In this document: one piece after another, positions 1-64,000 of the stretch | Numbering within the stretch: the stretch's first letter is position 1 | Layout of the letters: each line of letters begins with the position of its first letter | Assembly: GCF_000687145.1 (NCBI RefSeq) | Contig: NZ_JMFG01000023.1 | Coordinates: 16,310 to 80,309 of the forward strand | Length of the DNA stretch: 64,000 nucleotides | Source of the DNA: Thermoanaerobaculum aquaticum | Lineage (GTDB): Bacteria; Acidobacteriota; Thermoanaerobaculia; Thermoanaerobaculales; Thermoanaerobaculaceae | Direction of reading: 5' to 3' | Program-made: the position numbers and the translations under genes | The notes under the pieces: model-generated | The model's database searches: none | Told to the model about the DNA's origin: nothing | The model's input: only the letters and a program-made list of their open reading frames with translations

Positions 1-591
1 CACCCGGCCCGCCGCAACCACCACCACCTGTCCCACCACCCACGCAAAAGCTGCAAGCCAAAGCACGGTGCAAACCGGCACCAGCCAGGAAGCCCACCGC
101 CTGCGCTTCCAAACCACCAGGCTCAACAAACCGGTGAAAAGCCCAAGGCCTCCCACCAAGAAGGGGAGGCGGGGCAAGACCCGTACTTGGGCTAAGTGCG
201 CTTGACCCGAAGGCGGGGGATACCAGCACACCTGCTCCCGCACCATGGCCAGCTCCAGGAGGTACACCCCTGGGTCCCGGGGAACCCTGACCCGCAGCAG
301 CACCCGCTGGGTTTCCCCTGGCATCAACGTCCGCCCCAGGTCGGTCCGGTCCCCATCCCAAACCAGGACCTTGCCGCTGAGGTCCCGCCAGTGGTAGGAG
401 AGGTGATCGGAGGTTTGGCCTGACCACGGCTGGTGGCCGGTGTTGGTCACCTCCACTGGGATGGCAAACTGCGCCCCTTCCCACGCCAGCCTGGGCGGCT
501 TAAACGCCTCCACCCGCCATCCGGAAGGGCAAGGCGCTGCCAGAACCAAGCCTGCCCACAGGCCCAGACCGAGGGCAGCCAGCCCCCTCAT
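1..591 (-). CDS. Secreted/membrane protein with Ig-like domain (C-terminal end missing)
   Basis: The reading frame runs off the left edge, so about 197 N-terminal residues are visible with no stop. An N-terminal signal sequence (MRGLAALGLGLWAGLVLAAP) is followed by an Ig-like beta-sandwich region with motifs such as VTNTGHQPW, LSYHWRD and VPREPGVYLLE. This resembles NEW3/NBR1-like accessory domains found at the ends of envelope proteins and glycosyltransferases. A transmembrane helix follows (LPFLVGGLGLFTGLLSLVVW) and a second hydrophobic stretch reaches the edge. The ATG overlaps the stop of the upstream DUF2231 gene (ATGA), so the two are probably co-translated. No enzymatic motif is visible; the function is unknown. 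Confidence 0.75.
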   Translation of the reverse strand, partial: MRGLAALGLGLWAGLVLAAPCPSGWRVEAFKPPRLAWEGAQFAIPVEVTNTGHQPWSGQTSDHLSYHWRDLSGKVLVWDGDRTDLGRTLMPGETQRVLLRVRVPRDPGVYLLELAMVREQVCWYPPPSGQAHLAQVRVLPRLPFLVGGLGLFTGLLSLVVWKRRRWASWLVPVCTVLWLAAFAWVVGQVVVVAAGRV

Positions 592-1079
592 TGGTCTTCC
601 AGATGCTCCCCCTCCGCGGGGGCAGGTGTGCCTTTGAGCGTGAGCTGCGTTCCCACCCCGTGCTGAAACACCAGCTCACCACCCAGCATGCCGTTGTAGC
701 CCACCGCTGCCGCGGCAGCCAACAGCAAGAGCAACCACACCGCCCGCACCCAGGTGGCCAACCGCTCCATCCGCCAAAGCACGAGCCGTACCACCGCCAG
801 CACGATGAGACCCACCATCACCTTCTCCCCCAGCTCCTCGTGCTGCTCCACCAGTGCCTTGGCCGCTTGGGGGATCACCGCTTCGTCGTGGGCCGCCTCC
901 CCGGAAAGCACCGCCGCCACTGCGGCCAGTGCCGCCAAGACCAAGAGTATGGGAACCACCGGCGAAAGCTGCCGAACCTTCGGGTGCAAGGTGAGGAGCT
1001 CAAAAAACAGCGCCAAAAAGCTCAGCGCCACCACAAAATGAACTACCGCCGGATGCAAGGGGTCGGGGAGCCAGGTCAT
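588..1079 (-). CDS. DUF2231-like membrane protein
   Basis: 163 residues with about four hydrophobic segments. The N-terminus (LPDPLHPAVVHFVVALSF) carries the HP-x-x-VHF pattern typical of DUF2231 inner-membrane proteins, whose role is unknown; some family members are linked to haem or redox functions. The start is supported by AAAGGAGG six bases before the ATG. It overlaps the next gene by 4 nt, so both probably come from one transcript. Its 5' end faces the CvpA-like gene across a 63-bp divergent spacer. Family call is fairly sure; function is not. Confidence 0.75.
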   Translation of the reverse strand: MTWLPDPLHPAVVHFVVALSFLALFFELLTLHPKVRQLSPVVPILLVLAALAAVAAVLSGEAAHDEAVIPQAAKALVEQHEELGEKVMVGLIVLAVVRLVLWRMERLATWVRAVWLLLLLAAAAAVGYNGMLGGELVFQHGVGTQLTLKGTPAPAEGEHLEDQ

Positions 1080-1130
1080 TACAGGCCTCCTTTCACGTTG
1101 GCCAGGATTCTAGCAAAGCGAGAAGCACGG

Positions 1131-1136
1131 TAAGAT
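1131..1136 (+). promoter_or_regulatory. Putative -10 box of leaderless cvpA-like gene
   Basis: TAAGAT lies 6 nt before the GTG start of the CvpA-like gene, which has no Shine-Dalgarno sequence. Transcription would start at or next to the start codon. No clear -35 is visible. Confidence 0.45.
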
Positions 1137-1142
1137 ACCGGC

Positions 1143-1652
1143 GTGGACGTGCTCATTTTGGTGGTGGCGGCGGGCTGCGCAGTGCTGGGCGGTTTCTGGG
1201 GGGTGGTGCGCATGGTTTCCACCGCCGGCGCGCTGGTGGGCGGGGTTTTGGCGGGGAGAGTTGCGGGGCCTCCGCTGGCCACCTGGGCGTTTGGACCCAC
1301 CGCTTCCCTGGCACCTAAGTTACTGGCTTCCCTTGTAGCCGGTGGCCTGGCCTTTTTCCTGCTGCTGCTGGCCGGAGCCGGGGTTCGCAAGCTTTTGGAA
1401 CGCGTGCACCTCTCGCTATTGGATCGGCTTCTGGGTGCGGCTCTGGCGGCGGCTCTGGCGCTTTTCCTAAGCGCGGTGCTGCTGGCGCTGGCTTCCGCTG
1501 GGGGCTTTCCCGCCCGGGGCCGGGTGAGCGAAACATTAAGCTCGCTGGGAGGGGCGTTTTTGGCCGCTTACAGCCCGCCGGCCAGCAGCACCAAGCCCAA
1601 CAGCAAGCCCGCCAAACCCACCAGCAGCGGCCAGCACCCCGAAGGCCCCTGA
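1143..1652 (+). CDS. CvpA-like membrane protein
   Basis: 169 residues beginning with GTG. Four hydrophobic helices fill residues 1-125 in the pattern of the CvpA/colicin V production family (inner-membrane protein; wider role unclear, linked in some species to envelope stress). The usual Gly-rich motif is seen early (GGFWGVVRMVS). The last 30 residues are K/P/S-rich (SPPASSTKPNSKPAKP) and overlap a possible antisense small gene, so the natural C-terminus is less certain. There is no ribosome-binding site; a TAAGAT hexamer 6 nt upstream suggests a leaderless message. Confidence 0.7.
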   Translation: MDVLILVVAAGCAVLGGFWGVVRMVSTAGALVGGVLAGRVAGPPLATWAFGPTASLAPKLLASLVAGGLAFFLLLLAGAGVRKLLERVHLSLLDRLLGAALAAALALFLSAVLLALASAGGFPARGRVSETLSSLGGAFLAAYSPPASSTKPNSKPAKPTSSGQHPEGP

Positions 1653-1720
1653 AGCTGGCGATCGAGGGCTTGCTCCAGTTCCCACCGTAGCTTTTCCACC
1701 CTGGGATCAGCAGCCGGCAA
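1568..1720 (-). CDS. Possible 50-residue single-pass membrane protein
   Basis: A TTG-initiated frame of 50 residues encodes an acidic, amphipathic N-half (DPRVEKLRWELEQALDRQL) followed by one strongly hydrophobic C-terminal helix (WPLLVGLAGLLLGLVLLAGGL) ending at TAA. That is a coherent tail-anchored layout. It overlaps the low-complexity end of the convergent CvpA-like gene by 85 nt. An in-frame stop lies shortly upstream, so only TTG or a later GTG can start it. It may be a real small protein or an antisense artefact; I do not recognise the family. Confidence 0.35.
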   Translation of the reverse strand: MPAADPRVEKLRWELEQALDRQLQGPSGCWPLLVGLAGLLLGLVLLAGGL

Positions 1721-1723
1721 CCC

Positions 1724-1752
1724 TTGACGCCTCCAGTTCCCCTCAGCATAAT
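1724..1752 (+). promoter_or_regulatory. Sigma70-type promoter of comM
   Basis: TTGACG and CATAAT are separated by exactly 17 bp. The predicted start near 1759 leaves a leader of about 27 nt that contains a GGGGAGG ribosome-binding site before the comM ATG. Confidence 0.65.
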
Positions 1753-1785
1753 ACGGTTACCGTCCAGCCACGTCGGGGAGGCATT

Positions 1786-3309
1786 ATGGTGGTGAAGGTG
1801 TGTTCGGCCGTTCCCCGAGGTGTGGAGGCTTTGCCGGTTCGCGTGGAAGTGGAAGCCCACCACGGGCTTCCCGGTTTGGTGGTGGTGGGGCTCCCCGATG
1901 CCGCGGTGCGGGAGTCCCGGGAGCGGGTAGTTTCCGCCATTCGGCAACTGGGGGCCACCCTTGAGAGCAAATCCCTGGTGGTCAACCTCTCGCCCGCCGA
2001 GGAACGAAAAGAAGGCACGCTCTTAGACCTGGCCATTGCCGTGGGGGTGCTGGCCAGCACCGGCTTTGTGCCGTCTAAGGGCATGGGCAATTTATGGCTT
2101 CTGGGCGAGCTTTCCTTAGACGGTCAGCTCCGGCCAGTGCGGGGGGTGCTCCCCATCGTGGAAGCTGCCACGAAACACCAAGCCAAGGTGATCCTTCCAG
2201 CGGAAAACCTGCCCGAAGCTGCAGTGGTGAAAGGTGCGGAGGTGCTGGGGGTTTCCCACCTCAAGGAAGTGGTGGCCCTCATTCGCGGAGACGGAGCTGG
2301 TAGTTGGACCAAGCCGGAGCAAGCTTCCTGGTGGCAGCCGGAGCAAAGCCGGGAGCTGGATTTGGCTGATGTCGCCGGACAAAGCCATGCCAAAAGGGCT
2401 TTGGAGGTGGCTGCTGCGGGCGGGCATCACCTCTTCTTCATCGGCCCCCCGGGCTCAGGGAAGACCATGCTGGCCCAAAGGCTTCCGGGAATCCTGCCGC
2501 CCCTGTCGGAAGAAGAGGCGCTGGAAACCACCAAGGTTTATTCGGTAGCCCCTTTGGCTCCCCGGCCCCAGGGCTTGCTTTCCGTTCGCCCGTTCCGCAG
2601 CCCCCACCACACCATTTCCGCAGCGGGCCTGGTGGGGGGCGGACCCTACCCCCGCCCTGGGGAAGTTTCCCTGGCCCACAACGGCGTGCTCTTCCTGGAC
2701 GAGCTCACCGAGTTCCGCCGGGACGTCCTGGAGGTGTTGCGGCAACCGCTGGAGTCCGGGTGCGTGGTGATTGCCCGGGCTGCAGGGTCATTGCGCTTCC
2801 CCGCCCGGTTTCAGCTGGTGGCCGCCGCCAACCCCTGCCCCTGCGGGTTTTTGGGCGATCCCAAGCGCCTCTGCCGCTGCTCCCCCCAGGCCATCGCCAG
2901 GTACCGTTCGCGCCTGTCGGGTCCGCTCCTGGACCGCATTGACCTGCACCTCACCGTGCACCCGGTGCGGTTTTCGGAACTCTTCACCCAGGGGCGGGGC
3001 GAAAGCTCCAGAGCGGTCCGGGAGCGGGTGGTGGCCGCCCGGGAAGCGCAAAAGAGAAGGCTTGCGGGAACCGGAAGAACCACCAACGCCCAGCTCACGC
3101 CGGAAGAGGTCAAGCGCTTCTGCAGCCCGGATGGGCAAGGCCAGAAGCTCCTGGAAGCCGCCATGGAGCGCCTGGGGCTTTCCGCCCGGGCCATCCATCG
3201 GGTGCTGAAGGTGGCCCGCACCATTGCCGATTTGGACGGCTCGGAAAGCGTGAAAGCCGTGCACGTCGCCGAAGCTCTAGCCTACCGGGAGCAAGCCATG
3301 CCGGCGTAG
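1786..3309 (+). CDS. comM: ComM/YifB-family Mg-chelatase-like AAA+ ATPase
   Basis: 507 residues, the usual length for ComM/YifB. The N-terminal third is the Lon-protease-like ChlI domain (VEVEAHHGLPGLVVVGLPDAAVRESRERV is split across residues 24-52). The AAA+ core has Walker A GPPGSGKT at 220-227, Walker B-type VLFLDELTEF and the conserved NPCPCG motif, followed by the C-terminal Mg_chelatase_C helix bundle. ComM is a hexameric helicase that extends branch migration during natural transformation; many carriers lack proven competence. A strong promoter and GGGGAGG precede the ATG. ComF, also linked to competence, is encoded at 25.2 kb. Confidence 0.93.
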   Translation: MVVKVCSAVPRGVEALPVRVEVEAHHGLPGLVVVGLPDAAVRESRERVVSAIRQLGATLESKSLVVNLSPAEERKEGTLLDLAIAVGVLASTGFVPSKGMGNLWLLGELSLDGQLRPVRGVLPIVEAATKHQAKVILPAENLPEAAVVKGAEVLGVSHLKEVVALIRGDGAGSWTKPEQASWWQPEQSRELDLADVAGQSHAKRALEVAAAGGHHLFFIGPPGSGKTMLAQRLPGILPPLSEEEALETTKVYSVAPLAPRPQGLLSVRPFRSPHHTISAAGLVGGGPYPRPGEVSLAHNGVLFLDELTEFRRDVLEVLRQPLESGCVVIARAAGSLRFPARFQLVAAANPCPCGFLGDPKRLCRCSPQAIARYRSRLSGPLLDRIDLHLTVHPVRFSELFTQGRGESSRAVRERVVAAREAQKRRLAGTGRTTNAQLTPEEVKRFCSPDGQGQKLLEAAMERLGLSARAIHRVLKVARTIADLDGSESVKAVHVAEALAYREQAMPA

Positions 3310-3312
3310 AAT
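3307..3312 (+). promoter_or_regulatory. Putative -10 box overlapping the comM stop codon
   Basis: TAGAAT begins with the TAG stop of comM and ends 6 nt before the ATG of the next gene, which lacks a Shine-Dalgarno sequence. This would make a leaderless message. Confidence 0.4.
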
Positions 3313-3318
3313 CGTTCC

Positions 3319-5631
3319 ATGGAGTTCCCGGCGGCCACGGTGGAGCACGCCCTGCAGGCGCCTGAGGTGCTGGGCGTGTACCTCACCTCTGCCGATCGGG
3401 GGGGTGGTTGGCGGGGGTTTTTTGGGGAAGCTGCCAGCCGGGTGCCCGCTCCCTTTTGGCTTTACGGCGACGACGAGCGCACCATCGTCACCCTGGGCTT
3501 CCCCTTTCAGGTGACCTCCTCGTGGGAGGGGTTTTGTCGGGAGCTGGCCCGACTTTTGGAGCTGGAAGCTCGCTACCGCCTGGCCAGGCTGCAGGGGCAA
3601 AGCTTCGACAAGCAACCGCTGGTGAAAAAACGCGAAGAGCTTCTGGCGCAGGCCACCCCGCTTTTGGCCCACGCCCTGGAGCAGGATTTTGGGCGGCTCT
3701 TCCCGGAAATCCTGTGGCTGGCCCTTTCCCGCGAAACCGCTTTGCGGTTTTCTGACCTGCGCGGGGAGGTGGTGTCCTGGGCCCCCGGGACCGGAAAGCT
3801 CGACCTGGCCAAGATCACCTACCTGGCCGCGCAAAGGGTGGTGGAAGTCCTGGAAAACGCCGAGCAGCAAGCGGTGCATTGGCTGAAAAGCGCGGCCCCG
3901 TGGGTGAACCCCGAGACCGGCCGGCGTTTTGGCCAGCTCCTCCGCCAGGACCTGGTTCCGTTCGTAAGCCTGCAAGCCACCCGGGATCAGCAGGAGCTGG
4001 ACCTCTTCCTGGCGGGCAGGCTGGGCCTGGAGCCCGCGCAGTTCCGCCGGGTGGTGGCGGAAAAAGCCGAAGCACTGGACGTTCTCCGCAACAAGGACCC
4101 GGGCTTTTTGGAAACCCTGGCGCTTTTGGACGAAGAAGCACCCTCGCTGCCCTCGGTCCGGCTGCTGTTCCACCCACCAACCCTGCGTTTGCTTTCGGTT
4201 TGGCGACACCCGGCAACGCCCAGGCTTTCCGCCGAGCTCTTTTCCCTGCTGGAGGACCTAGGGGGCCGCCTGCGGCGCTTCGAGGTGGTGGCTGCCCTGC
4301 GGGCGCGGATCCTGCCGGTGGCTAGCTCCGGCTCCCGGTTGGTGGCCAAGAGCGGCAGCCAGGTGGTGCGGCTTTCGCCCTCGGTGCGGGCCTTCGATTT
4401 CACCTCGCCCACGGTGGTGCCTTCCGCAGTGCGCCGCTACGGCCTGGTGTACGACCTGGTGGAGTTCACGCAAATCCTGGAGGACTTGCGCCGGCGGGGT
4501 TTGCGGGCGGAGCTGGAAGCCCTGCGCTTTATGCTCCGCTTCCAGTACGAGTGGGAAAAGCTGCGCACCGAACACCGCCTCCGCCTGGAGAAGTTCCTCG
4601 GGGACGGCGCCTTTTACTCCTGCCGCAGCGCCCAGAGCCTCTTTTTTGCGGCGGTGCAGGGGCGGCTCATTTACGAGGAGCTGCGGGAGCAGGGGTGCCC
4701 CTTTAACCACGGGCTCCGCATGGCCCTCAACGTGGGCACCTACCACCTTCTCCCCATGATGGGCGGGCAAAAGGTGAGCTTTGAGTTCTTCGGCCAGGGC
4801 CTGGTGGAGCTGTCACGCCTCACCACCGGCAAAAGCTCCAAGGAGGTGGAGGACATTGCCGACTTCCTGGTGGCCCGGGGCTACGACCTGCACAAGGTGC
4901 TGGAGTTTCTGGAACCGGTGCGCCACGAATCGAGGCTTCCCGAGTTTGCCCAGGAACGCCCCTACGCCGCGTACCTTTTGGAAAACGGCGAGCTGCAAAA
5001 CCTGGGCACGGTTTTAACCGAGGCGTTTCTGCGGGAGCTGGAGCTGGAGTGGAGCAACCCCCGCCTGGGCCAGGTGGAAGCCTGGGGCCTGCCTTGGCTT
5101 GTGGTGATGGCCGGGATGGGCGGCACCGGGCCCTGGGCGGGGTTGCGCTTTTTGGGGGTCATTCACCCCAAGGGTTTGGAGCCGTTCCCGCTTTACGAGA
5201 TGGTGGCCTGGCGGCAGGCACCTCCCGGGCTTGCCATGCTCCCACCTGGAACTCCGCTGTTAAGCACCCTGCGAAGCCTGGCCCAGGGGGTTTCCCCGGT
5301 TTCCCAGAGTGCGGCCAGCGAGGAGCTGGACCCCCGCCTTTGCGTGGCCTCAAGCCTGGAAGACGATGGCCGCCGGGCGTGGTATTTAGGCCTTTGGTAC
5401 GAGGAAACCGATGCCCTCCACGCCGCCTTCCGGGTACCGCTGGTGCCTTCCGGGTTGCAGGAGGGCGAGCCCTTTGAAGCGTGGCTGTTCCGCAACCGCG
5501 AGGAGCTGGCCAAGCTCTACCAGGCCCTCCGCCGCAAATCGGTGGGCGCCATGCTCCCCCTCGACCACCTGCGCCACCGGGAAGGCTACTTTGCCTGCTT
5601 GCTTTCAGCGCCCCACCGCTCGCCCCGCTAG
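3319..5631 (+). CDS. Large protein with degenerate class III cyclase-like domain
   Basis: 770 residues, no signal peptide or obvious membrane helix. I do not recognise the full-length family. Residues about 374-520 align by eye to the class III nucleotidyl cyclase fold: YDLVEFT (Asp379) matches the first metal-binding strand, KFLGDGAF (Lys425, Asp429) the second metal site, RMALNVGTYHL the RxGIHxG strand, and FEFFGQGLVELSRL (Glu489, Arg500) the substrate/transition-state helix. The usual catalytic Asn is Val496, so turnover is doubtful. The N-terminal 370 residues are helical and unassigned; the C-terminal 200 look globular. It follows comM by 9 nt but may have its own leaderless promoter. 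It overlaps the convergent gene by 4 nt. Confidence 0.6.
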   Translation: MEFPAATVEHALQAPEVLGVYLTSADRGGGWRGFFGEAASRVPAPFWLYGDDERTIVTLGFPFQVTSSWEGFCRELARLLELEARYRLARLQGQSFDKQPLVKKREELLAQATPLLAHALEQDFGRLFPEILWLALSRETALRFSDLRGEVVSWAPGTGKLDLAKITYLAAQRVVEVLENAEQQAVHWLKSAAPWVNPETGRRFGQLLRQDLVPFVSLQATRDQQELDLFLAGRLGLEPAQFRRVVAEKAEALDVLRNKDPGFLETLALLDEEAPSLPSVRLLFHPPTLRLLSVWRHPATPRLSAELFSLLEDLGGRLRRFEVVAALRARILPVASSGSRLVAKSGSQVVRLSPSVRAFDFTSPTVVPSAVRRYGLVYDLVEFTQILEDLRRRGLRAELEALRFMLRFQYEWEKLRTEHRLRLEKFLGDGAFYSCRSAQSLFFAAVQGRLIYEELREQGCPFNHGLRMALNVGTYHLLPMMGGQKVSFEFFGQGLVELSRLTTGKSSKEVEDIADFLVARGYDLHKVLEFLEPVRHESRLPEFAQERPYAAYLLENGELQNLGTVLTEAFLRELELEWSNPRLGQVEAWGLPWLVVMAGMGGTGPWAGLRFLGVIHPKGLEPFPLYEMVAWRQAPPGLAMLPPGTPLLSTLRSLAQGVSPVSQSAASEELDPRLCVASSLEDDGRRAWYLGLWYEETDALHAAFRVPLVPSGLQEGEPFEAWLFRNREELAKLYQALRRKSVGAMLPLDHLRHREGYFACLLSAPHRSPR

Positions 5632-6038
5632 CGCAAGACCCAAACCACTTCTCCCTTGGGAGAAACCAACCACAGCACCTCGTTGTGGAAGGAAACCAAG
5701 AAGCCCTCGGCAAACTCACCGCGGAACGTATTCACCTTTTCGTCCTTTTCCCCCAGCTTGGCGGTCCACCGCAGCGAACCCGTGGCTGGATCCACAAGGC
5801 TCAGCGTGCCATCGTCGCAACCTACCAAAAGACCACCTTTGACCTTTTCCACGAAGTTCACCTCTTCACCAAAGCGGTGCTCCCAGACCACCTGGCCGGT
5901 GGCCAGGTCCACGCCGTAAACCATTTGTTCGGGCTTCTTCACCCCCTTGCGCTCGAGCTGCAGCGCCACCACCTCGGCCTCCGCGGCCGGCGGCAAGAAG
6001 CCAAAAACCACCACCAAAGCCAAAATCCAGCGTTTCAT
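5628..6038 (-). CDS. Small secreted PQQ-like beta-propeller repeat protein
   Basis: 136 residues starting at the ATG preceded by AAAGGAGG (a GTG two codons earlier lies too close to that site). A signal peptide (MKRWILALVVVFGFLPPAAEAE) is followed by about two WD/PQQ-like blades: VDLATGQVVWEHRF, VDPATGSLRWTAKLG and SPKGEVVWVLR, each with the G-x-x-x-W repeat of BamB/quinoprotein propellers. It is too short for a closed propeller, so it may oligomerise or be a remnant. It probably acts in the periplasm. Converges on the cyclase-like gene with a 4-nt overlap. Confidence 0.7.
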   Translation of the reverse strand: MKRWILALVVVFGFLPPAAEAEVVALQLERKGVKKPEQMVYGVDLATGQVVWEHRFGEEVNFVEKVKGGLLVGCDDGTLSLVDPATGSLRWTAKLGEKDEKVNTFRGEFAEGFLVSFHNEVLWLVSPKGEVVWVLR

Positions 6039-6083
6039 GGCCACCTCCTTTGCTCGCTTTTCATGGTAGCATGGGGATGGTCC

Positions 6084-7556
6084 ATGAACCCGGTAGACGT
6101 GTACATCCCCGATACCTCGGCGTTGGTGGAAAACCCCGACTGTCTGGATCGCCTCCTGGCCCCCGGCAACATGGTGATCCTGCTGCAGCAGGTGCTCAAG
6201 GAGCTAGCCCATCTGCAGGGCAGCCGCCACAAGTCCGAAGGCGTGAAGGCGGCGGCCCGGGCCGCGGTGCGCAAGATCCTGGCGCTGCGCAACGCCTCCC
6301 TCATCCACCCCGACCCCACGCCGGTGCTTTCCGGCCGCATCCCCTTTTCCTCCCTGCCCACCACCCCCAACGGCGGGGTGCTGGCCTGGGAGCCTCCACC
6401 GGCGGCGGTTTCGGAAAACGGCAACGGCGACGGCGTGATCATTGCTGCCGCCGAGCGCATTGCCTCGCTGGTGAGGGGGCACAACGGCTTCCGCGTGGTG
6501 TTAATTTCCGAAGACTCCAACATGCTTTTAACTTGCGACGCCAAGGGCATCCCCGCCGAAGCCCTGCGCTACGGTAAGGTGGCTTTAGAAAGCCCGGAGG
6601 ACCTATTTTGCGGGGTGGTGGAGGGCGAAGGCAGCGGCGATTTGTGGGATGAGTTTCTGGCCAGCGGCCCCCCGCGGGAGCGCTTTCTGCCCATGGAAAG
6701 CCTCAGGACGCTAGTGGCCGAGCCCCTGCCCAACCTGGGTGTGGTCCTGCACCTGCCCCAGGGGACCCTCACCTTGCGGGTGGACGCCTCCGGGGAAAGG
6801 GCGCAAGAGCTGCGCTTTGCCCAGTACTGGGATTCCCGCCGGGGAGAGCTGGTCCCCCGCACCATCCTGGGCTTTACCCCTGCCGACCCCCGCCAGCTTT
6901 TGGCCCTGGAGTTTCTGCTGGACCCCGAGGTGCAGCTGGTGGTGCTGGATGGGCCGGCGGGCTCCGGAAAAACCCGCCTCATGGTGGTGGCGGCCCTTTA
7001 CCTGCTCTTTGGCCAGCCCACCAGCTTCCGGGTGAAAAGCCCCGGGGTGCTGCCGCCGCCCCTGTACCCCAACGGCTTGATCTTGCTCCGCCCCGAGCAC
7101 TCCGCCAGCCAGTTTGAAATGGGGTACCTCCCCGGGGATCACGACGCCAAGCTCTCCCCGTGGCTGGAGCCCTTTTTCCAAGCGATCCGCTCGGTGTCCT
7201 TGGCCAACGGTCGGGATTTCCTGCAGGACCTGGAAGCTTCCGGGCGGCTTACCTTGCTTTCCACCTCGCTGTTGCGGGGTTTGGACATTGAGGATTCGCT
7301 GGTGCTGGTGGACGAATTGCAAAACGGCGACCGGCATTTGGCGAAAACGCTCATGAGCCGCTTTTGCGCCAGCTCCAAGGTGGCCCTGGCCGGCTGCTTG
7401 GACCCCGTGCAAATTGACAACCCGTACGTGGATTGGCGCTCCAATGCCCTCACCCGCATCAAGGAAACCTACAAGGGCTTTGGGCCGTACGTGGCGCAGG
7501 TGCGGCTTTCCCGCAACTACCGCGGGCCGATTTCCACCCGCGCCGATGCTTTGTAA
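6084..7556 (+). CDS. PIN-PhoH family ATPase/ribonuclease (YlaK type)
   Basis: 490 residues. The N-terminal PIN domain starts at VDVYIPDTSALVE (Asp10 is the first acidic metal ligand) and continues to VVLISEDSNMLL. The C-terminal PhoH ATPase has Walker A GPAGSGKT at 290-297 and Walker B VLVDELQN. This order is the PhoH2/YlaK architecture, regarded as an RNA helicase coupled to an RNase and often paired with toxin-antitoxin-like control. The ATG was chosen because the PIN fold begins right after it; the frame is open further upstream. A TAGCAT hexamer lies 11 nt upstream. The message appears to continue into the next gene. Confidence 0.88.
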   Translation: MNPVDVYIPDTSALVENPDCLDRLLAPGNMVILLQQVLKELAHLQGSRHKSEGVKAAARAAVRKILALRNASLIHPDPTPVLSGRIPFSSLPTTPNGGVLAWEPPPAAVSENGNGDGVIIAAAERIASLVRGHNGFRVVLISEDSNMLLTCDAKGIPAEALRYGKVALESPEDLFCGVVEGEGSGDLWDEFLASGPPRERFLPMESLRTLVAEPLPNLGVVLHLPQGTLTLRVDASGERAQELRFAQYWDSRRGELVPRTILGFTPADPRQLLALEFLLDPEVQLVVLDGPAGSGKTRLMVVAALYLLFGQPTSFRVKSPGVLPPPLYPNGLILLRPEHSASQFEMGYLPGDHDAKLSPWLEPFFQAIRSVSLANGRDFLQDLEASGRLTLLSTSLLRGLDIEDSLVLVDELQNGDRHLAKTLMSRFCASSKVALAGCLDPVQIDNPYVDWRSNALTRIKETYKGFGPYVAQVRLSRNYRGPISTRADAL

Positions 7557-7567
7557 AGGAGGCAACG

Positions 7568-8242
7568 ATGTTTACCGGGGTTTTCTTGCTGCTTGTGCTG
7601 GCGTCAAGCGGTAAGGAGGTGAACATGGTGCAACAGCTCCACTGGCATGGGCATGACTGCTTCCGCTTGGACGGTCCTCCGGTGGTTTACGTGGACCCCT
7701 TCAAGCTGCCGGAGGGCCTCCCCAAGGCCGACCTCATCCTCATCACCCACGACCACTTCGATCACTGCTCCCCCGAGGATGTGGCCAAGATCAAAAAGGC
7801 CGGCACCATCATCGTGGGACCTTCCTCGGTAGCCAAGAAGCTTTCCGGGGTGCAGGTGATCGCTGCCGGGGAAACCAAGACCTTTGCGGGGGTCACGGTC
7901 AAGGCGGTTCCCGCCTACAACCTCCAAAAGCAGTTCCACCCCAAATCCTACGGCGGGCTTGGCTACGTCTTTACCGTGGGCGGCTTCACCTACTACCACG
8001 CCGGGGATACCGACTTCATTCCGGAAATGGCCAACCTCGCCCCCGACGTGGCGCTTTTGCCGGTGTCCGGCACCTACGTGATGACCGCCCAGGAAGCCGC
8101 CGAAGCGGCCAGGAGCATCAAGCCCAAGGTAGCCGTGCCCATGCACTACGGCAGCATCGTGGGGGAGGAGGTAGACGCAAAAAAGTTTGCCAAGCTCTTG
8201 GAAGGCAGCTCCATTGCCGTGGTGATCAAGCACCGGGAGTGA
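7568..8242 (+). CDS. UPF0173-like metallo-beta-lactamase-fold hydrolase
   Basis: 224 residues from this ATG, 205 from an in-frame ATG at 7625. The MBL fold shows WHGHDCFRL, the zinc motif THDHFDH, HAGDTDF and MHYG, matching the UPF0173/UlaG-like metal-dependent hydrolases (substrate unknown). Both starts carry excellent ribosome-binding sites: AAAGGAGG overlapping the stop of the PhoH gene, and TAAGGAGG before 7625. The first start adds MFTGVFLLLVLASSG, a short hydrophobic leader. The protein may therefore exist in a membrane-targeted and a cytosolic form, or only the family-typical second start may be used. Confidence 0.82.
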   Translation: MFTGVFLLLVLASSGKEVNMVQQLHWHGHDCFRLDGPPVVYVDPFKLPEGLPKADLILITHDHFDHCSPEDVAKIKKAGTIIVGPSSVAKKLSGVQVIAAGETKTFAGVTVKAVPAYNLQKQFHPKSYGGLGYVFTVGGFTYYHAGDTDFIPEMANLAPDVALLPVSGTYVMTAQEAAEAARSIKPKVAVPMHYGSIVGEEVDAKKFAKLLEGSSIAVVIKHRE

Positions 8243-8275
8243 GCTCGCGAGCTTCCAGCCGTTGCGGCTGCAGCC

Positions 8276-9031
8276 TCAAGCTTTGGCTTTAAGGAGCAGA
8301 AACTCCTCCAGGTTGCCGGCCGGACCGGGAAGCGGGGAAGGGCAACGGGAAACAACCTCCAGGCCCAGGGCTTGGGCTTCGGCGATGACCCTTTGAATGG
8401 CCGCTTCCCGCAGCTGCGGGTCTCGTACCACCCCGCCTTTGCCCACGTGCCCTTTGCCCACCTCAAACTGGGGCTTGACCAGCACGCACAAAAGCCCTTC
8501 CGGTGCCAAAAGCGGCAGCAGGCGCGGCAAAACCAGGGTCACGGAAATGAAGGAAACGTCCACGGTGACGAGCTGGAAGCACCCACCCCCCACATCCTCC
8601 GGCTGAAGGTAGCGGGCGTTGATGCCTTCCACCACCCTGACCCGGGGATCCTGGCGGAGGCTCCAGTCCAGCTGCCCCTTGCCCACGTCCACCGCCACCA
8701 CCTCCCGGGCACCGCGGGCAAGCAGCACGTGGGTGAACCCCCCGGTAGAGGCCCCCACATCCAGGCACCTTTTGCCTTCCGGGGAAACCCCAAAAAACTC
8801 CAGAGCCCCCGCCAGCTTCACCCCACCCCGGGAAACCCAGGGGTGCTCCGGGGCCTCCACCGTCACCTGGGCATCGCCGGCCACCAGCTTCCCCGGCTTG
8901 TCCACCACCTGGCCATCAACCCGTACCCGGCCAGCAAGCACCAGGGCCTGGGCCTTTTGCCGGGTAGGGGCCAACCCCCGCTCCACCAGGAGGGCATCCA
9001 GCCTGACCTTGGGCACCCCCGAGCCAGGCAA
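8276..9031 (-). CDS. tlyA: TlyA-family 16S/23S rRNA 2'-O-methyltransferase
   Basis: 251 residues from TTG. Residues about 9-68 form an S4 RNA-binding domain (VRLDALLVERGLAPTRQKA), followed by a FtsJ/RrmJ-type Rossmann methyltransferase with SAM motif LDVGASTGGF and the VDVSFIS and VKPQFEVG strands of the TlyA family. TlyA methylates rRNA cytidines and sets capreomycin sensitivity in mycobacteria. A GTG six codons in (VPKVRLD) is an alternative start, but GGAGGAG sits 8 nt before the TTG. It is the last gene of the xse-isp cluster, four bases after ispA, an order seen in many bacteria. Confidence 0.9.
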   Translation of the reverse strand: MPGSGVPKVRLDALLVERGLAPTRQKAQALVLAGRVRVDGQVVDKPGKLVAGDAQVTVEAPEHPWVSRGGVKLAGALEFFGVSPEGKRCLDVGASTGGFTHVLLARGAREVVAVDVGKGQLDWSLRQDPRVRVVEGINARYLQPEDVGGGCFQLVTVDVSFISVTLVLPRLLPLLAPEGLLCVLVKPQFEVGKGHVGKGGVVRDPQLREAAIQRVIAEAQALGLEVVSRCPSPLPGPAGNLEEFLLLKAKA

Positions 9032-9035
9032 CCCC

Positions 9036-9917
9036 TCAGCTCCTCCGCTGGCACACGAAGGCCACCAGCTCGCCCAAAAGCCCGCTGGGGTCCAGGCGGC
9101 TGGCCTCCTGCTGCAGCGTGTGGCTCAGCTCCGCCAGAACCTGCCGGCTTTTTTCCAAGCCAAAGACCCGCGGGTAGGTGAGCTTGGCTTGCGCGTCGTC
9201 CTTGCCGGGGCTTTTGCCCAGCTCTTCCGGGGTTCCGGTGACATCCAGGATGTCATCGGCCACTTGAAAGGCAACCCCCAGCTGCAAGCCAAACCGCTCC
9301 AAAGCCGAAACCAGCTCCGGGGGAGCGGAAGCCAAAACCGCCCCGCAGGCCAGGCAAGCAGCAATGAAGCGCGCGGTCTTGGCTTCGTGGATGCGCCGCA
9401 GCCGCTGGGCTTCGGCCGGGGCGCCGGACGCGGCCAAATCCTCCACCTGCCCTCCCGCCATCCCCTGGGAGCCCACGGCTTCCGCAACCCTCCGGCAAAC
9501 CTCAGCGCGAAGGGGGGCCCAGCGATCCCCTGGAGGGTAGGAAGCCAGCCAGCGGAAACCTTCGGTGAGCAGGGCATCCCCGGCCAAGATCGCCAGGGCT
9601 TCGCCAAAAACCACGTGCAGGGTGGGCTTGCCCCGCCGCAGGGTGTCGTTGTCCATGGCCGGCAGGTCGTCGTGCACCAGGGAGTAGGTGTGGATGAGCT
9701 CCACCCCGCAGGCGGCGGCTAAAACCGCGTTCGGGTCCCCGCCGGCAATGCGGTGGCCCAGGCGGAAGAGGATGGGGCGCAGGCGCTTGCCCCCCGCCAG
9801 CACGGCGTAGCGCATGGCGCGGTGCAGCTCGGAGGGCCAGGCCTCCTCCGCCGGCAAAAGCTCTTCCAGGGCGCGGTCAATGGCCTCCCGCTCCTGTTGC
9901 AGGAAAAGCTCAATCAC
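9036..9917 (-). CDS. ispA: Polyprenyl diphosphate synthase (FPP/GGPP type)
   Basis: 293 residues. It condenses isopentenyl diphosphate with allylic diphosphates to make farnesyl or geranylgeranyl diphosphate for quinones and undecaprenyl lipids. The first Asp-rich motif is DDLPAMD and the second DDILDVTG; GGKRLRP and the KTARF motif bind diphosphate. Length and sequence fit the short-chain IspA group. The GTG at 9917 overlaps xseB by 8 nt and follows AAGGA; a TTG six codons upstream is less likely. It supplies substrate for UppS encoded at 31 kb. Confidence 0.92.
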   Translation of the reverse strand: MIELFLQQEREAIDRALEELLPAEEAWPSELHRAMRYAVLAGGKRLRPILFRLGHRIAGGDPNAVLAAACGVELIHTYSLVHDDLPAMDNDTLRRGKPTLHVVFGEALAILAGDALLTEGFRWLASYPPGDRWAPLRAEVCRRVAEAVGSQGMAGGQVEDLAASGAPAEAQRLRRIHEAKTARFIAACLACGAVLASAPPELVSALERFGLQLGVAFQVADDILDVTGTPEELGKSPGKDDAQAKLTYPRVFGLEKSRQVLAELSHTLQQEASRLDPSGLLGELVAFVCQRRS

Positions 9918-10152
9918 CTTCCTTCTCCACGGCAAAGGGTGCGGTTTCCGGCTCCTCGCCTTCCTCAGCTTCGGCCAGAAGCTGCTCCACCCGGCGCTCC
10001 ACGGCGGTCAGCTGGGTTTTCAGCTTCTTGGCCAGCTTGATGCCCCGTTCAAAGAGCTTCAGAGCTTCCTCCAACGGCACCGTGTCGTCTTCCAGCTTGG
10101 AGACAATGGCCTCCAGCTCACCTAAGGCTTGTTCAAAGCTTTCCTTGCTCAT
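9910..10152 (-). CDS. xseB: Exodeoxyribonuclease VII small subunit
   Basis: 80 residues, typical length. The signature SFEQALGELEAIVSKLE and LEEALKLFERGIKLAK is the XseB helical hairpin that binds XseA; the acidic tail is normal. ExoVII degrades single-stranded DNA into short oligonucleotides during repair. The ATG overlaps the xseA stop by 4 nt and the 3' end overlaps ispA by 8 nt, so these genes are translationally coupled. Confidence 0.95.
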   Translation of the reverse strand: MSKESFEQALGELEAIVSKLEDDTVPLEEALKLFERGIKLAKKLKTQLTAVERRVEQLLAEAEEGEEPETAPFAVEKEGD

Positions 10153-11516
10153 TCCACCTCCTCGTTTTCACCCAAAGAAAAGAGCGCCTGCTGCTGCCCG
10201 GCCTCCCTCCCCACCACCAGCGAGCGCACCAGCCCCTGGGAAAGCTGGGTTTTAAGCCGCTGCCCTGGCTGCACGTCCTCCGCCCGCCGCAGCGGCCGGG
10301 GGTCCCCTTCCACGGTAGTAATGGAGTACCCCCGCTTGAGGATCCCGGTGGGTGAAAGGGCTTGCAGCGCCCTCACTTTGGCGGCAAGCTCCAGCTTCCG
10401 GCGGGAAACCAGCGCCCTGAGCCTTTCCCGCAGCATGGCTTCCTGGCCGGCCAGCAACTGCCAGCGGCGGGCGGCGCCAAACCGCACCGGCCAGGCGTAA
10501 AGCCGGGAAACCAAAAGCTGATACCCCCGATGGCGCCGCAGCACAAGCCCGCGCAGGAGCTGCGGCAAAACTTCTGCCCGTTGCAAAACCGTGCGGATCT
10601 GCCGCACCCGAGCTGGAAAAAGCGCCAAACCCCGGGCCCCCGCCAGAAGCGCTAGGCGGTTTTTCCGCAAGGTCAAGGTCCGCTGCCAGGCCAGCAGCAG
10701 GTGACGCCAGGCGTCCTCCAGGCGGCGGGCCTGGCGCTCCAGCTGCGCCACCACCAGCTCCGCCGCTTGTGTGGGGGTCGCAGCCCGGATATCAGCCGCA
10801 AAGTCAGCAATGGTGAAATCAATTTCGTGCCCCACCCCGGAAATCACCGGAACCGGGGAGGCGGCAATGGCCCGGGCCACCACTTCCTCGTTAAAAGCCC
10901 AGAGGTCCTCCAGCAAGCCCCCGCCCCGCACCACCAGGATCACATCGAGCGTGCCGAGCTTTCCCAGGTAGCGAATGGCGCGGGCAATTTCCCCCTCGGC
11001 GCCCTTGCCCTGCACCCGCACCGGGTACAAAAGCACCGAAAGGTGCGGCCAGCGGGAAAGCACCTTCAGCACGTCGCGCACCGCCGCCCCCGAAGGGGAG
11101 GTCACCAGGCCAATGCGCTGGGGGAGCTCCGGCATGGGGCGTTTGCGTTCGGGGGCAAAAAGCCCCTCGGCTTCCAGCTTGGCCTTGAGCTGCTCAAAGG
11201 CCAGCTGCAATTCCCCAATCCCCTCCGGCACCACCTCCTGCACGATAAGCTGCAAGCTGCCCCGCTGCGGGTAAACCTCAAGCACACCCCGCACCAACAC
11301 CGAAAGCCCGTCGGCCAGCTTGAAGCGCAGGCGGTCGGCACGGGAGGCCCACATCACGCAGGAAAGCTGCCCATCCGCATCCTTCAAGGTGAAGTAGCGG
11401 TGCCCCGAGGAAGCCACCTTCACCCCCGAAAGCTCACCCCGCACCCACACTTCCCCAAAGGCCGAAAGCTGCGCGTTAATGGCCGCCACCAGCTCGGAAA
11501 CCTGGTAAACCTTCAC
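10149..11516 (-). CDS. xseA: Exodeoxyribonuclease VII large subunit
   Basis: 455 residues. An N-terminal OB fold (YQVSELVAAINAQL; VWVRGELSG; GHRYFTLKDADGQLSCVMW) is followed by the catalytic domain with GLVTSPSGAAVRDVLK, VRGGGLLEDLWAFNEE, HEIDFTIADFAADIRAATPTQAAEL, here split across the active-site region around residues 130-260. A helical C-terminal segment and the GY-S-I motif (LKRGYSITT) close the protein. All are hallmarks of XseA. It overlaps the upstream O-antigen-ligase-like gene and the downstream xseB by 4 nt each. Confidence 0.96.
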   Translation of the reverse strand: MKVYQVSELVAAINAQLSAFGEVWVRGELSGVKVASSGHRYFTLKDADGQLSCVMWASRADRLRFKLADGLSVLVRGVLEVYPQRGSLQLIVQEVVPEGIGELQLAFEQLKAKLEAEGLFAPERKRPMPELPQRIGLVTSPSGAAVRDVLKVLSRWPHLSVLLYPVRVQGKGAEGEIARAIRYLGKLGTLDVILVVRGGGLLEDLWAFNEEVVARAIAASPVPVISGVGHEIDFTIADFAADIRAATPTQAAELVVAQLERQARRLEDAWRHLLLAWQRTLTLRKNRLALLAGARGLALFPARVRQIRTVLQRAEVLPQLLRGLVLRRHRGYQLLVSRLYAWPVRFGAARRWQLLAGQEAMLRERLRALVSRRKLELAAKVRALQALSPTGILKRGYSITTVEGDPRPLRRAEDVQPGQRLKTQLSQGLVRSLVVGREAGQQQALFSLGENEEVE

Positions 11517-12652
11517 CCCCGGGCCTCCATTTGGGCGTAAGCCCCACCCATCAGCACAAACGTGAGGTACTGGATTTCCGCGTCCCAGAAGTTGTACTCA
11601 AAAAGCCCGGCGGTGCTGATGGCAGCCACCGCCGAAAGGGCGGCTGCCACCGCGGCCCTGGGAACACCGGTAAGCTGCGGCAAGCGACGCCAGGTCTGAG
11701 AAAAAAAGGCAGCCAAAAGCCAAAGGTAAGCCGCCAAGGCCACCAAGCCTCGCTCCGCAGCAATTTGCAAAAGGTTGTTGTGGAGGTGCGGTACCCGGTA
11801 GCGCGGGGCGTCGTCCCGCCGGTAGAGCGGGTACAGCTTGGGGACCATGTCCAGCCCCACACCGGTCAAGGGGTAATCGCGCACCATCTGCAAACCCGAG
11901 TAAACCATACACAAGCGGTCGAAGTTGGCAGGTTGGCGGAGGTCCAGCATGGACCACAGGCGGTCGCGCACGCTTTCGGGAAACACCAGCAAAACCGCCA
12001 GCGCCAAAAGGGGGTAGAGCCAAAGCAAGCGCCGCCGCCAGCACGCCGCCAGCACCAACACCCCAACCCCTAGCCCCACCCACACGTTTCGGGTGTAGGA
12101 CAAAAACAGCGCCACCAACGCCAGGCCGGCCGGAACGAGGAAGAAAAACCTGCCACGAAAGTGCGAAAGCAGTGCCAGGGCGAGAAGCACGCAGAACGCC
12201 AAAAGCAACCAGCCGGCGTAAGTCATGTAGTGGGAAAGGGGGCCGCGGATGCGCATGGTAAGCGAGTCGTACCCGTGCCCGTACTGCCACAAGCCCCACA
12301 GGCTGAGGACCCCTGCCATGCCGGCCAGCCCCCAGGCTAAAAGGCCCCAGGCCCGCTCATCCATGAGGTTGGCCGCCAAGGGGATCAGCAGAAACACCAA
12401 AAGCCGGGGGAGCTGCCGCCAGCTCGTGGTGGGGTCCAAGGAAAAAAGCGCGGAAAGCACCGAGGCTCCCCAAAAAACCGCAATGGGGCCCAAAAGCGGC
12501 CAAATCCAGCGCTTCCCGGAAAGCTCCCCGCGCCGCAAGGCCCACCAAGCGGCTAGCGCCGAGGCCAAAAATAAGGGGTTGGCAAGCCCCAGGCGGGAGG
12601 AAAAGACCGCTCCCGCCACCAGAAACCCCGAGGCCCACGCGGCTTTCCGCAC
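11513..12652 (-). CDS. O-antigen ligase/polymerase-like membrane protein
   Basis: 379 residues with roughly ten transmembrane helices. The Wzy_C/WaaL signature region lies near residues 255-300: a periplasmic loop with YPLTGVGLDMVPKLYP and PHLHNNLLQIAAERG (the H-x-H-N-x-x-L-Q pattern), preceded by SYTRNVWVGL. Such proteins join O-antigen to lipid A-core or polymerise glycans in the inner membrane, with the active loop in the periplasm. Starts with GTG just after the Trm112-like stop; the ribosome-binding site is weak, so coupling is likely. Its donor could be made by the divergent GT4 enzyme at 13 kb. Confidence 0.82.
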   Translation of the reverse strand: MRKAAWASGFLVAGAVFSSRLGLANPLFLASALAAWWALRRGELSGKRWIWPLLGPIAVFWGASVLSALFSLDPTTSWRQLPRLLVFLLIPLAANLMDERAWGLLAWGLAGMAGVLSLWGLWQYGHGYDSLTMRIRGPLSHYMTYAGWLLLAFCVLLALALLSHFRGRFFFLVPAGLALVALFLSYTRNVWVGLGVGVLVLAACWRRRLLWLYPLLALAVLLVFPESVRDRLWSMLDLRQPANFDRLCMVYSGLQMVRDYPLTGVGLDMVPKLYPLYRRDDAPRYRVPHLHNNLLQIAAERGLVALAAYLWLLAAFFSQTWRRLPQLTGVPRAAVAAALSAVAAISTAGLFEYNFWDAEIQYLTFVLMGGAYAQMEARG

Positions 12653-12655
12653 GGT

Positions 12656-12901
12656 TTACTGGCTGGCGGCGGGCAGGGCCTCGTCCACCAGCATCACCGG
12701 AATGTCGGAAACCACCGGGTAGGTCAAGCCGCAGCTTTGGCACCGCAACCCCTGCTCCACCACCGGCTCCTCATCCCGGAACTTCTCCCGGTAGCGGGCC
12801 ACCAACAGCGCACAAACGTCGGGGGCAAGCGCCACCACCTCCAGCTCCCCCTGGCAGGCAGGGCAAATGAGCAAATCCAAGAGCTCGCGATCTAAAGCCA
12901 T
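12656..12901 (-). CDS. Trm112-like zinc-binding small protein
   Basis: 81 residues. Two Cys pairs (LLICPACQGEL and LRCQSCGLTYPV) followed by SDIPVML match the Trm112p/UPF0434 family: small zinc-ribbon proteins that serve as methyltransferase partners in eukaryotes and have an unclear role in bacteria, often next to lipid A or glycan genes. The ATG at 12901 has AAGGAGG six bases upstream; a GTG two codons earlier overlaps that site. It heads the 12.9-8.3 kb minus-strand operon. A TAGCAT hexamer at 12918-12923 could be its -10. Confidence 0.85.
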   Translation of the reverse strand: MALDRELLDLLICPACQGELEVVALAPDVCALLVARYREKFRDEEPVVEQGLRCQSCGLTYPVVSDIPVMLVDEALPAASQ

Positions 12902-12904
12902 GCT

Positions 12905-12937
12905 CACCTCCTTGCCGATGCTAGCACCTCCTTGCCG
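12905..12937. repeat. 13-bp direct repeat carrying a duplicated Shine-Dalgarno
   Basis: CACCTCCTTGCCG occurs at 12905-12917 and again at 12925-12937 (20-bp period). On the minus strand each copy reads CGGCAAGGAGGTG, so the leader region of the Trm112-like gene holds two identical ribosome-binding-site blocks with a TAGCAT hexamer between them. Confidence 0.8.
12918..12923 (-). promoter_or_regulatory. Putative -10 box of the Trm112-xse-tlyA operon
   Basis: TAGCAT, the hexamer that recurs upstream of operon heads here, lies 16 nt before the ATG at 12901 and leaves room for the AAGGAGG site in a leader of about 9 nt. No good -35 is visible. Confidence 0.4.
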
Positions 12938-12966
12938 GCTCCCGCAGCATAAGGCATCATCCTCAG

Positions 12967-14040
12967 GTGCGGGTTTTACACCTGGTGGCCGCCGATCGCT
13001 GGACGGGAGCAGCTGCTACCGCGCTGCAAGCCGTGGAGGCTTTGCGACAGGCGGGCGTTGACGCTCACTTTGCTTTTCGCCCCGGCAGGAACTTAGAAAC
13101 CAGGCTGGCAGGACTCCCCTGGGCCCACCCCATCCTGGAAAAGGAAAGGTCCTGGGCCTCCCTGCGCCGGGTGCTTTTCAGCGTGCGTTCCCTCATGGCC
13201 GAATTCCACGTGGTTCACACCCATTTGCCCCACGATCACCTGCTGGCCTGGTGGATCCGCCGCTCGTTGCCCCAAAGGCCGGTGCTGGTGCGGTCGGTAC
13301 ACCACCCTTCCCACCTCCGCCCGGATCCTTACCATCGCTTGCTGTTTGCTGCGGTGGCCGGCGTGGGCTTGAGCCACTCGGAAATGGAGGAAAAAGCCCG
13401 CAGGCTAGCCCCCAAGGCGGCCATCCGCGTTTTACCCTTGGCTTTGGAACCGCGCTTTGCACCGCGGCCCGATCGGGCTCAGGTGCGTGCCGAGCTGGGC
13501 ATTCCCCCGGAGGCCTTCGTGGCCGGCACGGTGGGCAAGCTGGACCCCAGCCGCGGGCAAGACCTGCTGCTTTTGGCTCTGGGGGCGGTGCCCAACGTGT
13601 GGGGGCTGGTGGTGGGCAAGGGGCCCTTCCTGCCGCGTCTGGAGAAGCTTGCCAAAAAGCTCGGCATTGCCCAGCGGGTGGTTTTCCCCGGTTACCACGA
13701 GGAGGGCCTGGAGCGTTTTTTCAACGCCATGGACGTGTTCGTCTTCCCCGAGCCGGGGTCCGACTGGGCCCACCGGGCGGTGGCGGAAGCGGCCGCCTGC
13801 GGGGTGCCTTCGCTGGCGGTGGACGTCCCCGGCATCCGCGATTTGGTGGTTCCCGGCATCACCGGGGAGCTGTGGCCCCGGGGGGATGCGGCAGCCCTCG
13901 CCACCCTTCTTGCCCAGTGGCAGCAAAACCCCGAGCTTCGGCAAAAGGCCGGGGAAAAGGCCCGGGAGCGGGTTTCCGGCCTCACCCCCCAGGCCCTCAG
14001 CCAAGAGCTCCTCACGCTTTACCGAGAGGCCGGCGCTTAA
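12967..14040 (+). CDS. GT4-family glycosyltransferase
   Basis: 357 residues with two Rossmann domains (GT-B fold). The N-domain starts VLHLVAADRWTGAA and includes FHVVHTHLPHDHLL. The C-domain carries VGTVGKLDPSRGQDLLL and the GT4 donor-binding region FPGYHEEGLERFFNAMDVFVFPEP ... AVAEAAACGVPSLA, read in pieces between residues 235 and 285. GT4 enzymes transfer sugars from nucleotide donors to lipid or polysaccharide acceptors. Start GTG has no ribosome-binding site. It is divergent from the Trm112/O-antigen-ligase operon, hinting at a shared role in surface glycans. Acceptor and donor cannot be named. Confidence 0.87.
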   Translation: MRVLHLVAADRWTGAAATALQAVEALRQAGVDAHFAFRPGRNLETRLAGLPWAHPILEKERSWASLRRVLFSVRSLMAEFHVVHTHLPHDHLLAWWIRRSLPQRPVLVRSVHHPSHLRPDPYHRLLFAAVAGVGLSHSEMEEKARRLAPKAAIRVLPLALEPRFAPRPDRAQVRAELGIPPEAFVAGTVGKLDPSRGQDLLLLALGAVPNVWGLVVGKGPFLPRLEKLAKKLGIAQRVVFPGYHEEGLERFFNAMDVFVFPEPGSDWAHRAVAEAAACGVPSLAVDVPGIRDLVVPGITGELWPRGDAAALATLLAQWQQNPELRQKAGEKARERVSGLTPQALSQELLTLYREAGA

Positions 14041-14061
14041 GGGCAGCTAGATAGGTTCGGC

Positions 14062-14120
14062 AAAAAAGAAAGAGCGGCCCCCTTGGGCCGCCGGAAAAAA
14101 GGCAGCCACGGAGGGCTGCC
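14062..14120 (-). terminator. Tandem intrinsic terminators of rny
   Basis: Immediately after the rny stop the minus strand folds GGCAGCC...GGCTGCC followed by six T residues (14095-14120). A second stem GCGGCCC-AAG-GGGGCCGC is followed by a T-rich run (14062-14093). Two stacked rho-independent terminators also separate rny from the convergent glycosyltransferase. Confidence 0.8.
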
Positions 14121-14121
14121 C

Positions 14122-15690
14122 CTACTTGGCGTATTCCACGGCGCGGGTTTCGCGGATGACCGTGACCTTGATTTGCCCGGGGTAGGTGAGCTCCTTTTCG
14201 ATGCGCTTGGCGATGTCCCGGGAAAGCCAGACCGCCTCGTCGTCGGAAATGCGCTCCGCCTCCACGATGATGCGCAGCTCCCGCCCGGCCTGGATGGCGT
14301 AGGCCTTTTGCACCCCGGCAAAATCCCCGGCGATGGCTTCCAGTTGGGCCAGGCGCTTGAGGTAGCTCTCCAGGATTTCCCGCCGGGCTCCGGGGCGGGC
14401 AGCGGAAATGGCGTCCGCGGCGGTGACGATGATGGCTTCCAGGGTGCGGGGGTCCACATCGCCGTGGTGGCACTCCATGGCGTGGATGACCTCCTCGCTT
14501 TCCCCGTACTGGCGCAGCAAATCGCGACCGATGGTGAGGTGCGTGCCCTCCATTTCCCGATCCACCGCCTTGCCGATGTCGTGCAGGAGCGCGGCTCGCT
14601 TGGCCACCTTGACGTTGGCCCCCAGCTCCTCGGCCAGGTGGGCGGCAATGCGCGCCACCTCCTTGGAATGGGCCAGGATGTTTTGCCCGTAGGAGGTGCG
14701 GTACTGGAGCCGGCCCAAGAGCTTCATGAGCTCGGGGTGGAGGTCCGGAAAGCCCATTTCCATGGCGGCTGCCTCCCCGTCCCGGAAGATCTTTTCCTCC
14801 AGCTCCGCTTGCACTTTGGCCACCACCTCTTCGATGCGGGCGGGGTGGATGCGGCCGTCGGCCATGAGCCGCTCCAAAGACAGGCGGGCCACCTCCCGGC
14901 GCAAGGGGTCAAAGCAGGAAAGCGTCACTGCCCCGGGGGTGTCGTCCACGATGAGGTCCACACCGGTGGCGTTTTCCAGGGCACGGATGTTGCGACCCTC
15001 CCGGCCAATGATGCGGCCCTTCATTTCATCGTTGGGCAGGTCCACCACCGCCACCGTGCTTTCCGCCACGTACTCGGCGGCAATGCGTTGAATGGCGGTG
15101 GCGATGATCTTGCGGGCGCGGTTGTTGGCTTCCTGCTGGGCTTCCTCCTCGATGCGGCGGATGAGCTTGGCCGCCTCCATGCGGGCCTCGTTTTCCATGG
15201 CCCGCATGAGCTCCTGTTTGGCCTGCTCCGAGGTGAGCCCTGCCACCCGTTCCAGCTGGGTGCGGGCTTCCGCCACCATGGCGGCCACCGAGTCCTCCTG
15301 CAGGGAAATTTGCGTTTCCCGCAGGGAAAGCCTTTCTTCTAAGGACTTGAGCTCGGCTTCCTTGCTTTCCAAGGCCCGGGCTTTGTCCTCCAGCTCCCGC
15401 TGTTTCTCGTTGAGCCGCCGCTCCAGGCCCACGAGGTCGTCCCGCACCAAGCGGGTTTCCCTCTCAAACTCGGCCCGAGCTGCCAGGAGCTTCTCCCGGG
15501 CGGCAATTTGCGCGTCCCGAACGATCTGTTGGGCCTCTTGTTCAGCAGCAGCTAACAGCTTGCGCGACAGCTCCTCGGCTTCCCGCTCCCGGCTCTCCGC
15601 TTTCTTGCGCAACCGCAAGGAAGCCAAGACAAGCGCCACACCCACAACAATGAGGATCCCCGCCACAGCCAGCATCACTGTGGAACCCAT
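14122..15690 (-). CDS. rny: Ribonuclease Y
   Basis: 522 residues, standard for RNase Y, the membrane-anchored endoribonuclease that starts mRNA decay. Domains in order: N-terminal membrane helix ([21 protein letters not shown], residues about 5-25, read in part), long charged coiled coil to about residue 205, KH RNA-binding domain ([20 protein letters not shown] begins near 230) and HD phosphohydrolase domain with [22 protein letters not shown] precedes the ATG. It lies downstream of zapA and a 6S-like RNA on the same strand and ends at tandem terminators. Confidence 0.96.
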
Positions 15691-15751
15691 GTTGCCCCCC
15701 TTTCAAGGATCGAAAGGCACGCGGGGGGACGCGAGGGCGGGGTTTTCAGCT

Positions 15752-15940
15752 TAAGTTTGGCCCCCGCAACGGCCGTGTGAGCAATCCTATTTGAACCTGT
15801 ACGCCACAGGTTGGGCGCCTACCCACCATCCGTCACTCGCCGCATGGCTCGATCGGGGTGGCAGGACCCGGCACCCCGCAAATAGGTGTTGGTCCAAGGA
15901 TAGTTTCGCTCATCACTTGCCGCGCAGGGGCCTCCAACCT
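15752..15940 (-). ncRNA. ssrS: Probable 6S RNA (SsrS-like)
   Basis: The 264-nt gap between zapA and rny has no good ORF but folds well on the minus strand. Closing stem: GGCCCC (15927-15932) with GGGGCC (15759-15764), continued by CGGC-GTG-TGAGC pairing with GCTCA-CAC-GCCG. Inside are a terminal-arm hairpin CGGGGTG/CACCCCG, and near the 3' side a perfect hairpin AACCTGT-GGCGT-ACAGGTT like the small hairpin in the 3' strand of the 6S bubble; CCTATTTG can also pair with CAAATAGG. 6S RNA lies directly after zapA in many bacteria. A TTGACG (15978-15983) suits a start near 15948, though the -10 is poor. 6S mimics an open promoter and binds sigma70 RNA polymerase. Ends are approximate. Confidence 0.6.
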
Positions 15941-15954
15941 CGCTGCCGGGCGCC

Positions 15955-16254
15955 TCATGACGAAACCCCCAAGGCAGCGTCAAGCTTCGCAATTAACCCT
16001 TCCACACGCTCCCGAATCTTTTCGGTCCGCGTACCAGGATCCGTTTGTTGCTCGCGGAACAGCTCTTCCGCGATATTCAGCGCCGCCAGCACCGCAAGCT
16101 TCGCGGAGTCCACCTGGGGTAGATGCTGGGCCAGCTGCCGCATGCGGCGGTCCACGAAGGCGGCCAGCTTCTCCACATCGCTGCCCTCATGGGTGGACCG
16201 CAGGCGGTAGCGCCGCCCGTAAATTTCTACCTCGGTGGACGCCTCGGCGGCCAT
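15955..16254 (-). CDS. zapA: Cell division protein ZapA
   Basis: 99 residues. The globular head (VEIYGRRYRLRS) and the helical tail beginning VEKLAAFVDRRMRQLA, followed by AVLAALNIAEELFR, match ZapA. ZapA tetramers cross-link FtsZ protofilaments at the division septum. A TATACT hexamer at 16275-16280 and GGAGGAG lie upstream of the ATG. It is followed on the same strand by the 6S-like RNA and rny. ftsEX, also divisome genes, are at 43-45 kb. Confidence 0.92.
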   Translation of the reverse strand: MAAEASTEVEIYGRRYRLRSTHEGSDVEKLAAFVDRRMRQLAQHLPQVDSAKLAVLAALNIAEELFREQQTDPGTRTEKIRERVEGLIAKLDAALGVSS

Positions 16255-16274
16255 CCGTTTCTCCTCCGGCTTTC

Positions 16275-16280
16275 AGTATA
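16275..16280 (-). promoter_or_regulatory. -10 box of zapA
   Basis: TATACT on the minus strand about 20 nt before the ATG leaves a leader with the GGAGGAG site. A -35 at the right spacing is not evident. Confidence 0.45.
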
Positions 16281-16323
16281 CACCCAGTCAAGACCCGGAG
16301 GGAGGCGGCAAGTTAGCGTTGGT

Positions 16324-16725
16324 TCAGGACTTGGCGCGAGGGGGTTGGGACGCCGGAGGCTGCGGTCGGGACTCCATATGCACTTGCCCTTCCAGGTGCG
16401 CCCCTTCCACCACGTGTAGCGATGGGGTGAAGAGATCCCCCTTCACCGAACCCGAAGCTAAAAGCTCCACCAGCTGCAGGGCGTGGACGTTGCCCACCAC
16501 CTCGCCGGCAACTTTCACGGTCCGGCCTTTGATTTCTCCCTGCACCTTGGCCCCTTCCGCCACTTCCACGGGACCATCCACGGTGACGTTGCCCTCCACC
16601 TGCCCTTCGATCCGCACCCCGGCGGTGCCTGCCAGCTCACCCTTCAGGCGCGACTCCTTGGCAATAACCGTGGAACCTGCTACAGAACGGGTTTCATGGG
16701 GATGCTCGCGAACCAGGCCGGCCAC
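16324..16725 (-). CDS. Bactofilin (polymer-forming cytoskeletal protein)
   Basis: 133 residues from GTG. The centre is a right-handed beta-helix with bactofilin repeats: GSTVIAKESRLKGEL, VRIEGQVEGNVTVDGPVEV, AKVQGEIKGRTVKVAGEVVG and VELLASGSVKGDLFTPSL. Flanks are short and disordered, the tail Pro-rich (PQPPASQPPRAKS). Bactofilins polymerise without nucleotide into filaments that organise cell-shape or envelope enzymes. GGAGG lies 5 nt before the GTG and only 13 nt after the tRNA CCA end, so the gene is probably transcribed from the tRNA promoter and released by tRNA processing. Confidence 0.9.
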   Translation of the reverse strand: MAGLVREHPHETRSVAGSTVIAKESRLKGELAGTAGVRIEGQVEGNVTVDGPVEVAEGAKVQGEIKGRTVKVAGEVVGNVHALQLVELLASGSVKGDLFTPSLHVVEGAHLEGQVHMESRPQPPASQPPRAKS

Positions 16726-16742
16726 AGGAACCTCCAAAAAAA

Positions 16743-16818
16743 TGGAGCGGGCAACGGGATTCGAACCCGCGACTTTCAGCTTGGGAAGCTGACACTCTAC
16801 CAGCTGAGTTATGCCCGC
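16743..16818 (-). tRNA. tRNA-Gly (anticodon CCC)
   Basis: 76 nt including an encoded CCA. Acceptor stem GCGGGCA/TGCCCGC, D arm ACTC-AGCTGGTA-GAGT, anticodon stem TCAGC/GCTGA with loop TTCCCAA (anticodon CCC, reading GGG), and T arm CGGG-TTCGAAT-CCCG. Discriminator base is T, as in other bacterial tRNA-Gly. A near-consensus sigma70 promoter lies just upstream. A T7 run follows CCA but has no separate stem. Confidence 0.96.
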
Positions 16819-16843
16819 TCGCCGGTGCTTCCCACCGCCAAAA

Positions 16844-16872
16844 AATCTAAACGAGCCCCCCTTGGGTGTCAA
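16844..16872 (-). promoter_or_regulatory. Sigma70 promoter of tRNA-Gly
   Basis: TTGACA (16867-16872) and TAGATT (16844-16849) are separated by 17 bp on the minus strand. The predicted start is about 18 nt before the mature tRNA 5' end. It is the best housekeeping promoter in the window and sits right after the stop of the RlmI-like gene. Confidence 0.8.
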
Positions 16873-16878
16873 GCACAG

Positions 16879-18048
16879 CTAGAAAACCGCGCACCAAAGC
16901 ACCTTCAGGTGGCGGGATTCGGGGCAAAAGAGGGAAACCGGGTGGTCGGCCCCGGCCCCCCGCCGCTCCAGCACCCGCACCTCCCGCCCCGCGTCCAAAG
17001 CGGCAGACAGCAGGGCGCCTTCCAGCTGCTCCACGCTCACCCGGGCGGAACAGGAGCAGGTCAAAAGCATGCCCCCTTCCCGTACCAGCTTGAGGGCCTG
17101 AAGGTTGATGTCGCGGTAGCCGGAAAGCCCGCGGGCCTGTTTTTCCGCGGACTTCACAAACGCAGGGGGGTCCACCACCACCCAATCGAACTTCTCTCCC
17201 CGCAGGGCCAGGTTGCGGGCCACGGCAAAGGCGTCGCCCTGCACAAATTCGCCCTCGCTAGGAGAAAGCCCGCTGGCGTGGTAGGTGCGCTGGGCCAGCT
17301 CCAGCGCCCTTTTGGAGCTTTCCACGTTCACCACCTGCCGCGCCCCTCCTACCCGGGCAGCCACCCCAAAGCCACCGGTGTACGCAAACAGGTTGAGAAC
17401 CCGGGCCGAGTGGGCCAACTGCGAGAGCAGCAGCCGGTTTTCCCGTTGATCGAGAAAAAGCCCGGTTTTTTGTCCGCCCAAAAGATCGGCCAAAAGCCGC
17501 CAGGTGTACTCCCGCACCAGCACCGGTTCAGGGGGCACTGTGCCTTTGAGCACCTCTACCCCCGACCCCGAGGCCCGCCGGCAGAGAACGGTTTCGGCTC
17601 GCGAAAGCTTCGAGGCTTCCTCCACCAGGAACGGGAGGTAGCTCTCCCATACCGGCTCGTAAAGCTCGAAAACCAGAAAGCAGCCGTACACGTCCGCCAC
17701 CAGGCCAGGGACCCCATCCCCTTCGGCGTGGAGAAAGCGAAAGGCCTCGGTATGCCTCCGCACCACCTCCCGAACCCTCCAGGCGTTGGCCAAACGCCGC
17801 CGCAAAACCGAAGCGGTCCAGGGCTCCGGGCCAAAGGTGACCATGCGCAAAGCCAGGGAACCCTCGGAAGCTGCCGGCAGGGCCACCCCCAAAAGCTCCC
17901 TTTGGGCGGAAAAAACCGCCACCGGTCCTTTTTTATCGGGAAGCGGCGTGGCCAGAGCCCCACGGTAAACCCACGGGTGCCGGCGGCGGCAGGGTTCTTC
18001 CTTACCGGCCTTGAGCTGCACTTCCCCCACCAGGGCAAAGGGGTTCAC
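16879..18048 (-). CDS. RlmI-like rRNA cytosine-C5 methyltransferase
   Basis: 389 residues. N-terminal PUA-like RNA-binding domain (HPWVYRGAL), then a helical linker domain, then a class I methyltransferase: LNLFAYTGGFGVAARVGGA (SAM motif I), VESSKRALELAQ, GDAFAVARN, and VVVDPPAFVKS. The catalytic-Cys strand is LLTCSCSARV. These features define the RlmI/RlmK-L family that makes 5-methylcytosine in 23S rRNA. The GTG overlaps the stop of the RimK-like gene by 4 nt, making it the last gene of the 22.6-16.9 kb signalling operon. Exact target base is not shown by sequence. Confidence 0.85.
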   Translation of the reverse strand: MNPFALVGEVQLKAGKEEPCRRRHPWVYRGALATPLPDKKGPVAVFSAQRELLGVALPAASEGSLALRMVTFGPEPWTASVLRRRLANAWRVREVVRRHTEAFRFLHAEGDGVPGLVADVYGCFLVFELYEPVWESYLPFLVEEASKLSRAETVLCRRASGSGVEVLKGTVPPEPVLVREYTWRLLADLLGGQKTGLFLDQRENRLLLSQLAHSARVLNLFAYTGGFGVAARVGGARQVVNVESSKRALELAQRTYHASGLSPSEGEFVQGDAFAVARNLALRGEKFDWVVVDPPAFVKSAEKQARGLSGYRDINLQALKLVREGGMLLTCSCSARVSVEQLEGALLSAALDAGREVRVLERRGAGADHPVSLFCPESRHLKVLWCAVF

Positions 18049-18929
18049 CGCTCCCCCCGCAGACGGGCCTGGGCGACCATGGCCTCCAGCACCAGACGCG
18101 CCACCGAAATGCCGGTGGCCCGGGCAAAGTGCTTCCAGCCGGGCGTGGGGTTCACCTCACCCACCAGGAGCGTGTCACCATCGGGCCAAAGGTCCACCCC
18201 GCAGAAGGCCAAACCCAGGGCGGCCGCCGCCGCTACGGCCAGATTGCGGAGGTGCCCATCCGCCGGGCAAGCTTCCACCACCCCGCCGCGGGCGGCGTTG
18301 CTGCGGAACTCGCCCTGGGGCGCCCGGTGGCGGGTGACGCCCAGCACCGAGCCCTGCAGCACCAATGCCCGGAAGCTTTCCCCTCCGGGCGGGCAAAAAC
18401 GCTGCACCACCACCTCTTCGCCCACCCGCCAAAGGGCGTCCAGCACCGCCTCCAGCTCGGGAAGGGAGCCACAGCGAATCACCCCCACCCCTTGCCGGGA
18501 ACGGCGGCTTTTCACCACCACCGGAAAGCCGAGCGTTTGGGCCGCCCTGGCCAGCACCTCGGGGTCGCTCCCCACCACCGTGGGCGGGTGCGGGATGCCG
18601 GCCAGGCTCAGGGCCTCCACCGTGCGGAGGTGGTCGCGGCCCACGCGGATGGCCTCCGGGCGGTTAAAAGGGGTGCACCCCAGCCGCTCCAAAGCCGTGA
18701 TCAACGCCAAGGTTGATTCAGGACGCCAGTTCCCCACCCGCGGGAGGAACACCGGCACCTGCTGAACAGCCAGAGGCTTGCCCTCCAGGGTCACCCCTCC
18801 CGGCACCTGCGCGGCCATCTTCGTGGCATCCCAAAGGTGCACCACCACCCCCAGCTCCGGGCCCGCGGCCAAGAGCTCCTGGTAAATGGGCAGGTGGGGG
18901 GTAGCGGTGAGGACCCCCAGCTCAAGCAC
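18045..18929 (-). CDS. RimK-like ATP-grasp ligase
   Basis: 294 residues from a GTG that overlaps the end of the response regulator by 8 nt and follows GGAGGG. ATP-grasp features: FPVVVKSRRSRQGVGV (nucleotide-binding lysine and flexible loop), VVVQRFCPPGGESFRALVLQ read in part, and the Mg-binding end VDLWPDGDTLLVGEVNPTPG with the E-V-N-x-x-P-G motif of RimK/lysine-biosynthesis ligases. This family joins amino acids such as glutamate to a carboxylate on proteins or small molecules. The substrate here is unknown. Coupling to histidine-kinase genes suggests regulated modification, which is inference. Confidence 0.75.
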   Translation of the reverse strand: MLELGVLTATPHLPIYQELLAAGPELGVVVHLWDATKMAAQVPGGVTLEGKPLAVQQVPVFLPRVGNWRPESTLALITALERLGCTPFNRPEAIRVGRDHLRTVEALSLAGIPHPPTVVGSDPEVLARAAQTLGFPVVVKSRRSRQGVGVIRCGSLPELEAVLDALWRVGEEVVVQRFCPPGGESFRALVLQGSVLGVTRHRAPQGEFRSNAARGGVVEACPADGHLRNLAVAAAAALGLAFCGVDLWPDGDTLLVGEVNPTPGWKHFARATGISVARLVLEAMVAQARLRGER

Positions 18930-19299
18930 TGGATCCCTCCGCAACCAGCTGGCGCAGCAGCGCAATTAGGCCGTCCTCGTCAAAGGGCTTGGAAATGTAC
19001 GCGTCTGCCCCAACCTCAAAGGCCCGGGCGCGGTCAGCAGCTTGCCCCATGGCGGTGAGAATCACCACCCTGGTAGTGGCGGTTCGGGGGTCCTTTTTGA
19101 TCTCCTCGCAAACCCGGTAGCCGTCCTTTTTGGGCATCATCACGTCCAGGAGCACCACCTTGGGGTGGTTCTCGTGGACCTTGGCCAAGGCTTGCTCACC
19201 GTCGGCTGCCACATCCACGGTAAAGCCTTCCATTTCCAGGATGAAGGAGAGGGTCTCCCGGATGGCAGGCTCGTCATCCACCACCAGGACGTCCAGCAC
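18922..19299 (-). CDS. Single-domain response regulator (CheY-like)
   Basis: 125 residues, just one receiver domain: VLVVDDEPAIRETL (acidic pair), VVLLDVMMPKKDGY (phospho-Asp in LLDVMMP), ILTAMG (Thr/Ser switch) and YISKPFDEDGL (Lys). No output domain. The GTG start lies 1 nt after the stop of the GTPase-histidine kinase, and the 3' end overlaps the RimK-like gene. The likely phosphodonor is one of the two upstream kinases; the target is not evident. Confidence 0.93.
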   Translation of the reverse strand: MLDVLVVDDEPAIRETLSFILEMEGFTVDVAADGEQALAKVHENHPKVVLLDVMMPKKDGYRVCEEIKKDPRTATTRVVILTAMGQAADRARAFEVGADAYISKPFDEDGLIALLRQLVAEGSSA

Positions 19300-19300
19300 C

Positions 19301-21463
19301 TTACCCCACCGCTACCCGCAGGCTCACCGTGGTTCCCTGCTCCGGCTGCGACACGATTTCCAGCGACCCACCGTGCAGCTCCGCCACCCTCTTGGCCACC
19401 GTCAAACCCAAACCCAGGCCCTTGGGTTTGCCCGTGAGCAGGTTCCCCCCCTGGAAGAACGGCTCGGTGACCTGGGGGAGGTCCTCCGGGGCAATGCCCA
19501 CGCCGTTGTCCTCCACCCGGAACTCCACGAAGTTTTGCCCTGCTTTGCGCACCGGCAAAACCGTCACCGTGACGCTGCCTTGAGGCCGCGAAAACTCCAC
19601 GGCGTTTTTCAAAAGCGCGGTGAGCGCTGCGGTTAACGCTTCCGGAAAGCACATCACCTTGTCCAGGCCGGAAGCCACCTTCACCGCCACCTTAATTTGC
19701 CGCTCGGCCACCTCGCCTTTGACCGGTGCCAGCGCCTGGCGCAGGAGGTCGGCCACCGGCACGGCGGTTTTCTCCCCCACCTCCTGGGGAAGCCCCAGCG
19801 CCGCCGCTTGCAGCGCGGAAGCGATGAGATCTCCGAGGCGGGAAGCTTCCTCGGCCACGATCCCCACGAAGTTGCTCACCTTTTCCTTGGGGATTTGGTC
19901 CCAGCGGGTGAGGATTCGCGCTGCCGTTTGAATGGCCGTCACCGGGGTGTTGAGCTCGTGGGCTACCCGCCGGAGCAACTCGCCCTTGAGCTGGTCCAGC
20001 TCCGCCAGACGACGGTAGGTTGCTTCCAGCTCCTGGTTTTTGACCGAAAGCTCCTTGGCCAACGCCTCAGCTTTGGCCAACGCTTGCTGCAGCTCGCCGG
20101 TGCGCGCCGCCACCAGGTTTTCCAGGTTGCGGTTCACCTGTTCCAAGGCGTGCCAGGCCCGGGCGTTGGCAATGGCCACCGCCCCTACCGCGCCCATGAT
20201 GGCGGCAAGCTCTAAGTCCTCATCCTGGAAGGGGCCGCGGCTGGCCTCCCCGTAGGCCGTGACCAAACCCCAGGCCCGGTCCTGCGCCACCAAAGGCACC
20301 GCCAAGAAGTGCTCGAACCCCAGACCCCGAACCTCATCGATCCAGGGCTCGCGGTTTTGCCCCGGTGCCAGATCGCCCAGGTCCAGGCGGAAGGCTTGCC
20401 GGCCCTCGAGGATGGCCCGGGCCGGAAGCTCCCCCTGCGCCCCCGGCCGCATTAACGGCTCCGCCGCCAGGCCCCGGCGCAGCACCTCCACCAGCTCCCC
20501 TTTGGGGTTTTCCAAGATCAAGGTGCCGGCAGTGACCTTCATGTCCACCAGGAAGCGCTCAAAAAAGGCGGTGGTTACCTCGTCGGGTTCCCGGGCCTGG
20601 GTGAGCACCTGGGAAAACACCAACAGCGCCTGCAGCTCCTCCACCCGCCGGGAGAGCTGCTTGGAGAGCTGATCCAGCCGCGCCGAAAGATCGGCCATGG
20701 CGGCGTTGGCCCGCACCGCCTCCGCCATCAGCTCCTCAGGACCCAGCTGCCCTTCGCTGGTGGTTCGAATCACCACCGGCGCTTCCACCTCCGGGGGCTT
20801 GGTGGGGATCAACGGCGCCATGGCCGCCCGCACGTTGGCCACCAACCGCGTGAGGGCATCCGCCTGGGCAGTAATACCCAGGCGGTCGGCCACCGACAGC
20901 ACCGTGGCCTCGCAAATGGCGGCAAATGCCTCCAGCACTCCCTGCCCGGTGGTGGCCACGGTTTCAAACACCGGGTAGCCCTTGGGGTTGAGCAGGCGGT
21001 CCAGCTCCGCCCGCGACAAAATCTTTGGCAAATCGCGCTTGTTGTATTGAAAAACCAGCGGAATGGTCTCGGGGTCCAAACCGTTGGCCTTCAGGTTCTC
21101 CTGGAGGTTTTGCAGGGACTCGAGGTTGGCCTTCTCCTGGCCCACCTGGGAGTCGGCCACAAAGACCACACCGTCAGCTCCGGCCAAAACCGCCCGCCGG
21201 GTGGTGTTGTACTGCACCTGTCCGGGCACCGTGAACAGCTGCACGGTCAGGCGGTAGCCGCGGATCCGCCCCAAATCCAGGCCCAAGAGGTCAAAGAACA
21301 GCGTGCGGTCGGAAGCGGTGTTCAGGGTGTAAAGGCGGGTGCGGCGCTGGGGGTCGGTGACCCGATGGATGTACTGCAAGCAAGTGGTTTTCCCGCCCAG
21401 GGCAGGCCCGTAGTACACGATCTTGAGCTTGACTTGCCGGTACTGGTTATCGAACTGAACCAT
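19301..21463 (-). CDS. MglA-like GTPase-GAF-histidine kinase fusion
   Basis: 720 residues. (1) Small Ras-like GTPase, residues 1-195: P-loop GPALGGKT (19-26), TVPGQ (78-82) in place of DxxG, exactly as in MglA, and NKRD (141-144). (2) Linker and coiled coil to about 285. (3) GAF domain to about 430 (AGTLILENPKGEL; FLAVPLVAQDRAWGLVTAYG). (4) Coiled coil. (5) HisKA with VAHELNTPVTAIQ and HATPase_c with LLKNAVEF, VEDNGVGIAPED and KGLGLGLTVAKR. All nucleotide-binding motifs look intact. MglA GTPases set cell polarity and control motility; here one is covalently tied to a kinase. An ATG upstream in frame would lie inside the previous gene; MVQFDNQYRQ is the natural GTPase start. Confidence 0.88.
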   Translation of the reverse strand: MVQFDNQYRQVKLKIVYYGPALGGKTTCLQYIHRVTDPQRRTRLYTLNTASDRTLFFDLLGLDLGRIRGYRLTVQLFTVPGQVQYNTTRRAVLAGADGVVFVADSQVGQEKANLESLQNLQENLKANGLDPETIPLVFQYNKRDLPKILSRAELDRLLNPKGYPVFETVATTGQGVLEAFAAICEATVLSVADRLGITAQADALTRLVANVRAAMAPLIPTKPPEVEAPVVIRTTSEGQLGPEELMAEAVRANAAMADLSARLDQLSKQLSRRVEELQALLVFSQVLTQAREPDEVTTAFFERFLVDMKVTAGTLILENPKGELVEVLRRGLAAEPLMRPGAQGELPARAILEGRQAFRLDLGDLAPGQNREPWIDEVRGLGFEHFLAVPLVAQDRAWGLVTAYGEASRGPFQDEDLELAAIMGAVGAVAIANARAWHALEQVNRNLENLVAARTGELQQALAKAEALAKELSVKNQELEATYRRLAELDQLKGELLRRVAHELNTPVTAIQTAARILTRWDQIPKEKVSNFVGIVAEEASRLGDLIASALQAAALGLPQEVGEKTAVPVADLLRQALAPVKGEVAERQIKVAVKVASGLDKVMCFPEALTAALTALLKNAVEFSRPQGSVTVTVLPVRKAGQNFVEFRVEDNGVGIAPEDLPQVTEPFFQGGNLLTGKPKGLGLGLTVAKRVAELHGGSLEIVSQPEQGTTVSLRVAVG

Positions 21464-21464
21464 G

Positions 21465-22583
21465 TTAGGCCAACCCCGGGGTTTCGCAGGGGAGCTCAAT
21501 CACAAACCGCGCCCCGCCCAAAGACGAACGCTCCACCCAAATTCGCCCACCCGAGCGGGTAACGATCTCCCGGGAGATGGCCAGCCCCAAACCGGTGCCG
21601 CCCTTTTCATCGGTGAGATCCAGCTGCCGAAAGCGTTGAAAGATGACCTCCTCCATGCCGGCGGGAACGCCGGGACCCTGGTCCTCCACGGCAATCTGCA
21701 CGTGTCCCCCCGAACGATCACAGGCAATGCGCACGGTACCGCCTTCCGGGGAATGCTTGATGGCGTTGGAAATCAGGTTGGTGAGCACCTGGGAGAGCTT
21801 GTCGGCGTCCACCTTCAAGATGGCCTCAGGACAAGGCACCAACTGCAAGTGCAAGGAGCGATCAGCGCACAGGGCCTGGAATACCTCCTGCACGCGCTGC
21901 AAAAGCTCGCAAAGAGAAACCTCCTGCACGTGCCATTCCACTTCCCCGGCTTCAATCTTGGCCAGGTCCAAAAGGTTGTTGATCAGCCGGGTGAGCCTTT
22001 GCCCCTCCCGGTGGATGAGCTCGGCAAAGCGCTCCACCTCTTCGGGTTTTTGTCTCCCGTAGCGCTTGAGCACATGGGCTGCCGACATGAGGGCCGAAAG
22101 CGGGGTGCGGATTTCGTGGGAAACCCACGACAAAAACTCGCTGGCCCGGGCGTACTTTTCTTCCAGCTCCCGGGCTCGGGCTGCCAGCTGTCGCTGCCGC
22201 CCCACCCGGGTGAGGGCCGCCCGCACCCGCGCCACCAGTTCCTCGCCGCGAATGGGTTTCACCAGACAGTCGTCGGCGCCGTTTTCCAAAAGCGAGAACA
22301 GCTTTTCCGGTGAAATCACACCGGTCACCAGGATCACCGCAGTGCTTGAGAGGTTGTGGTCACCGCGGATGCGCTTCAAAAGCTCAAGGGCGTCAATCCC
22401 CGGCAGCGCCACGTCGGAAAGCACCACGTCGGCGCCGTCCGCTGAGAGGATCTCCCAGGCCCGCAAACCATCGTTAACGGCCACAATTTCAACCCCTGGC
22501 AGCCCCTCCCGCAGCAGCTCGACCTCCGTTTGGGCCAGGGCCACATCGTCTTCCACCACTAAAACCCGCGCCGATGCCAGCAC
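21465..22583 (-). CDS. Receiver-histidine kinase hybrid
   Basis: 372 residues. An N-terminal receiver domain (RVLVVEDDVALAQTEV; VVLSDVALPGIDAL; ILVTGV; CLVKPIRGEEL) is joined by a helix to HisKA (WVSHEIRTPLSALMS) and HATPase_c (NLISNAIKHSPEGG, VEDQGPGVPAG, GGTGLGLAISREIV). No membrane helix: the enzyme is soluble and its kinase is probably gated by phosphorylation of its own receiver. It heads the operon that continues into the GTPase-kinase. The GTG has no Shine-Dalgarno; TAGAAT lies 6 nt upstream. Confidence 0.92.
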   Translation of the reverse strand: MLASARVLVVEDDVALAQTEVELLREGLPGVEIVAVNDGLRAWEILSADGADVVLSDVALPGIDALELLKRIRGDHNLSSTAVILVTGVISPEKLFSLLENGADDCLVKPIRGEELVARVRAALTRVGRQRQLAARARELEEKYARASEFLSWVSHEIRTPLSALMSAAHVLKRYGRQKPEEVERFAELIHREGQRLTRLINNLLDLAKIEAGEVEWHVQEVSLCELLQRVQEVFQALCADRSLHLQLVPCPEAILKVDADKLSQVLTNLISNAIKHSPEGGTVRIACDRSGGHVQIAVEDQGPGVPAGMEEVIFQRFRQLDLTDEKGGTGLGLAISREIVTRSGGRIWVERSSLGGARFVIELPCETPGLA

Positions 22584-22589
22584 GGTGGC

Positions 22590-22595
22590 ATTCTA
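22590..22595 (-). promoter_or_regulatory. Putative -10 box of the GTPase-kinase operon
   Basis: TAGAAT is followed by GCCACC and then the GTG start of the receiver-kinase hybrid. The 6-nt spacing predicts a leaderless mRNA for the whole five-gene operon. Confidence 0.45.
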
Positions 22596-22623
22596 ACAAC
22601 CCCGCAAGCACCGGGTTTTGGGG

Positions 22624-23502
22624 TTAACGCGGCAAGCGGAAACTAGGGGCCGGCAGCCGAGGAGGAAGAGCGGGCGATTTGCTCAAAGCCCGGGCCGAAA
22701 GCCCTTGGGCCGAAACGCCCACCACCGTCATGTGCGCTTCCACGTACACGGGATCACCGGTGCGCTGGTTCACCACCGAAGCGTAGGGGAAGAGCATGGC
22801 GTCCTGGGGGCCGGATTTGATGTAAAAAACCACGCTGCCACCGGTGATGGTGGTGTTCAAACCCCACTGGGCATGACCGAAGGGGGCAATCCACGTGCTC
22901 TCCCGGGCCAGAATTTGCCCATCCGGGGCTTGCACGTCGTAACCCACTTCCACAAAATCATCCGCCAAGCTGGCCACACCCAGGTTGGTGCGGAAATCGG
23001 CGTCGTTGGAGAGCTGAGGAAGGTAAGCCAGGACCGTGCTGTCCATCCCCCACCCCGCCGGAGACCCCGGCAGCGCCTGGCCAAACTCCCCGGGGAGCGG
23101 GCCTATGGTGTAGGTTCGGGAAAACACCACAAAGTCGCACTGGGCCGAGTTGGTGGGGCAGGCGATCTTGTCCGTATCGGTCGCCACCAAAAGGGCGCCG
23201 GTGGAACCGCGGGCATCAAAGCCGTTGGGGCCCAAAACGTCCCAAAGGTTCAAGCTTTCGTAGGCCAGAAGGTCAAAGGTGACAGTGGGAACGCCTACCC
23301 GGTTGTCCCGTCCGGAGGGCAGAAACTGCAAAACGATGGGAAGGGAAAACCCGTGCGGGTTCACCAGCGTGAGATCGGTGTGCCAATCGGTGCCGTTTTT
23401 CCCGGGCGTGTTGGCCGCCGCTGGCACCACGTACATGGAGGAAAGCTCCCGCCCCTGGGCTGCCGAAGCCACCAACGCCACCACGATCAGAAACCGTTTC
23501 AT
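22624..23502 (-). CDS. Secreted beta-rich protein, unknown function
   Basis: 292 residues starting at the ATG preceded by GGGAGGTGGGAG. A signal peptide (MKRFLIVVALVASAAQG) is followed by an extracellular-type beta-rich protein: YVVPAAANTPGKNGTDWHT, TLVNPHGFSLPIVLQFLPSG, YTIGPLPGEFGQALPG. The pattern 'AAxTPGxxGTxWxTDLxLxNP' recalls secreted proteins I associate with Acidobacteria, but I cannot assign a named family. Two Cys (IACPTNSAQC) could form a disulfide. It is likely exported to the periplasm or surface. Confidence 0.7.
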   Translation of the reverse strand: MKRFLIVVALVASAAQGRELSSMYVVPAAANTPGKNGTDWHTDLTLVNPHGFSLPIVLQFLPSGRDNRVGVPTVTFDLLAYESLNLWDVLGPNGFDARGSTGALLVATDTDKIACPTNSAQCDFVVFSRTYTIGPLPGEFGQALPGSPAGWGMDSTVLAYLPQLSNDADFRTNLGVASLADDFVEVGYDVQAPDGQILARESTWIAPFGHAQWGLNTTITGGSVVFYIKSGPQDAMLFPYASVVNQRTGDPVYVEAHMTVVGVSAQGLSARALSKSPALPPRLPAPSFRLPR

Positions 23503-23634
23503 CTCCCACCTCCCACGGTTTCCCTCTATGCACACGGCGTGCCATCTTGCTCCAGAGCCAGGCACCGGTGGGGCGGGATTTGTGTCCTTTCAAGAGGACG
23601 GAAGGCGGGGGTAAGCTTGGGGAAGGAGGAAGCT

Positions 23635-24147
23635 ATGGGAAGGTTCTTGTCGCTCCTGGCCTTGGTGGTAGCTATGGCCGTCGGGCTTTGGCTCTTTTCC
23701 CAAAAAGCCAGCAAGGACGTGCAGCGCGTGACCACCTGGCAGGTGGAAGGAGAAAAAAGCGCCCAGCCGGCAAGCCTGGACTGGCGGGAAGCGCAGGAGT
23801 CCCTAGCGCGCCTGGATTCGTTGCTGGCTGCGTCGGAACCCGCACCCCAGGAGCTTTCCGCCATTGCCCAAAAGGCCGCGCAGTGGGTGGCGGGAAGCCG
23901 CCCGGGAAGCCCCGAGTACCGCTTGGCGGTGGCGTGGCGGGCCGCCTGTTTGGCCCTCGCCCAGGCCGGCCCGGATGCAAGCGACCCGCAAAGGCAGAAG
24001 GCACGAGCGGAGCTGGCGGTGGCCCGGGCGGTGTTGGCGGGGGAAAGCCCGGGGTCGGTGACCCATGGCATACAGGACCAGCTCAAGAACGTCCAGGTGG
24101 AGCACGGGGAACAGGTGCAAAAAGCCCTGGAGGAAACGGCGCCTTAA
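23635..24147 (+). CDS. Membrane-anchored helical protein, unknown
   Basis: 170 residues. One N-terminal transmembrane helix (FLSLLALVVAMAVGLWLF) with a short positive N-side, then a hydrophilic, Ala/Gln-rich helical domain that would face the periplasm (SLDWREAQESLARLDSLLA; QKARAELAVARAVLAG). GAAGGAGG lies 5 nt before the ATG. No known family recognised. It stands alone between a divergent secreted-protein gene and convergent genes; a 132-bp divergent spacer upstream should hold its promoter. Confidence 0.7.
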   Translation: MGRFLSLLALVVAMAVGLWLFSQKASKDVQRVTTWQVEGEKSAQPASLDWREAQESLARLDSLLAASEPAPQELSAIAQKAAQWVAGSRPGSPEYRLAVAWRAACLALAQAGPDASDPQRQKARAELAVARAVLAGESPGSVTHGIQDQLKNVQVEHGEQVQKALEETAP

Positions 24148-24184
24148 AAGCCCCGGAGCTGTGCCCCCTCGTGAGGCGTTGCCC

Positions 24185-24568
24185 CTATCCTGCGGAAATT
24201 TGCCCCACCCCCAAGGCCGAAAGCAGCTCTGGCTTGAGGTTGGTGCTGCGCACCTCGCCAGCCCCAAAGCGGGCCAGCTCCCGCCCCACCAGGGCGATGA
24301 GCGCCTTCACCGCTTCCGTGCGCTCCACCCGCACCACGTCCCAGAGGTGCACCCCGGTGCCTTCCTGGCGAAGGGAAACCAGGATGACCGGGTGGAGGGG
24401 GCGCCCGAACTCCACCACCACCGCCTCCAGGAGCAGCTCCCGTCGGGAGGCGCTTAAGAACCGCCCTTCAATGCGGGCCACGGCGTTGCCAAAGCGAAAG
24501 GGGCCCTCGGGAAACTCCTGCCACGCCCTGGCAAGGTCAGCCTGGCCGGAAAGGATCACGTGCGGCAT
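24185..24568 (-). CDS. Conserved-looking hypothetical protein
   Basis: 127 residues, no signal peptide or membrane helix. Alternating hydrophobic strands (FGNAVARIEGRFLSA; LLLEAVVVEFG; PVILVSLRQEG; VHLWDVVRVERTEAVKALIALVG) suggest a compact alpha/beta fold. I do not recognise it. It starts 3 nt after the stop of the outer-membrane beta-barrel gene and is probably its operon partner. Confidence 0.6.
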   Translation of the reverse strand: MPHVILSGQADLARAWQEFPEGPFRFGNAVARIEGRFLSASRRELLLEAVVVEFGRPLHPVILVSLRQEGTGVHLWDVVRVERTEAVKALIALVGRELARFGAGEVRSTNLKPELLSALGVGQISAG

Positions 24569-24571
24569 GGG

Positions 24572-25111
24572 CTATAACTTGAAGACCAAGGCTCCGGAAG
24601 CGGTCAGCAGCTGGGGCTGGCCGGCATGGTTGGTGCGGTGGTAGCTCACCTCCGCCGCAAACTGCAGCCTGCGAGTGAGGGTAAACCACTCCCCCACCTT
24701 CACGTACCAGCCAAACCGCGTGTCTTCCACGCCCTCTGGGGGTGTTTTCGCCGCCAAATCCAGCCGGTACGCCCCCACGCCAGCGCCCACCAGGGCCTGG
24801 CCCCAAACCCCGGGCAAAAAGTAATCCACACCAGCGGTCCAGCCGGAAAGGCGAGCTTCCCACGCCATACCCTGCCAGCTCACATCCCGGGGGAGGTCCA
24901 GCTTTTCCACGCGAAAGAGCGTGCCCTCTTCCACCGGTAGCGCCAGGAAAAAGCTCGTTGCCGGCCTGTCGCTGTGGAACCACTCCTTATGGGGGGCTAC
25001 CGGCGCCCGCCGCTCCCAAACCGCCCCTGCGCCCGCGCCCAAATACAAAGCTTGGGCCCAACTCAAAGCTCCAAAAAGCAGCAAGAAAGGGATAAGCCGC
25101 AGCCCGCGCAT
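24572..25111 (-). CDS. Small outer-membrane beta-barrel protein
   Basis: 179 residues from the ATG with GGAGG 5 nt upstream. Signal peptide (MRGLRLIPFLLLFGALSWAQA) followed by alternating amphipathic strands (LYLGAGAGAVWE; EARLSGWTAGVDYFL; ALVGAGVGAYRLDL; FGWYVKVGEWFTLTRRLQFAAEVSYHR in part) and a C-terminal strand ending in Leu (ASGALVFKL), like an eight-strand OmpA/OmpW-type barrel. Likely inserted by the BAM complex. Function unknown. A TATACT at 25130-25135 could be the -10. Confidence 0.68.
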   Translation of the reverse strand: MRGLRLIPFLLLFGALSWAQALYLGAGAGAVWERRAPVAPHKEWFHSDRPATSFFLALPVEEGTLFRVEKLDLPRDVSWQGMAWEARLSGWTAGVDYFLPGVWGQALVGAGVGAYRLDLAAKTPPEGVEDTRFGWYVKVGEWFTLTRRLQFAAEVSYHRTNHAGQPQLLTASGALVFKL

Positions 25112-25129
25112 CGAACCCTCCGTTGCTGC

Positions 25130-25135
25130 AGTATA
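25130..25135 (-). promoter_or_regulatory. -10 box of the beta-barrel gene
   Basis: TATACT on the minus strand, 18 nt before the ATG, leaves a short leader with GGAGG. It lies back to back with the comF TACACT hexamer, 33 bp away. Confidence 0.4.
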
Positions 25136-25168
25136 CGCGACCGGGCCTTGCTCCCGTTGGCAAGCTGC

Positions 25169-25174
25169 TACACT
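25169..25174 (+). promoter_or_regulatory. Putative -10 box of comF
   Basis: TACACT ends 8 nt before the comF ATG; no ribosome-binding site intervenes. A leaderless start is likely. A weak TTGCTC lies 15 bp upstream of it. Confidence 0.4.
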
Positions 25175-25182
25175 TGCCGAGC

Positions 25183-25875
25183 ATGGGGTACGTGGTTGCG
25201 TCCCTGCTGCAGGCCCTGCTCCCCGCCCGTTGCCTCCTATGCCGGGACAGCTTACCCGTCGCTTCCCGTGGTGGGGTTTGTTCCCCCTGCTGGCAAGCCC
25301 TGCCCCGGCTCCCCGAGCCCGCCTGCGAGAGGTGCGGGGAGCCGTCGGAGGTGAGCCCGTGCCTTTCCTGTCAAACCTCACCACCCCCGTGGCGGCGTTT
25401 TGCCGCCGTTTTTGCTTACGAGAAGGGCGCGCGGGAGCTGGTGCTGCTTTTAAAAAACGGGCGCGACGAGCTGGCCTCCCCCTGCGCCGTAGAGCTCTGG
25501 CAAAAGGCCCGAAGCTTTTCCTGGCCTGAAAAGCCCACCGTCACCTTTGTGCCCATGCGCCCCTGGCGCCGCCTAAGGCGCGGCTACAACCAAGCGGAGC
25601 TCCTGGCCAGCGAGCTTGCCAGGTTGGCCTCGTGGCCGAAGCAAAAGCTGCTCCGGCGCGTGGCGGCGGGGACGCAAAAAGGCCAAAGCCGGAAATCCCG
25701 CCACCAGCAGGTGGCCCACGCCTTTAAACCCACCGGTCCGGCACCCGAGCGGGTGGTGCTGGTGGACGACGTGGTCACCACCGGCGCCACCGCCGCCGCC
25801 TGCACCCGCGCCTTGCGGCGCGCAGGGGCCAAAGAGGTATGGGTACTGGCCCTCGCCAAAACCCTCAAGAGGTGA
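25183..25875 (+). CDS. comF: ComF-family phosphoribosyltransferase-like protein
   Basis: 230 residues. N-terminal zinc ribbons (CLLCRDS, CSPCW, CERCGEP, CLSC) precede a type I phosphoribosyltransferase fold with the PRPP motif VVLVDDVVTTGAT. RRGYNQAELLA is the ComF signature. ComF acts in DNA uptake in naturally competent bacteria, in single-strand handling at the inner membrane. The gene appears leaderless. It ends 3 nt before the proline dehydrogenase start, so the pair is probably co-transcribed although their functions look unrelated. Confidence 0.92.
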   Translation: MGYVVASLLQALLPARCLLCRDSLPVASRGGVCSPCWQALPRLPEPACERCGEPSEVSPCLSCQTSPPPWRRFAAVFAYEKGARELVLLLKNGRDELASPCAVELWQKARSFSWPEKPTVTFVPMRPWRRLRRGYNQAELLASELARLASWPKQKLLRRVAAGTQKGQSRKSRHQQVAHAFKPTGPAPERVVLVDDVVTTGATAAACTRALRRAGAKEVWVLALAKTLKR

Positions 25876-25878
25876 GCC

Positions 25879-26787
25879 ATGAGCGTCGTCAACCGTCTCC
25901 TCAAAACCGCCCTCCCTTTAACGCCTAAGTTCATTGTGCGTTTTTTCGCAAAAAGGTACGTGGCCGGCGACAGCTTGGAAGACGCGGTGAACACCGTGCG
26001 CCGGCTCATGGGGGAGGGGTGCTGCGCCACCGTGGATGTGCTGGGGGAAGCGGTGCGAAACCCCGAGCTGGCCGCCCAGGCGGTGGCCGCCTACCGGGAG
26101 GTGCTGGCTACCATCATCGAGCGCAAGCTGGACGCCAACATCTCGGTGAAACCCACGCAAATGGGTCTGGGAATTGGGGAGGATCTGGCCCTTTCCAACC
26201 TCCGCCAGGTGGTCGCCGAAGCCGCGCGCTTGGGGATTTTTGTGCGCATTGACATGGAGGACGCCACCACCACCGAGGCCACCTTGCGCATGTACAAAGC
26301 GCTCCGCCAGGAGTTTTCCAACGTGGGAGTGGTGCTGCAAGCCAGGCTGCGGAGGACCTTGAGCGACGCCAGGAACCTTGGCCAGGAAGGCACCAACGTT
26401 CGGCTTTGCAAGGGGATTTACCTCGAGCCCCGGGCTATTGCCTACGAAGAGCCCGAAATCATCCGCTGGGCTTTCGTGCACGCTTTGGAAGCGCTCTTTT
26501 CAGGGAAAGGCTACGTGGCCATTGCCACCCACGACGAATGGCTCATCGAGCAAGCTTTGGCCCTGGCCGAAAAAATGGGGGTTCCCAAGGAGCGCTTTGA
26601 GTTCCAAATGCTCTTAGGGGTCGACCCGGCTTTGCGCCGGATCATCGTTAGCGCCGGGCACAAGCTGCGAGTTTACGTCCCCTTCGGCTCCCACTGGTAC
26701 CCGTACTCGGTGCGCCGTTTGCGGGAAAACCCCAACATCATCAGGGCGGGGCTGGAAGCCTTCTTCCGCCGTCGTTTGGAGGCGTAA
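25879..26787 (+). CDS. Proline dehydrogenase (monofunctional)
   Basis: 302 residues, typical of stand-alone PRODH. FAD-dependent TIM barrel oxidising proline to pyrroline-5-carboxylate. Visible motifs: ISVKPTQMGLG, VRIDMEDATTTEATL, GTNVRLCKGIYLEP (Arg/Lys for FAD), VAIATHDEW and the substrate-binding end YVPFGSHWYPYSVRRLRENP, split here at residue about 275. The partner P5C dehydrogenase is not in the window. GTGAGCC overlaps the region just after the comF stop. Confidence 0.94.
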   Translation: MSVVNRLLKTALPLTPKFIVRFFAKRYVAGDSLEDAVNTVRRLMGEGCCATVDVLGEAVRNPELAAQAVAAYREVLATIIERKLDANISVKPTQMGLGIGEDLALSNLRQVVAEAARLGIFVRIDMEDATTTEATLRMYKALRQEFSNVGVVLQARLRRTLSDARNLGQEGTNVRLCKGIYLEPRAIAYEEPEIIRWAFVHALEALFSGKGYVAIATHDEWLIEQALALAEKMGVPKERFEFQMLLGVDPALRRIIVSAGHKLRVYVPFGSHWYPYSVRRLRENPNIIRAGLEAFFRRRLEA

Positions 26788-26789
26788 GC

Positions 26790-27479
26790 TTACGCTTTGC
26801 TCACCAGAAACTTGGCCTCGGCCACGCTGTTGCCAGCGCGGGCCGTCACCACCAGGATGCCCGTGCCTTTGTCCAACGGGGGGAGGGTCCCTCCCGCTTT
26901 AAAAACCCCGGAGGCATCGGTGGAACCGTTGGCCAGCACCATGGGCTTGGTGGCCGTGGAAACGAAGCGGATCTCCACCTGGGCCGGAACCCCGTGACCT
27001 GCGTCCTGGTTGAGGGTTTTGACGGTCACCGCAAAGGGCTGGCCCGCCAGCAAGCGATCGGCCCCTTCCACCTGCAGCTTGAGGGTAACGCCGCGCCGCT
27101 GCTCCTCCAACCACTGGGCAATGACCTCGTCCAGGGAGCGGGAGGTTTCCACCTTGCGGGCGCTGGCTGCCAGCGGCGAGCGCGCCACCACCGTGGTGTC
27201 CCCTTCGTCGCTGGCCGCCGGTTGGGTTAAAAGGTCAATCCGACCCGAGCGGATGGCTTCCACGATGGCCCGGTGCTGGCGCTCCATGAGGATGCGGATG
27301 GCGTTTTCATCCGCTCCGGCTTCCAAGAGGTTGCGGTACTCCGTACGGCGGCTGGCCAGAATTTCTCCACCCACGTAAATGAGGGACTCGATGAGGGGGT
27401 TTTTCCCGCCCCGGTCCTCGGTTTGCACGTGGTAGGTGGTCCCACCGTACTCGATGTCGGTGTTGAACCCCGTGAGCAC
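26790..27479 (-). CDS. Conserved protein with C-terminal Ig-like domain
   Basis: 229 residues from GTG. Residues 1-75 form a compact domain (FNTDIEYGGTTYHVQTEDRG; PLIESLIYVGGEIL; MERQHRAIVEAIRSG) that I believe is widespread in Acidobacteria and deltaproteobacteria but has no known function. A charged linker leads to a C-terminal beta-sandwich (TLKLQVEGADRLLAGQPFAVTVK; VTARAGNSVAEAKFLV). No signal peptide, so it is probably cytosolic. GGGAGG lies 7 nt before the GTG. A perfect inverted repeat brackets a TAGCAT hexamer in its promoter region. Confidence 0.68.
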   Translation of the reverse strand: MLTGFNTDIEYGGTTYHVQTEDRGGKNPLIESLIYVGGEILASRRTEYRNLLEAGADENAIRILMERQHRAIVEAIRSGRIDLLTQPAASDEGDTTVVARSPLAASARKVETSRSLDEVIAQWLEEQRRGVTLKLQVEGADRLLAGQPFAVTVKTLNQDAGHGVPAQVEIRFVSTATKPMVLANGSTDASGVFKAGGTLPPLDKGTGILVVTARAGNSVAEAKFLVSKA

Positions 27480-27487
27480 CGTTTAGC

Positions 27488-27514
27488 CTCCCGCGCTTAT
27501 GCTACGAGCGGGAG
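27488..27514. promoter_or_regulatory. Inverted repeat around a -10 hexamer
   Basis: CTCCCGC (27488-27494) and GCGGGAG (27508-27514) form a perfect 7-bp inverted repeat with a 13-nt centre. The minus-strand hexamer TAGCAT (27499-27504) lies in the centre, placed to drive the gene starting at 27479; the left arm contains its Shine-Dalgarno. The symmetry suggests a repressor operator. Confidence 0.4.
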
Positions 27515-27599
27515 GCGGAAACTGTCAAACCGTGGTTGAAAAACCACTGGCCAAAGCGATAGCCGCGGACCCTTGGATGCAACCTTCGGCTCCTCCCTG

Positions 27600-27605
27600 T
27601 AAACT
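27600..27605 (+). promoter_or_regulatory. Putative -10 box of the HAD hydrolase gene
   Basis: TAAACT lies 6 nt before the GTG start, which has no ribosome-binding site; consistent with a leaderless message. Confidence 0.4.
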
Positions 27606-27611
27606 TGCCCC

Positions 27612-28319
27612 GTGCGGTGCTTGCTCCTCTTCGACATTGATGGGACCCTCATCTCCAGCCAAGGGAAAGCCTTTGCCGCCCTCCTGAAGGCCTTCCGGCA
27701 GGTGGTAGGGGCCGAGCCACCGGTGGAGGGTTTTTCCCCGGCGGGCAAAACCGACCCGCAAATCGTGTCCGAGCTCTTGAACCGGGTGGCCACCGACCAC
27801 CGTAAGCGAAACCAGCTGGTGGCGGAGGTTTTGGCTGCCTACCTCGAGACCTTGCCGGAAGTGGTCAAAAAACCGCACGTTCGGCTTTTGCCAGGCGTGG
27901 CCGAGCTGCTCCCGGTGCTGGCCGAAAACCCCCAGGTGGCGTTGGGCCTTTTAACCGGAAACATTCGCGAAGGCGCGCAGTTTAAACTGGAGCTCGCCGG
28001 TCTTTGGCACTACTTTGCTTTTGGGGCCTTTGGTTCTGACTGCTCCGACCGCAACCAGCTGCTCCCCTACGCCTGGGAGAGAGCGCACCAGCGTTTCGGT
28101 GTGCGCTTTTCCCCGGAGCGTACCGTCATTGTGGGGGATACCCCAGCTGACGTGGCCTGTGCCAAGACCTGGGACGCTAAGGCCATTGCCGTAGCTGGTC
28201 ACACGTTTACGGCAGCTCGGCTGCTGCCAGCGCATCCCGATGGGGTGCTGCCGTCCTTAAGCCCCGAGCTCTTTCTCCCGGTGTGCTTTTCGATCCTCTC
28301 CCGGGCGCCGCTGGCCTAG
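27612..28319 (+). CDS. HAD-superfamily phosphatase (phosphoglycolate phosphatase-like)
   Basis: 235 residues from GTG. HAD motif I is LLLFDIDGTLI (nucleophile Asp in DIDGT), motif II LLTGN, motif III near KLELAGLW, and motif IV VIVGDTPADVACA. The helical cap after motif I makes it subfamily C1, like Gph or beta-phosphoglucomutase-related enzymes. The exact phosphomonoester substrate cannot be told. It converges on the acyl-CoA synthetase gene with a 4-nt overlap. Confidence 0.87.
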   Translation: MRCLLLFDIDGTLISSQGKAFAALLKAFRQVVGAEPPVEGFSPAGKTDPQIVSELLNRVATDHRKRNQLVAEVLAAYLETLPEVVKKPHVRLLPGVAELLPVLAENPQVALGLLTGNIREGAQFKLELAGLWHYFAFGAFGSDCSDRNQLLPYAWERAHQRFGVRFSPERTVIVGDTPADVACAKTWDAKAIAVAGHTFTAARLLPAHPDGVLPSLSPELFLPVCFSILSRAPLA

Positions 28320-30103
28320 TCCTCCCCAGCCCCCAGATCAAAGGCCTTTTGGGTCTTGAGGTACATGGCTTCGATCACGTCCCGGTAGCGCTCGGCCACC
28401 ACCCGCCGGCGAACCTTCATGGTGGGGGTGAGCTCCCCGGCCTCCAGGGAAAACTCCCGGGGAAGCAGGGAAAACCGGCGGATGCGCTCGTGGGAAGCCA
28501 GCTCCAGGTTTACCTTCTTCACCGCTTCGGCCACCAGCGCTTCGGTGTCCGGGTGGGCCGCCATTTCTTCCCGGGAAAGCCCCTTGATCCCCTTTTCGGC
28601 AAAGTAGATCTCGAGGTTTTCAAAGTTGGGCACGATCAGCGCGGTGAGGTAGGGGTAGCGATCGCCAATCACCACCGCTTGGGCAATGTAGGCCGTGGCC
28701 CCGAGCTTGCCCTCGATGGGCTGGGGCGCCACGTTCTTGCCGCCGGAAGTCACGATGATGTCCTTCTTGCGGTCGGTGATGAAGAGGTAGCCGTCGGCGT
28801 CAATGTACCCCACGTCTCCGGTGTGCAGGAAACCCTCCTTATCAATGGCCTCAGCGGTGGCTTCCGGCTTGTTCCAGTAGCCTTTCATGATGTTGGGGCC
28901 GCGGGCCAGGATCTCCCCGTCCTCGGCAATGCGCACCTCCACGCCCGGAAGCACCTGCCCTGCCGAGCCAATGCGGTTGGCGTCAAGACGGTTCACGGAA
29001 ATGACTGGCGAGCTTTCGGTAAGACCGTACCCCTGCAAGATGGGCAAGCCCACGATATCGAAGAACTCCCCCACCTCCCGGGAAAGCGGTGCTCCCCCGG
29101 AAACCGTAAACCGCAAACGCCCGCCCAGGCGCTCCAACACCTTGGAAAAGATGCGGGCTTTGGCCACCGCGTATTGGCCCCGGAGGAACGCCGAGGCTTT
29201 TTCCCCCCGCCACTCCGCTTCCTTGACCTTCCGCCCCACCGACAAGGCCCACTGGAACAGGCGCCGCTTGGCCCCACCCTCCTGCTGGATCTTGGAGAGG
29301 ATCTTGATGTACGACCGCTCGTAAAGGCGGGGCACGGAAACCATGATGGTAGGGCGGATTTCCGTGAGCTGCATGGGCACCTTTTCAATGGACTCCACGT
29401 AGTTGATCTGCACCCCGTACTGCAAGAACACGTAGTCCACCGTGCGCTCGTAGGAGTGGGAAAGCGGCAGGAACGACATGGAAATGTCCTTGTCGGTAAT
29501 GGGGAAAAGCGGGCGTACCGCGTTGACCTGGGAGATCAGGTTACGGTGTGTGAGCATCACCCCCTTGGGCTCACCGGTGGTTCCTGAGGTGTAAATGAGG
29601 GTGGCCAGGTCTTCCTCGGCAACGACCGGAAACTCCTTTTGCTTGCGCTTGGGCGGCAAAGGCAGATCGGCAAGACAACGCAGGCCCGGGGCCAAGTTGG
29701 GATCCACACCGATCACCTGCACATCCAAACCGGAAGCGGCTTCCAAGGCTACTCGCGCCCGCTCCTTGCCGGAAACGATCAAAAGTCGGGCCCCGGCATC
29801 CTGAACGATGTAGCGCACGTGAGGGGCTGGCAACGTGGCGTACAGAGGCACATCCACAGCGCCAATGAGCTGGCAGGCAAAGTCCACGATGTGCCACTCG
29901 GGGCGGTTTTCGGAAAAGATCGCCACCCGATCCCCCGGGCGGATGCCCAAGGCCAAAAGTTTCTGGGCAAGCTCCCGCACCGCCTTCTCAAACTCCTTGA
30001 CGGTAACTTCCCGCCATCCCCTCCCTTCCTTGATGCGCAGCAGCACCTTGCGGGGGGGGAAGTTGCCCACCACATAAAAAAACAGGTCCTGGAGAGTCTT
30101 CAT
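28316..30103 (-). CDS. Long-chain acyl-CoA synthetase (AMP-forming)
   Basis: 595 residues, the FadD15/ACSL-like group. Motifs: P-loop YTSGTTGEPKGVMLTH, QGYGLTESSPV (A5), HTGDVGYID (A7), DRKKDIIVTSGGKNVAP (A8) and a C-terminal Lys region. It activates fatty acids with ATP and CoA for lipid synthesis or beta-oxidation. GGAGGAGGCG precedes the ATG, and TACAAT at 30127-30132 makes a good -10. Monocistronic. Substrate chain length is inferred from family resemblance only. Confidence 0.93.
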   Translation of the reverse strand: MKTLQDLFFYVVGNFPPRKVLLRIKEGRGWREVTVKEFEKAVRELAQKLLALGIRPGDRVAIFSENRPEWHIVDFACQLIGAVDVPLYATLPAPHVRYIVQDAGARLLIVSGKERARVALEAASGLDVQVIGVDPNLAPGLRCLADLPLPPKRKQKEFPVVAEEDLATLIYTSGTTGEPKGVMLTHRNLISQVNAVRPLFPITDKDISMSFLPLSHSYERTVDYVFLQYGVQINYVESIEKVPMQLTEIRPTIMVSVPRLYERSYIKILSKIQQEGGAKRRLFQWALSVGRKVKEAEWRGEKASAFLRGQYAVAKARIFSKVLERLGGRLRFTVSGGAPLSREVGEFFDIVGLPILQGYGLTESSPVISVNRLDANRIGSAGQVLPGVEVRIAEDGEILARGPNIMKGYWNKPEATAEAIDKEGFLHTGDVGYIDADGYLFITDRKKDIIVTSGGKNVAPQPIEGKLGATAYIAQAVVIGDRYPYLTALIVPNFENLEIYFAEKGIKGLSREEMAAHPDTEALVAEAVKKVNLELASHERIRRFSLLPREFSLEAGELTPTMKVRRRVVAERYRDVIEAMYLKTQKAFDLGAGED

Positions 30104-30126
30104 CGCCTCCTCCGTTCCTCGCCGGC

Positions 30127-30132
30127 ATTGTA
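30127..30132 (-). promoter_or_regulatory. -10 box of the acyl-CoA synthetase gene
   Basis: TACAAT, five of six matches to consensus, on the minus strand about 23 nt before the ATG; the leader holds GGAGGAGG. Confidence 0.45.
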
Positions 30133-30161
30133 CCCAAAACCCATGCTTTGTTCCTGCCCTT

Positions 30162-30167
30162 CATAAT
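30162..30167 (+). promoter_or_regulatory. Putative -10 box of truA operon
   Basis: CATAAT lies 6 nt before the truA ATG with no ribosome-binding site between them. It would drive a leaderless truA-uppS-cdsA-dxr-rseP transcript. Confidence 0.4.
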
Positions 30168-30173
30168 ACCCGC

Positions 30174-30974
30174 ATGGAGCCGCGCCTGCGGATGACCCTC
30201 GCCTACCTCGGGACCCACTTTGCCGGCTGGCAAAAGCAGGAAAACGCCCGCACCGTGCAGGGGGAGCTGGAAAAAGCCCTGGCTCGCCTTTACCAAAAGC
30301 CCGTGCCCACGGTGGGGGCGGGACGGACCGATGCCGGCGTGCACGCCGACGGGCAGGTGGCCCATTTTGATCCTCCCCTGGCCATTCCGCCCACAGGTGT
30401 TCTGCAAGCTCTCAACAGCTTCTTGCCCTGGGATCTCCGGGTTTTGCAGGTCAAACCGGTGCCGGCTTCCTTTCACGCCCGGCGCTCAGCGGTGGGCAAG
30501 CGCTACCGCTACCGCCTGGCCTGGGGGGCGGTGCTGCCCCCTTGGGAGGGCCTCCGCCGCCTGTGGCTGCCCCGTGCCCCCAACCTGGAGCTTTTGGCCG
30601 CAGCGCTCCGTATGCTCCCCGGGGAGCATGACTTTGTCCGCTTCTCCCTTTCGGGACATGCGGGCCGGGGAAAGCGGGGTACGGTGAGAACGCTTTTTGT
30701 GGCAACCCTCACCGCCGGTCAAGGAAGGGCGGACATGATCTTCGAGGGGGACGGCTTCCTGCGGGGCATGGTGCGCCGTCTGGTGGGAGCTGCGCTGGAA
30801 ATCGCCCAGGGACGCCAGGAGCTTTCCTGGCTTCAAGCCTTAATGGCCGGGGAAGCTAGCCTCCCCCCGGCCCCCACGGCCCCGCCCCACGGCCTCACCC
30901 TGGAACGGGTTTTTTACCGCCGCCCCAAGCGCTGGGCGAAAGGCCCGCAAAGGGCGCAAACCTTGCGCTTTTAG
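30174..30974 (+). CDS. truA: tRNA pseudouridine(38-40) synthase
   Basis: 266 residues. TruA makes pseudouridine in the anticodon arm. Catalytic Asp lies in GAGRTDAGVHA; other family motifs are LAYLGTHFAGWQKQ, LNSFLPWDLRV and the C-terminal GDGFLRGMVRRLVGAALEI. Proximity to uppS-cdsA-dxr-rseP is common. A short, possibly leaderless start; -10-like CATAAT lies right before the ATG. Confidence 0.95.
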   Translation: MEPRLRMTLAYLGTHFAGWQKQENARTVQGELEKALARLYQKPVPTVGAGRTDAGVHADGQVAHFDPPLAIPPTGVLQALNSFLPWDLRVLQVKPVPASFHARRSAVGKRYRYRLAWGAVLPPWEGLRRLWLPRAPNLELLAAALRMLPGEHDFVRFSLSGHAGRGKRGTVRTLFVATLTAGQGRADMIFEGDGFLRGMVRRLVGAALEIAQGRQELSWLQALMAGEASLPPAPTAPPHGLTLERVFYRRPKRWAKGPQRAQTLRF

Positions 30975-30999
30975 CGGACGTGTTAGACTGCCGCGGTCC

Positions 31000-31794
31000 A
31001 TGAAGGACGTGGATCGCATTGCCCCGCCCGGAAGTGAGGAGCGAAAGCTCCTGGAGAGCATTCCCCCTGAAAGGTTCCCCAAGCACGTAGCCATCATCAT
31101 GGACGGCAACGGCCGCTGGGCCAAAAAACGCGGTTTGCCGCGGGTGGAAGGCCACCGGGCGGGCATTGAGGCGGTGCGCAGCACGGTGGAAGCCGCTGCT
31201 CGCCTGGAAATCCCGGTGCTGACGCTTTACGCTTTTTCCACCGAAAACTGGCGCCGTCCGCGCTGGGAAGTGCTCACGCTCATGGCGCTTTTGAAGGAGT
31301 ACCTCAACAAGGAGCTGCACACCCTGGTGGAAAACAACATCCGCTTTCGCCCCATTGGCCGCATCCACGAGCTGGAGCCGGAAATCCAACAGGGCCTCGC
31401 CCACGCCGTGGAGGCCACCGCTGCCAATACCGGGCTTTTCTTCCAAATTGCCCTCAACTACTCGGGCCGGGCCGAGCTCACGGATACGGTGCGGGAGGCG
31501 GTGCGCCTGGCCCGGGAGGGGAAGCTGCGGGAGGACGATGTGGATGAAGCGTGGGTGGCGGCCCATCTGGCCACCGCCGGCACCCCGGACCCCGATCTTT
31601 TGATCCGCACTTCCGGGGAAATGCGCATTTCCAACTTCTTGCTGTGGCAAATTGCGTACACCGAGCTGGTGATCACCCCGGTGCTGTGGCCCGACTTTCG
31701 CGCCCGCGACCTCATCGCTGCCGTGGCTGACTACGCCAGGAGGGAACGACGCTTCGGGGGCGTTCCCGAAGCTGAAGAGACGGAGGAAACCTAG
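31000..31794 (+). CDS. uppS: Undecaprenyl diphosphate synthase
   Basis: 264 residues. Cis-prenyltransferase that extends FPP to the C55 carrier for peptidoglycan and O-antigen. All conserved blocks are present: IIMDGNGRWAKKRG (catalytic Asp), GHRAGIEAVR, LTLYAFSTENWRRP, and the substrate loop LLIRTSGEMRISNFLLWQ. The last motif carries Glu-Met in place of the usual Gly-Glu-x-R order (SGE-MRISN), still family-like. A TAGACT hexamer 10 nt upstream may add a promoter. Its stop abuts the cdsA start. Confidence 0.95.
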   Translation: MKDVDRIAPPGSEERKLLESIPPERFPKHVAIIMDGNGRWAKKRGLPRVEGHRAGIEAVRSTVEAAARLEIPVLTLYAFSTENWRRPRWEVLTLMALLKEYLNKELHTLVENNIRFRPIGRIHELEPEIQQGLAHAVEATAANTGLFFQIALNYSGRAELTDTVREAVRLAREGKLREDDVDEAWVAAHLATAGTPDPDLLIRTSGEMRISNFLLWQIAYTELVITPVLWPDFRARDLIAAVADYARRERRFGGVPEAEETEET

Positions 31795-32604
31795 GTGGGC
31801 GTGCGGGAGACCACGGCGTTTGTGCTGCTGCCCATCATCCTGGCGGCCATCGTCTGGCTTCCCCCGTGGGTTTACTTGGGGGCCGTGGCGGTGGTGGGGC
31901 TTCTGGCAGCCTGGGAGCTGGTGGCGCTTTTTCGCGCCAAGGGACACCCCGTGCCGCTGGTGCCCACGTTGGCGGCCAGCTTCGCTGGCACCGTGGTGGC
32001 TTGGCAGCAAGACCTGGAGCTGTGGGCGTGGTTCACCGTGGCTGCCCTGCTGTTGCTTCCGGTTTGGTACCTGCTCACCGGCGGTGCGGTGGAGGGGGCC
32101 AGCGCAGCTCTTGCCGGCTCCCTCTTCGTGGCCCTTTACTTTGCCGTGACCACCGGTGCCATGGGGCTTTTGCGCTTGAGCTTTGGCCCGGAGCTGGGGT
32201 GGAAGGTGGTGCTCCTGCACTGCCTTACCATTTGGGGAGGGGATTCCGGCGCCTACTACGTAGGTGTGCGGTGGGGGAAGCACAAACTGGCCCCGCGGGT
32301 CAGCCCCAAGAAGTCCTGGGAGGGCATCCTCGGCGGCATTGCCCTCACGTTTTTTGGCGTGTGGTTCTGCCGCACGGTGTTCTTCCCCGAGCTGCCGTGG
32401 GCGCTGGCGTGGGCGGAAGCCGCCATGCTTTCGCTTCTGGCGCCGGTGGGGGACCTGGTGGAATCGCTGTTTAAGAGGGATGTGGGGGTCAAAGACTCCT
32501 CCGACCTTATCCCCGGCCACGGCGGGTTTTTGGATCGCACGGACTCGCTTTTCTTCGCCGCTCCGTTTACCTGGGTTTTGATGCTTTTGAGCTTGCCACG
32601 GTGA
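31795..32604 (+). CDS. cdsA: Phosphatidate cytidylyltransferase
   Basis: 269 residues, about seven or eight membrane helices. Makes CDP-diacylglycerol, the branch point of phospholipid synthesis. The C-terminal signature (DLVESLFKRDVGVKDSSDLI, followed by GHGGFLDRTDS) with the K-R and K-D pairs is diagnostic. GTG start directly follows the uppS stop, so translation is coupled; its end overlaps dxr by 4 nt. Confidence 0.94.
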   Translation: MGVRETTAFVLLPIILAAIVWLPPWVYLGAVAVVGLLAAWELVALFRAKGHPVPLVPTLAASFAGTVVAWQQDLELWAWFTVAALLLLPVWYLLTGGAVEGASAALAGSLFVALYFAVTTGAMGLLRLSFGPELGWKVVLLHCLTIWGGDSGAYYVGVRWGKHKLAPRVSPKKSWEGILGGIALTFFGVWFCRTVFFPELPWALAWAEAAMLSLLAPVGDLVESLFKRDVGVKDSSDLIPGHGGFLDRTDSLFFAAPFTWVLMLLSLPR

Positions 32605-33755
32605 AGGTCCTAAGCATCCTCGGCTCCACCGGCTCCATTGGCACCTCCACCCTGGACGTGGTGCGCCACTTTCCCGACCGCTTCCAGGTGGTGGCGCTGG
32701 CCGCTGGCCGCAACCTGGAGCTTTTAGCGCGACAAATTGAGGAGTTCCGCCCGCAGCTGGTGGCGGTGGCCGATGAGGAAAAGGCTTTGACGCTGGCCCA
32801 CCGCTTTCCGGGGCTGGAGGTGCTGGCCGGTGAAGAGGGCCGCCTGGCGGTGGCCACCCATCCCCAAGCCACCACCGTGGTGGGCGCGCTGGTGGGGGCC
32901 CTGGGCTTGCCGGCCACGTACGCGGCGGTGCAGGCCGGCAAAGAGCTGCTGTTGGCCAACAAGGAAACGCTGGTGGTGGCCGGCTCGCTGATCATGGCGG
33001 AAGCCCGGCGTTCGGGGAGCCAAATCATCCCCGTGGACTCCGAGCACAACGGGCTTTTTCAAGCGCTGCGGGTGGGGCCCCCGGGAACCGCCCGGAGGCT
33101 CATCCTCACCGCATCCGGCGGGCCCTTCCGCACCACCCCGCTTGCCCAGCTGGCCAACGTCACCCCTGAGCAAGCCCTGGCCCACCCCACCTGGCGCATG
33201 GGGGCCAAGATCTCCGTGGACTCGGCCACCATGATGAACAAAGGGCTGGAGATCATCGAGGCCCACCACTTGTTCGGCTTTCCCCCGGATGCCATTGACG
33301 TGCTCATTCACCCCGAAAGCCGCATCCACGCCCTGGTGGAGTACATGGACGGCACGCTCATCGCCCAGCTTTCGGTGAACGACATGCGCTTCCCAATCCT
33401 CTACGCCCTGGCCTACCCCGAGCGCTTGGCCAGTCCATTTGGTAGGCTTGACCTGGCTGCAGTGGGGAGCTTGCACTTTGAGCTCCCCGACGATCGCCGG
33501 TTCCCCTGTTTGGCCTTGGCCCGCCAAGCGCTTCAAGCCGGGGGCACAGCACCGGCGGTGCTCAACGCGGCCAACGAGGTTGCTGTGGAGCTTTTCCTTG
33601 CCGGCCAGCTTCCTTTTTTGGGAATTCCCGAGCTGGTACGGAGGGTCTTGGAAGAGGAGCCGGCGGCCCCCTTGACCTCCCTGGAGGAGGCGTTGGCCGC
33701 CGATCAGCGGGCGCGGAGGCGGGCGCGGGAGTGGGCCGCCCGGCTGGCCCGGTAA
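32601..33755 (+). CDS. dxr: 1-deoxy-D-xylulose 5-phosphate reductoisomerase
   Basis: 384 residues. NADPH-dependent second step of the MEP isoprenoid pathway. NADPH motif SILGSTGSIGTSTLDVV; metal/substrate motifs VDSEHNGLFQ, ASGGPFR and the helix MGAKISVDSATMMNKGLE; H-P-x-S near LIHPESRIHALV. Starts with GTG overlapping cdsA. It implies the MEP route feeds IspA (9.0 kb) and UppS (31.0 kb). dxs is not in the window. Confidence 0.96.
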   Translation: MKVLSILGSTGSIGTSTLDVVRHFPDRFQVVALAAGRNLELLARQIEEFRPQLVAVADEEKALTLAHRFPGLEVLAGEEGRLAVATHPQATTVVGALVGALGLPATYAAVQAGKELLLANKETLVVAGSLIMAEARRSGSQIIPVDSEHNGLFQALRVGPPGTARRLILTASGGPFRTTPLAQLANVTPEQALAHPTWRMGAKISVDSATMMNKGLEIIEAHHLFGFPPDAIDVLIHPESRIHALVEYMDGTLIAQLSVNDMRFPILYALAYPERLASPFGRLDLAAVGSLHFELPDDRRFPCLALARQALQAGGTAPAVLNAANEVAVELFLAGQLPFLGIPELVRRVLEEEPAAPLTSLEEALAADQRARRRAREWAARLAR

Positions 33756-33768
33756 AGAAGGGATAGGA

Positions 33769-35094
33769 ATGCTGGTAAACGCCTTGAGCTTAATCGTGGT
33801 CATTGGCATCCTGGTGCTCCTGCACGAAGGGGGCCATTTCCTGGCGGCTCGCCTGGTGGGGGCGCCGGTAGCAGTGTTTTCCGTGGGTTTCGGCAAGCGG
33901 CTTTTCGGCTTTCGCTGGGGGGGTACGGATTTTCGCTGGAGCCTCATTCCACTGGGTGGATACGTGCGGATTTTGGGCCTGGGGCCCGACGAGTCCGACG
34001 TGGTACAGCCGGGACAGGCCCCGGTGCCCCTGCTCCCGCGGTGGAAGCGGGCGGTCATCCTGGTGGCCGGGCCGGCAGCCAACGTGGTGGGAGCTCTTGC
34101 CTTTATGGCCCTGGCCTTTAACCTGGGGGTGGAGGTGCCGGCCTGGCAGGACCAGAAGCCGGTGGTGGGCTGGGTGGACCCTGCCTCCCCGGCAGCCCAG
34201 GCGGGGATCAAGGCCGGAGATGAAGTGCTGGCAGTAGACGGGAAGGCCATCAAGCGCTGGCGTGACCTGGAAATGGTGACGATTTCCTCCCCCAACCGCG
34301 AGCTTTCGGTGAAGTTGCGCCGCGGCAACGAAGAGCTCACCGTTCCCTTGAAGCCAAAAAGCGTGAGCCGTTACGCCCTGGGCTGGGCCGGCCTGGCCCC
34401 GCCCATCCCCGCCGAGGTGCAGCGGGTGATGCCCGGTTCGCCCGCAGAAAAAGCGGGGCTTTTGCCCGGGGACCGCATCGTCTCGGTGGACGGCAACCCG
34501 GTGGAGCACTTCTTTGACCTGGTGCGTTTGGTGGGGGAAAGGCCGGAAAAGGAAATTTCCCTGCAGGTGCTGCGGAATGGTGAGCTGGTGACGCTTTCCG
34601 CCACCACCAGGAGCGAAGCGGGCCAAGGGAAGCTGGGGATTCCCATACCCTCCTGGCAGGTGATCCGCAAGCTCCCCGCCGGCCAGGCTGTGCGCGAAGC
34701 GGTGCTGGAATGCCGGAGGATGACCGCCGAAACGCTGTGGGTGCTGTCCCGCATGGTCACGGGGCGGGCTTCCATTCGCCAAATGTCCGGGCCCATTGAC
34801 ATTGCCAAGTTTTCCGGGGAAGCGGCGCGGTCGGGTTTGGTACCACTGATTTGGCTTTTGGGGGTTATCTCGCTGCAGCTGGCCATCTTCAACCTGCTGC
34901 CCATTCCGGTTCTGGACGGCGGGCACCTGGTCATCGTGGCGGCGGAAGGCATCCGCCGGCGGGACTTTTCCTTCAAAACCAAAGAGCGCATTACCAACGT
35001 GGGCTTTTGGCTGATCATGGCCCTGATCCTGTTCGTGCTGGCCAACGACGTGGTGAAAAACCTGCCCGCCCTTTGGCCCCGCTCCCAGCCCTAG
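33769..35094 (+). CDS. rseP: RseP-like site-2 intramembrane metalloprotease
   Basis: 441 residues. Zinc motif HEGGH in the first membrane helix, two central PDZ domains (PVVGWVDPASPAAQAGIKAGDEVLAVDG and VQRVMPGSPAEKAGLLPGDRI, in part) and the C-terminal NLLPIPVLDGGH with the third zinc ligand Asp. RseP cleaves anti-sigma factors and leftover signal peptides in the inner membrane. Last gene of the truA-rseP operon; converges on nfo with a 4-nt overlap. Confidence 0.94.
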   Translation: MLVNALSLIVVIGILVLLHEGGHFLAARLVGAPVAVFSVGFGKRLFGFRWGGTDFRWSLIPLGGYVRILGLGPDESDVVQPGQAPVPLLPRWKRAVILVAGPAANVVGALAFMALAFNLGVEVPAWQDQKPVVGWVDPASPAAQAGIKAGDEVLAVDGKAIKRWRDLEMVTISSPNRELSVKLRRGNEELTVPLKPKSVSRYALGWAGLAPPIPAEVQRVMPGSPAEKAGLLPGDRIVSVDGNPVEHFFDLVRLVGERPEKEISLQVLRNGELVTLSATTRSEAGQGKLGIPIPSWQVIRKLPAGQAVREAVLECRRMTAETLWVLSRMVTGRASIRQMSGPIDIAKFSGEAARSGLVPLIWLLGVISLQLAIFNLLPIPVLDGGHLVIVAAEGIRRRDFSFKTKERITNVGFWLIMALILFVLANDVVKNLPALWPRSQP

Positions 35095-35945
35095 GGGGCC
35101 GAAAGCCAGCTGCGCAGGCGGTGGAGGGCCTCCCGAACGCCTTGGTTCTTGGGCCCGGGCGGGATTTCCATGATGCACGCCACATCCGCCAACACAGGAT
35201 CGCCCAAAAGCTCCGTAAAGAAGACCTCACCTAACTCCCCCGCACCCGGAGGCGCGTGGCGATCCCGGCGGCTCCCCAGTGGCACCGGTGTGTCGTTGAT
35301 GTGCACCAGCTTCAGCGCCCGGAAAAGCCCCGCTTCGGCTAGCTCAAGGCAGGCTTGCCGGAAGCCTCCCCGGCGGAGGTCGTAACCCGCTGCCCAAAGG
35401 TGGGCGGTATCCAGGCACAACCCCACCCTTCCCTCCTGCCACCAGGAAGGCTCGGCAAGCTCCAACAACTCCTTCACCGTCACGCCTAAAAGCCCACCGG
35501 CACCGGCGGTGTTTTCCAGAAGGAGAGGCGTGTCAACCGCCGCCCGAGCGAAAACCTCAGCAAGGCGCCGGCGAAGGCGGGCTACGGCCTCCTGCCGTGG
35601 CTCCCGCCCTGCTGATCCGGGGTGCACCACCACGCCGGCCAGGCCCAGGCGCTGGGCCAGCACCAGCTGGTGGGCCACCAGGACAGCCGACCGCTCGCCG
35701 AGCTCCCTGTCCGCCGAGGCCAGGTTCACGAGGTAAGGGGCATGGGCAAAGACCGCGCCGTGCAAACCCGAGGCAGCTAAAACCTCACGAAAAAGCGCCA
35801 CCGCCTGGGGGCTTTCCGGCAATGGCGCCCATCGTCCCGGTGGCTGCAGGAAGATCTGCACCGCCTGGCAGCCCAACTGGCGGGCGGTTTCCAGCGCCCG
35901 GTGCCAGCCGCCGGCGGTGGCCAGGTGCGCTCCCAGCTTAGGCAT
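35091..35945 (-). CDS. nfo: Endonuclease IV (AP endonuclease)
   Basis: 284 residues. TIM-barrel zinc enzyme that cuts 5' to abasic sites. Metal-ligand motifs are visible: GAHLATAGG, VVHPGSAG, LLENTAGAG, GLCLDTAHLWAAGYD, LVHINDTPVPLGSRRDRHAPPG (in two pieces) and CIMEIPPG. Length is normal. No ribosome-binding site; TAGCAT lies 6 nt before the ATG. The gene is divergent from the PASTA protein with overlapping -10 hexamers. Confidence 0.93.
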   Translation of the reverse strand: MPKLGAHLATAGGWHRALETARQLGCQAVQIFLQPPGRWAPLPESPQAVALFREVLAASGLHGAVFAHAPYLVNLASADRELGERSAVLVAHQLVLAQRLGLAGVVVHPGSAGREPRQEAVARLRRRLAEVFARAAVDTPLLLENTAGAGGLLGVTVKELLELAEPSWWQEGRVGLCLDTAHLWAAGYDLRRGGFRQACLELAEAGLFRALKLVHINDTPVPLGSRRDRHAPPGAGELGEVFFTELLGDPVLADVACIMEIPPGPKNQGVREALHRLRSWLSAP

Positions 35946-35950
35946 GGGCT

Positions 35951-35957
35951 TATGCTA
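35951..35957. promoter_or_regulatory. Shared divergent -10 element between nfo and PASTA gene
   Basis: The heptamer TATGCTA reads TATGCT on the plus strand (14 nt before the PASTA ATG) and TAGCAT on the minus strand (6 nt before the nfo ATG). Both fit TAnnnT, so one AT-rich patch could open for either gene. Confidence 0.45.
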
Positions 35958-35970
35958 ACCTCTCGGGGTC

Positions 35971-36684
35971 ATGAAAGGCGGCAAGCTCCTGGCCGCGTTG
36001 GCGGTGGTCACGGGAATAGTGCTGGGCGCGGCCGTGGCCGCTTGGGTGGTGCTCTGGCTTTCCCTGAAGGCTTCGGCGGTGAGGGTACCAGCGGTGGAAG
36101 GTCAACCTCCGGAGGCCGCAGCCCGGGCTTTGCAGGCAGTGGGGTTGGTCCCGCGCTTGCAGGAACCGGTGCCGGACGCCACGCACCCCGCGGGCACCGT
36201 GGCCCGCCAGCGACCGGTGGCCGGTTTCCAGCTCAAGCGCGGCTCCACCGTGCTGCTGTACCCATCCCTGGGAACCGCCGGGCTTGCCGTGCCCGATCTC
36301 GTGGGGCTACCTCCGGCCGCCGCTGCGGTGCAACTGGAGCAGGCGGGGCTTGCGGAAGGGGAGCACGCCGAGGTCCAGGGGGAAGGAACGGCTATGGTGG
36401 TCATTGCCCAATCCCCGGCACCGGGAAGCCTCTTACCTCCAGGGGGTAAGGTTTCCCTGCTGATCAACCGGCAAGCCCGGGAAAACCGCGTGGTGATGCC
36501 GGACATGGTGGGGGAGCCGGTGGATGTGGCGCAAAACCTGCTTTCCCGCTGGGGCTTTCGCGTGGACGGTGTGCAGCCGGTGCCCTACCCTGGCTTGCCT
36601 GCCGGGGTGGTGGTGAAGCAAACACCCATGGCCGGCGGTCCCGCGTCTTTGGGAACGGGGGTGGTGCTGTGGGCCAGCCGGTAA
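35971..36684 (+). CDS. PASTA-repeat membrane protein without kinase
   Basis: 237 residues. N-terminal transmembrane helix (LLAALAVVTGIVLGAAVAAWVVLWLSLKA in part), then three PASTA repeats: VRVPAVEGQPPEAAARALQAVGL, AVPDLVGLPPAAAAVQLEQAGL and VVMPDMVGEPVDVAQNLLSRWGF (each read in part), every one ending in a P-A/G-x-x-V-x-x-Q-x-P block. PASTA domains bind peptidoglycan fragments and usually sit on Ser/Thr kinases or PBPs. Here they stand alone on a membrane anchor, facing the periplasm. Overlaps rpe by 16 nt. Confidence 0.9.
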   Translation: MKGGKLLAALAVVTGIVLGAAVAAWVVLWLSLKASAVRVPAVEGQPPEAAARALQAVGLVPRLQEPVPDATHPAGTVARQRPVAGFQLKRGSTVLLYPSLGTAGLAVPDLVGLPPAAAAVQLEQAGLAEGEHAEVQGEGTAMVVIAQSPAPGSLLPPGGKVSLLINRQARENRVVMPDMVGEPVDVAQNLLSRWGFRVDGVQPVPYPGLPAGVVVKQTPMAGGPASLGTGVVLWASR

Positions 36685-37337
36685 AACCCGTCAAGGTGGC
36701 CCCGTCGCTTTTGGCTGCTGACTTCACGCGGCTAGGTGAAGAAGTCCAGGAGGTAGAAAGGGCTGGAGCTGACCTGCTGCACTTCGACGTGATGGACGGG
36801 GTGTTCGTGCCCAACCTGAGCTTTGGACCCGTGGTATGCCAAGCGGTGCGAAGGGTTTCGGCTTTGCCGCTGGATGTGCACCTCATGGTCACCAAGCCGG
36901 AGGTGCTCATCGAGCCGTTTGCCAAGGCCGGCGCCCATCGCCTTTCGGTGCACGTGGAGGCGGTAACCCACCTGCATCGGGTGTTGGCGCAAATCCGCGA
37001 GGCCGGAATGGTCCCCGGCGTCGCTTTGAACCCCCTCACTCCGCTGGCTAGCTTGGACGAGGTGTGGCCCTTTGTGGGCTTCATCCTGCTCATGACCGTC
37101 AACCCCGGCTTCGGCGGCCAGAGCTTGATCCCCGAAACTGTGGGCAAGCTGGGGCGGCTGGCCAGGATCCGGGAGCAGGTGGCACCCCACGTGGAGCTGG
37201 TTGTGGATGGGGGCGTGACCGTAGACAACGCCCCCGCTTTGCGGCAAGCTGGTGCCGACGTTTTGGTGGCGGGGACCGCGGTGTTTGCGGAAGCAGACCG
37301 GCAAAGGGCCATTTCGCTGTTAAAAGGGGGGTCTTAG
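36669..37337 (+). CDS. rpe: Ribulose-phosphate 3-epimerase
   Basis: 222 residues. Interconverts ribulose 5- and xylulose 5-phosphate. TIM-barrel motifs: VAPSLLAADFTRLGEEV, LHFDVMDGVFVPNLSFGP (metal-binding His/Asp), DVHLMV, MTVNPGFGGQ and ELVVDGGVTVDN. GTG start within the PASTA gene end. With rpiB at 57 kb it covers the non-oxidative pentose phosphate isomerisations. Confidence 0.95.
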   Translation: MGQPVKPVKVAPSLLAADFTRLGEEVQEVERAGADLLHFDVMDGVFVPNLSFGPVVCQAVRRVSALPLDVHLMVTKPEVLIEPFAKAGAHRLSVHVEAVTHLHRVLAQIREAGMVPGVALNPLTPLASLDEVWPFVGFILLMTVNPGFGGQSLIPETVGKLGRLARIREQVAPHVELVVDGGVTVDNAPALRQAGADVLVAGTAVFAEADRQRAISLLKGGS

Positions 37338-38033
37338 ATGTGGCGAGCGGGCGTGGTGGTGTGCAGCGTGCTTTTGCTTTTGTCCTGCGCCTCGGCCAAG
37401 AAACAGGAGGATGCGTTTCTCGCCGAGGTAACGCAAATGAGCAAGGACGAAATCCTGGCCAAGGGTGATGCCCTAGCTGCCAAGAAGAAGTTTGTAGAGG
37501 CCCGCAAGTACTACGCTTTTCTTGCCGACTCCTTCCCCAACGATCCCTTGGGCCGCAAAGCAGCACTGAAAATTGCCGACACGTTTTTTGCCAGCAAAGA
37601 TCCGGAATCGCAAGCCGAGGCCCAGGTGCGTTACAAGGACTTTGCCACCCGATTCCCCAACGACCCTCACCGCGCTTACGCCCTGCTAATGCTTGGGCGA
37701 ACCTACCTTCAGCAGGCCAAAGGCCCCCAGCGGGACCTCACCCCGGTGCGACAGGCAGCGGAAAGCTTCCAGCAGGTGGTTTCGCTCTTTCCCGACAGCC
37801 CCGAGGCCCAGGAAGCCCGCACGCTTTTGGCCAAATGCCGGGAGGATTTGGCCGCCCATGAGCTGCAGGTGGCGCGCTTTTACCTGCAAGTGGGGGCAAA
37901 AGAAGGGGCGCGCAACCGGCTCAACTACCTGCTGCGGAACTACCCGGAAACGGCCGCCGCGAAAGAGGGAGAAACGCTGCTGCAACAGCTGGCCGCTGAG
38001 GAAAAGGTGCGGACAATCACCGGCAATACTTGA
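37338..38033 (+). CDS. bamD: BamD-like outer-membrane assembly lipoprotein
   Basis: 231 residues. Lipobox LLLLSCAS puts the acylated Cys at position 17. Five TPR-like helical repeats follow (ALAAKKKFVEARKYYAFLADSFPNDP in part; RYKDFATRFPNDPHRAYALLMLGRTYLQQA in part; SFQQVVSLFPDSPEAQEA). Length and layout match BamD/YfiO, which links BamA to the lipoproteins of the BAM complex on the inner leaflet of the outer membrane. Begins directly after the rpe stop. bamA is not in the window. Confidence 0.85.
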   Translation: MWRAGVVVCSVLLLLSCASAKKQEDAFLAEVTQMSKDEILAKGDALAAKKKFVEARKYYAFLADSFPNDPLGRKAALKIADTFFASKDPESQAEAQVRYKDFATRFPNDPHRAYALLMLGRTYLQQAKGPQRDLTPVRQAAESFQQVVSLFPDSPEAQEARTLLAKCREDLAAHELQVARFYLQVGAKEGARNRLNYLLRNYPETAAAKEGETLLQQLAAEEKVRTITGNT

Positions 38034-38077
38034 CGGGCTGTCACCTGGGAGTTAGGCTAAGGTAGGAGTCAAAGCCG

Positions 38078-39217
38078 ATGAGGGAGGAAAAGCCAGTTAT
38101 GGGTCGCATAACCGTATGGGCGCTAATCGTGTTGCTGTTCTCTGGCTACCTCATGGCCCAGGAGCAAAGCGGGCCGCCACCCCGACCGCTGCACAAGGTT
38201 GGGGATCACTGGACGCCCTATGAGCCCCCCCAGGAGTTTCCTCCCGACGCCCAGGTGTACATCATTCAGCCTGGGGACACGCTGTGGGCCCTGGCGCAAA
38301 AGTTCCTGGGTAACCCCTATCTCTGGCCGCAGCTTTGGGAGCAAAACCAGTACATCCGGGACGCCCACTGGATTTACCCCGGGGATCCTCTGGTGGTGGG
38401 AGTAAAAGCGGCGGAAGCGCCGGCTCCCGAAGCCCCACCACCGCCTCCGGCGGCTGAGGCGCAACCCAGCCCGGCGGCGCCACCATCGCCAATAACCCTG
38501 CCTCCGGCGGCAGGAGAGGCGGCGGAGGAGCTGGTACCCCTGGGCTCCGAGGACGACATCCATTGCTTCGTTTACGTGGACACTGAAGGGGAGGAACTCC
38601 CCCTGACCATTGCCTCGGCCGAGAGGATCGGGTATCAGGCGCGCTTTGCCACCGGCGACATCGTTTTCATCAACGGCGGCGAAGCGGAAGGGGTCAAAGC
38701 CGGTGATGAGTTCTTCGTGGTGATGCCCGACCGCGTGATCAAGCACCCTACCACCGGCGCCAAGCTCGGAAGGGTCGTGCGGTACCTGGGGCACCTGCGG
38801 GTCATTTGCACCCAGGAGCACTCGGCCACGGCGGAAATCATGGCTTCCTGCGATCCTATCCCGCTGGGTGCCAAGCTCAAGCCGTTTGAAGCCATCCCCA
38901 TCCCCATGGCGCCCAAGACGGCAGCGGCCACCCGCTGCGATGCCCCCTCGGGCAAAGCCCGGGGCTTCATCGTGTACTCCAAGGACAACGTGGAAAGCCT
39001 GGGGCAGGATCACCTGGTGGTGGTGGACCTGGGCGAAGCCGATGAGGTGCAGCCGGGCACGTTTTTGACCATTTACCGGGAAAACCCGGTGCCCGGTTTG
39101 CCGAGGATCGTTTTGGGTCAAGGGGCCGCCCTCACCGCCGGGCCGCACTGGGCCACGGTGAAGCTGCTGGCCACGGACGGGCCGGTTCACGTGGGTGATC
39201 GGGTGGAAGTGCAGTGA
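38078..39217 (+). CDS. LysM-domain secreted protein
   Basis: 379 residues. Signal peptide (ITVWALIVLLFSGYLMAQ), then a LysM peptidoglycan-binding domain at about residues 62-110 (YIIQPGDTLWALAQKFLGNP; NQYIRDAHWIYPGDPLVV), a Pro/Ala-rich linker and a 240-residue beta-rich C-terminal region of unknown type (FINGGEAEGVKAGDEFFVV; AKLGRVVRYLGHLRVI). A second in-frame ATG at 38099 would give a more standard signal peptide; both have AGGAG-like sites. It lies between bamD and a lytic transglycosylase, pointing to a cell-wall role. Confidence 0.82.
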   Translation: MREEKPVMGRITVWALIVLLFSGYLMAQEQSGPPPRPLHKVGDHWTPYEPPQEFPPDAQVYIIQPGDTLWALAQKFLGNPYLWPQLWEQNQYIRDAHWIYPGDPLVVGVKAAEAPAPEAPPPPPAAEAQPSPAAPPSPITLPPAAGEAAEELVPLGSEDDIHCFVYVDTEGEELPLTIASAERIGYQARFATGDIVFINGGEAEGVKAGDEFFVVMPDRVIKHPTTGAKLGRVVRYLGHLRVICTQEHSATAEIMASCDPIPLGAKLKPFEAIPIPMAPKTAAATRCDAPSGKARGFIVYSKDNVESLGQDHLVVVDLGEADEVQPGTFLTIYRENPVPGLPRIVLGQGAALTAGPHWATVKLLATDGPVHVGDRVEVQ

Positions 39218-39462
39218 TGGCAACCCAGCCGGAGCGCTCCCCTTCGCTTGCGGAAATGGCCCAGGCCATGGACGTGCTGTTGCAGGGGATGCTGGACCGG
39301 TCGCTGAGCCTGGAGGAAGCGGTGCGCACCTTTGAGCTGCGTTACGTGGAGGCGGCGGTCCAGCGGTACGGGGGCAGCATTCAGCGGGCCGCGGCTGCCC
39401 TCCAAATCCACCGGAACACCCTCCGCGTCAAGCTAAAGAGGGGCCCGCACCTGTCGAGCTAA
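39217..39462 (+). CDS. Fis-type helix-turn-helix protein
   Basis: 81 residues. The C-terminal half is a Fis/NtrC-type HTH (VEAAVQRYGGSIQRAAAALQ; IHRNTLRVKLKR), while the N-terminus is a short helical dimerisation region (MAQAMDVLLQGMLDRSLSLEEAVRTFE in part). That is the size and layout of Fis-family nucleoid/regulatory proteins, or a stand-alone NtrC DNA-binding end. ATG overlaps the LysM stop by 1 nt (TGATG), so it is co-translated with envelope genes, an unusual place for a DNA-binding protein. Confidence 0.82.
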   Translation: MATQPERSPSLAEMAQAMDVLLQGMLDRSLSLEEAVRTFELRYVEAAVQRYGGSIQRAAAALQIHRNTLRVKLKRGPHLSS

Positions 39463-39463
39463 G

Positions 39464-40051
39464 TTGGCTGCTACCTCGTTGCGGGAGTTGGGGCTGGCCT
39501 ACGCGGCCGCGGCTTGTGGAGTGTTGCTTGCCGGGGCCGTGGCCAGGTTTGGGGCCAGCCTGGGCTCGGTGGATCCGGCGGTGCGAGGCGAGGAAAGCTG
39601 GTACGAGATCGTCACCCCCGGAGAGCAGGTCAATATCCCTGAGGAAATCCGGCAGGCAGCTCTTGCCGAAGGGGTGGATCCCGCTTTGGTGGCGGCCATT
39701 GTGGAGGTGGAGTCGGGCTTTAACCCGGCCGCCCTTTCGCACAAAGGCGCGGTGGGGCTCATGCAGGTGCTCCCCGAAACCGCCACGCTGGTGGGTGTGG
39801 CGGGCCACCACGAGCCCCAGGCCAACCTGAAAGCGGGGTGCCGCTATTTGCGGCTGCTCTTTGAGGACTTCGGCGGTGATGTGGAGCTGGTTTTAGCAGC
39901 TTACAACGCCGGTCCCGGGGCGGTTTACAAGAGCGGCGGCATTCCCCCCTACCGCGAAACGCAAGCTTTTGTTTTGCGGGTGGAAGAAGCGTACCGGAGG
40001 CTTACCGGCCAGCCGCTGGCCACGGCTAGGTTTGGTTTTTGGGCTCCGTAG
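39464..40051 (+). CDS. Lytic transglycosylase (SLT domain)
   Basis: 195 residues from TTG one base after the Fis-like stop. N-terminal hydrophobic segment ([18 protein letters not shown]) as membrane anchor or signal, then an SLT fold: [15 protein letters not shown] (catalytic Glu), [13 protein letters not shown], and [12 protein letters not shown]. Cleaves the glycan strand of peptidoglycan with formation of 1,6-anhydro-muramyl ends. With LysM, PASTA and AmgK neighbours it suggests a wall-turnover cluster. Converges on tatA with a 26-nt overlap. Confidence 0.92.
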
Positions 40052-40208
40052 GCTCTTTGGGCTTTTCCTCGCCCCGGAGTGCGTTGCGGAAGTTCTTAAT
40101 GCCCTCGCCCAAACCCCGCCCCAGCTGGGGCAGCTTGCTAGCGCCAAAGATCACAATCACGATGAGAAGGATAAGCAGCAGCTCGGGTACACCGATGGAG
40201 CCAAACAT
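40026..40208 (-). CDS. tatA: Twin-arginine translocase subunit TatA/E
   Basis: 60 residues. Short N-terminal membrane helix ([20 protein letters not shown]), Phe-Gly hinge, amphipathic helix ([20 protein letters not shown]) and charged tail: the TatA/TatE layout. TatA oligomers form the passage for folded proteins carrying RR signals. GGAGGAG lies upstream of the ATG and TATAAT at 40225-40230. tatB and tatC are not in the window. Confidence 0.95.
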
Positions 40209-40224
40209 GCGCCCTCCTCCGCAA

Positions 40225-40230
40225 ATTATA
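40225..40230 (-). promoter_or_regulatory. -10 box of tatA
   Basis: TATAAT, a perfect consensus hexamer, lies at the 3' end of the amgK-like gene; the short leader then contains GGAGGAGGGC before the tatA ATG. Confidence 0.5.
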
Positions 40231-41173
40231 GCCCCTCATCCGCCGAAAGTTTTTCCAGCACCGCCAAAAGCTCCGTTGGGCCTCCCAGGGCCTTCACCGC
40301 TTGCCAGGCGTTGGTGGCCACTTCCGGAATGAGCCGCCGGTATTGGCTTCTTCCGAGGCTGGCGAGTTTCAAGAAGGTGCCTAACGCTTTGAGCCCCCTT
40401 TGGGCGGCGCACTGGGTGAAGCGGGTCTGCCAGTTTGCCTCCCAACCCAGCACCTGTGCCGCCCTGGCGAGAAAGTCGTCAGGGAAAAGCGTGGTTCCTC
40501 CCCGCTCCCGGAGCAGCGAAGCCACGTCGTAGGTGTCGGGACCCAGACGCAGGTCCTGGAAATCCACGGCTTTGATGCCAACAGGGGTGGCCAGGAGGTT
40601 ATCCAGGTGAAAATCCCGATGGCACAGGCGGTAGGGGTGGGCCGCAAGCGCGAAAGCCAGCGACCGGCAAAACGCAAGCACCGCAGGCGCCGCTGGCTGC
40701 CCGAGCCCCGAATAGTCCAGGAACTGCTGGAGCTCCCGCATGAAGAGGTCCTGGTCAAAGGGAGGGTTGAGCGTAAAAGGGCCCCGGTAAGCTTGAAACG
40801 CCGCCAAGACGCGAAGCAATTGCTCCTGCGCTGCGTCTGGATTCGCGGCCAGTGCTTCCCGCACCCCCCGGCTCCCCAGGTCCTCCACCACTAAGCCTTC
40901 GGCGGCTTCCGCCAGGAGCTTCGGCACCGGCAGGCCCTGTCTCCGGGCCCAACGAAACACCGCCGCGTGGTGCCGAACGGAGACGGCGTCCTCCGGGGGG
41001 TAAAGCATCAGCACGGCGCTTTTCCCCGGCCTCAGGTAAACCCGGAAAAAGCGCCTCACCGAAGCATCCGCCGTCAGCGGCTCCCAGGCCTGGGGGGAAA
41101 GCCCTAAGCGGAGCAGCCGCTGGCGAAACACCGCAGGCTCCTTTGGGTTTCCGTGGGAATCAAAAGGGTCCAC
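40226..41173 (-). CDS. amgK: AmgK-like sugar kinase (aminoglycoside phosphotransferase fold)
   Basis: 315 residues from GTG. Motifs: [13 protein letters not shown] (nucleotide-binding strand), [11 protein letters not shown], catalytic [10 protein letters not shown] and metal-binding [19 protein letters not shown]. These match AmgK, the anomeric N-acetylmuramate/N-acetylglucosamine kinase of the MurU-type peptidoglycan recycling route that bypasses fosfomycin. The partner nucleotidyltransferase MurU is not visible in the window, so the substrate is inferred. TAGAAT 7 nt upstream suggests a leaderless start. Confidence 0.8.
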
Positions 41174-41179
41174 GGGTGG

Positions 41180-41186
41180 TATTCTA
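41180..41186. promoter_or_regulatory. Shared divergent -10 element between amgK-like and 41.2-kb gene
   Basis: TATTCTA gives TATTCT on the plus strand (preceded by TGG, an extended -10; 6 nt before GTG at 41192) and TAGAAT on the minus strand (7 nt before the amgK-like GTG). Both neighbours lack Shine-Dalgarno sequences. Confidence 0.5.
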
Positions 41187-41191
41187 GCTGT

Positions 41192-41515
41192 GTGATGAAG
41201 TCAGAGGCATCGCCCCGCGATCTGGAAGGCGTCCTGGGCGCCCTGGCCGAGGCTTTGGGCCGGGCGGCCAGCCGGGACCCGCGGCTGCGGCCGCTTTTTT
41301 TGGAGCTGAAAAGGCTCGGCCTGGAGGCCCGGCTGGTGCTCAGGGTCCGGATTGCGAGGCCGGGCTCCGCCGGCTTTGCCATCGAAATTCAGCCCCCCTG
41401 GTCCCAGGGGTGGAACCGCGACGACGTGGAAGCGTTGCACGCCTTAGGAATTGCTTTGGAGAGCGATGACCAACAGGTCTTCCCGCCGGAACCTGATGGG
41501 CGTTCCCACCGCTGA
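41192..41515 (+). CDS. Hypothetical protein upstream of rlmN
   Basis: 107 residues. GTG at 41192 is chosen because it lies 6 nt after an extended -10; the next codon is ATG and would serve as well. Helical N-half (LEGVLGALAEALGRAASRDPRL in part) and beta-like C-half (EARLVLRVRIARPGSAGFAIEIQ). No family recognised. It overlaps rlmN by 50 nt in another frame, so the two are probably translated together. Confidence 0.55.
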   Translation: MMKSEASPRDLEGVLGALAEALGRAASRDPRLRPLFLELKRLGLEARLVLRVRIARPGSAGFAIEIQPPWSQGWNRDDVEALHALGIALESDDQQVFPPEPDGRSHR

Positions 41516-42530
41516 GCTGGGCGAGTTCCTCGCCAGCTTAGGGGAGCCGCCCTACCGGGCCAGGCAGCTCCAGCACTGGATTTGCCGCCGGCTCGCCGGA
41601 AGCTTTGAGGACATGAGCGACTTGCCCAAGACGCTGCGGGCCCAACTGCAAGCCCAGGCCTGCCTTGCCGACCCCGTGGTGATTGAGGTTCGTCGGGCCA
41701 GCGATGGCACCGCCAAGTACGCCCTGCAGCTGGAGGACGGCCTGGTGGTGGAAGCGGTGGCGATGCCCATGGAGGGCCATACCACCCTTTGTTTGTCCTC
41801 CCAGGCCGGCTGCGCCGTGGGCTGTCGCTTTTGCGTCACCGGGGCTTTGGGAAGCGGGCGCAACTTGCGGGTGCACGAGATCTTTGGCCAGTTCCGGGTG
41901 CTCATGCGCTCGGAGGGCCTGGTGGGGCAGGGCGTCAACGTGGTGTTCATGGGGATGGGTGAGCCGCTTTTGAACCTTCCCAACCTGGTGGGCGCCCTGG
42001 AGTTTCTGAGCGAAACTGTGAGCTTGCGCCGCACAACCGTTTCCACCGCTGGGGTTGTGCCCAAGCTTTACGCGCTGGCGCAGCTTCCCCGCCGCCCGAA
42101 TCTCGCCGTTTCCCTCAACGCCACCACCGATGAGCAGCGGGCCTACCTCATGCCCGGGGTGGCGCACTGGTCTCTGGCGGAGTTGATTGCAGCGCTTAAA
42201 GCGTATCCCCTGGAGCGGGGGCGCCGTATCACCATTGAGTACGTGCTGATTGCTGGTGTTAACGACTCTCTGGAGGACGCCCGCCGCCTGGTGCGGCTGC
42301 TTTCGGGGCTGAAGGTAAAGGTCAACCTGATCCCGTTAAACCCCGACCCCGACTTTCTGCCCGGCCTGGAGCCACCTTCCGAAGGTGTCATCAACGCCTT
42401 TGCCGCCCACCTGGCAGCAGCCAACATGAATGTCACCGTGCGCTGGAGCAAAGGGCGGGAGGTGGCGGCAGCGTGCGGGCAGCTGCGCGGACAACTGAAG
42501 TTTCCACGCCCGGCTGCCGTTTCCCCTTAG
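41466..42530 (+). CDS. rlmN: Dual-specificity RNA methyltransferase RlmN
   Basis: 354 residues. Radical-SAM enzyme making 2-methyladenosine at A2503 of 23S rRNA and A37 of some tRNAs. Cluster motif CAVGCRFC, preceded by LCLSSQAGC; methyl-carrying Cys in AACGQLRG near the C-terminus; VVFMGMGEPLLN and TTVSTAG are typical. ATG follows GGAGAG within the preceding ORF. Converges on yfiH with a 4-nt overlap. Complete. Confidence 0.95.
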   Translation: MTNRSSRRNLMGVPTAELGEFLASLGEPPYRARQLQHWICRRLAGSFEDMSDLPKTLRAQLQAQACLADPVVIEVRRASDGTAKYALQLEDGLVVEAVAMPMEGHTTLCLSSQAGCAVGCRFCVTGALGSGRNLRVHEIFGQFRVLMRSEGLVGQGVNVVFMGMGEPLLNLPNLVGALEFLSETVSLRRTTVSTAGVVPKLYALAQLPRRPNLAVSLNATTDEQRAYLMPGVAHWSLAELIAALKAYPLERGRRITIEYVLIAGVNDSLEDARRLVRLLSGLKVKVNLIPLNPDPDFLPGLEPPSEGVINAFAAHLAAANMNVTVRWSKGREVAAACGQLRGQLKFPRPAAVSP

Positions 42531-43231
42531 ACAGGCGGCAGTACCACCGCGGCCCACTGCCTCCCGGCTTGAGACCCGTCCCGTCGGTAGGAGTGGTAGT
42601 TGGGGTTGCAGGCGGTGCACCCTGGGAGAACGCGCAATCGCTCGGAGAGCAAGCCGGCCTTGAGGAGCGCCTTCCGGGCGCAGGCTTGCAGGTCTACCCG
42701 GCCGTCGCTTGCAGCACCCGAGAGGGAACCCAGCTGGGTCGTGAGGGCCGTAACCACCTCTGGGCCCACGGGGTAGTGACAGGGGCCCACGCCCACGCCG
42801 ATCACCGCGTTCAAGGCCATGGGCTCCACGCCAAACTGCACCGAAAGCAGCCGCACCGCCTTTTCGAGAATGCCCGCCGCCAACCCCCGCCAGCCGGCAT
42901 GCACGATGCTCACCACACCCCCGCCTGCCAAAACCACCGGCAGGCAGTCGGCGGTTTGCACCGCCAGCGCCACCCCCCGCTCGGCGGTGATGAGCGCGTC
43001 GCACACGCCCACCACCTGCAATAGCGTAGCCTTTGGCACCCGACCGCTAAAGGTGAAAACCAAATCGGTGTGCCGTTGCTGGGGGATCAGAACCGGCGTG
43101 GGAAAGCCAAAGGCTTCCTCCAGCAGCGCCGGCAAACCCTCGGCGGAAAAACCCGGGGGACAGGCGCGGGCATCGGCAAAAAGCGCCAGCGCCCCAGCTA
43201 AAGGAACGAGCGTCAAGCCTTCATGGCCCAC
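42527..43231 (-). CDS. yfiH: YfiH/PgeF-type purine nucleoside phosphorylase-like protein
   Basis: 234 residues from GTG. Copper/zinc-type motifs of the DUF152/laccase-domain family: PQQRHTDLVF, VQTADCLPVV (His/Cys ligands), VSIVHAGWRGLAAGIL and GVGVGPCHYPVG. Members act as purine nucleoside phosphorylases or adenosine deaminases, or as PgeF editing misformed UDP-MurNAc-L-Ser. The GTG was picked because TAGCAT lies 8 nt upstream; the frame stays open to 43342 but that would run into ftsE. Divergent from ftsE. Confidence 0.85.
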   Translation of the reverse strand: MGHEGLTLVPLAGALALFADARACPPGFSAEGLPALLEEAFGFPTPVLIPQQRHTDLVFTFSGRVPKATLLQVVGVCDALITAERGVALAVQTADCLPVVLAGGGVVSIVHAGWRGLAAGILEKAVRLLSVQFGVEPMALNAVIGVGVGPCHYPVGPEVVTALTTQLGSLSGAASDGRVDLQACARKALLKAGLLSERLRVLPGCTACNPNYHSYRRDGSQAGRQWAAVVLPPV

Positions 43232-43239
43232 GGAAAGCG

Positions 43240-43249
43240 ATGCTACACT
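43240..43249. promoter_or_regulatory. Overlapping divergent -10 boxes between yfiH and ftsE
   Basis: ATGCTACACT contains TAGCAT on the minus strand (43240-43245, 8 nt before yfiH GTG) and TACACT on the plus strand (43244-43249, 8 nt before a GTG at 43258). The two hexamers share two bases. Confidence 0.45.
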
Positions 43250-43257
43250 CCCCGGGA

Positions 43258-43320
43258 GTGCTTGCAAAGAGCATGGGGGGAGCGGCGGTTTTGCGCATGG
43301 GGCGTGGGCAGAGGCAATGA
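43258..43320 (+). CDS. Possible 20-codon leader peptide upstream of ftsE
   Basis: GTG at 43258 opens a 20-residue frame ([20 protein letters not shown]) whose TGA overlaps the ftsE ATG as ATGA. TACACT lies 8 nt before the GTG, so this would be the first codon of a leaderless mRNA. ftsE itself has no well-spaced ribosome-binding site, so translation could depend on coupling to this small ORF. No similarity is recognised; it may have no function beyond coupling. Confidence 0.35.
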   Translation: MLAKSMGGAAVLRMGRGQRQ

Positions 43321-43985
43321 TCCGCTTGGAAAACGTCACCAAGACCTATTGTGGGCGGCCAGCGCTGGTGGGAATTTCAACCGTAGTGGAGAAGGGCGAG
43401 TTCGTTTTCCTCACCGGACCATCGGGGGCCGGGAAGAGCACGTTGCTGCGCCTTTTGTACCGGGCCGAGGTACCCGATCAAGGGCGAGTGGTGGTGGCTG
43501 GACAGGACCTGACCACCCTCAATCGGCGGGAGGTGGCGGAGCTCCGCCGGCGCATGGGGGTGGTTTTTCAGGATTTCAAGCTCCTGCGGCGGCGGACCGT
43601 GGGCGAAAACATCACCTTCGTGCTGGACCTCCTGGGGTTGCCGGAAAGGGAGCAGCAGCGCCGGGCTTACCACGCCCTTCGCCAGGTGGGCTTGCAGCAC
43701 CGGCTTTCCGCTTTGCCGGAGGAGCTTTCCGGCGGTGAACAGCAGCGGGTAGCGGTGGCCCGGGCGCTGGTGGTGCAGCCCGAGCTCATCCTGGCCGATG
43801 AGCCCACCGGCAACTTGGACCCCGAGCGCTCCCACGAGCTCATGGGCTTCTTTCGGGAAGCCAACTACCGCGGCACCACGGTGGTGGTGGCCACCCACGA
43901 TGTGTCGCTCATTGCCGCTCACCCCGCCCGCACCCTGGTGCTGGAGCGGGGGAGGCTGGTTCAGGACCGGTGGGGACCGCCATGA
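43317..43985 (+). CDS. ftsE: Cell division ATP-binding protein FtsE
   Basis: 222 residues. ABC ATPase: Walker [11 protein letters not shown]-loop VFQDFKLL, signature [15 protein letters not shown], Walker [14 protein letters not shown]-loop VVATHD. With FtsX it forms the divisome complex that activates wall hydrolases at the septum. [13 protein letters not shown] is typical for FtsE. Start overlaps a putative leader peptide; end overlaps ftsX by 4 nt. Confidence 0.95.
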
Positions 43986-44797
43986 GGCAGCACCTTTGGC
44001 GGGAGGTGTGGCGGCAGCTGCGGGAAGCCAGGGGTATGGCGCTGGTGGCGGTGTTGCTTTTAGCTGTAGGCGGGGCTTGGGCCATGCTGGCGGCCAGCTT
44101 CCTGCAGTGGGGGCGCGCCGGGCTTCTGCGGGCGGCCAAGGAAGCGGTGGTGGTGGCGGTGCTGGCTGACGGCTCAGAGCCTGCTCAGCTGCAAGCGGCG
44201 GTGGCTTCCCGCTTTCCACAAGCCAGGACCGTGAGCTTTTCCCCTAAAGAGCTTGGGCAAACCCTTGCCGGCTGGGCCGGCGGGGCCGCCGGGGAAAGCC
44301 TCCTGCCGGCGGCGCTTTCCATTACCGTGGCCGCTGCGGACGCGGAAGGCCTCAAGCAGTTCCTCCGCACCCATCCGGGAGTGGCGGCGGTGAGTTCCTC
44401 CCAGGAATGGGTGGGGCCGGCGCTTTCCGGGTTTTCCTTGGCCTTGCGGCTGGCGGGGCTTTTGGCTTCGATTTTGGTTTTTGCCTTTGCAGCGCTGGTG
44501 GTTTTAGCGGTGAGGCTGCTGGTGCTTTCCCACGCTGACGAGATTGCCATCATGCGGCTCATCGGCGCCCATGAGGAGGACATCCGGGCTCCTTACCTGG
44601 TGGCCAGTACGCTTTTGGGTTTGCTTGGGGGCGCTTCCGCCGTGGGTTTGGCGCTTTTGGGGCGAGCCATCCTGGCCCCTTGGATCCACCTGCCGCCTTT
44701 TTCGCCCACTTACCTCTTGGCCACAGTGCTGGCCGGGGGGTTGGCCGGAGTTCTGGGGGCGGCGGTGGGGGTCCGCTCCCTCCCCCAAGAACCGTAA
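43982..44797 (+). CDS. ftsX: Cell division protein FtsX
   Basis: 271 residues. Membrane partner of FtsE: N-terminal helix (MALVAVLLLAVGGAWAMLAAS in part), an extracytoplasmic domain of about 110 residues, then three helices with the FtsX core (VLAVRLLVLSHADEIAIMRL, IGAHEEDIRAPYLV). The ATG overlaps the ftsE stop. An intrinsic terminator follows directly. Confidence 0.94.
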   Translation: MRQHLWREVWRQLREARGMALVAVLLLAVGGAWAMLAASFLQWGRAGLLRAAKEAVVVAVLADGSEPAQLQAAVASRFPQARTVSFSPKELGQTLAGWAGGAAGESLLPAALSITVAAADAEGLKQFLRTHPGVAAVSSSQEWVGPALSGFSLALRLAGLLASILVFAFAALVVLAVRLLVLSHADEIAIMRLIGAHEEDIRAPYLVASTLLGLLGGASAVGLALLGRAILAPWIHLPPFSPTYLLATVLAGGLAGVLGAAVGVRSLPQEP

Positions 44798-44824
44798 GGC
44801 CCCGCTGGCAGCGGGGCCTTTCTT
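44798..44824 (+). terminator. Intrinsic terminator after ftsEX
   Basis: Perfect 9-bp stem GGCCCCGCT-GGC-AGCGGGGCC followed by TTTCTT, one base after the ftsX stop. The minus-strand tail is poor in T, so it mainly serves ftsEX, though it may also block read-through from the convergent TPR gene. Confidence 0.85.
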
Positions 44825-44846
44825 GTACCCGTGCGTTGATTGGCGC

Positions 44847-45986
44847 TTACGACTTGGGCGTGGGGGTTGGTGCGCCCCCCCGGAGCCGACGCAGCTCTTC
44901 CTGGGTCTTGCGGATTTCTTCAATGCGGCGGGCTTCCTCATCGGCTTTGAGGTTTTGCTCGTACTTGGCCTGCTTGTCCCGCATTTCCGCGACCTTGGTG
45001 GGGTTGCCCGCCTCCTGGTAGGCCTGCTCGGCCTCCTTATAGCGCTTTTGCTTGTCCAGCACAAAGCCCAGGGAGCTGTAAATCAACCGCCGAAGGTGGG
45101 CATCGGGGCTCTTGGTGAGCGCGTCCCGGAAGAACTTTTCGGCTTTTGCCACGTCGCCCTTGCCCTGGGCGCACTGGCCGCGGTAGTAGGTGGTGAGGGC
45201 GTTATCCACACCGGCCCTGTCCAACCAGGCCAGGCTTTCGTCGTAGCGGTCGGCACCCAGAAAGCCCTCTGCCGCCAGCAGAGCAAGGTCCGGCGAAGCC
45301 TTCTTTTCGTAGGCTTTGGCGGCGACGGTTGCCGCTTGGCTGTAAAGGGCGTTGGATTCCTGCCCCTTGACCATACGCGCAGCGCGCAGACCCGCGGTAG
45401 CAGCGGTTTTGCCCAGCGTGGCATCACCGCTCAGCTCAAAGGCCCGGCGGTAGGCGTTGAAGGCGTCGGCGTCCTTGCCAGCCCGGGACAGGGCCGCACC
45501 GTAAACAGCCCAAGCATCCACCTGCTGAGGTCCCGCTTGGGTAGCGGCACGGGCTGCCTCCACCGCACCGTTGGTGTCGTTGGCCGCCAGCCGCGCCCGA
45601 GCCAGGGTTGCCAGCACCACGGCCTTTTGTTCGCCTTTGAGCGTTTCCACCGGCACCACCTGCAGCACCTTTACCGCTTCGGCAGCCTTTCCCATATCCA
45701 CCAGCAAAACCGCCAGCGCCCTGGCAAAGGCTGGGTTGGTGGGTTCCATTTGGTTGGCCTTCTGGTAGTTAGCCAACGCCTGGTCCTTCTGGCCCAACTT
45801 CTCCTGACAGGCGCCCACGTAGTAGTAAGCGCCGGCGTAGTTGGGGTTTTCCTGGAGCACCGCCTGGAACTCCTTCAGCGCCCCGGCGTAATCGCCCTTC
45901 TTGTACAAGGACAGGGCCGCATTCCAATCGGCCGCCAAAACGCCCGTTGCTGCTACCGCCAGAAGAAAACGCGCTACCAATTTCAT
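44847..45986 (-). CDS. Secreted TPR-repeat protein (Ton operon)
   Basis: 379 residues. The ATG at 45986 has AAAGGGGG at 8-nt spacing; an ATG two codons upstream is too close to that site. Signal peptide (MKLVARFLLAVAATGVLA), then at least six TPRs (AALSLYKKGDYAGALKEFQAVL; YYYVGACQEKLGQKDQALANYQ; TYYRGQCAQGKGDVAKAEKFF) and a C-terminal charged coiled coil (DEEARRIEEIRKTQEELRRL). Last gene of the exbB-tonB operon; probably a periplasmic scaffold for the Ton complex. No enzymatic motif. Confidence 0.82.
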   Translation of the reverse strand: MKLVARFLLAVAATGVLAADWNAALSLYKKGDYAGALKEFQAVLQENPNYAGAYYYVGACQEKLGQKDQALANYQKANQMEPTNPAFARALAVLLVDMGKAAEAVKVLQVVPVETLKGEQKAVVLATLARARLAANDTNGAVEAARAATQAGPQQVDAWAVYGAALSRAGKDADAFNAYRRAFELSGDATLGKTAATAGLRAARMVKGQESNALYSQAATVAAKAYEKKASPDLALLAAEGFLGADRYDESLAWLDRAGVDNALTTYYRGQCAQGKGDVAKAEKFFRDALTKSPDAHLRRLIYSSLGFVLDKQKRYKEAEQAYQEAGNPTKVAEMRDKQAKYEQNLKADEEARRIEEIRKTQEELRRLRGGAPTPTPKS

Positions 45987-46004
45987 CCTCATTGCCCCCT
46001 TTGT

Positions 46005-46826
46005 TTACAGCTGAACCAACGGGGTTACCCGCCGGAGAAATTCCTCAGCTTCTTCGCCGCCCTTAAGCAGCGAGATGGCCCGCGCCAGCTGGTCCACCAT
46101 GCTTTGCACGGCGCTCATCCCCTTGCCTCGCTCAATTTCGGTGCGCGCCAGCCGGTACTGTTTTTCCACGGTGATGGCCCCTCCGGGCCCGACGATTTCC
46201 TCGGCAATCTTGCGGATGTTTTCGGTGAGCGCCAGCAACGTTGTCACCGAAGGCCCGGCCGGAGCTCCCTGGGGGGCTTCCTCCCCCGGCGAACGGAGCC
46301 CAATAAGCCCCGAGGTGATAAGGCCAAAGAGCGTCTTGCACAAATCAAAGGCCGAAAGCTTGGTCACTTCCTCCAGCTGCCGGATGGAGCGCTGGCCGTC
46401 AATTTTGGTCACCACCACCCACTCGTGGGGGGAAAGGGTTACCTGATCGTGGCCCGGTTCCCGAGGCAAAAAGTACGGGATCAAATCCAAAGAAGGAATG
46501 CGCTTTTGCAAAACCCGCCACTCGTCGAGTCGGCGCGCCGCCTCCATCATCAGTGAGGCATTGGACTTGGTGATGGTGACCTGGTCGGATTCCACCTGGG
46601 GGGTAAAGATGAACTGGCCCCGCTGCCAGATGGCCATTTCGTAAACGGCGTTTTCCCCCCGCAGGTTGCCCACGTAGGCGTCCACGATTTGCCCGTCCTT
46701 GAGGAAGATCTTACCGACGATGCCCCCATCGCCGGAGAGCGTGAACACCCCCGTTTTACCCGACACCGATACCAACTGGATTACGTCGGGGAGAGCCAAG
46801 TCAGCGAGGGAGCCTTGGAGTGCCAT
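46005..46826 (-). CDS. DUF4388 (PATAN) domain protein
   Basis: 273 residues. N-terminal PATAN/DUF4388 domain (LQGSLADLALPDVIQLVSVS; GKTGVFTLSGDGGIVGKIFLKDGQIVDA in part) as found in gliding/twitching regulators, followed by a winged-helix-like segment (IDGQRSIRQLEEVTKLSAFD) and a helical tail. No membrane helix, so cytosolic. Sits between tonB and the TPR gene in the Ton operon. PATAN proteins often work with response regulators; the 919-residue kinase next door carries one. Confidence 0.85.
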   Translation of the reverse strand: MALQGSLADLALPDVIQLVSVSGKTGVFTLSGDGGIVGKIFLKDGQIVDAYVGNLRGENAVYEMAIWQRGQFIFTPQVESDQVTITKSNASLMMEAARRLDEWRVLQKRIPSLDLIPYFLPREPGHDQVTLSPHEWVVVTKIDGQRSIRQLEEVTKLSAFDLCKTLFGLITSGLIGLRSPGEEAPQGAPAGPSVTTLLALTENIRKIAEEIVGPGGAITVEKQYRLARTEIERGKGMSAVQSMVDQLARAISLLKGGEEAEEFLRRVTPLVQL

Positions 46827-46832
46827 GATCGC

Positions 46833-47537
46833 TCACTGGAGGCGGAAGTTCACGGTAACGATAATGATGACCTCTACTGGTTTCCCGTTAAGGGTCGAGG
46901 GCTCCCATTTCCATTGCTTCACCGCTTCCACCGCGGCTTCGGTAAGCCCCATGGAGAGACCGCGGAGCACCTTCACGCTCTTGGGGTTGCCCTCCTTATC
47001 CAGCACCACTTCAAGGATAACCGGCCCTGAGACCCTTGCCCGCCGGGCAATCTCCGGATAAACGGGGTCCACATATTTGATTCGCCGCGGCTCCTTAAGC
47101 TGCCCACCAACACGAATCGGTCCCTCGTCCTCCGGTGGCGGTGGGGGGCCAATATCCCCAAACACTGCGTCCGCCGGCAGCGGGGTATCGGGGATTTCCT
47201 CCTCCGGCTCGTACTGACGGACGGGCTCCGGTTCATCAGGTGTGGGGTCCGGAATCGGCACCCTCACCGTCTTCGGCTTGAGGATCTCCTGCTGCTTCTG
47301 CACTTCCGGGGGCTTGAAGCGCGGCTGCTGCACCACGAAGATCTTGGGTTTGTTTTGCTGGGCCTCAGCCGTTCGCGTTGCCCATTCGGGGAAGCGAATG
47401 ATGAAGAGCACGACGTGGAAGATGACCGCAATGATGGTTGCGATCCGAAGGGTGCGCCGGTCCTCCTCGTACTCCTGCGCCAGCATGGTCAGCTCTTGGA
47501 GCGTGAGGTCTTGCTTTTGGCGCTCATTGGTGCTCAT
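46833..47537 (-). CDS. tonB: TonB-family energy-coupling protein
   Basis: 234 residues. Cytosolic N-tail, one membrane helix (IATIIAVIFHVVLFIIRF), a Pro/Glu-rich periplasmic spacer (PIPDPTPDEPEP; PPPPPEDEGP) and a C-terminal TonB domain (YVDPVYPEIARRARVSGPVILEVVLDKEGNPKSVKVL in part; WKWEPSTLNGKPVEVIIIV). Couples the proton motive force from ExbBD to outer-membrane receptors. GGAGG precedes the ATG. The long cytosolic N-tail is atypical for E. coli TonB but common in such lineages. Confidence 0.92.
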   Translation of the reverse strand: MSTNERQKQDLTLQELTMLAQEYEEDRRTLRIATIIAVIFHVVLFIIRFPEWATRTAEAQQNKPKIFVVQQPRFKPPEVQKQQEILKPKTVRVPIPDPTPDEPEPVRQYEPEEEIPDTPLPADAVFGDIGPPPPPEDEGPIRVGGQLKEPRRIKYVDPVYPEIARRARVSGPVILEVVLDKEGNPKSVKVLRGLSMGLTEAAVEAVKQWKWEPSTLNGKPVEVIIIVTVNFRLQ

Positions 47538-47580
47538 ACAACACCTCCACTTTTATTGTAGGGCCACGACCGCCGCACGG

Positions 47581-48060
47581 CTACAGAGCTCCCAGAGCGC
47601 CCCACAGGTTTTCGATTTCCCGCTGGGTAGGTAGAGAAATGTTCAGCTCCCTGGCCAGTCCCAGCTTGTCCTTCACCTGCCGGAGCTCGTCAAAGGCGTC
47701 CATCATGGCCCCGTAGGGGGCTTGGGGATCCGGGCGCAGGATCACGGGCTTTTCAATGACGGGTTTCCCATCCACCAGCTTGCCCGGAACGATCTTACCC
47801 TTGAGGTAGTCGGCAAACTGCGATAAAGCCAAGGGCCGGCCGTCCACCAGGTAGGTCCCTTGCGGCGTGACCTTGACCTCCACAGCCTCTTCCCTCTCCA
47901 GCTGCACCTGGGCGGTGTCTTCCTTGGGAACCGCAAAGTCCAACCCCTTGGTGGCCGAAAAAGCCATGGTCACCATGAAGTAAATGATGAGGAGGAAGGT
48001 CACATCGGCCATGGATCCCGTAAAGATTTCCGGCGGTATTTTCCGACGTTCAAGTTTCAT
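47581..48060 (-). CDS. exbD: ExbD/TolR-family protein (second copy)
   Basis: 159 residues. Short cytosolic tail, one membrane helix with the conserved Asp (GSMADVTFLLIIYFMVTMAF), then a periplasmic ExbD/TolR fold (VEVKVTPQGTYLVDGRPLAL) with a longer C-terminus than its neighbour. Part of the stator that uses proton flow. Differs from the first copy at most positions, so the two copies are not recent duplicates and may form a heteromeric complex. Confidence 0.92.
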   Translation of the reverse strand: MKLERRKIPPEIFTGSMADVTFLLIIYFMVTMAFSATKGLDFAVPKEDTAQVQLEREEAVEVKVTPQGTYLVDGRPLALSQFADYLKGKIVPGKLVDGKPVIEKPVILRPDPQAPYGAMMDAFDELRQVKDKLGLARELNISLPTQREIENLWGALGAL

Positions 48061-48070
48061 GGCGCCCCCC

Positions 48071-48508
48071 TCAGCTCTTATCCGAGATCGTACGCTGCTC
48101 GGAGAGAAGGAAGATCGTTCGCACCCGTGCCTGTTTCAAAGCATCGAGGATCTTGTCAATGATTTGATACCGCGTGCCCTTATCCGCTTTCACCACGAAC
48201 GGCTTATCCGGAGCCTGGGCTACCACGTTTTGGGCAAAGGTTTGAACCTCTTCCACCGTTGCCACAGGCACAGAGGTTTCCTTGCCACCCGAAACCCTGA
48301 TGACACCCTCGGTATCCACCGAAACGTAGGCAGCATCGCGGGGCACATCGGTGCGCACCGTGGTGCGCGGCAACTGCACCCGAGCCTTGTCCACCTCAAT
48401 GTTGTACGTGACGATGAAGAAGATGATGAGGAGGAAAACGATATCCGCCATCGTCGCGGTGGGGATGTAAGGGTCGGGTTTACGGCCTACTCGCCGTATT
48501 CGGATCAT
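48071..48508 (-). CDS. exbD: ExbD/TolR-family protein (first copy)
   Basis: 145 residues from the ATG 1 nt after the exbB stop; a longer frame into exbB is ignored. Membrane helix with the essential Asp (TATMADIVFLLIIFFIVTYN), periplasmic domain (AAYVSVDTEGVIRVSGG; PFVVKADKGTRYQIIDKILDALKQA in part). Works with ExbB as a proton-driven motor for TonB or Tol. Confidence 0.93.
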   Translation of the reverse strand: MIRIRRVGRKPDPYIPTATMADIVFLLIIFFIVTYNIEVDKARVQLPRTTVRTDVPRDAAYVSVDTEGVIRVSGGKETSVPVATVEEVQTFAQNVVAQAPDKPFVVKADKGTRYQIIDKILDALKQARVRTIFLLSEQRTISDKS

Positions 48509-48509
48509 C

Positions 48510-49166
48510 TTACGCCTCCGCGCCGCCTCCCTGTCCGTACCGCTCGCTATCCATCTCAATGAAGGTGTCCATCAACATGTTGGAAGCCACCTCAATATCC
48601 CGCATGAACCGGTTGATGCGGCTCATGTAGTAGTTGTAGCCGAGCTGGGCAGGGATGGCAATGAACAAACCGGTAGCGGTGGTAATCAGTGCCTCCGAGA
48701 TACCGGCCGCCACGGCGCCAGGGTTGGAAAGACCAGCCTGGGCAAGGGTCGCGAAGGACTTGATCATGCCCGTAACCGTGCCCAAGAAGCCCAACATTGG
48801 CGAGATGTTGGCGGAGGTGGCCAGCACCATCAAGCCCCGCTCCAGACGGGCGCTTTCAAAAACTGCGGCCGACTCAATGTTCTTCTCGATGTCCTCCCGG
48901 GGATGACCGTAGCGGGCCAAAGCCGCCTTCACCACCGAAGCCACCGGTCCCTGGTACTCCTCGCACACCTTCATGGCCCCGCGCACGTCGCGGTTGACGA
49001 GAAGCGCCTTCCGTACCTTGGAAAGGAACTCATTCACGTTGACCTTGGCCTTCCGCAACGCCAGCCCGCGCTCGACGATAAACGTCGCGGTCAAGATCGA
49101 GAAGACCAAAAGTGGCCACATGGTGATACCACCCTGCTGGAAATAGGTAACCAGATCTCCTAACAC
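48510..49166 (-). CDS. exbB: ExbB/TolQ-family proton channel protein
   Basis: 218 residues from GTG preceded by GAGGAGG. Three membrane helices: GGITMWPLLVFSILTATFIV, then NISPMLGFLGTVTGMIKSF and ALITTATGLFIAIPAQLGYN (MotA/TolQ/ExbB signature). Forms the pentameric channel with ExbD. First gene of the six-gene Ton operon, with a recognisable promoter upstream. The frame stays open upstream but GTG gives the family-typical N-terminus. Confidence 0.94.
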   Translation of the reverse strand: MLGDLVTYFQQGGITMWPLLVFSILTATFIVERGLALRKAKVNVNEFLSKVRKALLVNRDVRGAMKVCEEYQGPVASVVKAALARYGHPREDIEKNIESAAVFESARLERGLMVLATSANISPMLGFLGTVTGMIKSFATLAQAGLSNPGAVAAGISEALITTATGLFIAIPAQLGYNYYMSRINRFMRDIEVASNMLMDTFIEMDSERYGQGGGAEA

Positions 49167-49249
49167 GTTCGCCTCCTCACTTTCCCGGATTGGCCTTCCG
49201 CCAAGTCCGTTGGTTTTGCCGGATGAGGCAGCCCTTCTCCGGCTCGGTG

Positions 49250-49279
49250 AGGCTAACACAGGAAGGAAAGGAGAGTCAA
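49250..49279 (-). promoter_or_regulatory. Promoter of the exbB-tonB operon
   Basis: TTGACT (49274-49279) and TAGCCT (49250-49255) with an 18-bp spacer on the minus strand in the 135-bp gap after ruvC. The leader of about 75 nt ends with GAGGAGG before the exbB GTG. Confidence 0.45.
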
Positions 49280-49301
49280 CGAGCGTAGCGCCAGAGCTCA
49301 A

Positions 49302-49784
49302 TCAGCGGAGATGCACGCTTTTCCTGTCCAAGAGATGGCAAAGTGCTACCGCCAAAGCATCGGCGGCGTCCGCGGGCAGCTCTTCGGCAATCCCCAAAAG
49401 CCTTTGCACCAGCCAGGCCACCTGCTGTTTTTCCGCCCGCCCGTTACCCACCACCCAGGACTTGACCCGCGCCGGCTCGTACTCCGCTACCTCTCCACCC
49501 CACTGACCCAGCGCTGCCAAAAGCGCACCGCGAGTTTCCGCTAAAAGCAGGCTAGCCTTTTGGAATCGCGCCACAAAAGGGGTTTCCACCGCCACCACCT
49601 GGGGCTGCCATTGGGCGAGGAGCGCTAGCAGCTCGTCGGCTAGCCCAGCGAGCGTTTGCGCCCGGGGCAGACCCCGCTTGCCCTTGAGGCAACCCCAAGC
49701 CACGCGGGTGATCTCTCCGTTTTCAGCTTCAATGAGGCCCCAACCGGTGGTTCGGGTCCCCGGGTCAACGCCCAGCACCCGCAC
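49302..49784 (-). CDS. ruvC: Holliday junction resolvase RuvC
   Basis: 160 residues. Acidic catalytic residues are all present: VLGVDPGTRTTGWGLIE (Asp7), VVAVETPFVA (Glu), and the C-terminal DAADALAVALCHL (Asp pair). Cuts Holliday junctions symmetrically. Separated from yebC by 2 nt, a common yebC-ruvC order; ruvA and ruvB are not adjacent here. Confidence 0.95.
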   Translation of the reverse strand: MRVLGVDPGTRTTGWGLIEAENGEITRVAWGCLKGKRGLPRAQTLAGLADELLALLAQWQPQVVAVETPFVARFQKASLLLAETRGALLAALGQWGGEVAEYEPARVKSWVVGNGRAEKQQVAWLVQRLLGIAEELPADAADALAVALCHLLDRKSVHLR

Positions 49785-49786
49785 GT

Positions 49787-50533
49787 TTACTGCGCTTCCA
49801 GCAAGCTGGGGTCAATATCGAAGTTGGCCCACACGTTCTGCACGTCGTCGTGGTCCTCGAAGGCCTCCATGAGGCGGATCATTTGCTCGGCCTTCTTGTC
49901 TTCCAGACGCACCTGGGTGGTGGGGACCATTTCGATCTTGGCCTGCTCCACGGTGAACCCCTTGGCCTCCAAGGCGCCCTTCACCCGATGGAGCTCGTCA
50001 GGAGCGGTGTAGATTTCAAAAAACTCGGGGTCATCGGCGAAAAAGTCCTCAGCCCCTGCTTCCAGAGCCGCTTCCATCACCGCGTCCTCAGAACCCGAGC
50101 TCTTGGGCACGAGAAGGTAACCCTGCTTCTTAAAGAGGAACGACACGCACCCGGTTTCCCCCAGGTTGCCGCCGTGCTTGGAGAACAGGTGCCGGATCTC
50201 CGCGGTGGTGCGGTTGCGGTTGTCGGTGAGCACTTGCAGCATGACCGCCACCCCGCCGGGGCCGTACCCCTCGTACACCACCTCTTCGTAGGTCACCCCA
50301 GGAAGCTCGCCGGTACCCCGCTGGATGGCTTTGGTGATGTTTTCCTGGGGCATGTTGGCGGCCCTAGCCGCCTGGATGGCTGCCCGCAAACGCGGGTTGG
50401 CTTCCGGATCACCACCCCCCAAGCGCGCTGCGGTGGTGATTTCCCGAATCAGCTTGGTGAAGAGCTTGCCCCTCTTGGCATCGAGCTTGCTCTTCTTGTG
50501 CTTGATCGTGCTCCATTTGTTGTGTCCCGACAT
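49787..50533 (-). CDS. yebC: YebC/TACO1-family protein
   Basis: 248 residues starting MSGHNKWSTIKHKK, the standard beginning; earlier in-frame starts are ignored. Other motifs: RGTGELPGVTYEEVVYEGYGPGG in part, TDNRNRTTAEIRHLFSKHGG. YebC proteins act as transcription regulators or ribosome-rescue factors for proline-rich stretches. That second role would suit a genome with Pro/Thr-rich proteins such as the neighbouring kinase-TonB. TAAAAT about 30 nt upstream is a likely -10. Confidence 0.94.
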   Translation of the reverse strand: MSGHNKWSTIKHKKSKLDAKRGKLFTKLIREITTAARLGGGDPEANPRLRAAIQAARAANMPQENITKAIQRGTGELPGVTYEEVVYEGYGPGGVAVMLQVLTDNRNRTTAEIRHLFSKHGGNLGETGCVSFLFKKQGYLLVPKSSGSEDAVMEAALEAGAEDFFADDPEFFEIYTAPDELHRVKGALEAKGFTVEQAKIEMVPTTQVRLEDKKAEQMIRLMEAFEDHDDVQNVWANFDIDPSLLEAQ

Positions 50534-50591
50534 TTTAGGCTCCCGGCCTGACATGGCCTTCACCACTATTTTACACACCTCGAGACTTCCC

Positions 50592-50621
50592 TTGACGGAA
50601 GCGTTGCCGGTAAGCGACAAT
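50592..50621 (+). promoter_or_regulatory. Promoter of the REC-kinase-TonB gene
   Basis: TTGACG (50592-50597) and GACAAT (50616-50621), 18-bp spacer. Predicted start near 50628 gives a 28-nt leader with GAGAGGTGGGA before the ATG. Divergent from yebC. Confidence 0.5.
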
Positions 50622-50655
50622 AACCGGCAGCTGGACCGAGAGGTGGGATAGGCCC

Positions 50656-53415
50656 ATGAAACCGACAGTCCTCCTCGTTGACTACGAGCCCCGCAACGCC
50701 GCCCGCTATGCGGCCGCCTTGGCTCCCTTGAACGTGGAGTTCCTCTCCGCCACCGACCTGGATGGGGCTATCGCCCACTGCAGCAAGGTGGAGCCTTCGC
50801 TGGTGCTGTTAACCTCGGTGTTGCCCCGGGTCAAGGTGGAAGACGCCATTACCCAACTGCGAGCCCGGGCTGGCCTGCGGACCACCCCCTTTGTCGTCCT
50901 GATGAGTGGCTACACCGGCAGCGACACCCGCGGGGACGCCCAGCGGTTAGGGGCCCAGGACATTCTCCCCAAGCCCTTTTCCGACCAGCAGCTCCGGGAT
51001 TGCGTGAAGCAGTGGCTGGAAGCCGGAGCACGGGCCGCCACGGTTTCCGAAAAAACCAAGGTGGAAATCCTTGAGGCCCTGAAACAGCAGGGCGCCGAGG
51101 GCGGCGTGGTGACCTCCCAGGAGCTCTTTGGCGATATCCTGAGTGAGGAAGAAGAAGCACCCAGCCCAGCCGATACCCAGCGCATCCGCGTGGAACCCAA
51201 AGCCCCGGTGAAGAAACCGGAGGCGCCGGCACCAGCCCCACCCCAGGCCGCACCCGCCGCACCACCCAAACCCCCAACCCCTCCCCGCCAGGTGCCCGCC
51301 CCAAAGGGAGCGGTGGAGGACGTGGAGCGGGTGCTGGAAGCCACCATTGCCGATGTCCTCAAGGCCGAAGAGAAAAAGCCCAAGCCCGCGGAGGATACCG
51401 GCGCCAAGCGGGTGGACGAGCTGCTCTCGCAAACCCTTTCCGGGCTTGAAGTGCCTCTGAAACCCAAGCCCAAACCGGAAGCCAAGCCTACCCCTCCCCC
51501 TCCAGCCGAAGCTCCCGTGGCTCGCCCTGAGCCTCCCAAGCCTGCGGCCGCCCAGCCCACAGCCACCACCGGCACCGCCTTTGGCCAGTACGAGCTCATC
51601 GAGCACATTGCCACCGGCGGCATGGCCGAGGTGTACAAGGCGCGCATGAAGGGCCTGGAGGGCTTCCAGAAGATCGTGGCCATCAAGCGCATCCTCCCGC
51701 ACCTTACCGACAACGACGAGTTCGTCACCATGTTCATTGACGAGGCCAAGCTGGCCGCCCAGCTCCAGCACCCCAACATCATCCACATTTACGACTTGGG
51801 CAAGATCGAGCGCTCCTACTACATCGCCATGGAGTACATTGACGGCCTCGATCTGCGCTCCATCCTCAACAAGCTGCAGGCTAAAGGGGAGCGCTTCCCC
51901 TTGCCTCTGGCGCTGTACGTGGGGGCGCGGTTAGCCGATGCCCTGGACTACGCGCACCGCAAGCGCGACTTCAAGGGCCAGGCCATGGCCCTGGTGCACC
52001 GCGACGTTTCCCCGCAAAACGTGCTGATCTCCTACGAAGGGGAAATCAAGCTCTGTGACTTCGGCATTGCCAAGGCCGCCTCCAAGGCTTCCCATACCCG
52101 CGCCGGGGCTCTCAAAGGCAAGCTTCAGTACATGTCCCCGGAACAGGCCTGGGGCAAGGACCTGGACCACCGCTCCGACATCTTCTCCCTGGGCCTGGTG
52201 CTTTACGAGATGATCGTGGGGCGCAAGGCCTTTTCCGGGGATTCGGAGCTTTCCATCCTCGAGCAGGTGCGCAGCCCCAAGCTGGTGCCACCCCGGGAGC
52301 TGGACCCCAGCATCCCGCCCGAAGTGGAGCAGATCCTCCTCAAGGCGCTTAAGGAAAAGCGCGAGGAGCGCTACCAGTCGGCAGCCGACATGGCCAAGGA
52401 CCTGGAAGCGGCCATGCGCGCCTTCGAGCCAGCTCCCAGCGCGGCACAGCTGGCGGCTTTCCTCTGCGACCTGGTAGGACGGGAACGTCCGGCGCTGGCC
52501 ACCGAAGCGGCGGCCACGGTGAAACTACCGGTGAGCGCCCCAACGCCCAAGCCACCGGAACCCCAGCCGGCAGCGCCGCCAAAGCCGGAGCCGGCTCCCG
52601 CCCCCGCCCAGCCGGTGACCATCCCCGAGCTGGAGGAAGCAATCCCCCAGCGCCCGAAGCCCTCACCGCTGGTTTGGGCGGTGCCTGCAGTGCTGGTGGT
52701 GGTGGTTGGCGGGTATTTCCTCTTAACCCGCAGCAAACCGGCGGAGTCGCCCTTGCCGGCACCCACCCCCGAAGCGCAGCAGGTGGCCCAGGCGGGGATT
52801 CCGGAGCCCACGGCGCCACCGGCGTTGCCGGGGCCAGAAGCTGCCGCGCGCCCCGCAGGGCAACCGGCCGCAGCACCGGCGGTTGTCCCCACGGTGGCGG
52901 CCCCCGCGACGCGCACGCCCATCCCCACGGCGGCACCGACGCCGGCACCCACCCGGCCGGCGGCACCCACGCCCACTCCGGCTCCTGCGGTAGTCCCGCC
53001 GCCGGTGGTGCCACCCGCTGAGGTGGAGCCCACGCCTACCCCCGAACCCACACCCACGCCGAGACCCACACCTACCCCCGCTCCCGTGGTGGCCCAAGCT
53101 CCGGCGCCGGCGGTGAAAGAGGGAGACCTGGTGGATGTCCCGGACGTTTGGCCCGAGCCCATCCTCATGCCCAAACCCAACTACCCGCCGCTGGCCGCCC
53201 GCCAGCGCCAGGGGGGTACGGTGATTTTGAGCGTGCTGGTGGACGAAAATGGTGTGGTGCGGGATGTGAAAGTGCTGCGCGGCATCAAACCCGACTTAGG
53301 GCTGGATGCTGCCGCGGTGGCGGCTGTGAGGAACTGGCGATACAAACCGGCAACCAAGGATGGGGTGAAGGTGAAAACCTGGTTTACCCAACCCATACCG
53401 TTCAAGCCCCAATAG
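50656..53415 (+). CDS. Receiver-Ser/Thr kinase-TonB C-terminal fusion protein
   Basis: 919 residues. Order: receiver-like domain 1-115 (VLLVDYEPRNAARY; VLLTSVLP; VLMSGYTG; LPKPFSDQQL), where the usual DD pair is DY and the phospho-acceptor position reads LLTSVLP, so phosphorylation is doubtful; Ala/Pro/Lys linker 116-305; Hanks-type kinase about 312-590 (IATGGMAEVYKARM, VAIKRIL, HRDVSPQNVL with His448, CDFGIAKA with Asp468, YMSPEQA), apparently active; linker; single membrane helix about 671-692; Pro/Thr-rich periplasmic spacer (PTPTPEPTPTPRPTPTP); and a TonB C-terminal domain about 830-919 (YPPLAARQRQGGTVILSVLV; VRNWRYKPATKDG). It could pass envelope contact to a cytosolic kinase or the reverse. 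Lies opposite the Ton operon. Confidence 0.88.
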   Translation: MKPTVLLVDYEPRNAARYAAALAPLNVEFLSATDLDGAIAHCSKVEPSLVLLTSVLPRVKVEDAITQLRARAGLRTTPFVVLMSGYTGSDTRGDAQRLGAQDILPKPFSDQQLRDCVKQWLEAGARAATVSEKTKVEILEALKQQGAEGGVVTSQELFGDILSEEEEAPSPADTQRIRVEPKAPVKKPEAPAPAPPQAAPAAPPKPPTPPRQVPAPKGAVEDVERVLEATIADVLKAEEKKPKPAEDTGAKRVDELLSQTLSGLEVPLKPKPKPEAKPTPPPPAEAPVARPEPPKPAAAQPTATTGTAFGQYELIEHIATGGMAEVYKARMKGLEGFQKIVAIKRILPHLTDNDEFVTMFIDEAKLAAQLQHPNIIHIYDLGKIERSYYIAMEYIDGLDLRSILNKLQAKGERFPLPLALYVGARLADALDYAHRKRDFKGQAMALVHRDVSPQNVLISYEGEIKLCDFGIAKAASKASHTRAGALKGKLQYMSPEQAWGKDLDHRSDIFSLGLVLYEMIVGRKAFSGDSELSILEQVRSPKLVPPRELDPSIPPEVEQILLKALKEKREERYQSAADMAKDLEAAMRAFEPAPSAAQLAAFLCDLVGRERPALATEAAATVKLPVSAPTPKPPEPQPAAPPKPEPAPAPAQPVTIPELEEAIPQRPKPSPLVWAVPAVLVVVVGGYFLLTRSKPAESPLPAPTPEAQQVAQAGIPEPTAPPALPGPEAAARPAGQPAAAPAVVPTVAAPATRTPIPTAAPTPAPTRPAAPTPTPAPAVVPPPVVPPAEVEPTPTPEPTPTPRPTPTPAPVVAQAPAPAVKEGDLVDVPDVWPEPILMPKPNYPPLAARQRQGGTVILSVLVDENGVVRDVKVLRGIKPDLGLDAAAVAAVRNWRYKPATKDGVKVKTWFTQPIPFKPQ

Positions 53416-53430
53416 GAGGGAGGAACAAAC

Positions 53431-53655
53431 ATGGCGGTACTGACCGAACAACAGCGCAAGTTTTACGAGGAAACCCTGAAAGTGACCAAGCAGGAGATCC
53501 AGGACCTGGAGAACCAAATCCAGGAAGAGCTGCAGCGGGTCAAGCAGCGCATCGCCGAGCTCCAAGCCGCGCAGAAGGCCGCGCGCCAAATGTACGATGC
53601 GGCTTGCCAGCGGCTGGGGATCCCCAACGACCTGGAGGAGAGTCCCTCCGCCTAA
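53431..53655 (+). CDS. Small coiled-coil protein
   Basis: 74 residues, almost entirely one charged helix with heptad spacing (YEETLKVTKQEIQDLENQIQ; ELQRVKQRIAELQAAQKAAR). No signal peptide or membrane segment. GGAGGGAGG lies upstream of the ATG and the gene follows the kinase-TonB stop by 15 nt, so it is probably co-expressed. Could be a kinase substrate or scaffold, but nothing shows this directly. Confidence 0.75.
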   Translation: MAVLTEQQRKFYEETLKVTKQEIQDLENQIQEELQRVKQRIAELQAAQKAARQMYDAACQRLGIPNDLEESPSA

Positions 53656-53666
53656 GCCTTGAGGAT

Positions 53667-53689
53667 GGGCCCTCCGGCACTGAGGGCCC
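53667..53689 (+). terminator. GC-rich hairpin before accD
   Basis: Perfect 8-bp stem GGGCCCTC-CGGCACT-GAGGGCCC just after the coiled-coil gene. There is no T run, so it may be a weak terminator, an RNA stabiliser or a processing site rather than a classical terminator. Confidence 0.4.
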
Positions 53690-53716
53690 CACCGCTCAAG
53701 CTCGAGGCCACCACCG

Positions 53717-54553
53717 ATGATGGTTTGGTTTCGCCGAACCAGCCGGGAGGAGCGTCCCCCCAGTCGCGTACCCGAAGGGCTTTGGGTCAAGTGCGAGGGG
53801 TGTCGGGAGATCCTTTACCGAAAGGAGCTGGAGCGCTCGCTGTTTGTTTGCCCCCGCTGCGGCCATCACCACAGGATCTCGGCTCGCACCAGGCTCGCCC
53901 AGCTTTTTGACAACGGCGAGTGGAAAGAGCTCTTCGGCAACGTGTACTCCACCGACCCCTTGGAGTTCGTGGACTCCAAGCCCTACAGCGAAAGGCTCAA
54001 AGCCCTGCGGGAAAAGGGGCTCAAGCACGACGCCATGCTCATTGGCGTGGGCAAGATGGGGGGCCGCAGGGTCATCGTTGGCGCCATGGAGTACGCCTTC
54101 ATGGGGGGCTCCATGGGCTCGGCCATGGGGGAAAAGCTCACCCGCGCCATTGAACGCTGCCTGAAAACCCGCACGCCGCTGGTGACGGTTGCCTGCTCCG
54201 GCGGCGCGCGCATGCAGGAAGGCGTGCTTTCCCTCATGCAGCTGGCCAAGATTTCCGCAGCGCTTGCCAAGCTCCACCAGGCACGCATCCCGTTCATTTC
54301 CGTGCTCACCGACCCCACCACCGGCGGCGTTACCGCCTCCTTCGCCATGCTGGGGGACATCAACATCGGTGAGCCGGGAGCGCTCATTGGCTTTGCCGGG
54401 CCGCGGGTCATCGAGCAGACCATCCGGCAAAAGCTGCCCGAGGGCTTCCAGCGGGCGGAGTTCTTGCTGGAGCACGGGATGCTGGACATGGTGGTCCCCC
54501 GGGGGGAGCTGAAGGAGACGCTGATCCGGTGTCTCGCCCACCTCTCGCCCTAG
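53717..54553 (+). CDS. accD: Acetyl-CoA carboxylase carboxyltransferase subunit beta
   Basis: 278 residues. N-terminal four-Cys zinc ribbon (KCEGCREILYRKEL; FVCPRCGHHHR) and crotonase-type carboxyltransferase domain (AYAFMGGSMGSAMGEKLTRA; CSGGARMQEGVLSLMQ; TDPTTGGVTASFAMLGD; GFAGPRVIEQTIRQKLPEGF). Transfers CO2 from carboxybiotin to acetyl-CoA, first step of fatty acid synthesis. accA is not adjacent. Overlaps folC by 25 nt, a common accD-folC pair. Confidence 0.96.
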   Translation: MMVWFRRTSREERPPSRVPEGLWVKCEGCREILYRKELERSLFVCPRCGHHHRISARTRLAQLFDNGEWKELFGNVYSTDPLEFVDSKPYSERLKALREKGLKHDAMLIGVGKMGGRRVIVGAMEYAFMGGSMGSAMGEKLTRAIERCLKTRTPLVTVACSGGARMQEGVLSLMQLAKISAALAKLHQARIPFISVLTDPTTGGVTASFAMLGDINIGEPGALIGFAGPRVIEQTIRQKLPEGFQRAEFLLEHGMLDMVVPRGELKETLIRCLAHLSP

Positions 54554-55791
54554 AGCTTGACCGGCTCTTGGCCCATCGCTTCGAAGCCCGGGTGGTGCCC
54601 GGTCTTGAGCGCATTGCCGGGGTTTTAGCGGAGCTGGGCCACCCGGAACATAGCTTTCCCTCGGTGCTGGTGCTGGGCACCAACGGCAAGGGGTCCACCG
54701 CGGCGTTTTTAGCTTCTATCCTGCAAAGCATGGGGTTGCGGGTGGGGCTCTACACCTCCCCCCACCTGGTGCGGGTGGAGGAGCGCATCCGCATTGGCGG
54801 TACCCCGCTGCCTCCGGAAGAGCTCCTGGTTTGGGTTCAGAGGCTTTCCCGGTTTCCTGAGCTTTCCTACTTCGAAACCCTCACCGCCGCTGCCTTTGCG
54901 GCCTTTGCCGAAAACCACGTGGACATTGCCGTCATGGAAGCCGGCCTGGGAGGCCGCTGGGATGCCACCAACGCCAAGGCCCACGAGGTGGCGCTGCTCA
55001 CCAACGTGGGCACCGACCATCAGGACTGGCTGGGACCCACCCGCGCCCACATTGCCGCCGAAAAGGCCGCTGCCCTGCGGGGGCGGGAAGCCATCCTGGG
55101 TGAGTGGGACCCAAGCCTTGCGGAGGTGATCCGCACCCACGCTGGCCCGCAGACCCGCATTTCCCGGGCGTCCCAGTGGGTCACGGTGGAACCTCTCCCC
55201 ACGGCCCAACCCTCCCTCTTCTCCACCGTTCGCGCCCACGCGTTCGGCGAAGAGTGGCAGCTGCAGCTTCCCTTGGCAGGCCGCTTTCAAGTGCACAACT
55301 ACCGCCTGGCCCTGGCCGGGCTTGGGGCGCTGGACCAGCTGCAGCTGGTTCCCCGCCCCAGCCGCGACGCCCTGATTGCCGGCACGCTTGCCACCCGCTG
55401 GCCGGGAAGGCTCGAGGAAATTCGCTGGCAGGGGCGCCGGTTCTTGCTGGACGGGGCTCACAACCTGGAAGCCATGACGGCGTTAACCCAGGCGCTTGCT
55501 GCCGCCGGTCTGGCCGGGAAGCTCGACCTTGTCTTTTCCTGCTTGTCCGACAAGCCCCTGGCCGCCATGGCCGAGCTTTTGCGGCCGCTGGTGGGAGAGG
55601 TGCAGGTGACACCGCTCCCTTCCCCCCGGGCCCGGGACCTTGAGGAGCTCGCCCGCGCGTTCCCCGGCTGCCGGGTGGCGGCCAGTGTGGCCGAAGCGCT
55701 GGAAGCTGCCGCACCCCACCGCCTTACCCTGGTCACCGGCTCCCTGCGCCTGGTGGGGGAAGCCCTGAGCTTCCTTCGGGGGCAGGCATGA
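54529..55791 (+). CDS. folC: Folylpolyglutamate/dihydrofolate synthase
   Basis: 420 residues from GTG. Mur-ligase fold: P-loop VLGTNGKGSTAAFLASIL, YTSPHLVRVEERIR, EAGLGGRWDATN, NVGTDHQDWLG and FLLDGAHNLEAM. Adds glutamate tails to folates, needed by GlyA encoded downstream. Starts 25 nt inside accD; ends overlapping dgt by 4 nt. Confidence 0.95.
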   Translation: MSRPPLALELDRLLAHRFEARVVPGLERIAGVLAELGHPEHSFPSVLVLGTNGKGSTAAFLASILQSMGLRVGLYTSPHLVRVEERIRIGGTPLPPEELLVWVQRLSRFPELSYFETLTAAAFAAFAENHVDIAVMEAGLGGRWDATNAKAHEVALLTNVGTDHQDWLGPTRAHIAAEKAAALRGREAILGEWDPSLAEVIRTHAGPQTRISRASQWVTVEPLPTAQPSLFSTVRAHAFGEEWQLQLPLAGRFQVHNYRLALAGLGALDQLQLVPRPSRDALIAGTLATRWPGRLEEIRWQGRRFLLDGAHNLEAMTALTQALAAAGLAGKLDLVFSCLSDKPLAAMAELLRPLVGEVQVTPLPSPRARDLEELARAFPGCRVAASVAEALEAAAPHRLTLVTGSLRLVGEALSFLRGQA

Positions 55792-57125
55792 CCACCGTGA
55801 GCTTACGCCTGCGATCGGTCCTCGAAGCCCAGGAAGAAACGCTTCTGGCCCCTTACGCTACGCTTTCCCGGGACGCCACCCGTCGGCACCCTCTCGATGC
55901 CACCAACCCCGAAGAGGACTTTCGCACCCAGTTTGCCCGGGACCGCGACCGCATCCTCCACGCCCGGGCCTTCCGCCGGCTCAAGCACAAAACCCAGGTG
56001 TACGTGCCGCACACCGCCGACCACCCCCGCACCCGGCTCACCCACACCCTGGAGGTGGCCCAGCTGGCGCGTACCATGGCCCGCGCCTTAGGGCTCAACG
56101 AGGACCTCACGGAAGCCATTGCCCTGGGGCACGACCTGGGCCACACCCCCTTTGGCCACTCGGGGGAAAAGGTGCTGGCCCGCATCCTGGCCGGGAAGGA
56201 GCCCTCCTGCCCGCTGCCCGCCAGCGTGGTTGGCGAGGTAGGTACCTTCAAGCACAACTACCACTCCCTGCGGGTGGTGGACCTTTTGGAGCAACGCTAC
56301 CCCACACCCGGCTTAAACCTCACCGACCCCGTGCGGGAGGGCATCCTGAAGCACACCTCCTGGAACCCGGACCTGCCCTTCCCCCTCCCCGACCGGGAAG
56401 GGTTGCGGTTGCACCAGCCCTGCCATTTGGAAGGCCAGGTGGTGGCCCTCGCCGACGAAATTGCCCAGCAGACCCATGATCTGGAGGACGGCCTGGCCAA
56501 CGAGGCGGTAAGCCTTTCCGCGGTGGAGCCGCTGGGCTTGGTGGCTCAAGCCATCGAGATTCTGGGGGACCGCTACCGGCAGGAGCGCTCGGCCTTCCGG
56601 AGGGCGGCGGCCCTCCAGCGCACCCTCATCCACCTTTTGGTCACCGATGCGGTACGCCACACCGCCCGGCAGCTCGGGGAGCTGGCTGCCACTTTCGGCT
56701 TGGGCGACCGCGCTTCCTGGCAGCGCTTTTGGGCCGCAAGTCCCCGGGAGCTGGTGGCCTTTTCGCCCCACATGCAGCCGCTCTTTGCCGAGCTCAAGGC
56801 CTTCATTTACCAGTTCATCATCAACCACCAGGAGGTGAACCTCCAGGACCACCGCGCACAGCTGGTGCTCACCGGCCTTTTCCGCGCCTACTACAGCAAC
56901 CCCCTGACCCTTCCGCCCTACGTATTGCTGCGATTTTCCGAGGTTTCCGGCCGGCCCTACCTGCGGGATTTGCCCCACGGCCAGGCTCAGGAGGAAGTGA
57001 CCACCCACTACCACCCCGACCCCCGCTTTGTGCGCATCCTGGTGGACCATTTGGCCGGCATGTCTGACCGCTTTGCCCTCTCGGAGTTTGAAAAGTTGTA
57101 CCATCCCACCGTCGGCTCCTGGTGA
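55788..57125 (+). CDS. dgt: dGTPase-like dNTP triphosphohydrolase
   Basis: 445 residues. HD-domain enzyme: RAFRRLKHKTQVYVP, RLTHTLEVAQLARTMAR (His), ALGHDLGHTPFGHSGE (HD pair), HNYHSLRVVDLLE and GQVVALADEIAQQTHDLEDG. Converts dNTPs to deoxynucleosides plus triphosphate. Length fits the longer tetrameric/hexameric Dgt group. Within the accD-folC-dgt-rpiB-glyA operon. Confidence 0.93.
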   Translation: MTTVSLRLRSVLEAQEETLLAPYATLSRDATRRHPLDATNPEEDFRTQFARDRDRILHARAFRRLKHKTQVYVPHTADHPRTRLTHTLEVAQLARTMARALGLNEDLTEAIALGHDLGHTPFGHSGEKVLARILAGKEPSCPLPASVVGEVGTFKHNYHSLRVVDLLEQRYPTPGLNLTDPVREGILKHTSWNPDLPFPLPDREGLRLHQPCHLEGQVVALADEIAQQTHDLEDGLANEAVSLSAVEPLGLVAQAIEILGDRYRQERSAFRRAAALQRTLIHLLVTDAVRHTARQLGELAATFGLGDRASWQRFWAASPRELVAFSPHMQPLFAELKAFIYQFIINHQEVNLQDHRAQLVLTGLFRAYYSNPLTLPPYVLLRFSEVSGRPYLRDLPHGQAQEEVTTHYHPDPRFVRILVDHLAGMSDRFALSEFEKLYHPTVGSW

Positions 57126-57138
57126 GCCGGGACTTGCG

Positions 57139-57576
57139 ATGAAGATCTTCATTGCCTCGGATCACGCCGGGTTTGCCCTGAAAAGGGCCATCCTCGAGCA
57201 CCTGCGGGCCGCCGGCCGGGAGGTGGAGGACCTGGGCACCCATTCGGAAGAATCGGTGGATTACCCGGACTTTGCCCATACCCTGGCCGCCAGGGTGGCC
57301 CGCGAAGCGGAAGCCCGTGGCATCCTCATTTGCGCCACCGGCATCGGCATGAGCATGGCCGCCAACCGCCACCCCGGCGTGCGCGCCGCCCTTTGCCACG
57401 ACGCCTACACCGCGGAAATGGCCCGCCGGCACAACAACGCCAACGTGCTTTGCATGGGCGGCAAGGTCACCGGCGAGGCGGTGGCCAAGCAAATGGTGGA
57501 CATCTTTCTCGCCACCCCTTTTGATGGCGGTCGTCACGCCCGCCGGGTGGCCAAACTGGAGGCCAAGGATGAGTGA
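57139..57576 (+). CDS. rpiB: Ribose 5-phosphate isomerase B
   Basis: 145 residues. [15 protein letters not shown], catalytic Cys in [45 protein letters not shown] in part: classic RpiB. Interconverts ribulose and ribose 5-phosphate. ATG chosen by family N-terminus; the frame is open upstream in dgt. 3' end overlaps glyA by 8 nt. Confidence 0.96.
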
Positions 57577-58840
57577 AAGGGAGCGCTTTTTCTCGTTCCT
57601 GGAAGAAACCGTTCGCCAAACCGACCCGGAAATTGCCGAGGCCCTGCAAAAAGAAAGGGGCCGACAAAACCACGGGCTGGAGCTCATCGCTTCGGAAAAC
57701 TTCGTCTCCCCCGCGGTGCTGGCCGCCATGGGCTCGGTGATGACCAACAAGTACGCCGAAGGCTACCCGGCCAAGCGCTACTACGGTGGCTGTGAGTTCG
57801 TGGATGTGGCGGAGGAGCTGGCCCGGGAGCGCGCCAAGAAGCTGTTCGGCTGCGATCACGTGAACGTGCAGCCGCACTCCGGGGCGCAGGCCAACATGGC
57901 GGTGTACCTGGCGGTGCTGCAACCTCAGGACGTATTTTTCGGCATGGACTTAACCCACGGCGGCCACCTCACCCACGGCCACCCCTTGAACTTTTCCGGC
58001 AAAACCTTCACCGTGGTGCCCTACGGTGTCAGGCGGGACACGGAAACCATTGACTACGACCTGCTTCGGGACTTGGCCAGGAAGCACAGGCCCCGCCTCA
58101 TCGTGTGCGGGGCTTCTGCCTACCCCCGCATCATTGACTTTGCCCTCATTGCCGACATTGCCCACGAGGTGGGGGCCTACGTCATGGCCGACATTGCCCA
58201 TATTGCCGGCATGGTGGCCACCGGGTTTCACCCCTCGCCGGTTCCCCACTGCGAGTTCGTCACCACCACCACCCACAAGACCCTCCGTGGGCCCCGGGGC
58301 GGCATGGTGATGTGCAAGGCGGAGTTTGCGGAAGCGCTGGATAAAGCGGTGTTTCCCGGGGTGCAGGGCGGGCCGCTGATGCACGTCATTGCCGCCAAAG
58401 CGGTGGCCTTTGCCGAGGCGCTAAAGCCAGAGTTCAAGGCGTACATTGCCCGGGTCCTGGAAAACGCCAAGGTTCTGTGCCAGGAGCTGCAAAACCTGGG
58501 TTGGCGTATGGTTTCCGGTGGCACCGACAACCACCTCATGCTTCTGGATTTGGGGCCCGACGGCATTTCCGGCAAGAAGGCCGAAGAACGGCTGCAGCGG
58601 GCGGGTATCACCGTGAACAAGAACACCGTGCCCTTTGACACCCGCAAGCCCTACATTGCCTCGGGCATCCGCCTGGGAACCCCGGCGGTCACCACCCGGG
58701 GCATGGGCCCGGAGGAAATGAAGCTCATTGCCCGTCTCATTGACCGGGTGCTGCGCAGCGAGGATGAAGCGGTATGGGCGGCGGTTCGCAGTGAGGTGGA
58801 AGCGCTTACCCGCGCTTTTCCCCTTTACGGCAAGCTTTAG
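57569..58840 (+). CDS. glyA: Serine hydroxymethyltransferase
   Basis: 423 residues. PLP enzyme that converts serine and tetrahydrofolate to glycine and methylene-THF. [51 protein letters not shown] and PLP-lysine [13 protein letters not shown] are all present. GGAGG lies 7 nt before the ATG. The 3' end overlaps the convergent GT2 gene by 35 nt. Couples with FolC (folate tails) in the same operon. Confidence 0.97.
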
Positions 58841-59561
58841 GCCCTTCTCGCCAAAGCTTCAAGCGCAAGCGAAGGGCGTCGGCCAGCATGGCCAGCCCAT
58901 CACGGAGGGGCTTAACCCGGGAGGCCTCCACGTGGGCCCAGCGCACCGGCACCTCCACCACCGCAAAGCCCCTCCTCTGGGCACGGGTTAGAAGCTCCAC
59001 GTCGTAAATGAAGCCGTCGAAGGTAAGCTCGGCACTGAGCTCCCGGGCCAACGCTCCGGGGAGCAGCTTGAAGCCGCACTGCGTATCCCGTAGCTGGGTC
59101 AACCCCAAAAGCCGCAAGGCCACGTTAAAAGCCCGGCCCAGGCGGTCCCGAAGGAAAGGCTGCTTTTTGAAAATAAGCCGCCGGTCCACCGCCCGCGAGC
59201 CACAGGCCACCGCGTTAGCGTAGGGCAAAAGCTTTTCCAGCTCCTCGATGGGTGTCGCCAAATCCGCATCGGTGATGAGCACCAGCTCCCCGGAAGCCAA
59301 AGCCAAACCCGCGCGTACCGCCGCACCCTTGCCGCGATTTTGGGGAAGCGAATGCAGCACCAGCGAAAGCCCCGGCGGCGGCTGCCAAGCGGAAGCTACC
59401 GCCGCTGTGGCATCGGTGGAGCCGTCGTTCACCACCACCACTTCCGCCGGCAGCAGCTCCGCCTTGGCGGTGAGATAAGCAGCAATCCGCTCCAGGGTTT
59501 GCGGCAGGCGCCCGGCTTCGTTAAAGGCCGGAATCACCACGGAAAGACGGGGAGAGTGCAT
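58806..59561 (-). CDS. GT2 glycosyltransferase, DPM1/ALG5-like
   Basis: 251 residues. GT-A fold: [64 protein letters not shown] (DxD), and [11 protein letters not shown], the signature of polyprenyl-phosphate mannosyl/glucosyltransferases. The C-terminal [20 protein letters not shown] is typical of the ALG5-like group. It would make a lipid-linked sugar donor at the inner membrane. Soluble, no membrane helix. Convergent 35-nt overlap with glyA. Confidence 0.87.
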
Positions 59562-59577
59562 CGCAATCAAGAAAACG

Positions 59578-59586
59578 TGGTATAGT
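59578..59586 (+). promoter_or_regulatory. Extended -10 promoter of the DUF4177 gene
   Basis: TGGTATAGT: a TGn motif followed by TATAGT. No -35 is needed for such extended -10 elements. The leader of about 40 nt contains GGGGAGGAGG. Confidence 0.5.
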
Positions 59587-59632
59587 ACCCGGCGAACCGT
59601 GAGCCGGAAACTGGGAGCGCAGGGGAGGAGGT

Positions 59633-59836
59633 ATGGAGCGCAGCAAATGGGAGTACAAGGTCCTTAACATTCAGTCCCGAAACTACCAACTGCCCATCTC
59701 CTACGAGGACGAAATGAACCGCTTGGGTGCGGAGGGGTGGGAACTGGTGGGTATTGCCGCCATTAACTTTAAAACCGGAGCCACCGATCACATTAGCCTC
59801 GTTTTTAAGCGCCGGCGGGATGGCTCTCAAGGGTAA
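59633..59836 (+). CDS. DUF4177 domain protein
   Basis: 67 residues. WEYKVLNIQSRNY ... MNRLGAEGWELVGIAAINF ... SLVFKRRR follows the DUF4177 pattern (a small beta-alpha-beta protein, function unknown, frequent in Firmicutes and Acidobacteria). Strong Shine-Dalgarno GGGGAGGAGG and own promoter. Converges on the RDD gene with a 32-nt overlap. Confidence 0.85.
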   Translation: MERSKWEYKVLNIQSRNYQLPISYEDEMNRLGAEGWELVGIAAINFKTGATDHISLVFKRRRDGSQG

Positions 59837-60278
59837 GGGCCGATCCGGCGAGCTTTTCGAGCCCCCGGGAGCCTCGCCCACCCAGCAGCAGGGGAAGGCC
59901 CAAAAGGGGGGCTGCCAGCAGCACCAAAAACCACAGGAAAACGGCCTTTTTTAGCTTCAGGGGCTTTTCAAACCGCACCCCTACCAGCTGCATCCCTACC
60001 GTCCTGTGAAAAAACCACAGGCACGCCACCTCCACCCATCCCGCTAAAAGCCCCAGGCTCACCACCAAAACCCCTGCCACTTCCAGCCCAGACCAGGAAA
60101 GCTGAAAGCGGCTGGCCCCGGCAGCTACCGCAAAGAGCATCACCGCCGCAAGACCCAAATCCCCGAGCAACGCCAAAAACAACCGTAAAAAACCGGCGGG
60201 TCGTGGCGCTTCAACCTTGGGCGCAGGCGCCGTACCCCAGGCCAGCTCCACGTCGAAAGGCAACCGCGGCGAGGACAT
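59805..60278 (-). CDS. RDD-like small membrane protein
   Basis: 157 residues, about four hydrophobic segments (LGDLGLAAVMLFAVAAG; GVLVVSLGLLAGWVEVACLW; AVFLWFLVLLAAPLLGLPLLL). HRTVGMQLVGVRF matches the conserved R-T-x-G-x-x-x-x-G-x-x-V motif of the RDD family, though the first Asp pair is only partly present (LGDLGLA). RDD proteins are thought to act in transport or stress, without proven function. ATG overlaps the stop of the TPR gene (TGATG). Confidence 0.72.
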   Translation of the reverse strand: MSSPRLPFDVELAWGTAPAPKVEAPRPAGFLRLFLALLGDLGLAAVMLFAVAAGASRFQLSWSGLEVAGVLVVSLGLLAGWVEVACLWFFHRTVGMQLVGVRFEKPLKLKKAVFLWFLVLLAAPLLGLPLLLGGRGSRGLEKLAGSALTLESHPAGA

Positions 60279-62248
60279 CACGGTAGCTCGCGGAAGCTCA
60301 GCGAGTTCACGAAGATCTTGTAGCGCGGGTCCACCGAGCGGGAAAGGTAGGCGCGGGCCAGCTCGTGAAGCCTTCCCACCTCGGGGTCGTTGGTCTCCTT
60401 AGCGAGCTCCCCCAGCACCTTGGCCGCATCGGCCACCTGGAAACCCCGCAGCAGCTCCAGAGACCAGTTGTAGCGGGCCACCTGCCAGGCTTGCCGTAAC
60501 TCCCCATCCTGGGGATGGGCTTCCACCATGGTGGCCAGCGCACGGGAAGCCACCTCCCAGCTGCCCTTTTCCCAGGCATCCGCTAACGCCGGAAGGCCAG
60601 GATCGTAAGCCGCCACCTGTCCCAGGAGCTGGCGCACCCCCTCGTCGTGAGGGGCCTTTTTGGCCGCTGCCCGCAACACCAAAGCGGCCTTGAGGTACCT
60701 CCCCTCGCCCAGGGCCTGTTTGGCGGGAGCGAGGTCCACCGTGGGGGGAGGAGGCGCCTGGACCTTGAGTTTTTTCTGGTACTCCAGGATCCGCTGCTGC
60801 ACCTGGTTGGCTTCCGGGCCCTCCAGGTTGAGGGTTTGCAAAAGCTTGATGGCGTCCTGCAGCTGCCCCTGCTGGGCCAGCCTTTCCGCCTCTTGCAGGG
60901 TGTCTTCCACCGAAGGCCCGGATTGAAACACCCGGCCCCCCAGAACCAAACCCAAAACCACCAGCACTACCACCGCCACTCCCACACCCACCATCACCGG
61001 CAAAGGCAAAGCCAGGCGCCGGGCCTTCACCGCTGGCCGTACAGGGCGCGGCACCGCTCTTTCTTCCAGCGGCACCTCGCTCACTGCCGCGCTTTCCCCG
61101 GAGACGATCTCCTGCGGCACAAAATCGTCGCGGAAGAGGTCCTCCTCCACCGCCGGCAGCTCCGCCCGCAGAGGAGGCGGCGCCGAGGGCGTTTCCAGGC
61201 GCGCCAAGAGGTCGTTGGCGTCCACGTGCTGGGGTTGCAGGGAAAGCACCTCCTGCAAAAGCTCCCTGGCCTCCTCCAGCCGCCCCCCCTCAAACGCCTC
61301 CAGGGCTTCGGCGTACTTCATTTCCGCCAGACGGTCCAGCTCCTCCCGGCGCCGACGGGCCTGCTCAATGCGACGCTCGGCTTCCTGGTTGTGGGGATCA
61401 ATGAGGTAAATGCGGGTCCACACGTCCACGGCCTGGGCGTAGTCCCCGCGGTCAAAGGCCTCCTGGCCTTCGGCCAACAAGGCCGCCACCTTTTCTTCCG
61501 GGCTTTCCGGCACTGCCGGCTCAGCGCTAAAGGTGGGCACCTCACCCACGGCATCAAAGCTGAAGCCGGAAGTGGTCTTTTGCGCTGCGCTTTCCCAGGG
61601 AGCTTCCAGCTCCACGCGATCGGCGGGGGAAGGGGGTGGTGTGGGCGGCGAGGGGGGCGGCGTGAAGGTTTCAAACTCCACCATGGCCGCTTCCCCAGGC
61701 GTTTGTGAAGCCATGAGGCCTTCCAGCTCCGCCAGCTCCGGGTGATCCGGGGCAATTCCCCGCACCAGCGCCAGAAAGCCCTTAGCCTCCTCCACCAGCC
61801 CCGCAGCCAGCGCTTGGCGAGCCCGGGCCAACTGGGTGGCCACCTCGCTCTGGGCCTTCTGGGCCGTCTGCGCTTGCTGGAGCAGCGAGCGGGCTTCCTG
61901 GTGCCCGGGGAGCTCCCGCAGCACCCCTTGGGCAAGCTCCGCCGCGCGAGAGAAGTTCCTCTCGGCCAGGGCCTGGCGGGCTTGGGAGAGCAACCCCTCC
62001 ACTTGGCTGCCGGCCTCGCCGGCCAGGTCACCCAAAAGCGAGGCCAAATCCACAGGTAAACCTTGAATGATGGCGCTTTCCAGCCGCTGGGCCGGTCGGA
62101 AAGCGGGGTCCACCTCCAGAATCGAGTGGAGCACCGTTTGGCACTCGTCCCGGTGGCCGTCCTGGTAAAGGCGCACGGCCTCGCGGAAAGCCGCCAGGAT
62201 CCGCTGCTGCACCTTCGGGTCCTTATCGGGAGAGCCTGGGTAGGACAT
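60278..62248 (-). CDS. Membrane-spanning TPR protein
   Basis: 656 residues. Several TPR-like repeats on the N-terminal side (AVRLYQDGHRDECQTVLHSILEVDP in part; GQEAFDRGDYAQAVDVWTRIYLIDP in part; ALEAFEGGRLEEARELLQEVL), a Pro-rich insert, one transmembrane helix near residue 420 (LALPLPVMVGVGVAVVVLVV) and further repeats on the other side (EAERLAQQGQLQDAIKLLQT; KQALGEGRYLKAALVLRAAA). It would connect cytosol and periplasm with scaffolds on both faces. No enzymatic motif. TAGCAT 6 nt before the ATG overlaps the stop codon of the NtrC-type gene. Confidence 0.8.
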   Translation of the reverse strand: MSYPGSPDKDPKVQQRILAAFREAVRLYQDGHRDECQTVLHSILEVDPAFRPAQRLESAIIQGLPVDLASLLGDLAGEAGSQVEGLLSQARQALAERNFSRAAELAQGVLRELPGHQEARSLLQQAQTAQKAQSEVATQLARARQALAAGLVEEAKGFLALVRGIAPDHPELAELEGLMASQTPGEAAMVEFETFTPPPSPPTPPPSPADRVELEAPWESAAQKTTSGFSFDAVGEVPTFSAEPAVPESPEEKVAALLAEGQEAFDRGDYAQAVDVWTRIYLIDPHNQEAERRIEQARRRREELDRLAEMKYAEALEAFEGGRLEEARELLQEVLSLQPQHVDANDLLARLETPSAPPPLRAELPAVEEDLFRDDFVPQEIVSGESAAVSEVPLEERAVPRPVRPAVKARRLALPLPVMVGVGVAVVVLVVLGLVLGGRVFQSGPSVEDTLQEAERLAQQGQLQDAIKLLQTLNLEGPEANQVQQRILEYQKKLKVQAPPPPTVDLAPAKQALGEGRYLKAALVLRAAAKKAPHDEGVRQLLGQVAAYDPGLPALADAWEKGSWEVASRALATMVEAHPQDGELRQAWQVARYNWSLELLRGFQVADAAKVLGELAKETNDPEVGRLHELARAYLSRSVDPRYKIFVNSLSFRELP

Positions 62249-62254
62249 CGCTTG

Positions 62255-62260
62255 ATGCTA
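62255..62260 (-). promoter_or_regulatory. Putative -10 box overlapping the NtrC-type stop codon
   Basis: TAGCAT starts with the TAG stop of the regulator gene and ends 6 nt before the ATG of the TPR gene. The same stop/-10 overlap is seen at 3307. Confidence 0.45.
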
Positions 62261-63613
62261 ACTTTCTCCTGTCCCGCCGTCAACCTTAATCCCCAAAGCC
62301 TTGACCTTCCGGTAAAGGTGGGAGCGTTCCAGGCCCAAAACCCGCGCCGCTTGCGACATGTTCTGGTCGCAGGCCCGCAGCACCCGGGCAATGTACTCCC
62401 GCTCAAAGGCCTCCCGGGCTTGCTTCAAGGGCAGCGGACGGCCGGGCCAAAAGACCTCGGTCTCCGCCAGCTTCATGGGCAAATCGGCGGGCGTTACTTC
62501 GTCCCCGGGGACCATGATCAAGAGCCGCTCCACCAAATTGCGGAGCTCCCGCACGTTCCCCGGCCAGGGATAGGCCAGGAGGGCCTCCATGGCTTCGGGC
62601 GTGACCTTCTTGGGCTTGACCCCCATGCGCTTGCCCAGCTTGGCCATGAAGGTCTCCACCAGAAGCGGGATGTCCTCCCGCCGTTCGGCCAGGGACGGCA
62701 CGCGAATGGGGATCACGTTTAAGCGGAAGTAAAGGTCTTGTCGGAAGCGGCCAGCGGCAATTTCCGCTTCCAGGTCCTTGTTGGTGGCGGCAATGACCCG
62801 CACATCCACCCGGATTTCCGTGGCGCCCCCCAGGCGGGTAAAGCGCGATTCCTGGAGCACCCGCAGCACCTTGGCCTGGGTGAGAAGGCTCATGTCGCCC
62901 ACCTCGTCCAACAGCAAGGTGCCGCCGTCCGCCAGCTCGAACTTCCCGCGTTTGGCCTCTACCGCGCCGGTAAAAGCCCCCTTGGTGTGGCCAAAAAGCT
63001 CGGACTCGATGAGCTCCGCAGGGATCGCCGCGCAGTTCAAGGCCACAAAAGGCCCCGCCGCCCGCCGGGAGTGCCGGTGGAGGAGGCGGGCCACCACCTC
63101 CTTCCCCGAGCCGTTGGGACCGGTGATGAGCACCCGGGAGTCGGTGGGCGCAGCCAGAAGAATCTGCCGGCGCAGCTCCACGATGGCCGGGGAAACGCCG
63201 GTGAGCTCAACGTCCTCTTCCTCCTCCTGCAACCGTTCCGCTAGCTGCGCACGCTCCAGGACGTTGTTGACGGTGACCAGCACCCGCTCCAGGCCCAGGG
63301 GCTTTTCCAGAAAGTCCGCAGCCCCTTCCCTCACCGCCTGCGCCGCTTGCTCCACCGTGGCGTGACCGGAAATCATCACCACCGGCAGCCTCTTGCCCCC
63401 TACCTTGAGCTGGCGGAGCACTTCCAGCCCGTCCATCCCGGGAAGCTTGATATCCAGCATCACCAAATCGAAGACCTCCCGGGACACCGCGGCCAGTGCT
63501 TCTTCGCCGGAAGCCACGGTGGTCACGGAAAAGCCCTCATCGGCCAGAATTTGGCTTAAAAGCTCGCGAATGCCGGGCTCATCGTCCACCACCAAAATCG
63601 CCGCCCTTCTCAC
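62258..63613 (-). CDS. NtrC-family sigma54-dependent response regulator
   Basis: 451 residues. Receiver (ILVVDDEPGIRELLSQIL; DLVMLDIKLPGMDGLEVL; VVMISGHATVEQ; FLEKPLGLERV), AAA+ domain with Walker A GPNGSGKEVV (instead of the usual GESGTGKE), GAFTGA loop (HTKGAFTGAVEAKRG) that contacts sigma54, Walker B GGTLLLDEVGDM, and a C-terminal Fis-type HTH (MSQAARVLGLERSHLYRKVK). It activates sigma54 promoters on phosphorylation. The start overlaps its sensor kinase by 4 nt. Targets not evident. Confidence 0.95.
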   Translation of the reverse strand: MRRAAILVVDDEPGIRELLSQILADEGFSVTTVASGEEALAAVSREVFDLVMLDIKLPGMDGLEVLRQLKVGGKRLPVVMISGHATVEQAAQAVREGAADFLEKPLGLERVLVTVNNVLERAQLAERLQEEEEDVELTGVSPAIVELRRQILLAAPTDSRVLITGPNGSGKEVVARLLHRHSRRAAGPFVALNCAAIPAELIESELFGHTKGAFTGAVEAKRGKFELADGGTLLLDEVGDMSLLTQAKVLRVLQESRFTRLGGATEIRVDVRVIAATNKDLEAEIAAGRFRQDLYFRLNVIPIRVPSLAERREDIPLLVETFMAKLGKRMGVKPKKVTPEAMEALLAYPWPGNVRELRNLVERLLIMVPGDEVTPADLPMKLAETEVFWPGRPLPLKQAREAFEREYIARVLRACDQNMSQAARVLGLERSHLYRKVKALGIKVDGGTGES

Positions 63614-64000
63614 GGCTCACCCCCGGGGATGCGCACCACCGCGCGCACCCCCCCACCCTCCCGGGGCTCCAAGCGCACCGTGCCGCCATGGTCGGTCACG
63701 ATGCGCAACACCACCGCCAGCCCCACCCCGGAGCCCCGACCCTTGGAGGAAAAGAACGGCTGGAACAAGAGCTCTGGGTCCTCCACCGGCAACCCCGGCC
63801 CGCGGTCCAGCACCTCCAGAACCATCTCCTCCCCTTCCCAAAAGGCCCGCACCACCACCTCCCCCGGTGGGGTGGATGCCTCCAGGGCGTTGTCCAGGAG
63901 GTTCACCACCACCTGCCGGAAGAGGTCGCGGTCCAGCCACACCCGGCGCTGGGCAAGGGATGCCTCCAGCTTCACCTCCACGCCCGGCTTGACCCCCTGG
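63610..64000 (-). CDS. Sensor histidine kinase (C-terminal part)
   Basis: The visible 130 residues are the HATPase_c domain: LFRQVVVNLLDNALEAS (N box), LEVLDRGPGLPVED (G1), FFSSKGRGSGVGLAVVLRIV (F and G2), and RAVVRIPG. NtrB-like, presumably the partner of the overlapping NtrC-type regulator. The sensor part and start lie beyond the right edge. Confidence 0.9.
   Translation of the reverse strand, partial: QGVKPGVEVKLEASLAQRRVWLDRDLFRQVVVNLLDNALEASTPPGEVVVRAFWEGEEMVLEVLDRGPGLPVEDPELLFQPFFSSKGRGSGVGLAVVLRIVTDHGGTVRLEPREGGGVRAVVRIPGGEP

Follow-up and report, generated by a model that had tools for sequence, protein, structure and literature searches.

A Hanks-type kinase of Acidobacteriota with a TonB C-terminal domain as a candidate envelope-spanning sensor or tether

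Introduction

The extracytoplasmic end of bacterial Hanks-type Ser/Thr kinases is usually occupied by PASTA repeats or by another sensor. Envelope signals can also be read by other means, as in the cell-surface signalling system FecA-FecR-FecI, where the state of a TonB-dependent receptor (TBDR) is read via periplasmic contact and leads to the release of a sigma factor. TonB grips outer-membrane receptors through its C-terminal domain. It is tied to its motor through other, defined segments: Ser16 and His20 of the E. coli protein touch ExbB, and the D-box, a strand that follows the transmembrane (TM) helix, binds ExbD (PMC12215075, PMC10907165). TonB goes unmentioned in a review of bacterial Hanks kinases, and the open-access literature searched yielded no paper on an architecture that joins such a kinase to a TonB C-terminal domain (TonB_C); the combination Pkinase-TonB_C may already be annotated elsewhere.

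Results

Architecture of the kinase protein

The window, by which is meant the whole stretch of DNA analysed, comprises 64,000 nt of Thermoanaerobaculum aquaticum (assembly GCF_000687145.1, contig NZ_JMFG01000023.1, positions 16,310-80,309, forward strand). The ORF at 50656-53415 (+) begins with ATG and encodes 919 aa in an uninterrupted frame, along which Pfam matches and hydropathy place, in order, a receiver (REC) domain, a kinase domain, a TM helix, a spacer and TonB_C. A second, small gene follows directly:

50665-51009 (+): pseudo-receiver domain, residues 4-118, with Thr53 at the acceptor position (Pfam Response_reg)
51010-51579 (+): disordered Pro/Ala/Lys-rich linker with the short motifs TSQELFG and VDELLSQTLSGL (motif recurrence)
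51580-52392 (+): Hanks-type Ser/Thr kinase domain, residues 309-579 (Pfam Pkinase)
52669-52725 (+): single TM helix, residues 672-690 (hydropathy)
52726-53133 (+): Pro/Ala/Thr-rich spacer of 136 aa, predicted to be periplasmic (composition)
53116-53133 (+): KEGDLV motif, directly N-terminal to TonB_C (conservation)
53170-53406 (+): TonB C-terminal domain, residues 839-917 (Pfam, TIGR01352, fold)
53431-53655 (+): unannotated 74-aa coiled-coil protein, 15 nt past the kinase stop

Each of the Pfam domains scores above its cut-off, namely Response_reg at residues 5-117 (37.5 bits against 30.2), Pkinase at 312-574 (139.6 bits, above the curated cut-off) and TonB_C at 839-917 (75.5 bits against 24.6). 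The first-pass annotation of this DNA, which had read receiver, Ser/Thr kinase and TonB_C as parts of one polypeptide, is thereby borne out. Two genes joined by error, or a frameshift artefact, can be set aside because most intact ORFs from independent assemblies have the same order, REC-kinase-TM-spacer-TonB_C. By profile matches the architecture and domain order are those listed, and the membrane topology is a prediction. A scan for promoters and terminators gave nothing above shuffled controls.

The cytosolic half

The N-terminal domain is a receiver by its Pfam match yet lacks the phospho-acceptor Asp, which is replaced by Thr53, so that its earlier description as "receiver-like" was apt. 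At the position matching D57 of CheY (numbering after the E. coli protein), most of 99 relatives carry Ser, Thr, Arg, Ala or Asn. Asp occurs in 7 of the 99 (L131, L138, L141-L144 and L151), all of them in f26 or f34, two families that the kinase tree places as sister clades; counted within the kinase family, it occurs in 0 of 66 sequences. With the acceptor missing, phospho-relay into the receiver of the window protein is unlikely. The linker that follows is divergent except for short motifs that recur in most families and that might serve as docking sites. These include TSxELFG and LEETLSGL, the latter often in two copies.

The kinase domain had been called intact, and the catalytic residues agree: K344, HRD (448-450) and DFG (468-470) are all present, and K344, D450, D468 and activation-loop residues are near-invariant across 75 relatives. 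The nearest kinase in the PDB is PknB (E 1e-46). By its catalytic residues the kinase is intact, and it is predicted to be active.

The predicted periplasmic half

Hydropathy supports the single membrane helix proposed earlier, at residues 672-690. Its sequence, LVWAVPAVLVVVVGGYFLL, contains neither the Ser nor the His of the SHLS motif of TonB and TolA. The 136 residues between this helix and TonB_C are 32% Pro, 23% Ala and 12% Thr, and the corresponding spacers of 65 relatives measure 128-278 residues (median 160), consistent with the original suggestion that the spacer is long enough to cross the periplasm.

The C-terminal domain, first assigned to residues 830-919, coincides with the Pfam match at 839-917 and is also recognized by TIGR01352 (68.8 bits). 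When a profile of the C-terminal region was compared with the PDB, E. coli TonB structures ranked first. Structure prediction likewise returns the fold of TonB C-terminal domains: residues 800-919, modelled with AlphaFold2 (mean pLDDT 83), have as their best Foldseek match 6i97_D (E 5e-6; TM-score, taken over the target, 0.85), which is TonB in complex with the receptor FoxA. By sequence, profile and predicted fold, then, TonB_C is genuine. Between the window protein and its two closest relatives, dN in TonB_C is 0.03-0.10 and dS 1.3-1.5, and dN in the spacer is 0.26-0.43, a pattern that shows purifying selection to maintain TonB_C as a domain and the spacer to drift. Within the KEGDLV motif that precedes the domain, G823 is invariant and V826 nearly so among 62 aligned sequences, and the GDLV segment was considered as a candidate built-in mimic of a TonB box.

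Coupling to the Ton motor

None of 92 kinase-TonB_C proteins has a His in the TM helix, as against 21 of 21 TonBs encoded beside these kinases (two artefacts read in the wrong frame, and six rows for kinases, are excluded from the count). Likewise, no conserved D-box-like strand was seen after the TM helix of the kinases by crude scoring judged by eye, and the neighbouring TonBs share a strand of the type [I/V][Y/F]VV[Q/K]Q at this place. The window kinase therefore has the C-terminal domain of a TonB and lacks both the Ser-X3-His TM helix and a recognisable D-box strand. With these motor-coupling elements missing, the protein is probably not energised by the Ton system, and the earlier proposal that the kinase tunes Ton function finds no support.

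Elsewhere in the same genome, a separate TonB and two TolA-like proteins retain the TM His, and two kinase-type proteins are without it (by eye). Two further TonB_C proteins (L084, 2566-3360, and L085, 2059-2826) have no TM helix and are apparently secreted. TonB_C is thus already present outside an energised setting in this genome.

The first-pass annotation also pointed to a gene set on the other strand:

48510-49301 (-): exbB (Pfam MotA_ExbB, 113.6 bits)
48071-48559 (-): exbD, copy 1 (Pfam ExbD, 69.1 bits)
47581-48060 (-): exbD, copy 2 (Pfam ExbD, 71.4 bits)
46833-47537 (-): canonical tonB with TM His and the D-box-like strand KIFVVQQ (Pfam TonB_C, 80.8 bits)

This operon was described as complete and as lying back to back with the kinase gene. 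It is complete, and it lies upstream of the kinase in divergent orientation, but yebC and ruvC intervene. Among loci with a complete interval and a known kinase end, TonB_C occurs with exb at 16 and without exb at 17, and exb occurs without TonB_C at 3, where the kinase ends in a coiled coil instead. Loci retrieved from other classes show no ExbB match in the vicinity of the kinase, so that co-occurrence with ExbB/ExbD is bound to lineage. The operon is therefore a lineage-specific feature and no evidence of function, although its proximity had been taken as such. Independent changes were too few for a tree-based correlation of TonB_C with exb or with the btu genes described below. A gene for a DUF4388 protein follows tonB (window 46005-46826), and the link to ruvC and yebC is kept even where exb-tonB is missing.

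Partner gene, distribution and modularity

The coiled-coil gene is the constant partner of the kinase and the most constant element of the locus. It lies downstream in 103 of the 106 loci with room for it, starting at a median of 22 nt past the kinase stop (the extremes reflect start-codon choice). Both genes are present in 50 of 149 genomes, the kinase alone in 5, the coiled-coil gene alone in 8 and neither in 86 (Fisher p 3e-25, uncorrected for phylogeny). Its product scores above cut-off with no Pfam or NCBIfam model; Tyr12, Glu33, Lys38 and Leu44 are near-invariant.

The best relatives of the kinase are acidobacterial, and the closest of these belong to Thermoanaerobaculum bins. A match is found in 48 of the 61 genomes of the class sample, nearly always in single copy (family f8 has none), and in 55 of the 149 genomes of the phylum sample; the gene is thus mostly single-copy, and roughly one in three of the Acidobacteriota genomes sampled has it, as do most Thermoanaerobaculia.

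Most intact relatives retain receiver, kinase, TM helix, spacer and TonB_C. The exceptions show that the parts can separate. In family f34 the kinase and the coiled-coil gene are kept and TonB_C is lost, the protein stopping just past the TM helix; this family is also among those whose receiver retains the acceptor Asp. Together with f34, four loci (L060, L072, L073 and L077) keep kinase and coiled-coil gene with TonB_C lost or swapped for a coiled coil, and the representative of f48 has no TM helix. Conversely, the gene upstream of the coiled-coil gene was inspected in the eight genomes that have the latter and no close kinase. It encodes a receiver and TonB_C with no detectable kinase domain in f61 and f23, and TonB_C with no detectable kinase domain in f38 (three genomes); in f37 it is cut by a contig end, and two further genomes gave no clear answer. 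The proteins of this kind that abut the coiled-coil gene are those of L160, L162 and L157-L159. Some lineages do without the kinase and others without TonB_C.

The window genome also encodes a second kinase-like TonB_C fusion (L083, 3412-5340 on contig C27), whose TonB_C scores 31.8 bits. It resembles the window kinase in its kinase-like fold, TM helix, spacer and TonB_C, and differs in being an apparent pseudokinase (no HRD or DFG), in lacking a receiver and in having a periplasmic coiled coil.

B12 genes and TonB-dependent receptors

In many lineages, including many Thermoanaerobaculia, the coiled-coil gene is followed by a btuF-C-D cassette, made up of btuF, the gene of a FecCD permease and that of an ABC ATPase. 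Behind this cassette, families f15 and f41 have a TBDR gene. The arrangement suggests that the kinase locus is tied to B12 uptake. Cobalamin riboswitches lie between the coiled-coil gene and btuF at L121 (11760-11947), L125 (11546-11726), L128 (9859-10033) and L132 (5166-5351), all of f15 or f41; none was found in the four Thermoanaerobaculia loci examined. Sensing or import of B12 was rejected as the general function, since the window genome (95.8% completeness) has no FecCD permease and still keeps TonB_C. TBDR plug domains occur in 48 of 48 kinase-bearing genomes examined, so their presence does not discriminate. TonB_C may contact a receptor.

Discussion

Taken together, the protein is best explained as an envelope-spanning Hanks kinase whose TonB_C is a non-energised sensor or tether, a reading to which we give a probability of roughly one half. 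The cytosolic half would consist of the pseudo-receiver, the motif-bearing disordered linker and the kinase, and the periplasmic half of a flexible spacer that ends in TonB_C and is long enough to span the distance to the outer membrane. Undriven by ExbB/ExbD, TonB_C would act as a passive binder of a partner in the envelope; binding might alter how the kinase clusters or how active it is, and the kinase would in turn act on the small coiled-coil protein of the adjacent downstream gene, or together with it. As ligand, a strand resembling a TonB box on an outer-membrane receptor is the likeliest class, with peptidoglycan as the main alternative. Domain order, fold, conservation, loss of the receiver Asp, lack of the motor-coupling His and the constant partner gene are read from the sequence; that TonB_C is passive, which way the signal runs and which ligand and substrate take part, we infer. 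The earlier idea that the state of the envelope is read through a cytosolic kinase remains plausible, given the genuine TonB_C, the long spacer and the single chain. Counted against the proposal are the lineage-to-lineage variation of the neighbouring Ton and B12 genes and the separability of TonB_C and kinase (f34 on one side, f61, f23 and f38 on the other), which weakens a strict coupling of sensor to kinase.

That same separability favours an explanation that stands first among the alternatives, while still on the unlikely side: TonB_C would be a structural tether only, anchoring or dimerising the kinase, and regulation would be cytosolic, through the pseudo-receiver, the linker motifs and the coiled-coil protein. 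Kinase and coiled-coil gene outlive the loss of TonB_C or its exchange for a coiled coil (f34; L060, L072, L073, L077), and TonB_C also exists without a detectable kinase. However, purifying selection on TonB_C is strong and the GDLV-type motif is near-invariant, which suggests a role beyond bulk anchoring.

Of similarly low probability is a specific form of the sensor-or-tether proposal itself, in which TonB_C binds the TonB box that ligand-loaded TBDRs, perhaps BtuB-like, expose, and so informs the kinase of receptor occupancy. The fold is closest to a receptor-bound TonB domain (6i97_D with FoxA), btuF-C-D follows the kinase in many Thermoanaerobaculia and in f15/f41 (there with a TBDR), a cobalamin riboswitch is present at four of the f15/f41 loci, and all 48 genomes have TBDRs. 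Nevertheless, the btu cassette is missing from many loci, the window genome keeps TonB_C without the FecCD permease, the riboswitch, where present, gives the cassette separate control, and TBDRs are too common to discriminate. Extended to the whole phylum, as a route in which a non-motor TonB_C samples TonB boxes and signals to the kinase and its coiled-coil partner across both membranes, the idea is distinctly speculative.

Unlikely, too, though less so than that extension, is a sensor of peptidoglycan or envelope integrity that works like a PASTA kinase, with TonB_C as the wall-contacting domain. Contact of the TonB C-terminal domain with peptidoglycan has been proposed and would suit such a role; PknB is the closest solved kinase, and the PknB/PASTA model NF033483 is the best full-length NCBIfam match, though far under its cut-off. 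Conservation without fixed transport neighbours would also fit, but an unsystematic look at the compared genes showed no conserved neighbour from wall synthesis or division. Finally, an additional energised TonB, with the motor pulling on the kinase protein and the kinase tuning Ton function, is highly improbable, for although TonB_C is genuine and exbB-exbD-exbD-tonB lies nearby in the window and at 16 further TonB_C loci, the TM His is missing from all 92 relatives, as is a conserved D-box-like strand, TonB_C persists at 17 loci that have no exb, and the loci retrieved from other classes have no ExbB near the kinase.

If TonB_C does sense, as the favoured reading allows, TonB domains would be more than pullers, and a bacterium could monitor the nutrient loading of its outer membrane, or its cell wall, via a one-chain phosphorylation cascade. 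The locus makes testable the question of whether a TonB C-terminal domain can signal without the Ton motor.

Among described systems, TonB energy transducers share with the window kinase the fold of the C-terminal domain and a Pro-rich spacer; the kinase differs in having no SHLS TM motif and no recognisable D-box, and in placing 670 cytosolic residues, the kinase domain included, before the TM helix. FecA-FecR-FecI would be resembled in that receptor state is read by periplasmic contact, but the output would be a kinase rather than release of a sigma factor, and a Pfam scan of the window kinase shows no FecR-type domain. The PASTA-type kinases (PknB/PrkC/StkP) likewise combine a cytosolic Hanks kinase, one TM helix and an extracytoplasmic C-terminal sensor. 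NF033483 scores 301 bits on the window kinase, against an equivalog cut-off of 450, its match stopping just past the TM helix, and Pfam finds no PASTA repeats in the protein. The kinase with TonB_C is a variant of the transmembrane Hanks kinases that has TonB_C where PASTA kinases have their repeats, and also an N-terminal pseudo-receiver and a long Pro-rich periplasmic spacer.
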